Part shown: positions 1-32,575 of the stretch, one piece after another
Numbering within the stretch: position 1 is the first letter of the stretch
Layout of the letters: each line of letters begins with the position of its first letter
Origin: Acidobacteriota bacterium
Lineage (GTDB): Bacteria; Acidobacteriota; Blastocatellia; Pyrinomonadales; Pyrinomonadaceae
Assembly: GCA_013813755.1 (NCBI GenBank)
Contig: JACCRD010000138.1
Location: forward strand, 1 to 32,575
DNA: 32,575 nucleotides
Reading direction: 5' to 3'
Made by a program: the position numbers and the translations under genes
Notes under the pieces: generated by a model
What the model was told of the DNA's origin: nothing
Seen by the model: only the letters and a program-made list of their open reading frames with translations
The model's database searches: none

Positions 1-34
1 GTTGCTGGTCGTAGTGTTCTTTAACCGTATTCAT
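1..34 (-). CDS. N-terminus of a truncated CDS (MNTVKEHYDQQ...), possibly a SAM-dependent methyltransferase
   Basis: Reverse complement of 1-34 opens with ATG and reads MNTVKEHYDQQ to the window edge. The start resembles class I methyltransferase N-termini, but only 11 codons are visible. Confidence 0.3.
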   Translation of the reverse strand, partial: MNTVKEHYDQQ

Positions 35-345
35 CATTCAACAAATTTCTGAATTATACATCTGTTCTAAATCGGCAACACAACACAAGAGAAGCCGCCC
101 AACAAGTTATTATACCGCTAAACTGCGGCATAAAACTCAAATACAGGCAAAATACTGCAAATCTGTTTCAAAATTGACCATTTTTGAGACGAAGTTAAGT
201 ATAGCACCACAAAATTAGGACACTACTAAACAAAGAGCGGCTTGAACTGAAAAAGGTAGGCACAAAAATGGACACAGCACTATTTCTGAACGATTATGAA
301 GTATTAAATCAGACAAGGTAAATAGCTGTAAATAAAGGATTAAGT

Positions 346-420
<75 letters not shown>

Positions 421-440
421 TTTTTATAGAAGGGATAGTA

Positions 441-485
441 AAAAGGTAAAAGGGAAAAAGTAATATTTTCTTCCTTTTACCTTTT
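441..485. terminator. Hairpin between tRNA-Cys and tRNA-Gly, candidate terminator or processing structure
   Basis: AAAAGGTAAAAGG (441-453) is the reverse complement of CCTTTTACCTTTT (473-485), with an A/T-rich loop. Confidence 0.4.
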
Positions 486-501
486 AGCTTTTAAAGAATA
501 T

Positions 502-576
502 TGGAGCGGGAGACGAGATTTGAACTCGCGACTTCGACCTTGGCAAGGTCGCGCTCTACCACTGAGCTACTCCCGC
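502..576 (-). tRNA. tRNA-Gly(GCC), 3' CCA encoded
   Basis: Reverse complement GCGGGAG...CTCCCGC-T-CCA, D-arm GCTCAGTGGTAGAGC, anticodon stem-loop CGACC-TTGCCAA-GGTCG (anticodon GCC), T-arm GCGAG-TTCAAAT-CTCGT. Confidence 0.95.
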
Positions 577-649
577 TAACGAACTTCTAATTTTACGAAT
601 TGAGCTAATTTTGTCAAGTCTGTATTATTTTAATTTTTAAGGTCAGTTC

Positions 650-2212
650 TTATTTTGGAGCTTCAACGGTTAAATCTTTAATAAAACTCCAATCTCCGCT
701 CGGATTAATTTTGATATTACCAATTCGTTTACTGGCGACAACCATATTTGACGGATACCAGAGCGGCAGAAGCGGCAAATCACGACTGACGATTTCCTGA
801 GCTTTAACGTAAAGTTCCCTGGACTTTGCCTTATCAGTCGAATCAACCGCTTCCTGCACAATTTTATCGAATTCTGGATTGCTATACCTGCTGCGATTGC
901 GCCCGCCCGGTTTTTTATCGGGCGACTCGTTGGACGCGAATAAATCGCGAAGAAAAATCGGATCCTGATTGCCTCCGATCCAGATTGAAGTGTTCATCTG
1001 AAATTGCCCGAGTTTTAATTGATCGAGCAGAGTATTGTTTTCAAGCGTTTCAATTTCCGCGTTGATTCCAACTTCCTTAAGCGAGTTTTGAATAATTTGA
1101 GCGTAGAAACTAACGGCATTGTTTCCCGCCGCAACCTTAAACCGCACCGGTTCGCCTTTGTAACCGGATTCCTGAAGTATCTGCCGGGCGCGAGTTTGGT
1201 CAAAAGTATATTTTATACCAGGCGAAAAAGCCCAAGCCGATTCGGGCAGAATTGAATGCGCAACTTTAGCTTGTCCGGCAAGTAAATCGCTGATAATTTT
1301 TTCTCGGTTGATGGCAAAGGCAATCGCCTGACGCAGTTTTATGTTGTCAATCGGTTTGCTCGAAACATTGAATCCGATGTATCGCACGTTTGAGCCGTCG
1401 GTTTGGACGACTTGCAGATTGGAATTTTGTTCCAACGATTGGAACGTGTCGGCGGAAAAATTAGTCGGGTTCGGCGCCACATCCACGCGACCGGTTTGCA
1501 GTTCGGCTTGCAGGGAATTGGCATCGGTCACGGTTTTAATATTTAGCTTCTGAATTTTTGGCGCGCCTTCCCAATAATCTGGATTGGCATCCAATTCTAC
1601 AGAGTTGTTAACCTGATCGAATTTCGTAAATTTAAACGGTCCGGTGCCAAGGGGCGCGGTTTTCTGCTGTTCGATTGTTCCTTCAGGGATAATCGGAATG
1701 GTTACTAAGTTAGATAAAAGCTGATTAACAAGTGCCGGTCGGGCGACTTTGATAACGGCGGTTCGATCATCGGGCAAATCAATTGAAGTAATATGCGGTT
1801 GTTTTTGATTATTTACTGTATCGTAAAAACTCGCGCCCTTATAGCCGCCTGATTGAAACAAGGCGTCGAGCGTATATTTGACATCGGCGGAAGTTAAAAC
1901 TTTGCCGTTGTGAAATTTTACATTGTCATTGAGCACAAATGTGACGGTTAAATTATCTTCACCCGTTTTGATATCTTTGGCTAAATCTCCCACGTATTCG
2001 AAATTTTCGTTCTTTTTTACCAGAGAGTTATACATTAAAACGCGAACGCGGTCGGCAGCCGAATCAGGACTGGTTGTGCTGATCGTATCGAGACTAGAAA
2101 ATTTGTCGGAATTGGCGATGGTGACGATATTATTGTCCTGTGTCCGGCAGGCTAATCCGCCAAAAAGAAGCGTACAAATAATAAAATATCCGGGAATAAA
2201 ACGTAGATTCAT
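650..2212 (-). CDS. ABC transporter substrate-binding lipoprotein, family 5 (peptide/nickel-type)
   Basis: Family 5 SBP features: VTFVLNDNVKFHNGKVLTSADVKYTLDA, GTGPFKF, RQAIAFAINREKII. Lipobox-like LLFGGLAC. The ATG at 2212 has an upstream GGAGG, so it is preferred over the ORF-track start at 2233. Confidence 0.88.
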   Translation of the reverse strand: MNLRFIPGYFIICTLLFGGLACRTQDNNIVTIANSDKFSSLDTISTTSPDSAADRVRVLMYNSLVKKNENFEYVGDLAKDIKTGEDNLTVTFVLNDNVKFHNGKVLTSADVKYTLDALFQSGGYKGASFYDTVNNQKQPHITSIDLPDDRTAVIKVARPALVNQLLSNLVTIPIIPEGTIEQQKTAPLGTGPFKFTKFDQVNNSVELDANPDYWEGAPKIQKLNIKTVTDANSLQAELQTGRVDVAPNPTNFSADTFQSLEQNSNLQVVQTDGSNVRYIGFNVSSKPIDNIKLRQAIAFAINREKIISDLLAGQAKVAHSILPESAWAFSPGIKYTFDQTRARQILQESGYKGEPVRFKVAAGNNAVSFYAQIIQNSLKEVGINAEIETLENNTLLDQLKLGQFQMNTSIWIGGNQDPIFLRDLFASNESPDKKPGGRNRSRYSNPEFDKIVQEAVDSTDKAKSRELYVKAQEIVSRDLPLLPLWYPSNMVVASKRIGNIKINPSGDWSFIKDLTVEAPK

Positions 2213-2249
2213 TGTGCCTCCAGAAAGTTTCACGCGCGAAAGGCGTTTT

Positions 2250-3404
2250 TTATTTTGAACTATAACTATAATTTAATTTATCGTTTAAGCGAGCGATGAT
2301 TTTGGAAAGTTCGTCGAGCCGCTCCGCATCAAAATCAAGCGGCGGCTGAAGAATATTTTTCACTTCAGCAATGTTAAGCAACGACAGATCAAGTTGGGCA
2401 AGTGACAATTCTTCGTCCTGAAAAGCTTTGAGCAGGGCGCGGTAACTTTTCCGCACGGATTCGGCGCTTGAACAAATCAAAATCATATCTTCACCGGCTT
2501 GGAACGCGCGCTTGGCGGCTTCTTCAATCGCGTAATGACGCAGAATCGCCCCCATCTCCAAATCATCGGTCAGCGCGAGATGTTTGAAGCCGAGTTCTTC
2601 GCGCAGAAGTTTGGTCACTATGTTCGCGTTCAGAGAAGCGGGAATAAGTTTCCCGCCAATCTTTTCGTGCTCAAGGTCGATTTTAGGAAAACCGCCGTGG
2701 CTGACCATCACGACACGAATTCGGTCATCTTCGTCCTGACGATACAAAAAAAGTTCGATATACGGCGCGAGATCCTGTGCGATTAACTCGTCGTGCGTCA
2801 AATCAACCAGCGGCAATTCCTCGTGCGAATCAACTTCGCCCGCGCCGATGCCCGGAAAATGTTTGAGGCAAGCCAAAATTCCCTGACTTTGCAAACCGCG
2901 CAGGTAAACCTGCGAATACCCAAGAACCTCACCGGGCGAACGTCCGAAGGAACGCGAGAAAAGCCCGTTCGAAAGCAGTTCGCGTTCTTCAGACATAATT
3001 TCCATGACGGGCGCGAAATTCATATTAAAGCCGAGCCGCCGAAGAATTTCGCCGGTAATTTTACCCAGTTCGCGAGCCGCCGCTAAATCGCCGTGCTGCC
3101 GAATGACACGCGCCGAAGGCATCGGAGTGTTGATGCGCCGCAGACGGTCAACCAAGCCGCCTTCCTGATCAACACTTAAAATCGGCGGGACAGGCAAAAT
3201 TTGGCGCACGTCGTCGAGCAATTTTCGAGTTTGCGCGGCTTGTTTGATATTTCTGGCAAACAAACAGACGCCGCCCGGCGAAACTTCTTCAAGCAGTTCG
3301 CGCGTTTCGGCATCAACTTCCACTCCAGGAAGTCCGATAAAAAATAATTGTCCGATTTTTTTCTCTAAAGGCAGAGAGAGGATTTGATCCGACATAATAA
3401 ACAC
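2250..3404 (-). CDS. nagZ: Glycoside hydrolase family 3, beta-N-acetylhexosaminidase (NagZ-like)
   Basis: Motifs SVDQEGG, KHFPGIGAGEVDSHEELP and LTDDLEMGAI (catalytic Asp context) fit GH3 NagZ. Confidence 0.85.
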   Translation of the reverse strand: MFIMSDQILSLPLEKKIGQLFFIGLPGVEVDAETRELLEEVSPGGVCLFARNIKQAAQTRKLLDDVRQILPVPPILSVDQEGGLVDRLRRINTPMPSARVIRQHGDLAAARELGKITGEILRRLGFNMNFAPVMEIMSEERELLSNGLFSRSFGRSPGEVLGYSQVYLRGLQSQGILACLKHFPGIGAGEVDSHEELPLVDLTHDELIAQDLAPYIELFLYRQDEDDRIRVVMVSHGGFPKIDLEHEKIGGKLIPASLNANIVTKLLREELGFKHLALTDDLEMGAILRHYAIEEAAKRAFQAGEDMILICSSAESVRKSYRALLKAFQDEELSLAQLDLSLLNIAEVKNILQPPLDFDAERLDELSKIIARLNDKLNYSYSSK

Positions 3405-3494
3405 AAAGCGAATTGTAGCAAGGTTAAAGCTTTAGATAAAGTGTCGCGCTCTAGACAGTTAAAGTAAATCTTAAATTAAAATTCTATATTTCGC

Positions 3495-6179
3495 TCAAAG
3501 CAGTCGACTTTTAATATCTCTGACAAAATTCAGCAATTCCGGATACGACATTTCTTCGATATCAACTTTAGAAATTTCATTGATTATTTTTTCGTTGGAA
3601 ATACCGAAAAGCGAAAATTGAGCAGCTAGGTTATTTTTGCCCGCCTGTTGAAATGCTTTCTCATTTGAATTTTCAGATTGTTTCGCATCTCTGAAAATCG
3701 CCAATTCATATTGTTCAAGTTTTTTTAGAACTTCTCTGGCGCGGGAAATTGTGTTTGCAGGCAAACCGGCTAACTGCGCCACCGCGATGCCGTAAGATTT
3801 TGAAGCCTTTCCTTTCTGCATTTTATGTAGAAACACAATCTCATTTTCCTTTTCGGTCGCTAAAACCTGATAATTTTTCGCACCCGGCAGCTTTTCAGCC
3901 AGTTCGGTTAATTCGTGATAATGCGTGGCAAAAAGAGTTTTAGCAGAGTGTTCCGGTGAATTATGCAGATATTCGGCAACCGCCCAGGCAATCGAAAGTC
4001 CGTCAAAAGTTGAAGTTCCGCGCCCGATTTCATCCAGCAAAATCAAACTTCTGGGTGTTGCGTTATGCAGGATGGCGGCTGTTTCGGTCATTTCAACCAT
4101 AAACGTCGAACGTCCGCTCGCCAAATCATCCGATGCGCCGACGCGCGTCCAAATCCGGTCGACAATCGGAAGTTTAGCGTAGGAAGCGGGAACAAATGAG
4201 CCGATTTGAGCAAGAATCTGAATTAGAGCGATTTGCCGCAGAACAGTTGATTTTCCGCCCATATTTGGACCGGTTATTATCAAAAGACGGTCGGTTGAAT
4301 TATTCAGATAGATATCGTTGGGAATAAAATCTCTGAGTCCGAAGAATTCGACAATCGGGTGTCTGCCTTCCTTGATGTCAATTTCATCGCCTTCGTGCAA
4401 AACCGGAGCGACGTAATTTTGCCGGGCGGCGATTTCCGCCAAACTTGCCAGCGCGTCTAAAGTCGCAAGCGCTCGGGCAGTCGATTGGAGATTGATTGTT
4501 TCCTTTGCAACTTCTTTTCGAACTTCATTAAACAAAGCGATTTCCAATTCTTTAATCCGTTCTTCCGCACCCAAAACCTTTTGTTCCCACTCCCTGAGTT
4601 CGGGCGTCGAATATCTTTCGGCGTTGGTTAAAGTTTGGCGGCGTTCATAATTGTCGGGAACTCTTGAGACGTTGCCTTTTGAAATTTCGATAAAATAGCC
4701 GAAGACATTGTTAAACTTTATTTTTAAGTTTTGAATGCCTGTGCGGCGTTTTTCGCTTTCTTCAAACTGGGCGATAATTTGTTTGGCGTTATTAGAAATT
4801 GTCTTAAATTCGTCTAATTCTGCGTTGAATCCCGCGCGAATCACGCCGCCGAAAGAAATAACGCCCGGAGAATCTTCAGAAATAGCTCTAAAAATCAGAC
4901 TGGAAATTTCCGGCAATTCAAATATGTTTTCGGATAAAACCTGCAAAAGCAGAGATTTAGAATCTTTTAACTGGTCAACGACCGACGGTATCTGTGACAA
5001 AGATTCTTTGATCGCCAGTAAATCTCTGGGCGTTGTAACTCCGAGATTAAGCCGACCGACGAGCCGCTCCAAATCGGAAATTTCTTTTAGAAGTCGGCGG
5101 AGCGTGTCGCGCAAAATAGTTTCCATCAGCTCGGAAACAGCTAAAAGTCGCGTCGATATTTCGGCTTTTTTCATCGAAGGGCGTAGCAGCCAGTTGTGCA
5201 GAAGGCGACCGCCCATTCCGGTAATTGTTTTGTCAATAACGCTCAATAAAGTGTGTTTTTTATTCGCCCCACGCGACTGGACAATTTCCAGGTTACGCAG
5301 CGTCACCGCGTCGAGCATCAGATAATCATTGGCTTCCGAATAATTAATTTCCGAAATGTGTCCTGCCGAAGCTCTCTGCGTTTCGAGCGCGTACCGCAGG
5401 CAAGCGCCCGAAGCGCGGACGGATTCGTTTTTATCCTGCAAGCCAAAGCCGGACAGTTCGCGCACGTTAAATTGCTGTTTAAGAGTTTTCGCGCAATCTT
5501 CAAATTCAAAAAGCCATTCGTCAAGCGGAGTCAAGGTTGTCAGAAATTTTTTGGAATTCTGCGGGAAAATTGAGACCACGTTTTGATCGGTGTTTTTGGC
5601 GGATAAATTTTCGAAAGCATTTTCGATCAATTTTTGCAAAGACGCGGGAAATAACAATTCGCGCGGGGCGTAATTTTCTATTTCAGTAACCATTTTTGCC
5701 CACGAATCGGCACCACTAATTTGAGTTGAGAAAAACTCTCCGGTCGAAAGCTCAAGAAACGAAACGCCGAAAGTTTCGCCCGCGCCGCACACCGTTGCCA
5801 GAAAAATTGATTCCCTTGAGTCAGACAGCTGCTGGTCAATTGCCGTACCGGGCGTAATCACTCGCACAACTTCGCGCTTGACGAGTTTTACTCCTTTAGC
5901 GGCATCTTCAGTTTGTTCGCAGATTGCGACACGAAAGCCTTTTTTGACAAGTTTGGAAATATAAGCAGCAGCGGCGTGATGCGGCACTCCGCACATTGGA
6001 ACCGGGTTTTTCGAATCTTTGTGCCGGGCGGTTAAAGTAATTTCCAGTTCGCGCGCGCCGACAATCGCGTCTTCGTTGAAAAGTTCATAAAAATCGCCCA
6101 GCCGAAAAAAAAGTATTGTTCCGGGATATTGTTTTTTTATCTCAAAATACTGCCTAAGCATCGGAGTCAAATTGTCCAT
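3495..6179 (-). CDS. mutS: DNA mismatch repair protein MutS
   Basis: 894 aa. MLRQYFEIKKQYPGTILFFRLGDFYELF N-terminus, Walker A GPNMGGKSTVLRQ, LLDEIGRGTSTFDG, FATHYHELTEL. Confidence 0.98.
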   Translation of the reverse strand: MDNLTPMLRQYFEIKKQYPGTILFFRLGDFYELFNEDAIVGARELEITLTARHKDSKNPVPMCGVPHHAAAAYISKLVKKGFRVAICEQTEDAAKGVKLVKREVVRVITPGTAIDQQLSDSRESIFLATVCGAGETFGVSFLELSTGEFFSTQISGADSWAKMVTEIENYAPRELLFPASLQKLIENAFENLSAKNTDQNVVSIFPQNSKKFLTTLTPLDEWLFEFEDCAKTLKQQFNVRELSGFGLQDKNESVRASGACLRYALETQRASAGHISEINYSEANDYLMLDAVTLRNLEIVQSRGANKKHTLLSVIDKTITGMGGRLLHNWLLRPSMKKAEISTRLLAVSELMETILRDTLRRLLKEISDLERLVGRLNLGVTTPRDLLAIKESLSQIPSVVDQLKDSKSLLLQVLSENIFELPEISSLIFRAISEDSPGVISFGGVIRAGFNAELDEFKTISNNAKQIIAQFEESEKRRTGIQNLKIKFNNVFGYFIEISKGNVSRVPDNYERRQTLTNAERYSTPELREWEQKVLGAEERIKELEIALFNEVRKEVAKETINLQSTARALATLDALASLAEIAARQNYVAPVLHEGDEIDIKEGRHPIVEFFGLRDFIPNDIYLNNSTDRLLIITGPNMGGKSTVLRQIALIQILAQIGSFVPASYAKLPIVDRIWTRVGASDDLASGRSTFMVEMTETAAILHNATPRSLILLDEIGRGTSTFDGLSIAWAVAEYLHNSPEHSAKTLFATHYHELTELAEKLPGAKNYQVLATEKENEIVFLHKMQKGKASKSYGIAVAQLAGLPANTISRAREVLKKLEQYELAIFRDAKQSENSNEKAFQQAGKNNLAAQFSLFGISNEKIINEISKVDIEEMSYPELLNFVRDIKSRLL

Positions 6180-6412
6180 AGGCGTTCAGTAAATATTTAT
6201 TAAATTCGAATTTTTTGAGTTTGTTAATTGTGAAATTATCTTCGGTTTTATAAACTACAACTTTTTTAAGATATTTGCTAAGATATTGAATCGATAAATA
6301 TTTTTCACATTTATTAAGATGGGTGATAAACTTATATCGTTAATAACGAATCATAGAACTCATATTTCCTTCCGAGTGATCGAATAATAAATTTTGGAGT
6401 TTTAATAAAAAT

Positions 6413-7492
6413 ATGAAAGCAGTAAAAATTATATACGTTTTGTGTCTCGCCTTACTTTTGAATAATTTTCAAGCTCTCAGCACATTTGCGCAGGGAAAAG
6501 AACCGGCGGCGATTAAGAAAAATAGTGCTGTCGAAGCGGTTTCCAAATCGCCTGCGGAAAATCCTGCGGAAAATGTCGTCGCTGTTGAGCAGGCAATGTC
6601 TTCCGACAAATTTCCAACACTTGATAATAATTCTAGTGAAAAATATGTCATCGGTTTTCAGGACACTTTAGAAATACAAGTGTTTAAGCACCCGGAACTT
6701 TCGCAAACTGTAAGCGTCAGCCCTGACGGAACAATTTTGATGCCGCGAATCAATCAGCCAATTCTTGCCGCCTGCATGACGGAGAGAGAATTAAGAGACA
6801 GCGTTACTGCTTTATATAAAAGTTATCTGCGTAATCCATTTGTTAATGTTCGTGTTACCGATCAAAAGTCACAACCCATCGGCGTAATGGGCGCGGTAGA
6901 GAAACCGGGACATTTTTTTCTTAACCGCAGGGTAAGATTACTTGAACTGTTAGCTTTGGCGGGCGGTCATGATGTAGAAACCGCCGGTAAAAAAATTAAG
7001 GTTGCTAAAGTTGGTTCAGCCGGCTGCGGGATACGACTCGATGCTGATAAAAAATCTAAAGATAAAATAGAATTCGCCGAATATAATTTGAATGATGTTA
7101 TAGAAGGAAAGGAAAATCCCTGGATGGAGCCAGGTGATATTGTTTCAATTTTAGTTTCTGAACAAGCTTATGTTGTTGGCAACGTAATTAAGCCGAGAGA
7201 AGTTTCTCTGCGAGAAACTGTTACCTTGACTCAAGCGATTGCGATGGCTGGAGGACTTGCGAAAGAAGCCAAAACAAGTAAAGTTAGAATTCAGAGACAG
7301 GAAAAAGATGGAACTTTGAAAACTGAAACTTTTTATGACCTAAAGGAAATACAAAGTAGAAAAGTCCCCGATCCGGTTCTCCTGGCTAACGATATTGTTG
7401 ATGTTCCGAAGGACGGCGTGAAGGCAATTCGCAACGGTTTATTAAAAGCTATCACCGGCGGTATTCCAAATATTTTCTATAAAATTCCGTAA
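6413..7492 (+). CDS. Polysaccharide export outer-membrane protein (Wza/Poly_export, SLBB domains)
   Basis: N-terminal signal sequence, YVIGFQDTLEIQVFKHPELSQTVSVSPDGTILMPRI, and repeated VGNVIKPREVSL-type SLBB segments. Directly upstream of a BY-kinase. Confidence 0.9.
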   Translation: MKAVKIIYVLCLALLLNNFQALSTFAQGKEPAAIKKNSAVEAVSKSPAENPAENVVAVEQAMSSDKFPTLDNNSSEKYVIGFQDTLEIQVFKHPELSQTVSVSPDGTILMPRINQPILAACMTERELRDSVTALYKSYLRNPFVNVRVTDQKSQPIGVMGAVEKPGHFFLNRRVRLLELLALAGGHDVETAGKKIKVAKVGSAGCGIRLDADKKSKDKIEFAEYNLNDVIEGKENPWMEPGDIVSILVSEQAYVVGNVIKPREVSLRETVTLTQAIAMAGGLAKEAKTSKVRIQRQEKDGTLKTETFYDLKEIQSRKVPDPVLLANDIVDVPKDGVKAIRNGLLKAITGGIPNIFYKIP

Positions 7493-7500
7493 GATATTGT

Positions 7501-9984
7501 ATGCAAGACAGAAGAGAAATCGTTCACAGACAAATGGAAACGGTTGACATCGAACGCCCGTTTGAACTCCAAAATTCATCTGCTAACAACGGTTACGGCG
7601 CGTATCGTGATAATCAGGTGCAGGATAATTTTCAGCTGATTACCTATTGGCGAATTATTCGCAAAAGGTTTTGGCTGGTCGTCGGGATCGCTGTTTTGCT
7701 GACCACTCTGGCGGCGATATATGTGGCGCGAAAACCGGATATTTTTGAGGCGTCGGGCTGGATTCAGGTTGATATGGAGCAGGCGAATCTGGGTCTTGTC
7801 TCAGATGACAAACGACCGCAGCTTTCAAATCAGGATCCTTCCTATTTTAACACCCAACTGCTTTTGCTTGGTAGCGACAGCCTTCTCCGGAGAGTGGTTA
7901 AAGAACTTAGTTTAGACAGCAACAAGGATTTTCAAAAGGCTAAAGCCGAACAAAATGTTTCCGCTTTAGGTTCAATGCTGAAAGCAATCGGGCTGGCAAG
8001 TGATGATTCCAAAAAAAGCGCCGACGGGATTGAGGATAATTCGATAATATCAAGTTCAACTTTAGCTTCATCCGAGGAAATTGAAGAAGCTATCCGGCTC
8101 GCGCCATACGTCAAAATGTTAAAAGACGTAATGGTGATTGAACCGATTCGTGAATCTCGAGTGACAAGTAAAGATACAAGGCTCATTCAAGTTAGTTATC
8201 GGCATACAAATCGTGAACTTGCCGCACTGGTCGTAAATGGTCTGGGCGAAATTTTTACCAAGTCTAATCAGGAAAAGCGAACCGGCACCAGCACAAAAAC
8301 AAATGATTTTTTAAAAGAACGGATCGCCAGCCTGCAATCTGAAATAAAAGCCAGTGAAAACAAAGTCTTTGAATTTAATAAAAGTTCTGAAATTCTTAAA
8401 ACTGATGATCAGCAAACGGTTGATCTCGAACGATTGTCAGGGCTGAACAAACAATTGCTGGAAGCTGAAAATGAGCGAAAGATTGCCGAAGCCAAATTCA
8501 AAACGGTTGAAAATTCGCCGGAAAGAATTAATTCGCTCGTTGAAGAACAGATGGTTCGCTATTTTACTGAAAGAGAAAATAATACAAGGGCTTTAAATAC
8601 TGGTACGCAGAGAACTATTGCCGCCTTGAATGTAGACAAAGCGAAACTTCTCGAAGAATATCAGCCGACTGCGCCTGAAGTAAAGGAACTCGAAGTACAA
8701 CTTGAAACTCTTAAGCGTGAAATGAGTGGAATAAAGGATGATGAGGAAAAGGATTTAGATAATTTTCGCAAACAAGCGAGAAATGACATTCTCAATAACC
8801 TTAGAACAAGTTATGAGAGAGCAAAAAGTCAGGAAGACAAAATTAGAGTTTCATTTGACGCGCAGAAAAATCGAGCTTTGGCGCAAGGTCAATCAGGAGT
8901 CGCTATTCGACTTTTGGAACAGGATATAGAAACCAAAAAAGGTTTTCTTGAGAATATTACTAAGTCACAGCGTGAAAATGATGTTAAAGCGATTGGCACC
9001 GACAACAATATAAGCGTTGCTGAAATCGCAATTCCGCCAAAAAATCCGGTCGCTCCAAGACGCTTGACAACAGTTCTGGGCGCACTATTTTTATCGACAT
9101 TGTTCGGAATGGGACTGGCTATTTTCCTTGATTATCTCGATGACTCGATTCGCACGACAGAGGAAATTGAAAGCCTGCTCCAACTTCCGGCGCTGGCGGC
9201 GATTCCCAAAATTGATTTGGTGACAAAACGCCGGATGCTGCTTGCGGGCGGTAATGATGACGGGCAGGACACTTCGAAATCCGAACTGCTTATTCACACC
9301 GACTCGCGTTCGTCCCTGGCGGAATCTTACCGGCAGCTGCGAACTTCCATTTTGCTTTCGACAGCGGGTCGCGCTCCGAAATCACTTTTGATTACCTCGA
9401 GTATGCCTTCGGAAGGCAAAACGACGACGGCGATTAATACAGCGATCAGTCTGGCTCAGACCGGCGCGAAAGTTCTGATTATTGACGCTGATATGCGCCG
9501 CCCGCGGCTTCATTCGGTTTTTGATGTCAGCAACGCGCAGGGTTTAAGCACACTTCTTTCGAGCGAGTTGACGGAAGATGAAATGCTGAACGTCATTGAA
9601 TACAACGAAGATTCAAGATTAAATTTACTGACTTCCGGACCAGTTCCGCCGAACCCAGCGGAATTAATCGGCTCCGAACAGATGACAAATTTATTAAATG
9701 TTTTGCAGAAAAACTTTACGCACGTCGTTGTCGATTCGCCGCCGATTGCTTCATTCACCGATGGCGTTTTAATCGCTTCGATGGTGGACGGCGTGATCTT
9801 AGTCGTCAATTCAGGAAAAAGCTCAAGACAGGTTGTTCGCCGTTCGAGACAATTATTAATGGACATCGGCGCAAAAATTTTAGGAGTCGTTCTCAACAAT
9901 GTAAATCTTCGCTCGCAGGAAAATAATTATTATTATCAAAGTTATTATCACAGAGATAATTACAGGCAGGACGACGACGAGTAA
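7501..9984 (+). CDS. Polysaccharide co-polymerase/tyrosine autokinase (Wzc-like BY-kinase)
   Basis: Wzz-like TM region, coiled coil, Walker A TSSMPSEGKTTTAIN, Walker A' LIIDADMRRPRLH, Tyr-rich C-terminus NNYYYQSYYHRDNYRQDDDE. Confidence 0.93.
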   Translation: MQDRREIVHRQMETVDIERPFELQNSSANNGYGAYRDNQVQDNFQLITYWRIIRKRFWLVVGIAVLLTTLAAIYVARKPDIFEASGWIQVDMEQANLGLVSDDKRPQLSNQDPSYFNTQLLLLGSDSLLRRVVKELSLDSNKDFQKAKAEQNVSALGSMLKAIGLASDDSKKSADGIEDNSIISSSTLASSEEIEEAIRLAPYVKMLKDVMVIEPIRESRVTSKDTRLIQVSYRHTNRELAALVVNGLGEIFTKSNQEKRTGTSTKTNDFLKERIASLQSEIKASENKVFEFNKSSEILKTDDQQTVDLERLSGLNKQLLEAENERKIAEAKFKTVENSPERINSLVEEQMVRYFTERENNTRALNTGTQRTIAALNVDKAKLLEEYQPTAPEVKELEVQLETLKREMSGIKDDEEKDLDNFRKQARNDILNNLRTSYERAKSQEDKIRVSFDAQKNRALAQGQSGVAIRLLEQDIETKKGFLENITKSQRENDVKAIGTDNNISVAEIAIPPKNPVAPRRLTTVLGALFLSTLFGMGLAIFLDYLDDSIRTTEEIESLLQLPALAAIPKIDLVTKRRMLLAGGNDDGQDTSKSELLIHTDSRSSLAESYRQLRTSILLSTAGRAPKSLLITSSMPSEGKTTTAINTAISLAQTGAKVLIIDADMRRPRLHSVFDVSNAQGLSTLLSSELTEDEMLNVIEYNEDSRLNLLTSGPVPPNPAELIGSEQMTNLLNVLQKNFTHVVVDSPPIASFTDGVLIASMVDGVILVVNSGKSSRQVVRRSRQLLMDIGAKILGVVLNNVNLRSQENNYYYQSYYHRDNYRQDDDE

Positions 9985-10053
9985 TCTGAATTAAAATATA
10001 AAAAATCAAACTATTAAACGCGGCTTCACATTCCGCAAAGTAAATTTTTGTTT

Positions 10054-11070
10054 ATGGAAAATCAAGTTAAAGTTTTAGTCACCGGGGCGGGCGGATTTAT
10101 CGGCAGTCACCTCGTGAAATATTTAAAAAAAGAAAATTTTTGGGTACGCGGAGTAGACATAAAATATCCTGAATTTTTTGAATCAGAAGCCGATGAATTT
10201 GAAATTTTAGATTTACGCCGGTGGGACAACTGCCTTCAGGCGACGCGCGATGTGAAAGAAGTTTACGCGCTTGCCGCCGATATGGGCGGAATGGGTTTTA
10301 TTTCAAATCATAACGCGCAGATTTTATACAACAATTCGCTGATCAATCTGCACACGCTCGAAGCCGCTAGAACAAACGGTGTCAAGCGTTATCTCTACAC
10401 AAGTTCCGCCTGCATCTATCCGGAATATTTACAGGAAGAAGCAGATGTTAAGCCGCTCAGGGAAGAAGACGCCTATCCAGCGCAGCCGCAGGACGCGTAC
10501 GGCTGGGAAAAACTGGTCAGCGAAATTCTCTGTATGCATTACCGCAACGATTACGGAATGGAAACCAGAACCGTCCGCTTTCACAATATTTTCGGTGAAA
10601 ACGGAACATGGGAAGGCGGGCGCGAAAAAGCCCCGGCGGCGATGTGCCGTAAAATTGCCGAAGCGAAATTAGATGGGAAAAATTCAATCGAAATTTGGGG
10701 CGACGGCGAGCAAACACGTTCATTCTGTTATATCGATGATTGCGTAGAAGGCATCTATCGCCTGATGCGTTCTGATTTTCCCGAACCGCTTAACCTCGGA
10801 CAAGACCGGATGGTGACTATCAATCAGCTGGCGGATATTATTTCCGAAATCGCCGGCGTAAAAATCGACAAAAAACATATTGACGGACAGCAAGGCGTAC
10901 GCGGCAGAAACTCCGACAACACGAAACTGCGCGAAGTTTTGAATTGGGAACCGGAAATCTCACTCGAATCGGGTTTAGCAGTAACTTATCGATGGATTGA
11001 AGAACAAGTTCAAAATAAGACAGGAAATAACAAAAGTCATAAAGCTCTTACACAGAGCGGTGTTTCATAA
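10054..11070 (+). CDS. NAD-dependent epimerase, GDP-mannose 3,5-epimerase-like
   Basis: SDR Rossmann LVTGAGGFIGSHL, then ADMGGMGFISNHNAQILYNNSLINLHTLEAARTNGVKRYLYTSSACIYPEY, close to the remembered plant GME signature. ATG at 10054 preferred over TTG at 10048. Confidence 0.82.
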   Translation: MENQVKVLVTGAGGFIGSHLVKYLKKENFWVRGVDIKYPEFFESEADEFEILDLRRWDNCLQATRDVKEVYALAADMGGMGFISNHNAQILYNNSLINLHTLEAARTNGVKRYLYTSSACIYPEYLQEEADVKPLREEDAYPAQPQDAYGWEKLVSEILCMHYRNDYGMETRTVRFHNIFGENGTWEGGREKAPAAMCRKIAEAKLDGKNSIEIWGDGEQTRSFCYIDDCVEGIYRLMRSDFPEPLNLGQDRMVTINQLADIISEIAGVKIDKKHIDGQQGVRGRNSDNTKLREVLNWEPEISLESGLAVTYRWIEEQVQNKTGNNKSHKALTQSGVS

Positions 11071-11082
11071 ATTTTAAAAATA

Positions 11083-11922
11083 ATGAGTGGTGAATTTGCA
11101 GAAATTCCGATAACGCGCGTCCAGGATTATTGGAACCGCCGTCCGTGCAACATCCGGCATTCTACGGCTGAGATCGGAACAAAAGAGTATTTTGACCAGG
11201 TTGAAGCCCGTAAATATCTGGTTGAACCGCACATTCCGGCATTTGCTGAATTTGAACGCTGGAAGGGGAAAAAGGTTTTGGAAATTGGCTGCGGCATCGG
11301 CACCGACACGATAAATTTCGCTCGAGCGGGCGCGGAGGTTACAGCCGTCGATTTATCCGTCGAATCGCTGAAACTGGCACAACAAAGAGCTGAAATTTTT
11401 GGTCTTTCCGATCGAATCAAATTTTACGAAGTCGATGCCGAAAAACTTTCCGAATATATCCCATCTCAAAAATATGATTTGGTTTATTCTTTCGGTGTGA
11501 TTCATCATTCGCCGCACCCGGAAAAAATCATTGAGCAAATTCGTCAGCACTTTGTTCATAGCGGCAGCGAATTGAAAATAATGGTTTACTACCGTTATGC
11601 GTGGAAGGTTTTGTGGATAATGCTGACTAACGGAAGAGGACAGTTTTGGAAACTTGACCGATGGATTGCCGAGCATTCGGAAGCCCAGACGGGATGTCCG
11701 GTGACATATTCCTATACTAAAAAAACGGTAGTAGATTTGATTGGAGAGGGTTTTGAGATAAAGGAAAAATATGTTGAACATATTTTTCCTTACCGTATAA
11801 AAGATTATGTAAAATACCAATACGTTAAAGAATGGTACTGGCGAATTTTTCCAAACAGCATTTTTCGAACATTGGAAAAAAAACTCGGCTGGCATCTGTG
11901 CGTAACAGCCAAGGCAAAATAA
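11083..11922 (+). CDS. Class I SAM-dependent methyltransferase
   Basis: Motif I VLEIGCGIGTDTINFARAGAEVTAVDLS and downstream FGVIHHSPHPEKII. Confidence 0.87.
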   Translation: MSGEFAEIPITRVQDYWNRRPCNIRHSTAEIGTKEYFDQVEARKYLVEPHIPAFAEFERWKGKKVLEIGCGIGTDTINFARAGAEVTAVDLSVESLKLAQQRAEIFGLSDRIKFYEVDAEKLSEYIPSQKYDLVYSFGVIHHSPHPEKIIEQIRQHFVHSGSELKIMVYYRYAWKVLWIMLTNGRGQFWKLDRWIAEHSEAQTGCPVTYSYTKKTVVDLIGEGFEIKEKYVEHIFPYRIKDYVKYQYVKEWYWRIFPNSIFRTLEKKLGWHLCVTAKAK

Positions 11923-11954
11923 CTTTGAATAGGGAAATATACTAAAAATATAAA

Positions 11955-13355
11955 ATGATTGAAAAAGTTTCGGTTATAGGTCTCGGAAAATTAGGAGCAA
12001 GTATGGTCGCCGCGATTGCCAGTCGCGGTTTTGAAGTTATAGGCGTTGATATTCATCAGAAAACAGTCGATGCCGTCAATGAAGGGCGCGAACCGGTTCA
12101 GGAGACTGATCTGGAAAAATATCTTTCGGAAAATAAAGAGCGAATTCACGCAACAATGAGCCACGAAGAAGCTATCTTGAATTCAGATATTTCCTTCGTA
12201 ATCGTACCGACTCCGAGCGACGAAAAAGGTTCATTTTCGCTGCAGTATGCGGCGTGGGCATTTAGGGAGATTGGACGGGCTTTAGCTAAAAAAGACGGTT
12301 ATCACATTGTCGTTTTAACTTCGACGGTTTTGCCGGGCGCGACCCGTTTTGGGCTTTTGCCGATTTTAGAAAAAGAATCAGGTAAAAAATGCGGCGAGGA
12401 TTTCGGACTTTGTTACAGTCCTGAATTCATCGCGTTGGGCAGTATTATCAGAGATTTCTTGAATCCGGATTTTACTCTATGCGGCGAATTTGACGAGCGC
12501 AGCGGAGGCGAACTTGAAAATTTTTATTCGAGAGTTATGTTTGGCAATCCAAAGTGCAAACGAATGAGTCTGGAAAATGCTGAATTAACTAAAATTTCAG
12601 TTAATACGTTTGTAACCACGAAAATAACTTTTGCCAATATGCTCGCGGATTTGTGCGAAAGGATTCCCGGCGGCGACATCGATGTGGTGACCGACGCGCT
12701 TGGGACTGATTCACGCATCGGACGAAAATATCTGACCGGCGCACTCGGTTACGGCGGACCTTGTTTTCCGCGTGATAATGTCGCTTTAAGTTATATGGCG
12801 CGCGCATTGGATTCCTGCGCCGATATTGCTGAAACAACCGATCGCGTGAATCGTTCGATGGCTGAAACTATTACCGATAAACTTCGACCTGATATAAAAC
12901 AAGGTCAGACGGTAGCAATCTTAGGTTTGTCATACAAACCCAGCTCGCACGTGGTAGAAGAATCGCAAGGCATTTATTTAGCAAAAACACTTTCCGAAGC
13001 CGGAGCTCGAGTTGTCGCCTACGACCCTCTGGCGAATAAAAGCGCCGAAGCTGAACTAAAGGGAAAAATCGTGATTTTGGATTCGGCTCAAAAATGTCTG
13101 GAACAAGCTGATATTGTTTTAATTACAACGGCTGATTCTGAGTTCGAGCAGCTTAAATCGGAAGATTTTACCGCCGGCGGAAAACAATCGGTTGTTTATG
13201 ATTTTTGGCGGATTTTAAAGGATGAACTCTCTGGTCAAACTAAAATCGAATATCACCCGATCGGATGCAGTAATAACAATAAGGAACAGGCAAATTTTTT
13301 AAGAGACCTCTGGGGCAGGGAAACCAACAATTTGTCGAAGGCAGAAAGTTTGTAA
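11955..13355 (+). CDS. Nucleotide-sugar dehydrogenase (UDP-glucose/GDP-mannose dehydrogenase family)
   Basis: N-terminal VIGLGKLGASMVAAIASRGFEVIGVD, catalytic Cys in GYGGPCFPRDN, C-terminal domain VAILGLSYKPSSHVVEESQG. Confidence 0.9.
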   Translation: MIEKVSVIGLGKLGASMVAAIASRGFEVIGVDIHQKTVDAVNEGREPVQETDLEKYLSENKERIHATMSHEEAILNSDISFVIVPTPSDEKGSFSLQYAAWAFREIGRALAKKDGYHIVVLTSTVLPGATRFGLLPILEKESGKKCGEDFGLCYSPEFIALGSIIRDFLNPDFTLCGEFDERSGGELENFYSRVMFGNPKCKRMSLENAELTKISVNTFVTTKITFANMLADLCERIPGGDIDVVTDALGTDSRIGRKYLTGALGYGGPCFPRDNVALSYMARALDSCADIAETTDRVNRSMAETITDKLRPDIKQGQTVAILGLSYKPSSHVVEESQGIYLAKTLSEAGARVVAYDPLANKSAEAELKGKIVILDSAQKCLEQADIVLITTADSEFEQLKSEDFTAGGKQSVVYDFWRILKDELSGQTKIEYHPIGCSNNNKEQANFLRDLWGRETNNLSKAESL

Positions 13356-13358
13356 AAA

Positions 13359-14279
13359 GTGAAAAGAATTGAAATAGTAACGCCGGTTCATAATCGTCGG
13401 GAATTAACTTTGCAATGCCTGCGTAGTTTAGCCCGTATCGAGACGAACGAATTAGATGTTCATATTGTTATTGTCGATGACGGCTCAACCGACGGCACAA
13501 GAGAGGCAATTAAGAAAGATTTCCCCACCGTCGAAATTGTGCAGGGCGATGGAAACCTCTGGTTCACGGAAGGAACAAATGTCGGGATTCGCGCTGCTCT
13601 AAAACATAATCCCGATTATGTTTTGATGATTAACGACGATCAGGTTTTCGATTCTAAATTTCTATGGCAGATGGTTGAAACAGCGGAAAAATACCCGCGC
13701 TCGGTAATCGGTTCGCTGCTTTTATTGTGGGATGAGCCGCATAAATTATTCCAGGTTTCGCCGAAATGGGAAACCTGGAAGGGTGGTTGGCAGCTTTGGG
13801 AGCAGCAAACTATCTGGATGATTCCCAAAAAACCTTGGGAAGTTGAAATAATTGTCGGCAATTGTGTTTTGGTTCCAGTAGAAGCGATTCGGGAAGAAGG
13901 TTTGATGGATGCTAAGCGTTACCCAAATTTCGGAGATGCCGAATACACCCCGCGTCTGAAAAGAAAAGGTTGGAAACTGCTTATCGATCCGCGGGCGAGG
14001 GTTTTTTGTCAGCCAAATACAGTTCCAAAGAAGATTGCGACTATGACGCTGCGAGAAAAAGCAGACGCGCTTTTTTTAAATCTCGGACATATCCAAAATC
14101 TTCGGCGGCGTTATTATACGTATATTGATGGCGCCCCGACAAAATTTCATGGGATTGTCGGATTTTCTATTTTCTTTATTAGATTAGGTTGGCAAAAAAT
14201 TTCCGGAAAATCCAAATTGCAAAAAGGGCGCGAAAAAGATATTGCAACATTATTTGCCAAATCTGTTGTAAAGGACTAA
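13359..14279 (+). CDS. Glycosyltransferase family 2 (GTG start)
   Basis: IVTPVHNRRELTLQCLRSL, IVIVDDGSTDGT, DYVLMINDDQVFD: GT-A fold DXD-type motifs. Confidence 0.88.
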   Translation: MKRIEIVTPVHNRRELTLQCLRSLARIETNELDVHIVIVDDGSTDGTREAIKKDFPTVEIVQGDGNLWFTEGTNVGIRAALKHNPDYVLMINDDQVFDSKFLWQMVETAEKYPRSVIGSLLLLWDEPHKLFQVSPKWETWKGGWQLWEQQTIWMIPKKPWEVEIIVGNCVLVPVEAIREEGLMDAKRYPNFGDAEYTPRLKRKGWKLLIDPRARVFCQPNTVPKKIATMTLREKADALFLNLGHIQNLRRRYYTYIDGAPTKFHGIVGFSIFFIRLGWQKISGKSKLQKGREKDIATLFAKSVVKD

Positions 14280-14370
14280 GTAGTTATTATAAACAAAGAA
14301 ATAATTAGACTTATCAGTCGAAGCTAAGTTTTTACTTTAATGGTCTGTAAGTCAACATCTAACATCCCAC

Positions 14371-15612
14371 TTGAAACAAAACAAAGAAGAAAATAGTCAG
14401 CCCAACTCGCCCCACAATTTTTTTTACATATGGAATTATCTGGAATGGGGCGGGGCGCAAATCCTTTTTTTTGGGTTAATGAAAGAAGCTCAAAAAGTTG
14501 GGGAAGTAAAAGCCGAAATGCCAGAGGGGTCAAACAAACAATTGTTAAAATTTTTGGACAATATCAACATTCAATACAATTTTTTCGATGCACATTTGAA
14601 TTCGGCGCCCGCCATTGGGATTTCAGGAAAAATAAAAAGACATCTGAATAAAATTTTCTGCGAATTCAAGTTGTTGACTTATTTAAGCAGATATAATTTT
14701 GAAAAAAGTGTAATTCACACGGAACTGGCGCCCTGGCAATCGCTTTTGGCACTTCTTTGGTTGTGCAGAAAAGCGCCGGTTTTTGTCACGATGCATAATT
14801 CTCTGCCGCCGGTTCCGAAATGGCGTTTCGCTTTATGGAAATTAAAGTTTTGGGTTCTGGCTCGTAATAAAAAATTTAATTTATTTACCGCCAATATAAA
14901 TACAAAGGAAAGTTTGCGCCCGCTTGTTCCGAATAATTTTTACAATAAAATTACTGTTATTTACGCTAACGTTAATTGTTTAGAAATTGAACAATCAAAA
15001 ACGACAGCAACAGAATCTGAAAAAACAGCGAAAAAATTTAATCTGCAGACGAATAAATTTTTAGTGTTCTGCGTCGGGCAATTTATTGATCGGAAGGGGC
15101 GTTGGATTTTTCTCGAAGCGGCGCGGCAGTTGTCAGAAGAAAGTGATGATTTTGCCTTTGTCTGGATCTCCAATTCAAAACCTTCGGTGGAGGATTTAAA
15201 AAAAGCCAAAAGTTATAATCTCGGTGCAAAGTTTTTGTTGATTACATCAGATCAAATCGGCACTGAACACGTTGATTTATTTAAGTTGCTCCGGCAAGCA
15301 GATGTTTTTGCGCTCCCAAGCTATGTGGAAGGGTTGCCAATTTCGATTTTAGAATCGATGGCGCTCGGAATACCGACCATTTCGACTAATATTAATGCTA
15401 TTCCCGAAGCCATTAAGCATCTCGAAACCGGACTTTTAATCGAACCGGGTAACTCCGGCGCATTGAAAGATTCGATTTTGCTTTTAAAAAACAATTCCTC
15501 GCTCAGAGAAAAGTTGTCGATTCAGGGAGAAAAATATATTTTGGAAAATTTTGATGAAACAAAAATTGCCGAAATAGCTGTTGAGCGTTATATAGAATCG
15601 TTTAGGAAGTAA
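14371..15612 (+). CDS. Glycosyltransferase family 4 (TTG start, start site uncertain)
   Basis: GT4 C-terminal signature ADVFALPSYVEGLPISILESMALGIPTISTNINAIPEAI, plus FCVGQFIDRKGRWIFLEAARQL. Confidence 0.85.
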   Translation: MKQNKEENSQPNSPHNFFYIWNYLEWGGAQILFFGLMKEAQKVGEVKAEMPEGSNKQLLKFLDNINIQYNFFDAHLNSAPAIGISGKIKRHLNKIFCEFKLLTYLSRYNFEKSVIHTELAPWQSLLALLWLCRKAPVFVTMHNSLPPVPKWRFALWKLKFWVLARNKKFNLFTANINTKESLRPLVPNNFYNKITVIYANVNCLEIEQSKTTATESEKTAKKFNLQTNKFLVFCVGQFIDRKGRWIFLEAARQLSEESDDFAFVWISNSKPSVEDLKKAKSYNLGAKFLLITSDQIGTEHVDLFKLLRQADVFALPSYVEGLPISILESMALGIPTISTNINAIPEAIKHLETGLLIEPGNSGALKDSILLLKNNSSLREKLSIQGEKYILENFDETKIAEIAVERYIESFRK

Positions 15613-15614
15613 AA

Positions 15615-17123
15615 ATGGACAATGAATTAAAAACGGAAAACAGCAGAAGCATCGCAAGAAATGTCTTGTATGGTTTTTCAACTTTTATTATCCCTCTGTT
15701 TTTCAGTTTTTATGCTACCCGTCTGATCGTCAAAAAACTTGGTAATGAAGATTACGGTCTTTACGCGCTTGTGCTTGGATTTGTCGTCTACTCATTTAAT
15801 TTTAGTTTTGGACGCGCAATCACCAAATATATTGCTGAATATCGAATATCGGGTGAAAATCATAAAATAAACGATGTTATCTCAGCAGCTTTGTCGATCA
15901 ATTTAGCAGTTGCTTTAACTGGTGTCGCGTTAATTTGTTGGTTCGCGAATTGGCTTGTAACAAATGTTTATCTGATTGAACCGGAGAATCAAGCTAAAAC
16001 CACGACCGGATTGCATATTGCGTCGGCAATTGTTTTTTTTCTGATGCTGAATCAAATTTTCAGCGCGATATTGCAGGGAATTCATCGTTTTGATATTTTT
16101 TCCAAGATTTCAAATTTGAATAATCTAGCGGTGGTGCTGGGCAATATTTTTTTAGTTTACAACGATTATAATTTTCTGGATTTATTATTCTGGAATTTGA
16201 TTATTACTTTTTTCACTGGTTTTGTTTTTGTTTTTTATGCCAAAAAATTTGTTCCGGAGTTCAAAATAAGCTTTACTATAAAGCCGGAAATACTGAAACT
16301 GATCGTCCGTTTCAGCTCGGGGATTATCGGTTACCAGATCCTCGCTAATCTGCTTCTCCTTTTTGAGCGCGGCTGGATAATCAGCAAACTCGGAGCTGAA
16401 AATTTAACGTTTTACGTTGTTCCGATGACGCTCTCTATTTTTATACATAATTTTATCGGAAGCTTTGCGTTGGTAATTTTCCCGCTCGCCAGCGAATTAA
16501 AAGATAATCCCGAAAAACTTTTGCGGTTATATAAAAAGGCGACCAAAATAGTTTGTTTTTTGGTGGTATTTCTGGCAACGACTTTGATTGTTGAAAGCCA
16601 TTTGTTTTTAACCTTGTGGATGGGCGCGGATTTTGCCGCTCAGACTTCGACTTTATTGGTTATACATACAATAAGTTTCAGCCTTTTGGCAATTCAGACT
16701 ATTTCCTGGCAGATGACGGAGGGTCTAGGCTATCCCGGCTACAATATTGTAAGTTTTATAATATGTCTGGTAATAAATGTTTTTTTGATTGTTTTATTAA
16801 CCCAAAGTTTGGGAAACGTCGGAGTAGCTTTTGGCAGAATGGCAGGTTTGTCGGCAATGTTTTTGTCAATTTTTTACATTGAAAAATTATTTTTCGACCG
16901 GATTCAGACAAAATTTTGGTTGAAACTATTAGGAGTTATCGGAGTTGCAGCTTTTAGTACAGTTATCACAGAAAAATTAATCGTATCTAATTTTCAGACA
17001 ACCTGGAGCGTATTTGTTTTTGCTACAATAAGTGGTGGAATTGTTTACTGCGCGGCATTGTTGGTTTTGGGATTTGTTGATGCGGAAGATAAACTTTTAA
17101 TTAAAAATCTTATTAGACGGTAA
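15615..17123 (+). CDS. Oligosaccharide flippase (Wzx/polysaccharide biosynthesis protein, MATE-like)
   Basis: About 500 aa with many TM segments. N-terminal RNVLYGFSTFIIPLFFSFYATRLIVKKLGNEDYGLYAL is typical of flippases. Confidence 0.88.
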   Translation: MDNELKTENSRSIARNVLYGFSTFIIPLFFSFYATRLIVKKLGNEDYGLYALVLGFVVYSFNFSFGRAITKYIAEYRISGENHKINDVISAALSINLAVALTGVALICWFANWLVTNVYLIEPENQAKTTTGLHIASAIVFFLMLNQIFSAILQGIHRFDIFSKISNLNNLAVVLGNIFLVYNDYNFLDLLFWNLIITFFTGFVFVFYAKKFVPEFKISFTIKPEILKLIVRFSSGIIGYQILANLLLLFERGWIISKLGAENLTFYVVPMTLSIFIHNFIGSFALVIFPLASELKDNPEKLLRLYKKATKIVCFLVVFLATTLIVESHLFLTLWMGADFAAQTSTLLVIHTISFSLLAIQTISWQMTEGLGYPGYNIVSFIICLVINVFLIVLLTQSLGNVGVAFGRMAGLSAMFLSIFYIEKLFFDRIQTKFWLKLLGVIGVAAFSTVITEKLIVSNFQTTWSVFVFATISGGIVYCAALLVLGFVDAEDKLLIKNLIRR

Positions 17124-17132
17124 TATTTAAGT

Positions 17133-17807
17133 ATGAAGGATAAATTAGAACTTGTTCAAAGGGTGGATTTTATCAAACAAGTTTGTGCTGGCAAAAAAGT
17201 CTTGCATCTCGGCTGCACGGATCATCCGTACACTCTGGAAGCTATCAAAAACAATATGCTCCTGCATTTTAAGTTAGAAAAAACGGCAAAGGAATTATAC
17301 GGATTTGATTATGATCAGGAAGGAATAGACATTTTATCAAAGGCGGGCGGCAGAAACCTTTTTCGGGCGGATTTGGAAAAGCTCGACGAAGTAGAATTGG
17401 ACGAAACTTTCGAGGTGATTATCGCGGGCGAAATGATCGAACATCTCTCGAATCCGGGACTGTTTTTAAGAGGTATCAAACGTTTTATGCATTCCGAAAC
17501 AAGCCTGGTGATTACAACTATTAACGCTTACAGCGCTCTTCGGTTTTTTATGTATGGTTTGCGCGGGAAAGGCGGCGAAAATGAACCGGTGCATCTCGAT
17601 CATGTCGCATATTACTCGTATCGAACCCTTAGTCTGGCGATTCGGAGAGAAACTCTACAGGTAAAAAATTTTTATTTTTATGATATTGGTCCCGAACACA
17701 GGCAGTTTAATCGCTGGTTTTATAATTTTATCAATGATGTCTCCGTTTCATTCTCGCCGCAGTTATCTGACGGTGTCATTGCCGTATGTCATTTAAACGA
17801 AGATTAA
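17133..17807 (+). CDS. Class I SAM-dependent methyltransferase
   Basis: VLHLGCTDHPYTLEAI, YGFDYDQEGIDIL, FEVIIAGEMIEHLSNPGLFLRGIKR. Confidence 0.8.
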   Translation: MKDKLELVQRVDFIKQVCAGKKVLHLGCTDHPYTLEAIKNNMLLHFKLEKTAKELYGFDYDQEGIDILSKAGGRNLFRADLEKLDEVELDETFEVIIAGEMIEHLSNPGLFLRGIKRFMHSETSLVITTINAYSALRFFMYGLRGKGGENEPVHLDHVAYYSYRTLSLAIRRETLQVKNFYFYDIGPEHRQFNRWFYNFINDVSVSFSPQLSDGVIAVCHLNED

Positions 17808-17858
17808 AAATATTGAGTGAAAATTTGACTATTTTTTAAGATTTATCGAGTAATTTTT

Positions 17859-19406
17859 ATGTTGAACTCAAAACAGCGACCCGCATTTTTACAAAACAGA
17901 GACACCGCGCTTTTGTTTCCGGTTGTTTTAATTGCCATCATCACTTTTGTTGGCGGTTTTTCGCTGATTTTTGTTTCCGACGACGCGGGTAATCCGTTTA
18001 AGCAGCTTTTTCTGATGCCGTGGGTAATTTTGCTGGGGTTTGTTTTAGCGGCGCCGAGTTTCTATCTGTATTATCGCGGACGTTTTGGTTTTTTTCATCC
18101 GTTGGTCTTCGCGGCTTGGTCTTATTTTGTGCCAGCTTTTTTTGTGGGCGGAATAATTTTAGCCTCAGGTTTGTCGCAGCCTTATTTTTTGTCGTTTGTC
18201 GAAGATGAAAGATACAATCTGCCTTTGACCATTGTTTATGTAATTTTAGGCTATGGCGGATTGTCGGTTGGGTTTTTTCTTCCGCTCGGAAAAAAAATTG
18301 GGAAGAGAATAAACAGACGTTTGCCTGTGTGGGATTGGAAACCGGAGAATTTGTATCTGCCCGCGATTCTGCTTTTGTTTATTGGTATCGGAAACAGCAT
18401 CGTCGCATTTGGTTTCGGAATTTTAGGTTATCAAAAAGTTGATGTCGTTGGCGCATACGACGGATTATTATTTCTTTTAACGCTGTTGTGGCTTGAGGCG
18501 AGTTTTATCTTGTGGCTGTGTATATTCCGTACTAAAACCTTAAATGTCAATCATTCTTTGGTCATCGGTTTACTTTTGGCGACGTCTCTGACCAAATCCG
18601 CTTTTCAGGGAAATCGCGGAAGCTTGTTTCAACTCTTTATATTAATTGCCTGCGCGTTCATTTTCGCTGTTAACACGCTTAAATTGAGACACAAAGTTTT
18701 CGGAGTACTATTGCTTGTTTCAGCAATCGTCGTCGGAATGATTTACGGAACGACTTTCCGAAGTGTCAAACAGACCGAATCGAGAGTCAGTACCGATGAA
18801 TATATCGAAAATATCGGACAAACTTTCGATAAATTATTTGAACAGGATTTGGTCGATAATTTAGCCGAAGGAGTTTCCGCGCTTGCCGAACGAATTGAAA
18901 ATGTCAGTTCCTTAGCCGTTGTAGTTTCCAATTATGAAAAATTAGAGCCTTACGAAGAAAGTTACGGACTAAAGGATAATATCTGGAAGGACAGTATTAC
19001 TTTTTTTATTCCCCGACCATTATGGGTAAACAAACCGGTCGGTTCAGAACCGCGCCAATACGCCGATTTGTATTTTAATTATAGTGAAAATTCTTTTACG
19101 GTGACGCCGATGGGCGATCTTTTACGTAATTTCGGACCTTTCGGAGTTCCGCTCGGAATGATGCTTCTGGGAATTATTTTAAGCGCGATTTATACCGCTC
19201 TGATTGAAGACCAAGTTTTTTCAATTTGGCGCACCGCCTTATTTTATATGCTTCTGACGACAGTTTCATACGAAGGTTTTTATGGAACAATCATTCCATA
19301 TTTAATAAAATACGGTTTGCTGGCGGTTGCCGGAATACTTTTTATACAATTTTTTCAGGTAGGTTCAGGCACTCAATCTTCGGGAAGGGCGAGAAGATTA
19401 AATTAA
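17859..19406 (+). CDS. O-antigen/oligosaccharide repeat-unit polymerase (Wzy-like)
   Basis: Polytopic membrane protein, about 515 aa, with the extended loop typical of Wzy (SITFFIPRPLWVNKPVGSEPRQYADLYF). Lies between flippase and sugar genes. Confidence 0.72.
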   Translation: MLNSKQRPAFLQNRDTALLFPVVLIAIITFVGGFSLIFVSDDAGNPFKQLFLMPWVILLGFVLAAPSFYLYYRGRFGFFHPLVFAAWSYFVPAFFVGGIILASGLSQPYFLSFVEDERYNLPLTIVYVILGYGGLSVGFFLPLGKKIGKRINRRLPVWDWKPENLYLPAILLLFIGIGNSIVAFGFGILGYQKVDVVGAYDGLLFLLTLLWLEASFILWLCIFRTKTLNVNHSLVIGLLLATSLTKSAFQGNRGSLFQLFILIACAFIFAVNTLKLRHKVFGVLLLVSAIVVGMIYGTTFRSVKQTESRVSTDEYIENIGQTFDKLFEQDLVDNLAEGVSALAERIENVSSLAVVVSNYEKLEPYEESYGLKDNIWKDSITFFIPRPLWVNKPVGSEPRQYADLYFNYSENSFTVTPMGDLLRNFGPFGVPLGMMLLGIILSAIYTALIEDQVFSIWRTALFYMLLTTVSYEGFYGTIIPYLIKYGLLAVAGILFIQFFQVGSGTQSSGRARRLN

Positions 19407-19454
19407 AAACGAGAATTGGTTTAGACAACGTTTTCCAGGACGTTCTTATCAAAA

Positions 19455-20468
19455 ATGGAAGTAAAAGTTTTTACAAACGGTTGTTTTGATATAATTCATC
19501 CAGGGCATATCGATTTTCTCAGACGCGCCGGAGAACTCGGAACGAATCTGATTGTTGGCATCAACAGTGATTCTTCAATTCGAGCGATCAAAGGCAAACC
19601 AAAACCATATATGAACGAAATTGACCGCAAGGCAATTTTGCAGGCAATCAAATTTGTCGATCAAGTTTATATTTTTAATGAAACCACGCCCGAATCGCTG
19701 ATCAAAAAAATTAATCCTGATGTTTTGGTAAAGGGCGGCGATTGGACTGTAGATGAAATTGTCGGTTCCGATTTTGTTTTAAAAAAGGGCGGAAAGGTTT
19801 TATCACTTGCTCTCCTGGAAAATTATTCGTCAAGTTCGATTGCCGAGAAAATAAAAAACAGTGAAGTAAAAAATTTGCCTCAGATTCAGGAAAAAACCGG
19901 CAGCCAGGTAATTGTAAATGCTCTGAAGACACACATACAAATATTTGAACAATTATTAAAAAGTGAAATTTTGATAATTGAAGAGTGCGCTGAACTTATT
20001 TATCGGACATTTCTCAATGGAAATAAAGTTTTAATTTGCGGCAACGGTGGAAGCGCCGCCGATGCACAGCATATCGCCGCTGAATTCGTCGGCAGGTATG
20101 AAGTTGAAAGAAAGGCTTTGCCGGTAATCGCTCTAACGACTGATACTTCTGCACTCACCGCACTCGCCAATGACTACAGCTTTGAAAAAATTTTTTCCAG
20201 GCAAGTTGAAGCTTTAGGCGCAAAAAATGATTTGTTAATTGCCATCAGCACCAGCGGTAATTCCTCAAATGTTAGTGCCGCGGTGATGACCGCCAGACAA
20301 ATTGGCTGTAAAACCATTGGTTTAACTGGCTCTAAAGGTAAAAAACTAGCGTCGCTCTGCGATACAAGTATTTTAGTGCCGGCAATACTGACAGCCAGAA
20401 TCCAGGAAGCGCACATTGCGATCGGACATATCTGGTGTGAAATAATCGACCTTAAATTCCAAAAGTAA
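19455..20468 (+). CDS. Fusion: HldE C-terminal-type nucleotidyltransferase plus GmhA-type phosphoheptose isomerase (SIS)
   Basis: aa 1-135 VFTNGCFDIIHPGHIDFLRRAGELG...DVLVKGGDW (RfaE domain II). aa 155-337 LICGNGGSAADAQHIAAEFVGRY...LIAISTSGNSSNV...TARIQEAHIAIGHIWCEIID (GmhA). One uninterrupted frame. Confidence 0.9.
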   Translation: MEVKVFTNGCFDIIHPGHIDFLRRAGELGTNLIVGINSDSSIRAIKGKPKPYMNEIDRKAILQAIKFVDQVYIFNETTPESLIKKINPDVLVKGGDWTVDEIVGSDFVLKKGGKVLSLALLENYSSSSIAEKIKNSEVKNLPQIQEKTGSQVIVNALKTHIQIFEQLLKSEILIIEECAELIYRTFLNGNKVLICGNGGSAADAQHIAAEFVGRYEVERKALPVIALTTDTSALTALANDYSFEKIFSRQVEALGAKNDLLIAISTSGNSSNVSAAVMTARQIGCKTIGLTGSKGKKLASLCDTSILVPAILTARIQEAHIAIGHIWCEIIDLKFQK

Positions 20469-20507
20469 ATTTTTTCTTTTAAAGTTATAAATCAAAACGT
20501 TTTTAGT

Positions 20508-21464
20508 ATGGAAATTACGAAAGATTTCAAAAATATAAATGTTTTGATCGTTGGAGACGTGATGCTTGACCGCTATTGGTGGGGAAGCGTCGAACGGATT
20601 TCTCCAGAAGCTCCGGTTCCGATATTGAATTTAAACAACACCACGCTCGCAGCCGGCGGCGCGGCAAATGTTGCCGCGAATGTCGATGGTTTAGGAGCTA
20701 AACCATTTCTGATAGGGATTGTGGGCACAGATCCAGAATCAGAATTATTCTGTGAATTATTGAACTCAAAAAAAATTTCGACTGATTATTTATATCGGCA
20801 TCCTGACCGACCGACAACAATCAAGACAAGAATTTTAGGGCATAATCAACAGATTGTGAGAGTTGACCAGGAACAGACAAACAATATTTCGGAATTTGAA
20901 GAAGAAGATATCTGGAACTTAATTTTTCAAATTATAAACACCGTTGATGTAATCATTGTGTCTGATTATGGAAAAGGGTTAGTAACAAAATCAATTTTAA
21001 TGCGTCTGATAAATTTTGGGAATGACAATGACAAAATTGTATTAATTGATCCAAAGGGGAAAGATTATACAAAATATTCCGGAGCGACATTATTGACTCC
21101 AAATCAATTTGAATTGATCCAAGCCTGCAATTTAGATAGCTGTAAACAAACGACAATTGAGGAAGCCGGGAGTAATCTGCTCGGAAAATTATCTCTAAAT
21201 AATCTTCTCGTCACACAGGGCGGGGACGGAATGACATTATTTCGACAGAATCAATTGCCCGAACATCTTCCGGCGTTGGCGCGCAATGTATATGATGTGA
21301 CGGGGGCGGGCGATACGGTTATCGCAACTTTGGGAGTAGCGTTGGCAAGCGGTTTTGACACGCTCGCCGCGGCAAAATTGGCGAATGTCGCCGCCGGTTT
21401 GATTGTTGAGCAGATCGGAACTACCGCGATAACTCTGGAAATGCTGAAGTCAGAATTAAATTAG
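20508..21464 (+). CDS. D-glycero-beta-D-manno-heptose-7-phosphate kinase (HldE N-terminal type, PfkB family), stand-alone
   Basis: VLIVGDVMLDRYWWGSVERISPEAPVPIL, AAGGAANVAANV, VYDVTGAGDTVIATLG. Confidence 0.9.
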   Translation: MEITKDFKNINVLIVGDVMLDRYWWGSVERISPEAPVPILNLNNTTLAAGGAANVAANVDGLGAKPFLIGIVGTDPESELFCELLNSKKISTDYLYRHPDRPTTIKTRILGHNQQIVRVDQEQTNNISEFEEEDIWNLIFQIINTVDVIIVSDYGKGLVTKSILMRLINFGNDNDKIVLIDPKGKDYTKYSGATLLTPNQFELIQACNLDSCKQTTIEEAGSNLLGKLSLNNLLVTQGGDGMTLFRQNQLPEHLPALARNVYDVTGAGDTVIATLGVALASGFDTLAAAKLANVAAGLIVEQIGTTAITLEMLKSELN

Positions 21465-21498
21465 AAATTCGCGAATAAATTGTATTTATCCATTCAAA

Positions 21499-22515
21499 AT
21501 GCCAACGAAAATACTTTATATCGAACGTAAACTAGAAAACGGTGTCAGTATCGAAAAGGTTTTCAGGCAAATTGCCAAAAATTTGAATCAGAAAGAATTT
21601 TATAATTCGTTCCAGCAGTTGCCTTTTAGAAACAATACCTTTGGTACATTGAAAAATTTATTTTTTTTTAAATCAAAAAAAAGCGACATTTTTCATATAA
21701 CGGGTCACGTTCATTACATCGCTTTAATTTTACCCTCCAATAAAACAGTTTTAACCATTCACGATTTAGGAATTCTCAAGATCCGAAAAGGACTTCGGCG
21801 ATACGTTTTAAAAAAAATATTATTTGATTTTCCAATCCGTCGGCTTAAATTTATTACGACGATTTCCGAGACGGTTAAAAAAGAAATAGTTTTTCATACC
21901 AAATGTGATGAAAAAAAAATACGTGTGATAGAGAATCCTCTGCAGGATCATTTTAATTCAGCGTCCAAAAAAATATTTAATGCGGAATATCCGACTATTC
22001 TGCAGATCGGCACAACTCCAAATAAAAATTTAGAAAATGTGATAAAAGCTTTGAGCGGGATTCCATGTCGTTTGAAAATAATCGGAAAATTAGAAGATAA
22101 TATTCTGAGCGAATTAAAAACGCAAAAGATTGATTTTGTGAACGTTTTTAATTTGAATAATGAGGAAATTAAAACCGAATACCAAAACGCGGACCTCGTC
22201 ACATTTTGCTCTTTGTATGAAGGCTTTGGTTTGCCGATTATCGAAGCGCAGGCGATGCGAACTCCGGTGGTAACAAGTAATATAAGCCCCTTAAAAGAGG
22301 TCGCGGGCGGCGGCGCCGTTTTGGTTGATCCAAATAGTTACTTGAGTTTACAGAAGGGAATCTTAAGTTTAATCGAAAATAAAATTCTTCGTGAAAAGTT
22401 AATTGAAGTTGGACTGAAAAATATTAGACGTTTTGAACCAAAGAAGATTTCTCATAATTACGAAAATTTATACCGGGAAATTAACGATAGTAATTCTCGA
22501 AACAAGTTGTTTTGA
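21499..22515 (+). CDS. Glycosyltransferase family 4
   Basis: TVLTIHDLGIL, ADLVTFCSLYEGFGLPIIEAQAMRTPVVTSNISPLKEVAGGGAVLVDP. Confidence 0.87.
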   Translation: MPTKILYIERKLENGVSIEKVFRQIAKNLNQKEFYNSFQQLPFRNNTFGTLKNLFFFKSKKSDIFHITGHVHYIALILPSNKTVLTIHDLGILKIRKGLRRYVLKKILFDFPIRRLKFITTISETVKKEIVFHTKCDEKKIRVIENPLQDHFNSASKKIFNAEYPTILQIGTTPNKNLENVIKALSGIPCRLKIIGKLEDNILSELKTQKIDFVNVFNLNNEEIKTEYQNADLVTFCSLYEGFGLPIIEAQAMRTPVVTSNISPLKEVAGGGAVLVDPNSYLSLQKGILSLIENKILREKLIEVGLKNIRRFEPKKISHNYENLYREINDSNSRNKLF

Positions 22516-22521
22516 AATAAA

Positions 22522-23709
22522 ATGTCAAAAAATATAGTTGAAAATAGCAGAAAGAAAATCTTAATTATCTGCAATTATTATTTGCCCGGTTTTAAAAGCG
22601 GTGGAAGTCTCCGAACAATTGTTAATATGATTGAACGCTTGGGAGACGAATTCGATTTTAAAATTATAACGTTTGATCACGATGGTGACAAGATTAGATA
22701 TAAAAATATTGAAGTTAATAAATGGAATCAACGTGGAAAGGCGCAAGTGCTTTATTTGTCACAAAATACCGTTAATATTTCGAAATTACGTGAACTTATT
22801 ATAGAGACTCGGGCAGATTCGATCTACATTAACAGTGTTTTCTCGAAGTTGTCATTTTTCGTATTGGTTCTAAAAAAATTAAATCTGATTCCAGAAATAA
22901 AAATAGTTTTAGCCCCCGAAGGTGAATTATCTGTCGGCGCTTTGCAGTTAAAGGCGAAAAAGAAAAATCTATTTTTGAAGGCAGCACGTCTTACGGGTTT
23001 GTTTGATCAATTAATCTGGAAAACTACATCCGAATTAGAAAAAAAAGAAGTAGAAAATTTGACCTCAAAATATGAAAAGATTTTCATCGCTCCGAATATG
23101 CCTGCCGGAATTTTACTTGAAAATTATAAGCAGGATGCCAAGCCGCCAAAAGATAAAGAAAATACTCGGATGGTTTTTCTTTCCAGGTATATGCGCAAAA
23201 AAAACTTAAAGTGGTTTATAGAATTGCTCACAGACATTAAACAGCCTTTGACCCTCGACATTTACGGACCAATAGAAGACAAAAATTATTGGCAGGAAAG
23301 CTTAGCAATTATTCAACGTTTACCCTCAAACATAAAAGTGAATTATGCAGGCTCGATTTCGCACAATGAGGTGGTTTCAACTTTATTTAAATATCATTAT
23401 TTTATCTTGCCGACTTTAGGTGAGAATTTCGGGCACGTTTTTATTGAAGCCCTCAGTGCGGGATGTCCAATTATAATTAGCGATCGAACGCCCTGGCTAA
23501 ATTTATATGAGAAAAGTGTTGGCTGGGATTTACCTCTCGAAGAACCTGATAAATGGCTTGAAGTTATTAGAGAATGCATTAATGCAGATCAGGTAAAATA
23601 TAACAATATATCAAGTAAAGCGCGAAGTTTCGCCGTTGAATGGCTTTCAGATAAAAAAGTTAAAGAAGCAACTTATGAGGTGTTGAGTTACAGTGTATGC
23701 GCTACATAA
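22522..23709 (+). CDS. Glycosyltransferase family 4
   Basis: LPGFKSGGSLRTIVNMIERL, MVFLSRYMRKKNLKWFIELL, HYFILPTLGENFGHVFIEALSAGCPIIISDRTPW. Confidence 0.85.
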   Translation: MSKNIVENSRKKILIICNYYLPGFKSGGSLRTIVNMIERLGDEFDFKIITFDHDGDKIRYKNIEVNKWNQRGKAQVLYLSQNTVNISKLRELIIETRADSIYINSVFSKLSFFVLVLKKLNLIPEIKIVLAPEGELSVGALQLKAKKKNLFLKAARLTGLFDQLIWKTTSELEKKEVENLTSKYEKIFIAPNMPAGILLENYKQDAKPPKDKENTRMVFLSRYMRKKNLKWFIELLTDIKQPLTLDIYGPIEDKNYWQESLAIIQRLPSNIKVNYAGSISHNEVVSTLFKYHYFILPTLGENFGHVFIEALSAGCPIIISDRTPWLNLYEKSVGWDLPLEEPDKWLEVIRECINADQVKYNNISSKARSFAVEWLSDKKVKEATYEVLSYSVCAT

Positions 23710-23804
23710 CACAACTAATCTTAAACGATACAAAATAGACGAGTTGAGTATATAAATAATTATTGCAATGTTGAAAGTCCAACGGTTAATAAAATACATT
23801 AATT

Positions 23805-24677
23805 ATGAAAATTTTAGTTTTTGGTGGGGGAGGAATGCTTGGACACAAATTAGTCCAAAAATTACAAGTGGATTTTGATGTGTGGACAAGTTTTAGAGAC
23901 AGCTATAAAAAATATGAAAATCTAAAATTTTTCAATCCAGAGAAAATTGTTAATCGAGTAAATGTATTAGATTTTGAATCGATACAAAAAACTATTAGAG
24001 AAGTTAACCCGGAAATTTTGATCAACGCCGTCGGAATAATTAAACAACTTCCATCTTCAAAAGATGTCATAAAGACTCTTTTAACAAATTCAATTTTTCC
24101 ACACCAACTGGCAGAAATTTGTGCCGAAGAAAATCGTTATTTAATAAATATCAGCACCGATTGTGTTTTTGATGGTGCGAAAGGGAATTATAAAGAAGAG
24201 GATATTTCTAACGCATCTGATTTATACGGAAGAAGCAAAAGCTTAGGCGAGGTAAATAACCAAAGGTGTCTTACAATCAGGACTTCAATTATCGGTAGAG
24301 AACTTTTTACAAAGAATAGTTTGGTCGAGTGGTTTTTAAGCAATGAAGAAGTTCGAATAAAAGGATTTGTAAATGCTATCTATTCCGGTTTCCCAACAAT
24401 AATACTGGCTGAAATTATTTCAGAATTATTAAGGCATCAGGATTTTTTGGAAGGTTTATATCACGTTTCGAGCGAACCGATTAATAAATACGAATTGTTG
24501 AAATTATTAAAAAAAGCTTTTCAAATCAAGGTTGAGATTGAACCTTTTGAAGAATTTAAGATTGATCGAAGTCTAAACTCCGATAAATTTAGAAAACAAA
24601 CTAATTTCGCGCCGCTCAGTTGGGAGGAGATGATTACAATAATGGCGAATGATAAATTTCCATATCAAAACAAATGA
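23805..24677 (+). CDS. RmlD-like SDR reductase (dTDP-4-dehydrorhamnose reductase family), likely acting on a UDP-HexNAc intermediate
   Basis: ILVFGGGGMLGHKLVQKL, ISTDCVFDGAKGNYKEED, DLYGRSKSLGE. Overlaps the next gene by ATGA at 24674-24677. Confidence 0.82.
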   Translation: MKILVFGGGGMLGHKLVQKLQVDFDVWTSFRDSYKKYENLKFFNPEKIVNRVNVLDFESIQKTIREVNPEILINAVGIIKQLPSSKDVIKTLLTNSIFPHQLAEICAEENRYLINISTDCVFDGAKGNYKEEDISNASDLYGRSKSLGEVNNQRCLTIRTSIIGRELFTKNSLVEWFLSNEEVRIKGFVNAIYSGFPTIILAEIISELLRHQDFLEGLYHVSSEPINKYELLKLLKKAFQIKVEIEPFEEFKIDRSLNSDKFRKQTNFAPLSWEEMITIMANDKFPYQNK

Positions 24678-25723
24678 ATAATTTAGAAGGAAAAAGAATT
24701 TTAGTTACCGGCGGAACCGGTTCGCTCGGACAAACTTTAGTTCGGAGATTGCTCAGAGGAGAAATGGGTAAGCCTTCGCGGGTCACTGTTTTTTCGCGCG
24801 ATGAAGCCAAACAGCATTATATGCGTCTGGACTTTATGCATCGAAAAACCGCCACCGACGATGTAATTTATGAAAATTCGCAGGATTTGTTAAATTTTCG
24901 GATTGGCGACGTGCGCGATTACTCGGCAATACTTTCGGCACTGCGCGAGTGTGATGTGGTTTTTCACGCCGCCGCGCTCAAGCAAGTACCTTCGTGTGAA
25001 TATTTTCCGTATGAAGCGGTTTTAACAAATATTGTCGGGGCGCAGAATGTTGCGCGCGCGATTCGTGAAAACAATCTCCCGATCAAAAAAGTAATCGGAA
25101 TATCCACAGATAAAGCGTGTAAACCGATTAATGTGATGGGAATGACCAAGGCTCTGCAGGAGAGGGTTTTAATTGAAGCGAATAGAGATTGCCCGGATAC
25201 AAATTTTATGTGCGTGAGATACGGCAACGTGATTGCTTCACGCGGTTCGATTGTTCCACTGTTTGTCGAACAGGTAAGAAAAAATCAGACATTAACCGTA
25301 ACCTTAGAAGAGATGACCAGATTTTTGTTAAGTCTCGATAAAGCGGTCGACACGGTTTTTGCCGCTATTGACAATGGAATGCGGGGCGAAACATATGTGC
25401 CTCAAGTATCTTCCGCGAAAATGATTGATGTGGCGAATGCTCTGATGGGTAAAAAAAAGCTGCCGATTGTATTTACAGGCATTCGTCCGGGAGAGAAGGT
25501 TCACGAAATTATGGTTTCCGAAGAAGAATGTTTTCGAACGATCGAACGGGGCGAATATTATGTTATCTTGCCAGTTTTGCCTGAGCTTCGACAGGAAAAG
25601 GATTTTTCTCCGGCACTGAGTTCTGAATATTCTTCGAAAGACAAAAATATTTCTATCGAAAAATTAAAATTATTACTCGGTCAGGCTGATTCGGAAATCA
25701 GGCGATTTATCGAAAAAGGGTGA
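24674..25723 (+). CDS. UDP-N-acetylglucosamine 4,6-dehydratase/5-epimerase (CapE/WbjB/FnlA/QnlA type)
   Basis: ILVTGGTGSLGQTLVRRLLRG...VTVFSRDEAKQHYMRLDF...VFHAAALKQVPSCEYFPYEAVLTNIVGAQNV...GISTDKACKPINVMGMTKALQE. Confidence 0.9.
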   Translation: MNNLEGKRILVTGGTGSLGQTLVRRLLRGEMGKPSRVTVFSRDEAKQHYMRLDFMHRKTATDDVIYENSQDLLNFRIGDVRDYSAILSALRECDVVFHAAALKQVPSCEYFPYEAVLTNIVGAQNVARAIRENNLPIKKVIGISTDKACKPINVMGMTKALQERVLIEANRDCPDTNFMCVRYGNVIASRGSIVPLFVEQVRKNQTLTVTLEEMTRFLLSLDKAVDTVFAAIDNGMRGETYVPQVSSAKMIDVANALMGKKKLPIVFTGIRPGEKVHEIMVSEEECFRTIERGEYYVILPVLPELRQEKDFSPALSSEYSSKDKNISIEKLKLLLGQADSEIRRFIEKG

Positions 25724-25737
25724 AAAATTATAAAATT

Positions 25738-26838
25738 ATGAAAGTAATGACAATTTTCGGGACACGTCCAGAAATTATCAGATTAAGTCCGATTTTAAAA
25801 ATTCTCGACCGGCACAGCGAACATATTACAGTTCATACCGGGCAAAATTATCACGAAAGCCTGAGCGATATTTTTATAAGAGATTTGGAGGTGCGGACAC
25901 CGGATATTCATCTGGGAATAAAATCGAGCGGAATCGGAGATCAAATCGGACAGATTTTGAGCAAAACCGATGAAATTTTAGAAGAACATAAACCGGATAA
26001 AATCTTAATTCTGGGCGATACCAACAGCGCCTTATCAGCGATTATCGCGGCGCGGCGCGGCATTCCCGTTTTTCATATGGAAGCGGGGAATCGGTGTTTT
26101 GACAGACGTGTTCCGGAAGAAGTTAATCGCCGTATCATCGATCATTCAAGCACTATTCTGCTTCCATACACCGAGCGAAGTAAGGAGAATTTAATTGCCG
26201 AAGGAATTGAACGAGAAAGAATATATGTTACGGGAAATCCGATCAAAGAAGTTTTGGATAACTTTTCACAAAAAATAGAGGAAAGCGATTCGCTTGAAAA
26301 ATTTGATGTTAAACCCTCGGAATATTTTTTAGTGACGCTGCACAGAGCTGAAAACGTTGATTTGCCGGAGCGCCTGAAAATGATTTTTGAAGCCTTTTCA
26401 CAGTTGGTTGAAAAATTTGGTAAAACAATGCTGATCAGCGTCCATCCGCGAACGGCTGAAAAACTTAAAAAATTCAAAATCGAAGTTGCGTCTGATAAAA
26501 TCAAATTACTTGAACCGCTCGGTTTCTTTGATTTTGTTAAATTGGAAAAAAACGCGATGGCGGTTTTGTCCGACAGCGGCACTGTCCAGGAAGAATGTGC
26601 GATTTTCGGCGTCCCGAATGTGACTTTGCGCGATGTCACCGAACGCCCGGAAACAATCGAATGCGGAAGCAATATTCTGAGCGGGGCTGGTTTCGGTTCA
26701 ATTTTGCTCTCGGTTGAACTTGCTATCGCGCAAATGCCGGACTGGACTCCGCCCATCGAATATCTGAATCCTAATGTTTCACGAACGGTCAGTAAAATTA
26801 TTTTGGGTTACACGTCCGTCAGAAAACATACGAGTTAA
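25738..26838 (+). CDS. UDP-N-acetylglucosamine 2-epimerase family (WecB-like; FnlC/WbjD/QnlC role)
   Basis: MKVMTIFGTRPEIIRLSPIL, HTGQNYHESLS, VTLHRAENVD, SDSGTVQEECAIFGVPNVTLRDVTERPE. ATG at 25738 preferred over GTG at 25720. Confidence 0.9.
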   Translation: MKVMTIFGTRPEIIRLSPILKILDRHSEHITVHTGQNYHESLSDIFIRDLEVRTPDIHLGIKSSGIGDQIGQILSKTDEILEEHKPDKILILGDTNSALSAIIAARRGIPVFHMEAGNRCFDRRVPEEVNRRIIDHSSTILLPYTERSKENLIAEGIERERIYVTGNPIKEVLDNFSQKIEESDSLEKFDVKPSEYFLVTLHRAENVDLPERLKMIFEAFSQLVEKFGKTMLISVHPRTAEKLKKFKIEVASDKIKLLEPLGFFDFVKLEKNAMAVLSDSGTVQEECAIFGVPNVTLRDVTERPETIECGSNILSGAGFGSILLSVELAIAQMPDWTPPIEYLNPNVSRTVSKIILGYTSVRKHTS

Positions 26839-26878
26839 ATAGAGAATCTTTTAGAAAAATTTTTTTATTGTTTCTGAA

Positions 26879-28150
26879 ATGGATAGAGAATTAAATTTTA
26901 GGAAAAACAACGTCGAATCCGATTCACAGAATAAAAAAACTCTCTGGGTGATCACCGAGCTTTATTATCCGGAGAACAATCAAACCGGCTATTATATGAC
27001 GGGCATCGCCGAGGGTCTGACCAAAAATTTTAATGTCAGAGTAATTTGCGGGCAGCCGAATTACGCTGCCAGAGGAACATTCGCTCCAAAAAGAGAAAAT
27101 CATAAGAACGTGGAAATTTTTCGTGTCTGGAGCACAACTCTTAATAAAGATATAATTTTTCTTCGATTGATAAATATGTTGACCATCGGATTTTCTATCT
27201 TTTTTAAAATGGTGGCTAAAATCAAAAAAGATGAGGAAATGCTAGTCGTTTCCGCTCCGCCGACTCTACCGTTTAGTGCCGCTCTTGCCGCAAAATTGCG
27301 GGGGGCAAAATATTCATTAATTATTCAGGATAAATATCCGGAAACGCTAATCGCCGTCGGCAAAGTAAATCCGCAATCTTTTTTTGTCAGAATTCTTAAT
27401 AGTTTCAACATATGGCTTTATCAGGGAGCAAAAAAAATTATAGTGGTCGGACGTGATATGCAGGCGCTGGTTATTTCTCAAATAAAACAGTCCTCCGATG
27501 GGAAATTTCCCCCGGTGGAGGTTATACAAAACTGGGCGTCGCTTGAGGAAATTGAGCCGATGCCGAGAAATAACAACCAACTTTTGCGACAATTAAAGAT
27601 TGCCGATAAATTCGTTTTTTTGTATGCCGGAAATATGGGGCATCCGCAGGATATAGAAAGTATTGTCGGGTGTGCCGAAAAGCTTAAAATGGACGAAAGA
27701 TTTCACTTTCTTTTTATCGGCTCGGGCGTTAAGAGAAAATGGCTTGAAAGAGAAGTATCGGAAAAAAATCTATCAAATATAACTGTTTTGCCGCCGCGTT
27801 CGAGGAGCGAACAAAATATTTTTCTGAACGCCTGTGATGTCGGTCTTGTTCCATTGGTCAAAAAAATGTGGGGGGTGGCGATGCCGTCCAGAACGTATAA
27901 TTTAATGGCTGCCGGCAAACCGATTTTAGCCTTAACCGAAAATAATTCTGAAGTCGCGAAGGTAATCGAAGATGAAAAGGTCGGCTGGTATGTTTCCCCG
28001 AATGATCCGGAAGCGCTCTGTAAAATCATTTTTGAAATTTTTGAGAATCGCGCGACACTGCCCGAGATGGGGCAGCGTGCTCGCCTTTCGGCATTAGAAA
28101 AATATTCGGTCGAGGCGGCGGTGGAGAAATATAATAATTTCTTAAACTAA
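26879..28150 (+). CDS. Glycosyltransferase family 4, WbuB-like (amino-deoxyhexose transferase)
   Basis: LWVITELYYPENNQTGYYMTGIAEGL...VRVICGQPNYAARGTF, FLYAGNMGHPQDIESIVGCAEKL, DVGLVPL. Follows the FnlABC-like trio as in E. coli-type loci. Confidence 0.85.
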   Translation: MDRELNFRKNNVESDSQNKKTLWVITELYYPENNQTGYYMTGIAEGLTKNFNVRVICGQPNYAARGTFAPKRENHKNVEIFRVWSTTLNKDIIFLRLINMLTIGFSIFFKMVAKIKKDEEMLVVSAPPTLPFSAALAAKLRGAKYSLIIQDKYPETLIAVGKVNPQSFFVRILNSFNIWLYQGAKKIIVVGRDMQALVISQIKQSSDGKFPPVEVIQNWASLEEIEPMPRNNNQLLRQLKIADKFVFLYAGNMGHPQDIESIVGCAEKLKMDERFHFLFIGSGVKRKWLEREVSEKNLSNITVLPPRSRSEQNIFLNACDVGLVPLVKKMWGVAMPSRTYNLMAAGKPILALTENNSEVAKVIEDEKVGWYVSPNDPEALCKIIFEIFENRATLPEMGQRARLSALEKYSVEAAVEKYNNFLN

Positions 28151-28194
28151 TGCGTCCGATAACTTTCTAATCAAAGTGTTGCTCAATTTACAAA

Positions 28195-29220
28195 ATGAGA
28201 GTTTTAATTACAGGTGCAAGCGGTTTTATCGGGAAGGAAATTGTTAAAGAGTGTCAGAACTCAGGTTTTAAAACTGTTCAACTTGTCAGCCATCGTAGCC
28301 AAAAGAACGAGTGCCAAAAAAACGAAAATTATTCTATGATTATGGCGATTGATATTACAGATTATAAAAATTTTCGCCAATTGGAAAAAACTGAAAATGT
28401 CGATGTATTGATACACGCGGCTGGATTGGCGCATCAATTTGGAGACACAAAAAAAGAAGAATTCGATCTGGTAAATGTGCGGGGCACAAAAAATATTTCT
28501 GAATTGGCAGTCCATCTAAAAATTAAACAATTTATTTTAATTAGTTCGACTGCGGTTTATGGCGCCTTTGAAAACATTAACGGCAAAGAAAAAAATAAAA
28601 ATCAAGGCATATTTGACGAAAATTCACCGACCAACCCGCAGACGTCCTATGCGAAAAGTAAGTTGGAAGCAGAAAAAATTTGTACGGAGATTTGCGAAAA
28701 AAATAAAATACCGTTGACCATTCTGCGTCTCTCGCCGGTTATCGGCGAAGGTAATCGGGGGAATGTCGAGCGTCTGGTTAAAGCTATCGAGCGAAAAAGA
28801 TTTGTATGGATTGGAAACGGAGAAAATCTTAAATCTCTGATTTACAAAAACGATGTGGCGGGCGCGTGCGTCAGGATAATCGAGGAGAAAACAGGCGCGA
28901 CCGAAATTTTCAATTTATCCGCCGAGCCTTTGCCTTTAAAGAATTTGGTCGGCGAAATTTCCAGAAGGCTGCACCGAAAAATCCCCGGATTTTCCATTCC
29001 AGCAATTTTTCCTAAAATGATCTTTGGCGTTAACAAAAAAACTCTAAGAAGTAAAAAAATTTGTAAATTTGAGCAGACATTTGAAAAGTGGCTGGCGGTA
29101 GATGTCTACCAGAGCGAAAAAATTAAGCATAAATATAATTTTACCCCAAAATTCTCGATCGCCGAGGGTATCCGAAAACAAGTAGACTGGTATAAATTGA
29201 ATAAAGACCAAAATTTATAG
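28195..29220 (+). CDS. NAD-dependent epimerase/dehydratase (UDP-glucose 4-epimerase family, possibly WbpV-like 4-reductase)
   Basis: VLITGASGFIGKEIV, FILISSTAVYG, TSYAKSKLEAEKI. Next to a WecA/WbpL-type transferase. Confidence 0.8.
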   Translation: MRVLITGASGFIGKEIVKECQNSGFKTVQLVSHRSQKNECQKNENYSMIMAIDITDYKNFRQLEKTENVDVLIHAAGLAHQFGDTKKEEFDLVNVRGTKNISELAVHLKIKQFILISSTAVYGAFENINGKEKNKNQGIFDENSPTNPQTSYAKSKLEAEKICTEICEKNKIPLTILRLSPVIGEGNRGNVERLVKAIERKRFVWIGNGENLKSLIYKNDVAGACVRIIEEKTGATEIFNLSAEPLPLKNLVGEISRRLHRKIPGFSIPAIFPKMIFGVNKKTLRSKKICKFEQTFEKWLAVDVYQSEKIKHKYNFTPKFSIAEGIRKQVDWYKLNKDQNL

Positions 29221-29241
29221 ATGTGCCCAAAAAATTGAATT

Positions 29242-30276
29242 TTGTTTATTATAATTATATATTTCATTATATTCGCCGTCGCTTTTTTAGGGATAAAACT
29301 ATTTCTTCGCCTCAATAAAAAGTGGAATATTCTGGATGTCCCGAATGAAAGAAGTTCGCATACCAGACCGACTCCGCGCGGCGGCGGGTTAGTAATCGTT
29401 CTGGTTAGTTTGCTCGCTTACACAATTTATACAAATTTTTTCACACGGGAATTTTCATGGGCATATTTTGGCGGCGCGATTTTGATTGTTTCAATTAGCT
29501 GGCTGGATGATTTATATTCAGTTTCATCGCTTCTGAGATTCATCGTGCATTCGATCGCGGCCGGTTTAATCGTTTTGTATTTGGGAGAATCTCAAAGTAT
29601 ATACATTCCTTTTTATGGGCTTTTAAAGTCAAATTTTTGTCCGCAGATAATCATCTTCTTATGGATCGTCTGGCTCACCAACGCATATAATTTTATGGAC
29701 GGCATTGACGCTCTCGCAGGGATGCAGGCAGTTACCGCCGGACTCGGATGGTTAATGGTCGGAAAAATTCTCGGACAGGAAACGGCAGGTTTTTATGGCG
29801 GCGTGATCGCGTTTTCAAGTCTGGGGTTTTTAATCTTTAACCGCTACCCGGCAAAAATTTTTATGGGTGATGTGGGAAGCGCGTTTTTAGGCTATACCTT
29901 TGCGGTATTTCCTTTTCTTTTCTTCAGAGAGACTGTAATAGATACGGCGATTTTGCCGGTGGTTGCAATTCTTCTGGTCTGGCTTTTTGTGTTTGATACG
30001 GTTTTGACGTTAACTCGGAGACTTTTCAAACGAGAAAAGATTTGGCAGGCTCACCGCAGTCATATATACCAGAGGCTTGTGGCGGCAGGTGTCTCGCAAG
30101 TAAAGGTAACCGGTTTATATGTATTAATTTCGTTAACAATTATCATTTTGATTTTTATAAATTTAAGAATAAATAATTTCTGGAGCGCAACGATAATAAT
30201 TATTACTATTGAATCTTTGGGACTTTTTATTTTTTCCAGGATTAAAGAAAGAAGTAAAACTCCCGAATTGAATTAA
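29242..30276 (+). CDS. Undecaprenyl-phosphate sugar-1-phosphate transferase (MraY/WecA/WbpL-like)
   Basis: NVPNERSSHTRPTPRGGG-type motif (DVPNERSSHTRPTPRGGGLVI), WLDDLYSVS, NAYNFMDGIDALAG, FMGDVGSAFLGY, HRSHIYQRLV. Polytopic. TTG start at 29242 uncertain. Confidence 0.92.
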   Translation: MFIIIIYFIIFAVAFLGIKLFLRLNKKWNILDVPNERSSHTRPTPRGGGLVIVLVSLLAYTIYTNFFTREFSWAYFGGAILIVSISWLDDLYSVSSLLRFIVHSIAAGLIVLYLGESQSIYIPFYGLLKSNFCPQIIIFLWIVWLTNAYNFMDGIDALAGMQAVTAGLGWLMVGKILGQETAGFYGGVIAFSSLGFLIFNRYPAKIFMGDVGSAFLGYTFAVFPFLFFRETVIDTAILPVVAILLVWLFVFDTVLTLTRRLFKREKIWQAHRSHIYQRLVAAGVSQVKVTGLYVLISLTIIILIFINLRINNFWSATIIIITIESLGLFIFSRIKERSKTPELN

Positions 30277-30311
30277 AAGATTATGTTTGAGAAAAAAATT
30301 ATAAATTAGAT

Positions 30312-31142
30312 ATGACAAAAGCAATCCAACAAATTTTTATCCGAGTTTATGGCGTTACAATTTGTATCAAAACTAATAAAAAAGCCCTTTTAAGTGAATT
30401 AAAAAATGAAATTATTAAAACTATTCCGGTAAAATTTGAATTTATTGACCAGCAAAATGCGGAACACATTATTTATATTGAATCAACAAAAAATAAAATG
30501 TATGAATTTTATTTAAATAATGAAAATAAAGGACTGTTTAGTAAGTTAGATGTGATCGAAATGTTCAAAAGTATGTTACGACTTACCATAGCGGAATTTG
30601 CAGTCTCAAAAGTTTTTTTACATGCCGGGGTGGTTGCCTGGAAAGGGAGAGCGATAGTTATACCAGCTAATAGTTTTAAGGGTAAAACAACTTTGGTTGC
30701 AGAATTAGTCAAAAAAGGAGCGTTATATTATTCTGATGAATATACGGTATTAAACAAAAAAGGCTTTGTTCATTCATTTCCAAAAAAGCTTTCTTTAAGA
30801 AGTCCGACAGACAAAAATTTTCAGGCGGATTATTCTGTTGAATCCTTGGGTGGTCGCGCGGGCAAAAAAATTATACCTGTCGGAATGATTTTGTTAACTG
30901 AATTTGATTCAAATTCGACCGCAAAAAAATGGAACCCTAAGCTTTTAAGTGCCGGACAAGGAATCCTGGAAATTATTCCTCACACAATTTCTATCAGATA
31001 TGATACAAAATTTGCATTAAAGGTATTGAATAAAGTCGCAAGTCGTGCCATAATCGCTAAGAGTAAAAGAGGTGAAGCAAAAGAATTTGTTGATTTGCTG
31101 ATAAATTTTTTTGAAAATAATGTAGAATACACCCGAAATTAA
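30312..31142 (+). CDS. HPr kinase/phosphorylase-like ATPase (HprK-related)
   Basis: HAGVVAWKGRAIVIPANSFKGKTTLVAELVKKGALYYSDEYTVLN: P-loop AxxxxGKT and a DE-type acidic motif in HprK-like context. Adjacent to a PqqD-domain gene. Confidence 0.75.
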   Translation: MTKAIQQIFIRVYGVTICIKTNKKALLSELKNEIIKTIPVKFEFIDQQNAEHIIYIESTKNKMYEFYLNNENKGLFSKLDVIEMFKSMLRLTIAEFAVSKVFLHAGVVAWKGRAIVIPANSFKGKTTLVAELVKKGALYYSDEYTVLNKKGFVHSFPKKLSLRSPTDKNFQADYSVESLGGRAGKKIIPVGMILLTEFDSNSTAKKWNPKLLSAGQGILEIIPHTISIRYDTKFALKVLNKVASRAIIAKSKRGEAKEFVDLLINFFENNVEYTRN

Positions 31143-31188
31143 AACTGATTAAATAATTTATCATTAAATATTGAGGAGAAAAATAAAG

Positions 31189-31671
31189 ATGTCACAAAAT
31201 CCAATCGCCCGAAAAAACGGGCTGGTTTTACAGGAAATGCCGGATGAGCTTTTAGTTTATGATCTGGATACAAATAAAGCCCATTGTCTAAATCAAACAT
31301 CAGCTTTTGTATGGAAAGCGTGTAACGGTAAAAATACCGTCAGCGATATTTCCAGTTTATATGGAAATTACGCCGGTGATTCCGTCCCGGAAGATTTGGT
31401 TTGGCTGGCGATTGACCAGTTAAGTCAAAATAATCTTTTAGAAAACAAAATAGCTTCAAAATTGAATGGACAAACCAGACGTGAATTAATCAAGAAAATT
31501 GGTTTGGCTTCGGTTATTGCTTTGCCGCTCGTGGCATCATTGGCTGCTCCAAGTTCAGTATTAGCGGTTGCTAGTTGTCCAACAACAATGTGTGAGGGTA
31601 CTGCACAAGGCGGGGTATGTCAAAATTGTGCATGTAATGGTGCAGGTGCTTGTACTCCGACAGGAAATTAG
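31189..31671 (+). CDS. PqqD-domain protein with internal Tat-like segment and 6-Cys C-terminal tail (candidate RRE-fused RiPP precursor)
   Basis: aa 1-86 PqqD-like (NGLVLQEMPDELLVYDLDTNKAHCLNQTSAFVWKACNGKNTVSDIS...LAIDQLSQNNLLE). aa 96-128 TRRELIKKIGLASVIALPLVASLAAPSSVLAVA. aa 129-160 SCPTTMCEGTAQGGVCQNCACNGAGACTPTGN. ATG at 31189 has GAGGAG upstream; the TTG at 31171 in the ORF track is less likely. Confidence 0.85.
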   Translation: MSQNPIARKNGLVLQEMPDELLVYDLDTNKAHCLNQTSAFVWKACNGKNTVSDISSLYGNYAGDSVPEDLVWLAIDQLSQNNLLENKIASKLNGQTRRELIKKIGLASVIALPLVASLAAPSSVLAVASCPTTMCEGTAQGGVCQNCACNGAGACTPTGN

Positions 31672-31740
31672 ATAGGCACTGAAAAAACTTGTGTGTCTAT
31701 CATAATCGAACTCGTACATTTGTGTGCATTTGATTTAAAA

Positions 31741-31787
31741 AAAAGGAAAAAGCAGCAAAATTTTATATTTTGCTGCTTTTTCCTTTT
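31741..31787 (+). terminator. Strong hairpin after the PqqD-tail gene (terminator/attenuator candidate)
   Basis: Perfect 20-bp inverted repeat AAAAGGAAAAAGCAGCAAAA (31741-31760) / TTTTGCTGCTTTTTCCTTTT (31768-31787), 7-nt loop, extendable by 1 bp. Confidence 0.7.
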
Positions 31788-31796
31788 TGGCAAGTT

Positions 31797-32575
31797 ATGA
31801 AAGAGGATTGTGACAAAGATATTTTGAGATGGAATAAACTACAGAGGCGTTTGGCTGAAATTAATATTAAAAAGGCTTTTATTCGTTTACGCGCTATCCA
31901 AATAGAACCGATTTTAATAAAAGGATGGGCTATTAGCAGGTCATATCCGGCAAAGCATTTCAGAGCGTCTGTAGATGTCGATTTAGGTGTGAACCCTCTC
32001 CAATACCAAAAAGCGAAGGATATTTTAGAGAATGATGCCGACAACTTTATGTTTGTTGATTTACACGAAGGATTCAGGCATCTGGATAATGTTTCCTGGC
32101 AAAATTTGTTTGAAAATTCAAGACTTGTGGAAATAGAAGAGACCCCGATCAGGATTCTAAGACCCGAGGATCATTTAAGGGTTTTGTGTACCCATTGGCT
32201 TAACGACGGCGGCGCAAATAAGGAAAGGCTTTGGGACATATTCTATGCAGTGGAAAATCGTTCGGACGATTTTGAATGGGATCGTTTTTTAGAAATTTCC
32301 GGTCCGAAAAGAAGAAAATGGTTTGTTTGCGCGCTTGGTTTGGCTCACAGATACCTCGGACTCGACTTAAAAGACACTCCGATTGAGAAAGAGGCGCTGG
32401 CAATACCGAAATGGATAATTAAAGCAGTCGAAAAGGAGTGGGGAAGTGATGTCAAATTAAAACCGCTCCAAAGTTGTCTGCAGAATAAAAAAGAATTGTT
32501 TGAACAAATAAAAAAAAGAATTCCTCCAAATCCGATCCAGGCGACAATTGAAATGGAGGGGGATTTTGACAATAA
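31797..32575 (+). CDS. Nucleotidyltransferase family protein (PF14907-like), truncated by the window end
   Basis: Open frame from ATG 31797 to the window edge, no stop: MKEDCDKDILRWNKLQRRLAEINIKKAFIRLRAIQIEPILIKGWAISRSYPAKHFRASVDVDLGVNP...LRPEDHLRVLCTHWLNDGG. The LIKGWAISRSYP...R..VDVDLGV pattern fits this family. Confidence 0.75.
   Translation, partial: MKEDCDKDILRWNKLQRRLAEINIKKAFIRLRAIQIEPILIKGWAISRSYPAKHFRASVDVDLGVNPLQYQKAKDILENDADNFMFVDLHEGFRHLDNVSWQNLFENSRLVEIEETPIRILRPEDHLRVLCTHWLNDGGANKERLWDIFYAVENRSDDFEWDRFLEISGPKRRKWFVCALGLAHRYLGLDLKDTPIEKEALAIPKWIIKAVEKEWGSDVKLKPLQSCLQNKKELFEQIKKRIPPNPIQATIEMEGDFDN

Follow-up and report, generated by a model that had tools for sequence, protein, structure and literature searches.

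A candidate peptide-export module with a PqqD-fused, cysteine-rich precursor beside an HprK-like kinase and a nucleotidyltransferase-like gene in Pyrinomonadaceae

The phosphorylated lasso peptide clusters, such as those of paeninodin (PadeK), B. sediminis (bsfK-B1-N) and pseudomycoidin (psmK/psmN), combine an HprK-like kinase with a PqqD-type RRE and a nucleotidyltransferase-like gene. The lasso kinase BsfK phosphorylates Ser3 of the core peptide, and its activity is strongly raised by the RRE protein BsfB1 (PMC10368454). In the case of pseudomycoidin, phosphorylation by the kinase is followed by addition of a hexose by the nucleotidyltransferase-like protein (PMC8498205, PMC9266682). The HPr-rel-A system (TIGR04352 HprK_rel_A and TIGR04353 PqqD_rel_X) is similar in placing an HprK-related kinase beside a PqqD-family protein, and bufferins (PMC12452194) and DUF2282 precursors (PMC12710340) provide examples of modified peptides exported via a classical signal peptide. 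A search that covered part of the literature found no paper in which PqqD was paired with HprK, HPr-rel-A, twin-arginine or cysteine-rich.

The DNA analysed here (the window) is a stretch of 32,575 nucleotides from a member of the Pyrinomonadaceae. It represents an entire contig (G000:C208) of a 2.0 Mb MAG that is 72% complete, and it ends within a nucleotidyltransferase gene. A WecA/WbpL-type priming transferase is encoded at positions 29242-30276 (PF00953, 111.9 bits). Downstream of it, genes for an HprK-like protein, a PqqD-tail protein and a PF14907 nucleotidyltransferase-like protein follow consecutively on the plus strand with short gaps, an arrangement described in the original prediction and borne out by gene calls and profile searches. 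The PqqD-tail gene itself is likely the precursor gene, judging from its sequence, a feature which that prediction had missed.

The three genes do occur together as a unit. Across 119 genomes from the order (Acidobacteriota, Blastocatellia/Pyrinomonadaceae), the PqqD-tail and HprK-like genes were both present in 82, discordant in 2 + 3 and both absent in 32 (Fisher p 3e-23), while the PqqD-tail and nucleotidyltransferase genes were both present in 79, discordant in 5 + 4 and both absent in 31 (p 4e-19); these p values are indicative only, because the genomes are related. All three genes were found in 77 of the 119 genomes and none in 30, which makes the co-occurrence almost perfect. Complete or two-gene versions of the trio were also present in other families of the class and here and there in further classes, and one such grouping, on a plasmid of Gemmatirosa (Gemmatimonadota), includes a PqqD-tail homolog. 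On that plasmid (NZ_CP007129, locus L214, 9333-10253), the gene directly 3' of PqqD-tail is MauE-like. In methylamine dehydrogenase, the subunit that MauE serves is the small, disulfide-rich one, and the MauE family is tied to disulfide maturation.

The first gene of the trio (30312-31142, plus strand) encodes a putative HprK-like peptide kinase of 276 aa. Its top NCBIfam match was TIGR04352 HprK_rel_A (46 bits, E 3.6e-12), under the cut-off of 200; a Pfam search gave no match, and the protein fell below the cut-off of every curated kinase family searched. A sequence search of the PDB with the kinase, PqqD and transferase proteins gave no match, and a fold search was used for the kinase and PqqD proteins. 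The AlphaFold model of the kinase (pLDDT 91) matched the folds of HPr kinase and PEP carboxykinase. The core region (30621-30740, plus strand) contains a HAG motif, the P-loop PANSFKGKTT and an SDE motif, and H104, G124, K125, T/S126, D142 and E143 (D in one) are conserved in 15 kinase sequences. The spacing of 15/21/38/39 among H104, A/G119, K125, T/S126, D142 and E143 agrees with that of BsfK, whose catalytic residues are H148, G163, K169, S170, D186 and D187 (PMC10368454). The window kinase deviates in having E in place of the second acidic D and Ala in place of the first P-loop Gly. At two other loci (L048 in G003 and L066 in G002), the PqqD-tail and transferase genes are separated by a second HprK-like gene of more divergent sequence.

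The third gene (31797-32575, plus strand) is open at the contig end and matches PF14907 with 62.3 bits, above the gathering score of 31.2. The residues KG...R...DxD and others are near-invariant in 22 homologs, and PsmN of pseudomycoidin is presumably a member of the same family. A strong hairpin with a T-run (31740-31788) separates this gene from the PqqD-tail gene; its predicted energy is -32.3 kcal/mol, with a z-score of -7.5 against shuffles that refers to the window hairpin only. Hairpins of unrelated sequence were found in this gap at all 14 of the 14 loci examined. In one genome (G007), a genome search detected no transferase gene, which suggests that the transferase step is dispensable.

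The PqqD-tail protein (31189-31671, plus strand; 160 aa) is the proposed precursor and appears to consist of an RRE domain, a Tat-like signal and a Cys-rich peptide. Its match to PF05402 scores 27.7 bits and so exceeds the gathering score (23.4). The PqqD/RRE domain spans residues 1-92 (31189-31464, plus strand) and was modelled with pLDDT >90 over most of its length; its best PDB match in Foldseek was the leader-bound lasso B1 protein TbiB1 (5v1u/5v1v, TMt 0.73-0.74). The tail was modelled with pLDDT under 60. A scan of genome contigs with a 10-row alignment as the query found relatives, the named ones being Acidobacteriota from the Blastocatellia/Pyrinomonadaceae. TIGR04353 matched 14 of 28 PqqD-tail members weakly and the window protein not at all, the best model being TIGR04248. 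Compared to HPr-rel-A, the trio gives weak profile matches to both of its models, far under the curated cut-offs.

The RRE domain is followed by a Tat-like signal, TRRELIKKIGLASVIALPLVASLAAPSSVLA (31474-31566, plus strand), with an AxA-type end (VLA). The RR pair is present in 133 of 133 aligned homologs, in which the signal follows the pattern S/T/N-R-R-x-h-h-K-K, a K/R-rich part, about 18 apolar residues and A-x-A. Two prolines in the signal are found in 96% of homologs, and A precedes the cut in 84%. The family shows the Tat-substrate motif (S/T-RR-x-hydrophobic-hydrophobic-K, an apolar stretch and AxA), and TatC is encoded in the same genome. The signal begins about 95 residues into the protein, an unusual position for a signal peptide, and an uncleaved internal signal would yield a membrane-anchored protein. 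The sequence VASC was also considered as a lipoprotein site, and this reading was rejected: relatives have no lipobox before the first Cys, whereas AxA is conserved.

The tail beyond the predicted cut, VASCPTTMCEGTAQGGVCQNCACNGAGACTPTGN (31567-31668, plus strand), contains 6 Cys, and Ser129 would be at mature position 3. Across homologs the tail has a median of 52 residues, consists of 14% Cys and is near charge-free. It is hypervariable: among orthologs linked to polysaccharide genes, the tails share 27% pairwise identity and the remainder 62-68%; with the shared Cys left out, the figures are 17% for the tails and 61-68% for the PqqD and signal parts. The number of Cys is even in 131 of 133 homologs (range 0-22, mostly 6-18), in 46 of 48 clusters after clustering at 60% identity and in 59 of 59 tails from the genomes with expanded families, while S, T, G, A, P, N, V, L and Q, counted as controls, were all about 50:50 odd and even. 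One of the two odd-Cys tails ends oddly and may reflect a frame error, and one of the two tails with no Cys is truncated by a contig end. We know of no simple cause of such parity other than disulfide pairing of all Cys after export to an oxidising place. The parity therefore argues for an exported mini-protein with all Cys in disulfide bonds, joined in cis to an RRE domain, and the predicted export and disulfide bonding of the tail are well supported by sequence.

The start of the tail shows a further regularity. In 127 of 132 tails, a Ser or Thr lies among the first 5 residues beyond the predicted cut, most often directly before the first Cys, and S occupies this place in 66 proteins, compared to 6% of other Cys. 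Knottin spacing (C-C-CC-C-C) fits at least 16 of the 133 tails, and some tails gave weak Pfam matches to Toxin_12, Omega-toxin and Conotoxin. The window tail does not fit this spacing, and a knottin assignment for the whole family was rejected as just a subset of tails fits. Compared to knottin/ICK mini-proteins, the tails are bacterial and belong to an RRE-fused precursor, and homology is not claimed. Inhibitor-cystine-knot spacing was seen in several families of the class (L064, L070, L074, L194, L196, L198 and L199; for example, CFPSGQPCTSSAECCSGICSSNVC). Some relatives outside the family carry the RRE and the signal with a tail that is short or Cys-free; in L122, L211 and L212, PqqD and an RR signal are followed by short or Pro-rich Cys-free tails, L122 being titled a Betaproteobacteria MAG.

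Two genomes (G007 and G033) carry at least 31 PqqD-tail copies each, mostly distant from the kinase and transferase genes, and one kinase each. RiPP systems are known to combine one enzyme set with many hypervariable precursors. The tails of these paralogs (L055-L063, L124-L139 and L144-L160) contain 6-22 Cys, always an even number. In G033, several paralogs adjoin genes that, by eye, encode a 947-aa Ser/Thr protein-kinase-like protein and an ECF-type sigma factor. Genes of peptidase family C25 (gingipain-type) were noted by trio loci (L199, 1391-4789, and two other neighbours) and may represent a processing protease.

The original prediction held that the trio could be the left half of a cluster for a RiPP that continues beyond the window with a B2 protease, an asparagine-synthetase-like gene and a transporter. 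Kinase, PqqD and nucleotidyltransferase genes do serve as lasso tailoring genes elsewhere, and the resemblance of these parts to some lasso clusters stands. The lasso cluster itself does not. The C-terminus of the nucleotidyltransferase was placed at the right end of a 6264-bp contig of the same genome (G000:C31, minus strand), where about 26 terminal codons (IRDIFFRLPKSIKSV) are similar to the last residues of the transferase in the closest relative (IPDIYFRLLPSLKKF). Read inwards past this end, the contig carries tsaB, rimI, DUF465-like, PQQ-repeat, ssb, accA and dnaE genes, named by reading their translations. The rightward extension past 32575 thus leads into a contig without B2, cyclase or exporter, and relatives share the gene order: sugar genes, WecA-like, HprK-like, PqqD-tail, (transferase), tsaB and rimI follow one another in at least 16 of 40 relatives examined. 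No Asn-synthetase-like cyclase or ABC exporter adjoins the trio on the downstream contig or in syntenic relatives. PF13471, the family of lasso B2 proteases, has no member in the genome or its genus (0 of 9) and is missing from 62 of 84 genomes carrying a PqqD-tail gene, and no B2 or Asn-synthase family is among the 25 commonest families near distant trio loci. Given the contig continuation and the absence of PF13471, a RiPP cluster on the right, whether lasso or of another kind, was rejected, and a lasso-type half-cluster cut by the contig end is extremely improbable.

Compared to the lasso set, the trio shares the kinase residues, and the BsfA target, Ser3, is close to the core start, as is Ser129 at predicted mature position 3. 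The lasso set uses a separate RRE, whereas here it is part of the proposed precursor; the trio also differs in having no B2, cyclase or ABC exporter and in having a Tat-like signal and a Cys-rich core of even Cys count. In the bufferin and DUF2282 systems, MNIO-type enzymes and Sec signals are employed, and the RRE is located outside the precursor.

These comparisons point to a self-contained peptide-export module, in which an RRE-fused precursor would be modified by the kinase and transferase, exported and cut, a reading with about an even chance of being correct. In the precursor, a leader-binding RRE (PqqD) domain would be joined in cis to a Tat-type signal and to a Cys-rich peptide that is hypervariable and fully disulfide-bonded. 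The RRE may recruit the HprK-like kinase, which may phosphorylate a Ser/Thr near the mature N-terminus (Ser129 in the window protein), and the PF14907 protein may then add a sugar or nucleotide onto the phosphate, as in the pseudomycoidin K/N pair. Export would probably proceed via Tat, with AxA cleavage and oxidation of the tail outside the cytoplasm. Support for the model is sequence-based and comes from the domain order, the signal, the AxA site, Cys parity, co-occurrence and the kinase residues. That the PqqD-tail protein is an exported precursor is probable from these features; modification by the kinase/transferase pair falls slightly short of an even chance. A broader proposal, a peptide class with the RRE inside the precursor and one kinase/transferase pair acting in trans to phosphoglycosylate up to dozens of disulfide-bonded, exported, hypervariable precursors per genome, is tentative and leans towards the doubtful side.

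The setting of the trio is relevant to an alternative. Window positions 19455-30276 form a polysaccharide locus with HldE-like and CapE/CapG-like genes and the priming transferase, and its order is kept across genera. The genes upstream of the trio encode CapE-like and CapG-like amino-sugar enzymes, an RmlD-like reductase and glycosyltransferases, a set that would fit UDP-L-QuiNAc/FucNAc synthesis. At the left window end, a glycoside-hydrolase-3-like gene (2250-3404) and a MutS-like gene (3495-6179), both judged by eye, lie on the minus strand. The original prediction had offered a link to exopolysaccharide as its second option, and this was confirmed as a matter of location: the trio terminates a polysaccharide locus in most relatives. 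Genes for Wzy, Wzz, Poly_export and SLBB proteins are among the neighbours of distant trio loci. These locations, together with the weak matches to HPr-rel-A models, would suit a membrane-anchored regulator, in which the signal stays uncleaved, PqqD acts in the cytoplasm as an adaptor of the two enzymes, the Cys-rich tail serves outside as a sensor or anchor, and the trio controls or modifies polysaccharide synthesis as an HPr-rel-A-like system. Such a regulator is unlikely, since the AxA site is conserved, dozens of paralogs lie apart from polysaccharide genes, and the tails, which keep just Cys parity, are too variable for a single sensor or anchor. A connection between peptide and polysaccharide at the locus is possible. 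Cys parity and the signal would suffice to explain the tail if these were plain secreted disulfide-rich peptides, in which PqqD does no more than hold the precursor, Tat signal included, until export, and the enzymes act on another target. The orphan paralogs without an adjacent kinase or transferase and the genome without a detectable transferase fit this explanation, which nevertheless appears quite improbable in view of the near-perfect co-occurrence of the three genes, their adjacency in different families and in a second phylum, and the normal function of RREs in bringing substrates to enzymes.

If the peptide-export reading is true, the RRE, which known systems encode on its own or within an enzyme, would have moved into the precursor, upstream of a Tat-type signal, and PF05402 followed by RR...AxA...even Cys would offer a handle for genome mining. 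What the nucleotidyltransferase does in kinase-containing clusters has yet to be settled for lasso peptides (PMC9266682), and its function in such peptide clusters would become testable here, beside polysaccharide genes. The trio would also define a large family of exported Cys-rich peptides in Acidobacteriota and Gemmatimonadota, in which secreted peptides have been little studied.

Follow-up and report, generated by a model that had tools for sequence, protein, structure and literature searches.

A single open reading frame near the end of the window (the whole 32,575-nucleotide stretch of DNA that was analysed) encodes an RRE-type PqqD domain, an internal export signal, and a variable core on one chain, and its identification as a one-chain precursor made of these three parts is well supported. 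The protein belongs to a large and widespread family whose hosts are soil and water bacteria, mainly Acidobacteria. We propose, as the probable reading, that the PqqD domain serves in cis as the recognition element of the precursor, that a kinase and a transferase act in trans to modify a conserved serine or threonine, and that Tat export and cleavage then yield a disulfide-stabilized mini-protein. The precursor architecture is apparently undescribed, as no account of an RRE-precursor fusion, or of a PqqD domain joined to a Tat signal, was found in the open-licence papers searched.

Architecture and extent of the family

The open reading frame (31189-31671, forward strand) starts with ATG, has GAGGAG upstream, and encodes 160 amino acids. 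It lies in a cassette at the 3' end of contig C208, from a draft genome of 2.0 Mb that is 72% complete (Table 1). Judged by the named relatives, this genome belongs to Pyrinomonadaceae or a nearby lineage of Acidobacteriota. The PqqD-like domain that an earlier note on this DNA had placed at residues 1 to 86 is borne out by a Pfam match to PF05402 (27.7 bits, cut-off 23.4, residues 21 to 56) and by its predicted RRE-type fold. An AlphaFold2 model, for which the input alignment comprised 48 relatives, predicts with high confidence a beta3-alpha3 arrangement over roughly residues 1 to 90, with three strands followed by three helices. The best PDB matches to this domain in Foldseek are lasso B1 RREs with leader peptides (5v1u, 5v1v, and 6jx3) and PqqD (5sxy). 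The Tat-like signal opens with T96-R97-R98 and closes with A126/A128, so the twin-arginine-like segment and hydrophobic stretch lie where the earlier note had read them. The tail, modelled at low confidence (pLDDT of about 50), starts at S129-C130, and its spacing of C130-x4-C-x8-C-x2-C-x1-C-x5-C155 agrees exactly with that reading.

Table 1. Coordinates of the cassette features in the window
Feature	Position	Strand	Evidence
WecA/MraY-like glycosylphosphotransferase, end of polysaccharide locus	29242..30276	+	TIGR02380 1.2e-23
HprK-related kinase, candidate partner, 276 aa	30312..31142	+	TIGR04352 46 bits, cut-off 200
PqqD-Tat-Cys protein, family member of the window	31189..31668	+	160 aa
PqqD/RRE domain, aa 1-86	31189..31446	+	PF05402, AlphaFold2 pLDDT >90 over most, Foldseek
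Internal Tat-type signal, aa 96-128 (TRRELIKKIGLASVIALPLVASLAAPSSVLAVA)	31474..31572	+	Invariant RR, invariant P121
Hypervariable Cys-rich core, 6 Cys	31573..31668	+	Cys parity, hypervariability, S/T conservation
Ser129, candidate modification site	31573-31575	+	S/T conservation in family
NTP_transf_5 nucleotidyltransferase, candidate partner, runs off contig end	31770..32575	+	PF14907 62.3 bits, cut-off 31.2

Relatives with a PqqD domain and a tail had been suspected in related bacteria, and full-length homologues do occur in many genomes. A homologue, mostly full length, is present in 34 of 59 related genomes, and one genome, G034, carries 44 copies. The family set comprises 97 open reading frames taken from the surrounding DNA, of which 84 are full length; all counts "of 84" below use these. 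Across all 84, the twin arginines do not vary, nor do three residues of the PqqD domain (L34, G47, and L83) and two signal prolines, one of which is P121. A chance open reading frame or a mis-called fusion is ruled out by conservation across phyla and by cysteine parity; the many full-length homologues, the twin arginines, and the cysteine-rich tails all speak against chance.

Scanning one genome per species with the family alignment as the query returned 63 named loci, while a contig scan with the single window protein as the query gave no match. Most of the loci are from Acidobacteriota (Blastocatellia, Vicinamibacteria, and Terriglobia), and named relatives come from at least seven other phyla; the remaining loci belong to Gemmatimonadetes, Chloroflexi, Myxococcales, Armatimonadetes, Methylomirabilota, Rokubacteriota, and an Acidimicrobiales bacterium. 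The PqqD-Tat-tail layout is common to nearly all 63, and a few matches (e.g., L181 and L183) are PqqD proteins that have no tail and fall outside the family. Across 119 evenly sampled Acidobacteriota genomes, the family is seldom found and is concentrated in Blastocatellia, the class of the window.

One family member (L105:6259-7155) has a long low-complexity repeat inserted within the domain. A conserved stand-alone paralogue lacking the tail occurs at L066:6711-6998, L101:6404-6730, L106:6362-6673, and L107:2742-3005; it adjoins MurI-like and/or RNase PH-like genes in three of these four loci and is not accompanied by the kinase.

Candidate partner enzymes and the conserved Ser/Thr

The genes on either side of the open reading frame are candidates for trans-acting partners, a role that did not figure in the earlier account. 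The upstream gene encodes an HprK-related protein whose AlphaFold2 model (pLDDT of 95) matches the HPr kinase/PEP carboxykinase fold in Foldseek; alignment against the PDB by sequence gave no match, whereas the fold search did. In 35 relatives, His104, Gly124, Lys125, Ser141, and Asp142 never vary, and Glu143 hardly does. These residues resemble the His-Lys-Asp-Asp set described for lasso-peptide kinases (PMC9266682), and the active site is intact in sequence. The downstream gene encodes a transferase with a DVDLG motif.

Upstream of the kinase, a long polysaccharide synthesis and export locus (6413-30276, forward strand) runs up to the cassette and includes an SLBB exporter, a Wzx-like protein, glycosyltransferases, epimerases, and the WecA-like protein. 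The WecA/MraY-like gene is adjacent in about 15 family loci, and its part in the system is doubtful because it is not universal. Other conserved neighbours are polysaccharide and housekeeping genes. Among the conserved neighbour clusters, there was no lasso B2 protein, cyclase, radical SAM enzyme, YcaO protein, lanthionine synthetase, dedicated peptidase, or ABC exporter.

Some further genes lie near family members. Peptidase C25 (gingipain family) genes occur on the same strand at L051:7018-11400 and six other loci, at times 50 to 90 bases from a family member, and may be cargo, a processing enzyme, or coincidence. Genes for STPKs and LuxR-type regulators lie near some members in no fixed arrangement and are probably just common in these large genomes.

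Both candidate partners track the family across genomes. The kinase is present in 33/34 family-bearing genomes and 0/25 others, and the PF14907 transferase is present in 31/34 and 2/25, respectively; these are raw counts, uncorrected for shared ancestry. The one family-bearing genome without a kinase is a 71%-complete draft, and G048 has a family member and the kinase with no match to the transferase. In G034, the 44 members occur genome-wide alongside a single kinase-transferase pair, which sits on a contig without a detected family member. Because the kinase is also unlinked to family members in G016, G043, and G014, its link with the family is more than operon inheritance.

The signal has the features of a Tat substrate throughout the family, namely, RR in 84/84, an h-region, and an AxA site. 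In a genome-wide search, several members exceeded the cut-off of the Tat model TIGR01409 (e.g., G036:C21:23634 and G043:C4:62558), and the window member itself gave no match. TatC was found in 32/32 genomes searched, family-bearing or not, and since it is nearly universal, its presence is not diagnostic. A long N-terminal extension ahead of a Tat signal is unusual.

The mature part holds one conserved residue other than cysteine. When members are aligned on the invariant P121, the -1 residue of AxA falls at position +5 and the second mature residue at position +7. The former is alanine in 74/84, and the latter is serine or threonine in 78/84, or in 83/84 if a shift of one residue is allowed; the remaining tail positions are 5 to 31% Ser/Thr. 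About 30/35 members of a second set, most of them from other lineages, likewise have Ser/Thr at mature position +2. In the window, the equivalent is Ser129, one place further on than this consensus. Generic Tat substrates provided a control: 30 loci from the same and related genomes match the Tat model, 20 of these were usable, and only 3/20 have Ser/Thr at this position (Fisher P of about 7e-12, with members that are not independent of one another). Alternatively, the conserved residue could be part of the signal-peptidase site.

The enzymes, the variable core, and the serine near the core N terminus are shared with linear polyphosphorylated peptides (LPP), the enzymes also with phosphorylated lasso peptides, and these precedents are the basis for the mechanism that we propose. 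The PqqD domain would remain cytoplasmic as a cis docking module for the HprK-like kinase and usually for the NTP_transf_5 transferase too, and the two enzymes would act in trans on every such precursor in the cell. The conserved Ser/Thr near the cleavage site would be modified in the cytoplasm, by phosphate and perhaps then by a sugar or nucleotide. Tat would then export the tail, signal peptidase would cut after AxA, and the released tail would mature as a disulfide-stabilized mini-protein. The variable tails may act outside the cell, perhaps at its envelope or in competition. The one-piece RiPP precursor of the earlier note is partly supported: the recognition domain, export signal, and variable core on one chain stand, and the product may be a modified RiPP.

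A simpler account, which we regard as unlikely, is that the product is an exported disulfide-rich mini-protein, chaperoned or anchored by the PqqD domain until Tat export and left without covalent modification by the kinase and transferase, which would serve another substrate. The export signal and the cysteine pairing are strong by themselves, the kinase is nonadjacent in some loci, and the Tat system quality-controls folding (PMC6708511). Against this, the kinase is confined to family-bearing genomes, including those in which it is unlinked, and Tat substrates in general do not share the conserved Ser/Thr.

Hypervariable tails with even numbers of cysteines

The earlier note had suggested examining whether the RR-hydrophobic-Cys pattern is kept while the core varies, and the outcome is clear-cut: the twin arginines never vary, and the tails diverge nearly to shuffle level. 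Among the G034 paralogues, median identity is 0.44 in the PqqD part, 0.53 in the signal, and 0.29 in the tail, compared with 0.27 for shuffled tails. Cysteine makes up 15.5% of the tails versus 1.8% of the PqqD part in the 84 members, which have 4 to 22 cysteines per tail in 82 different spacing patterns.

This diversity bears on the improbable case that the PqqD domain is a working RRE for another, unseen precursor and that the RR-hydrophobic-Cys tail does no more than anchor it in the membrane, with a knob exposed. RRE domains have been described as discrete or fused to biosynthetic enzymes (PMC7470986), and the hydrophobic stretch could remain uncleaved. Nevertheless, shuffle-level diversity with an even number of cysteines would be needless for a mere anchor, the signal closes in AxA, one genome holds 44 copies, and no conserved separate precursor gene was found among the neighbour clusters (open reading frames of at least 90 aa).

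An even-cysteine rule, which the earlier account lacked, runs through the family. The number of cysteines after RR is even in 84/84 members and, when the named genomes are added, in 127/128 nonredundant cysteine-containing tails; the sole odd tail looks frameshifted. It also applies to 12/12 nonredundant tails from outside Acidobacteriota. Judged from parity alone, the simplest reason for an even count would be that the tail cysteines pair as disulfides, and the rule argues for disulfides over cysteine-based RiPP crosslinks. Metal binding is possible for cysteine-rich tails, and RRE domains usually accompany modifying enzymes, yet it is quite improbable that the cysteines bind metal or form nondisulfide crosslinks: parity is kept over the whole range of cysteine numbers and spacings, one tail consists of two thrombospondin type-1 (TSP1) domains, another matches the cystine-knot family PF06357 at its cut-off, and radical SAM, YcaO, and lanthionine synthetase genes are missing from the conserved neighbours.

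The tail with two TSP1 domains belongs to the Acidimicrobiales member (L179:5866-6753). A cysteine-rich core is the rule and not universal, since G070 members have cysteine-free tails rich in Thr, Pro, and Gly, and one Terriglobia member also lacks cysteine. Two proteins of another Acidobacteriota family (L185:2593-3420 and L186:5109-5801) combine PqqD, RR, and AxA with cysteine-free Thr/Pro/Gly repeat tails, and they share contig stretches with HprK-like genes.

The tails, including that of the window (31573-31668), are strongly depleted in lysine (about 0.8%, versus 6.7% in the PqqD part) and also low in other charged residues, with arginine at about 2%. A cationic antimicrobial peptide is disfavoured as the default by these lysine and arginine contents. 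A lipoprotein was ruled out as well, since the -3 and -1 positions misfit in most members and even parity needs the first cysteine to be counted.

Comparison with known systems

The earlier account had also not noted the conserved Ser/Thr at the mature N terminus or how near the family stands to LPP and to phosphorylated lasso peptides (PMC13381572, PMC10368454). It is very improbable that the family is a lasso-peptide system or the remnant of one: the RRE fold is nearest to lasso B1, and a kinase and nucleotidyltransferase are known in phosphorylated lasso clusters (PMC9266682, PMC10368454), but a lasso cluster was rejected because the B2 protease (PF13471) is absent from the window genome (72% complete), from G034, and from 14 others of the 26 genomes searched, and lies outside family loci where present, and the conserved neighbours include no cyclase.

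Several other systems share single elements with the family. HPr-rel-A (TIGR04352/TIGR04353) and SynChlorMet (ScmC/ScmD) have a broadly similar pair of kinase-like and PqqD-like proteins, but these are weak model matches with scores far under the curated cut-offs (46 versus 200 bits and 29.9 versus 100), and TIGR04353 matches 11/48 members weakly and the window protein not at all. Tat substrates share the (S/T/N)RR motif, a moderately hydrophobic stretch with proline, and the AxA site, whereas the family signal comes about 95 residues into the chain, after a folded domain, and its cargo is a small cysteine-rich peptide. Knottins and other disulfide-rich mini-proteins resemble the tails in the ICK-like C-C-CC-C-C spacing of 17/84 members and in the one PF06357 match, but most tails, that of the window included, do not fit knottin spacing.

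The closest known systems involve HprK-like kinases. LPP were described in May 2026 from the lpp cluster of Paenibacillus alginolyticus, which encodes a separate RRE (LppB), an HprK-like kinase (LppK), an NTP transferase (LppN), an SpI-like leader peptidase, and an MsbA-like transporter (PMC13381572). LppK phosphorylates core Ser3 and rejects Thr in its place, LPP cores are variable, and the genes are located in capsule loci (PMC13381572). For phosphorylated lasso peptides, the HprK-like BsfK phosphorylates core Ser3 of Bsf, is greatly accelerated by the PqqD-type RRE BsfB1, and accepts Thr (PMC10368454). PsmN adds a hexose to phosphoserine in pseudomycoidin (PMC9266682).

The family resembles LPP in combining an HprK-like kinase, an NTP transferase, and an RRE, with both enzyme genes adjacent in the window. 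Its precursors also have a conserved N-terminal part and a highly variable C-terminal part, and Ser/Thr at about +2 recalls Ser3 of LPP; however, Thr is frequent at this site, unlike in the Ser-only LppK system. Signal-peptidase-type cleavage, here predicted, is a further likeness, as is the setting, since the window cassette lies at the end of a polysaccharide locus, much as the LPP and paeninodin clusters of Bacillota lie in capsule loci. The family nonetheless lacks several defining features of LPP and is not filed among them. The RRE is discrete in LPP and part of the precursor chain in all family members, the SpI-like peptidase and MsbA-like transporter are not among the family's named conserved neighbours, the family signal is twin-arginine with cysteine-rich cores, and LPP are reported to be restricted to Bacillota, whereas the family's hosts are mainly Acidobacteriota. 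Also, the LPP leader motif YxxPxVLxHQxIxFETxxS is absent from the window protein and the family consensus. Phosphorylated lasso peptides (paeninodin, pseudomycoidin, and Bsf) share a PqqD-type B1 RRE, an HprK-like kinase, and a nucleotidyltransferase with the family; the differences are that no B2 protease or cyclase is linked here and that the precursor carries the RRE instead of being a short leader-core peptide.

If the proposed mechanism is true, the recognition element lies inside the substrate, and a single shared enzyme pair would suffice to modify and export any core placed on a PqqD-Tat unit. A built-in recognition element would explain 44 diverse cores in a genome with one kinase. 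The Ser/Thr at mature position +2 would be a compact target for probing uncharacterised HprK-like and NTP_transf_5 enzymes, and the family could be a mineable store of natural disulfide-rich scaffolds. By our comparison, the enzymes and logic match those of LPP and phosphorylated lasso systems, and for this reason the family would not be a new category. We hold as evenly balanced the claim that it forms a distinct RiPP class, with RRE, Tat signal, and disulfide core on one chain and one kinase-nucleotidyltransferase pair serving up to 44 exported phospho-modified mini-proteins. The family would carry the LPP and phosphorylated-lasso theme beyond Bacillota, into Acidobacteriota and further environmental phyla, and tie it to the Tat export of disulfide-rich peptides.
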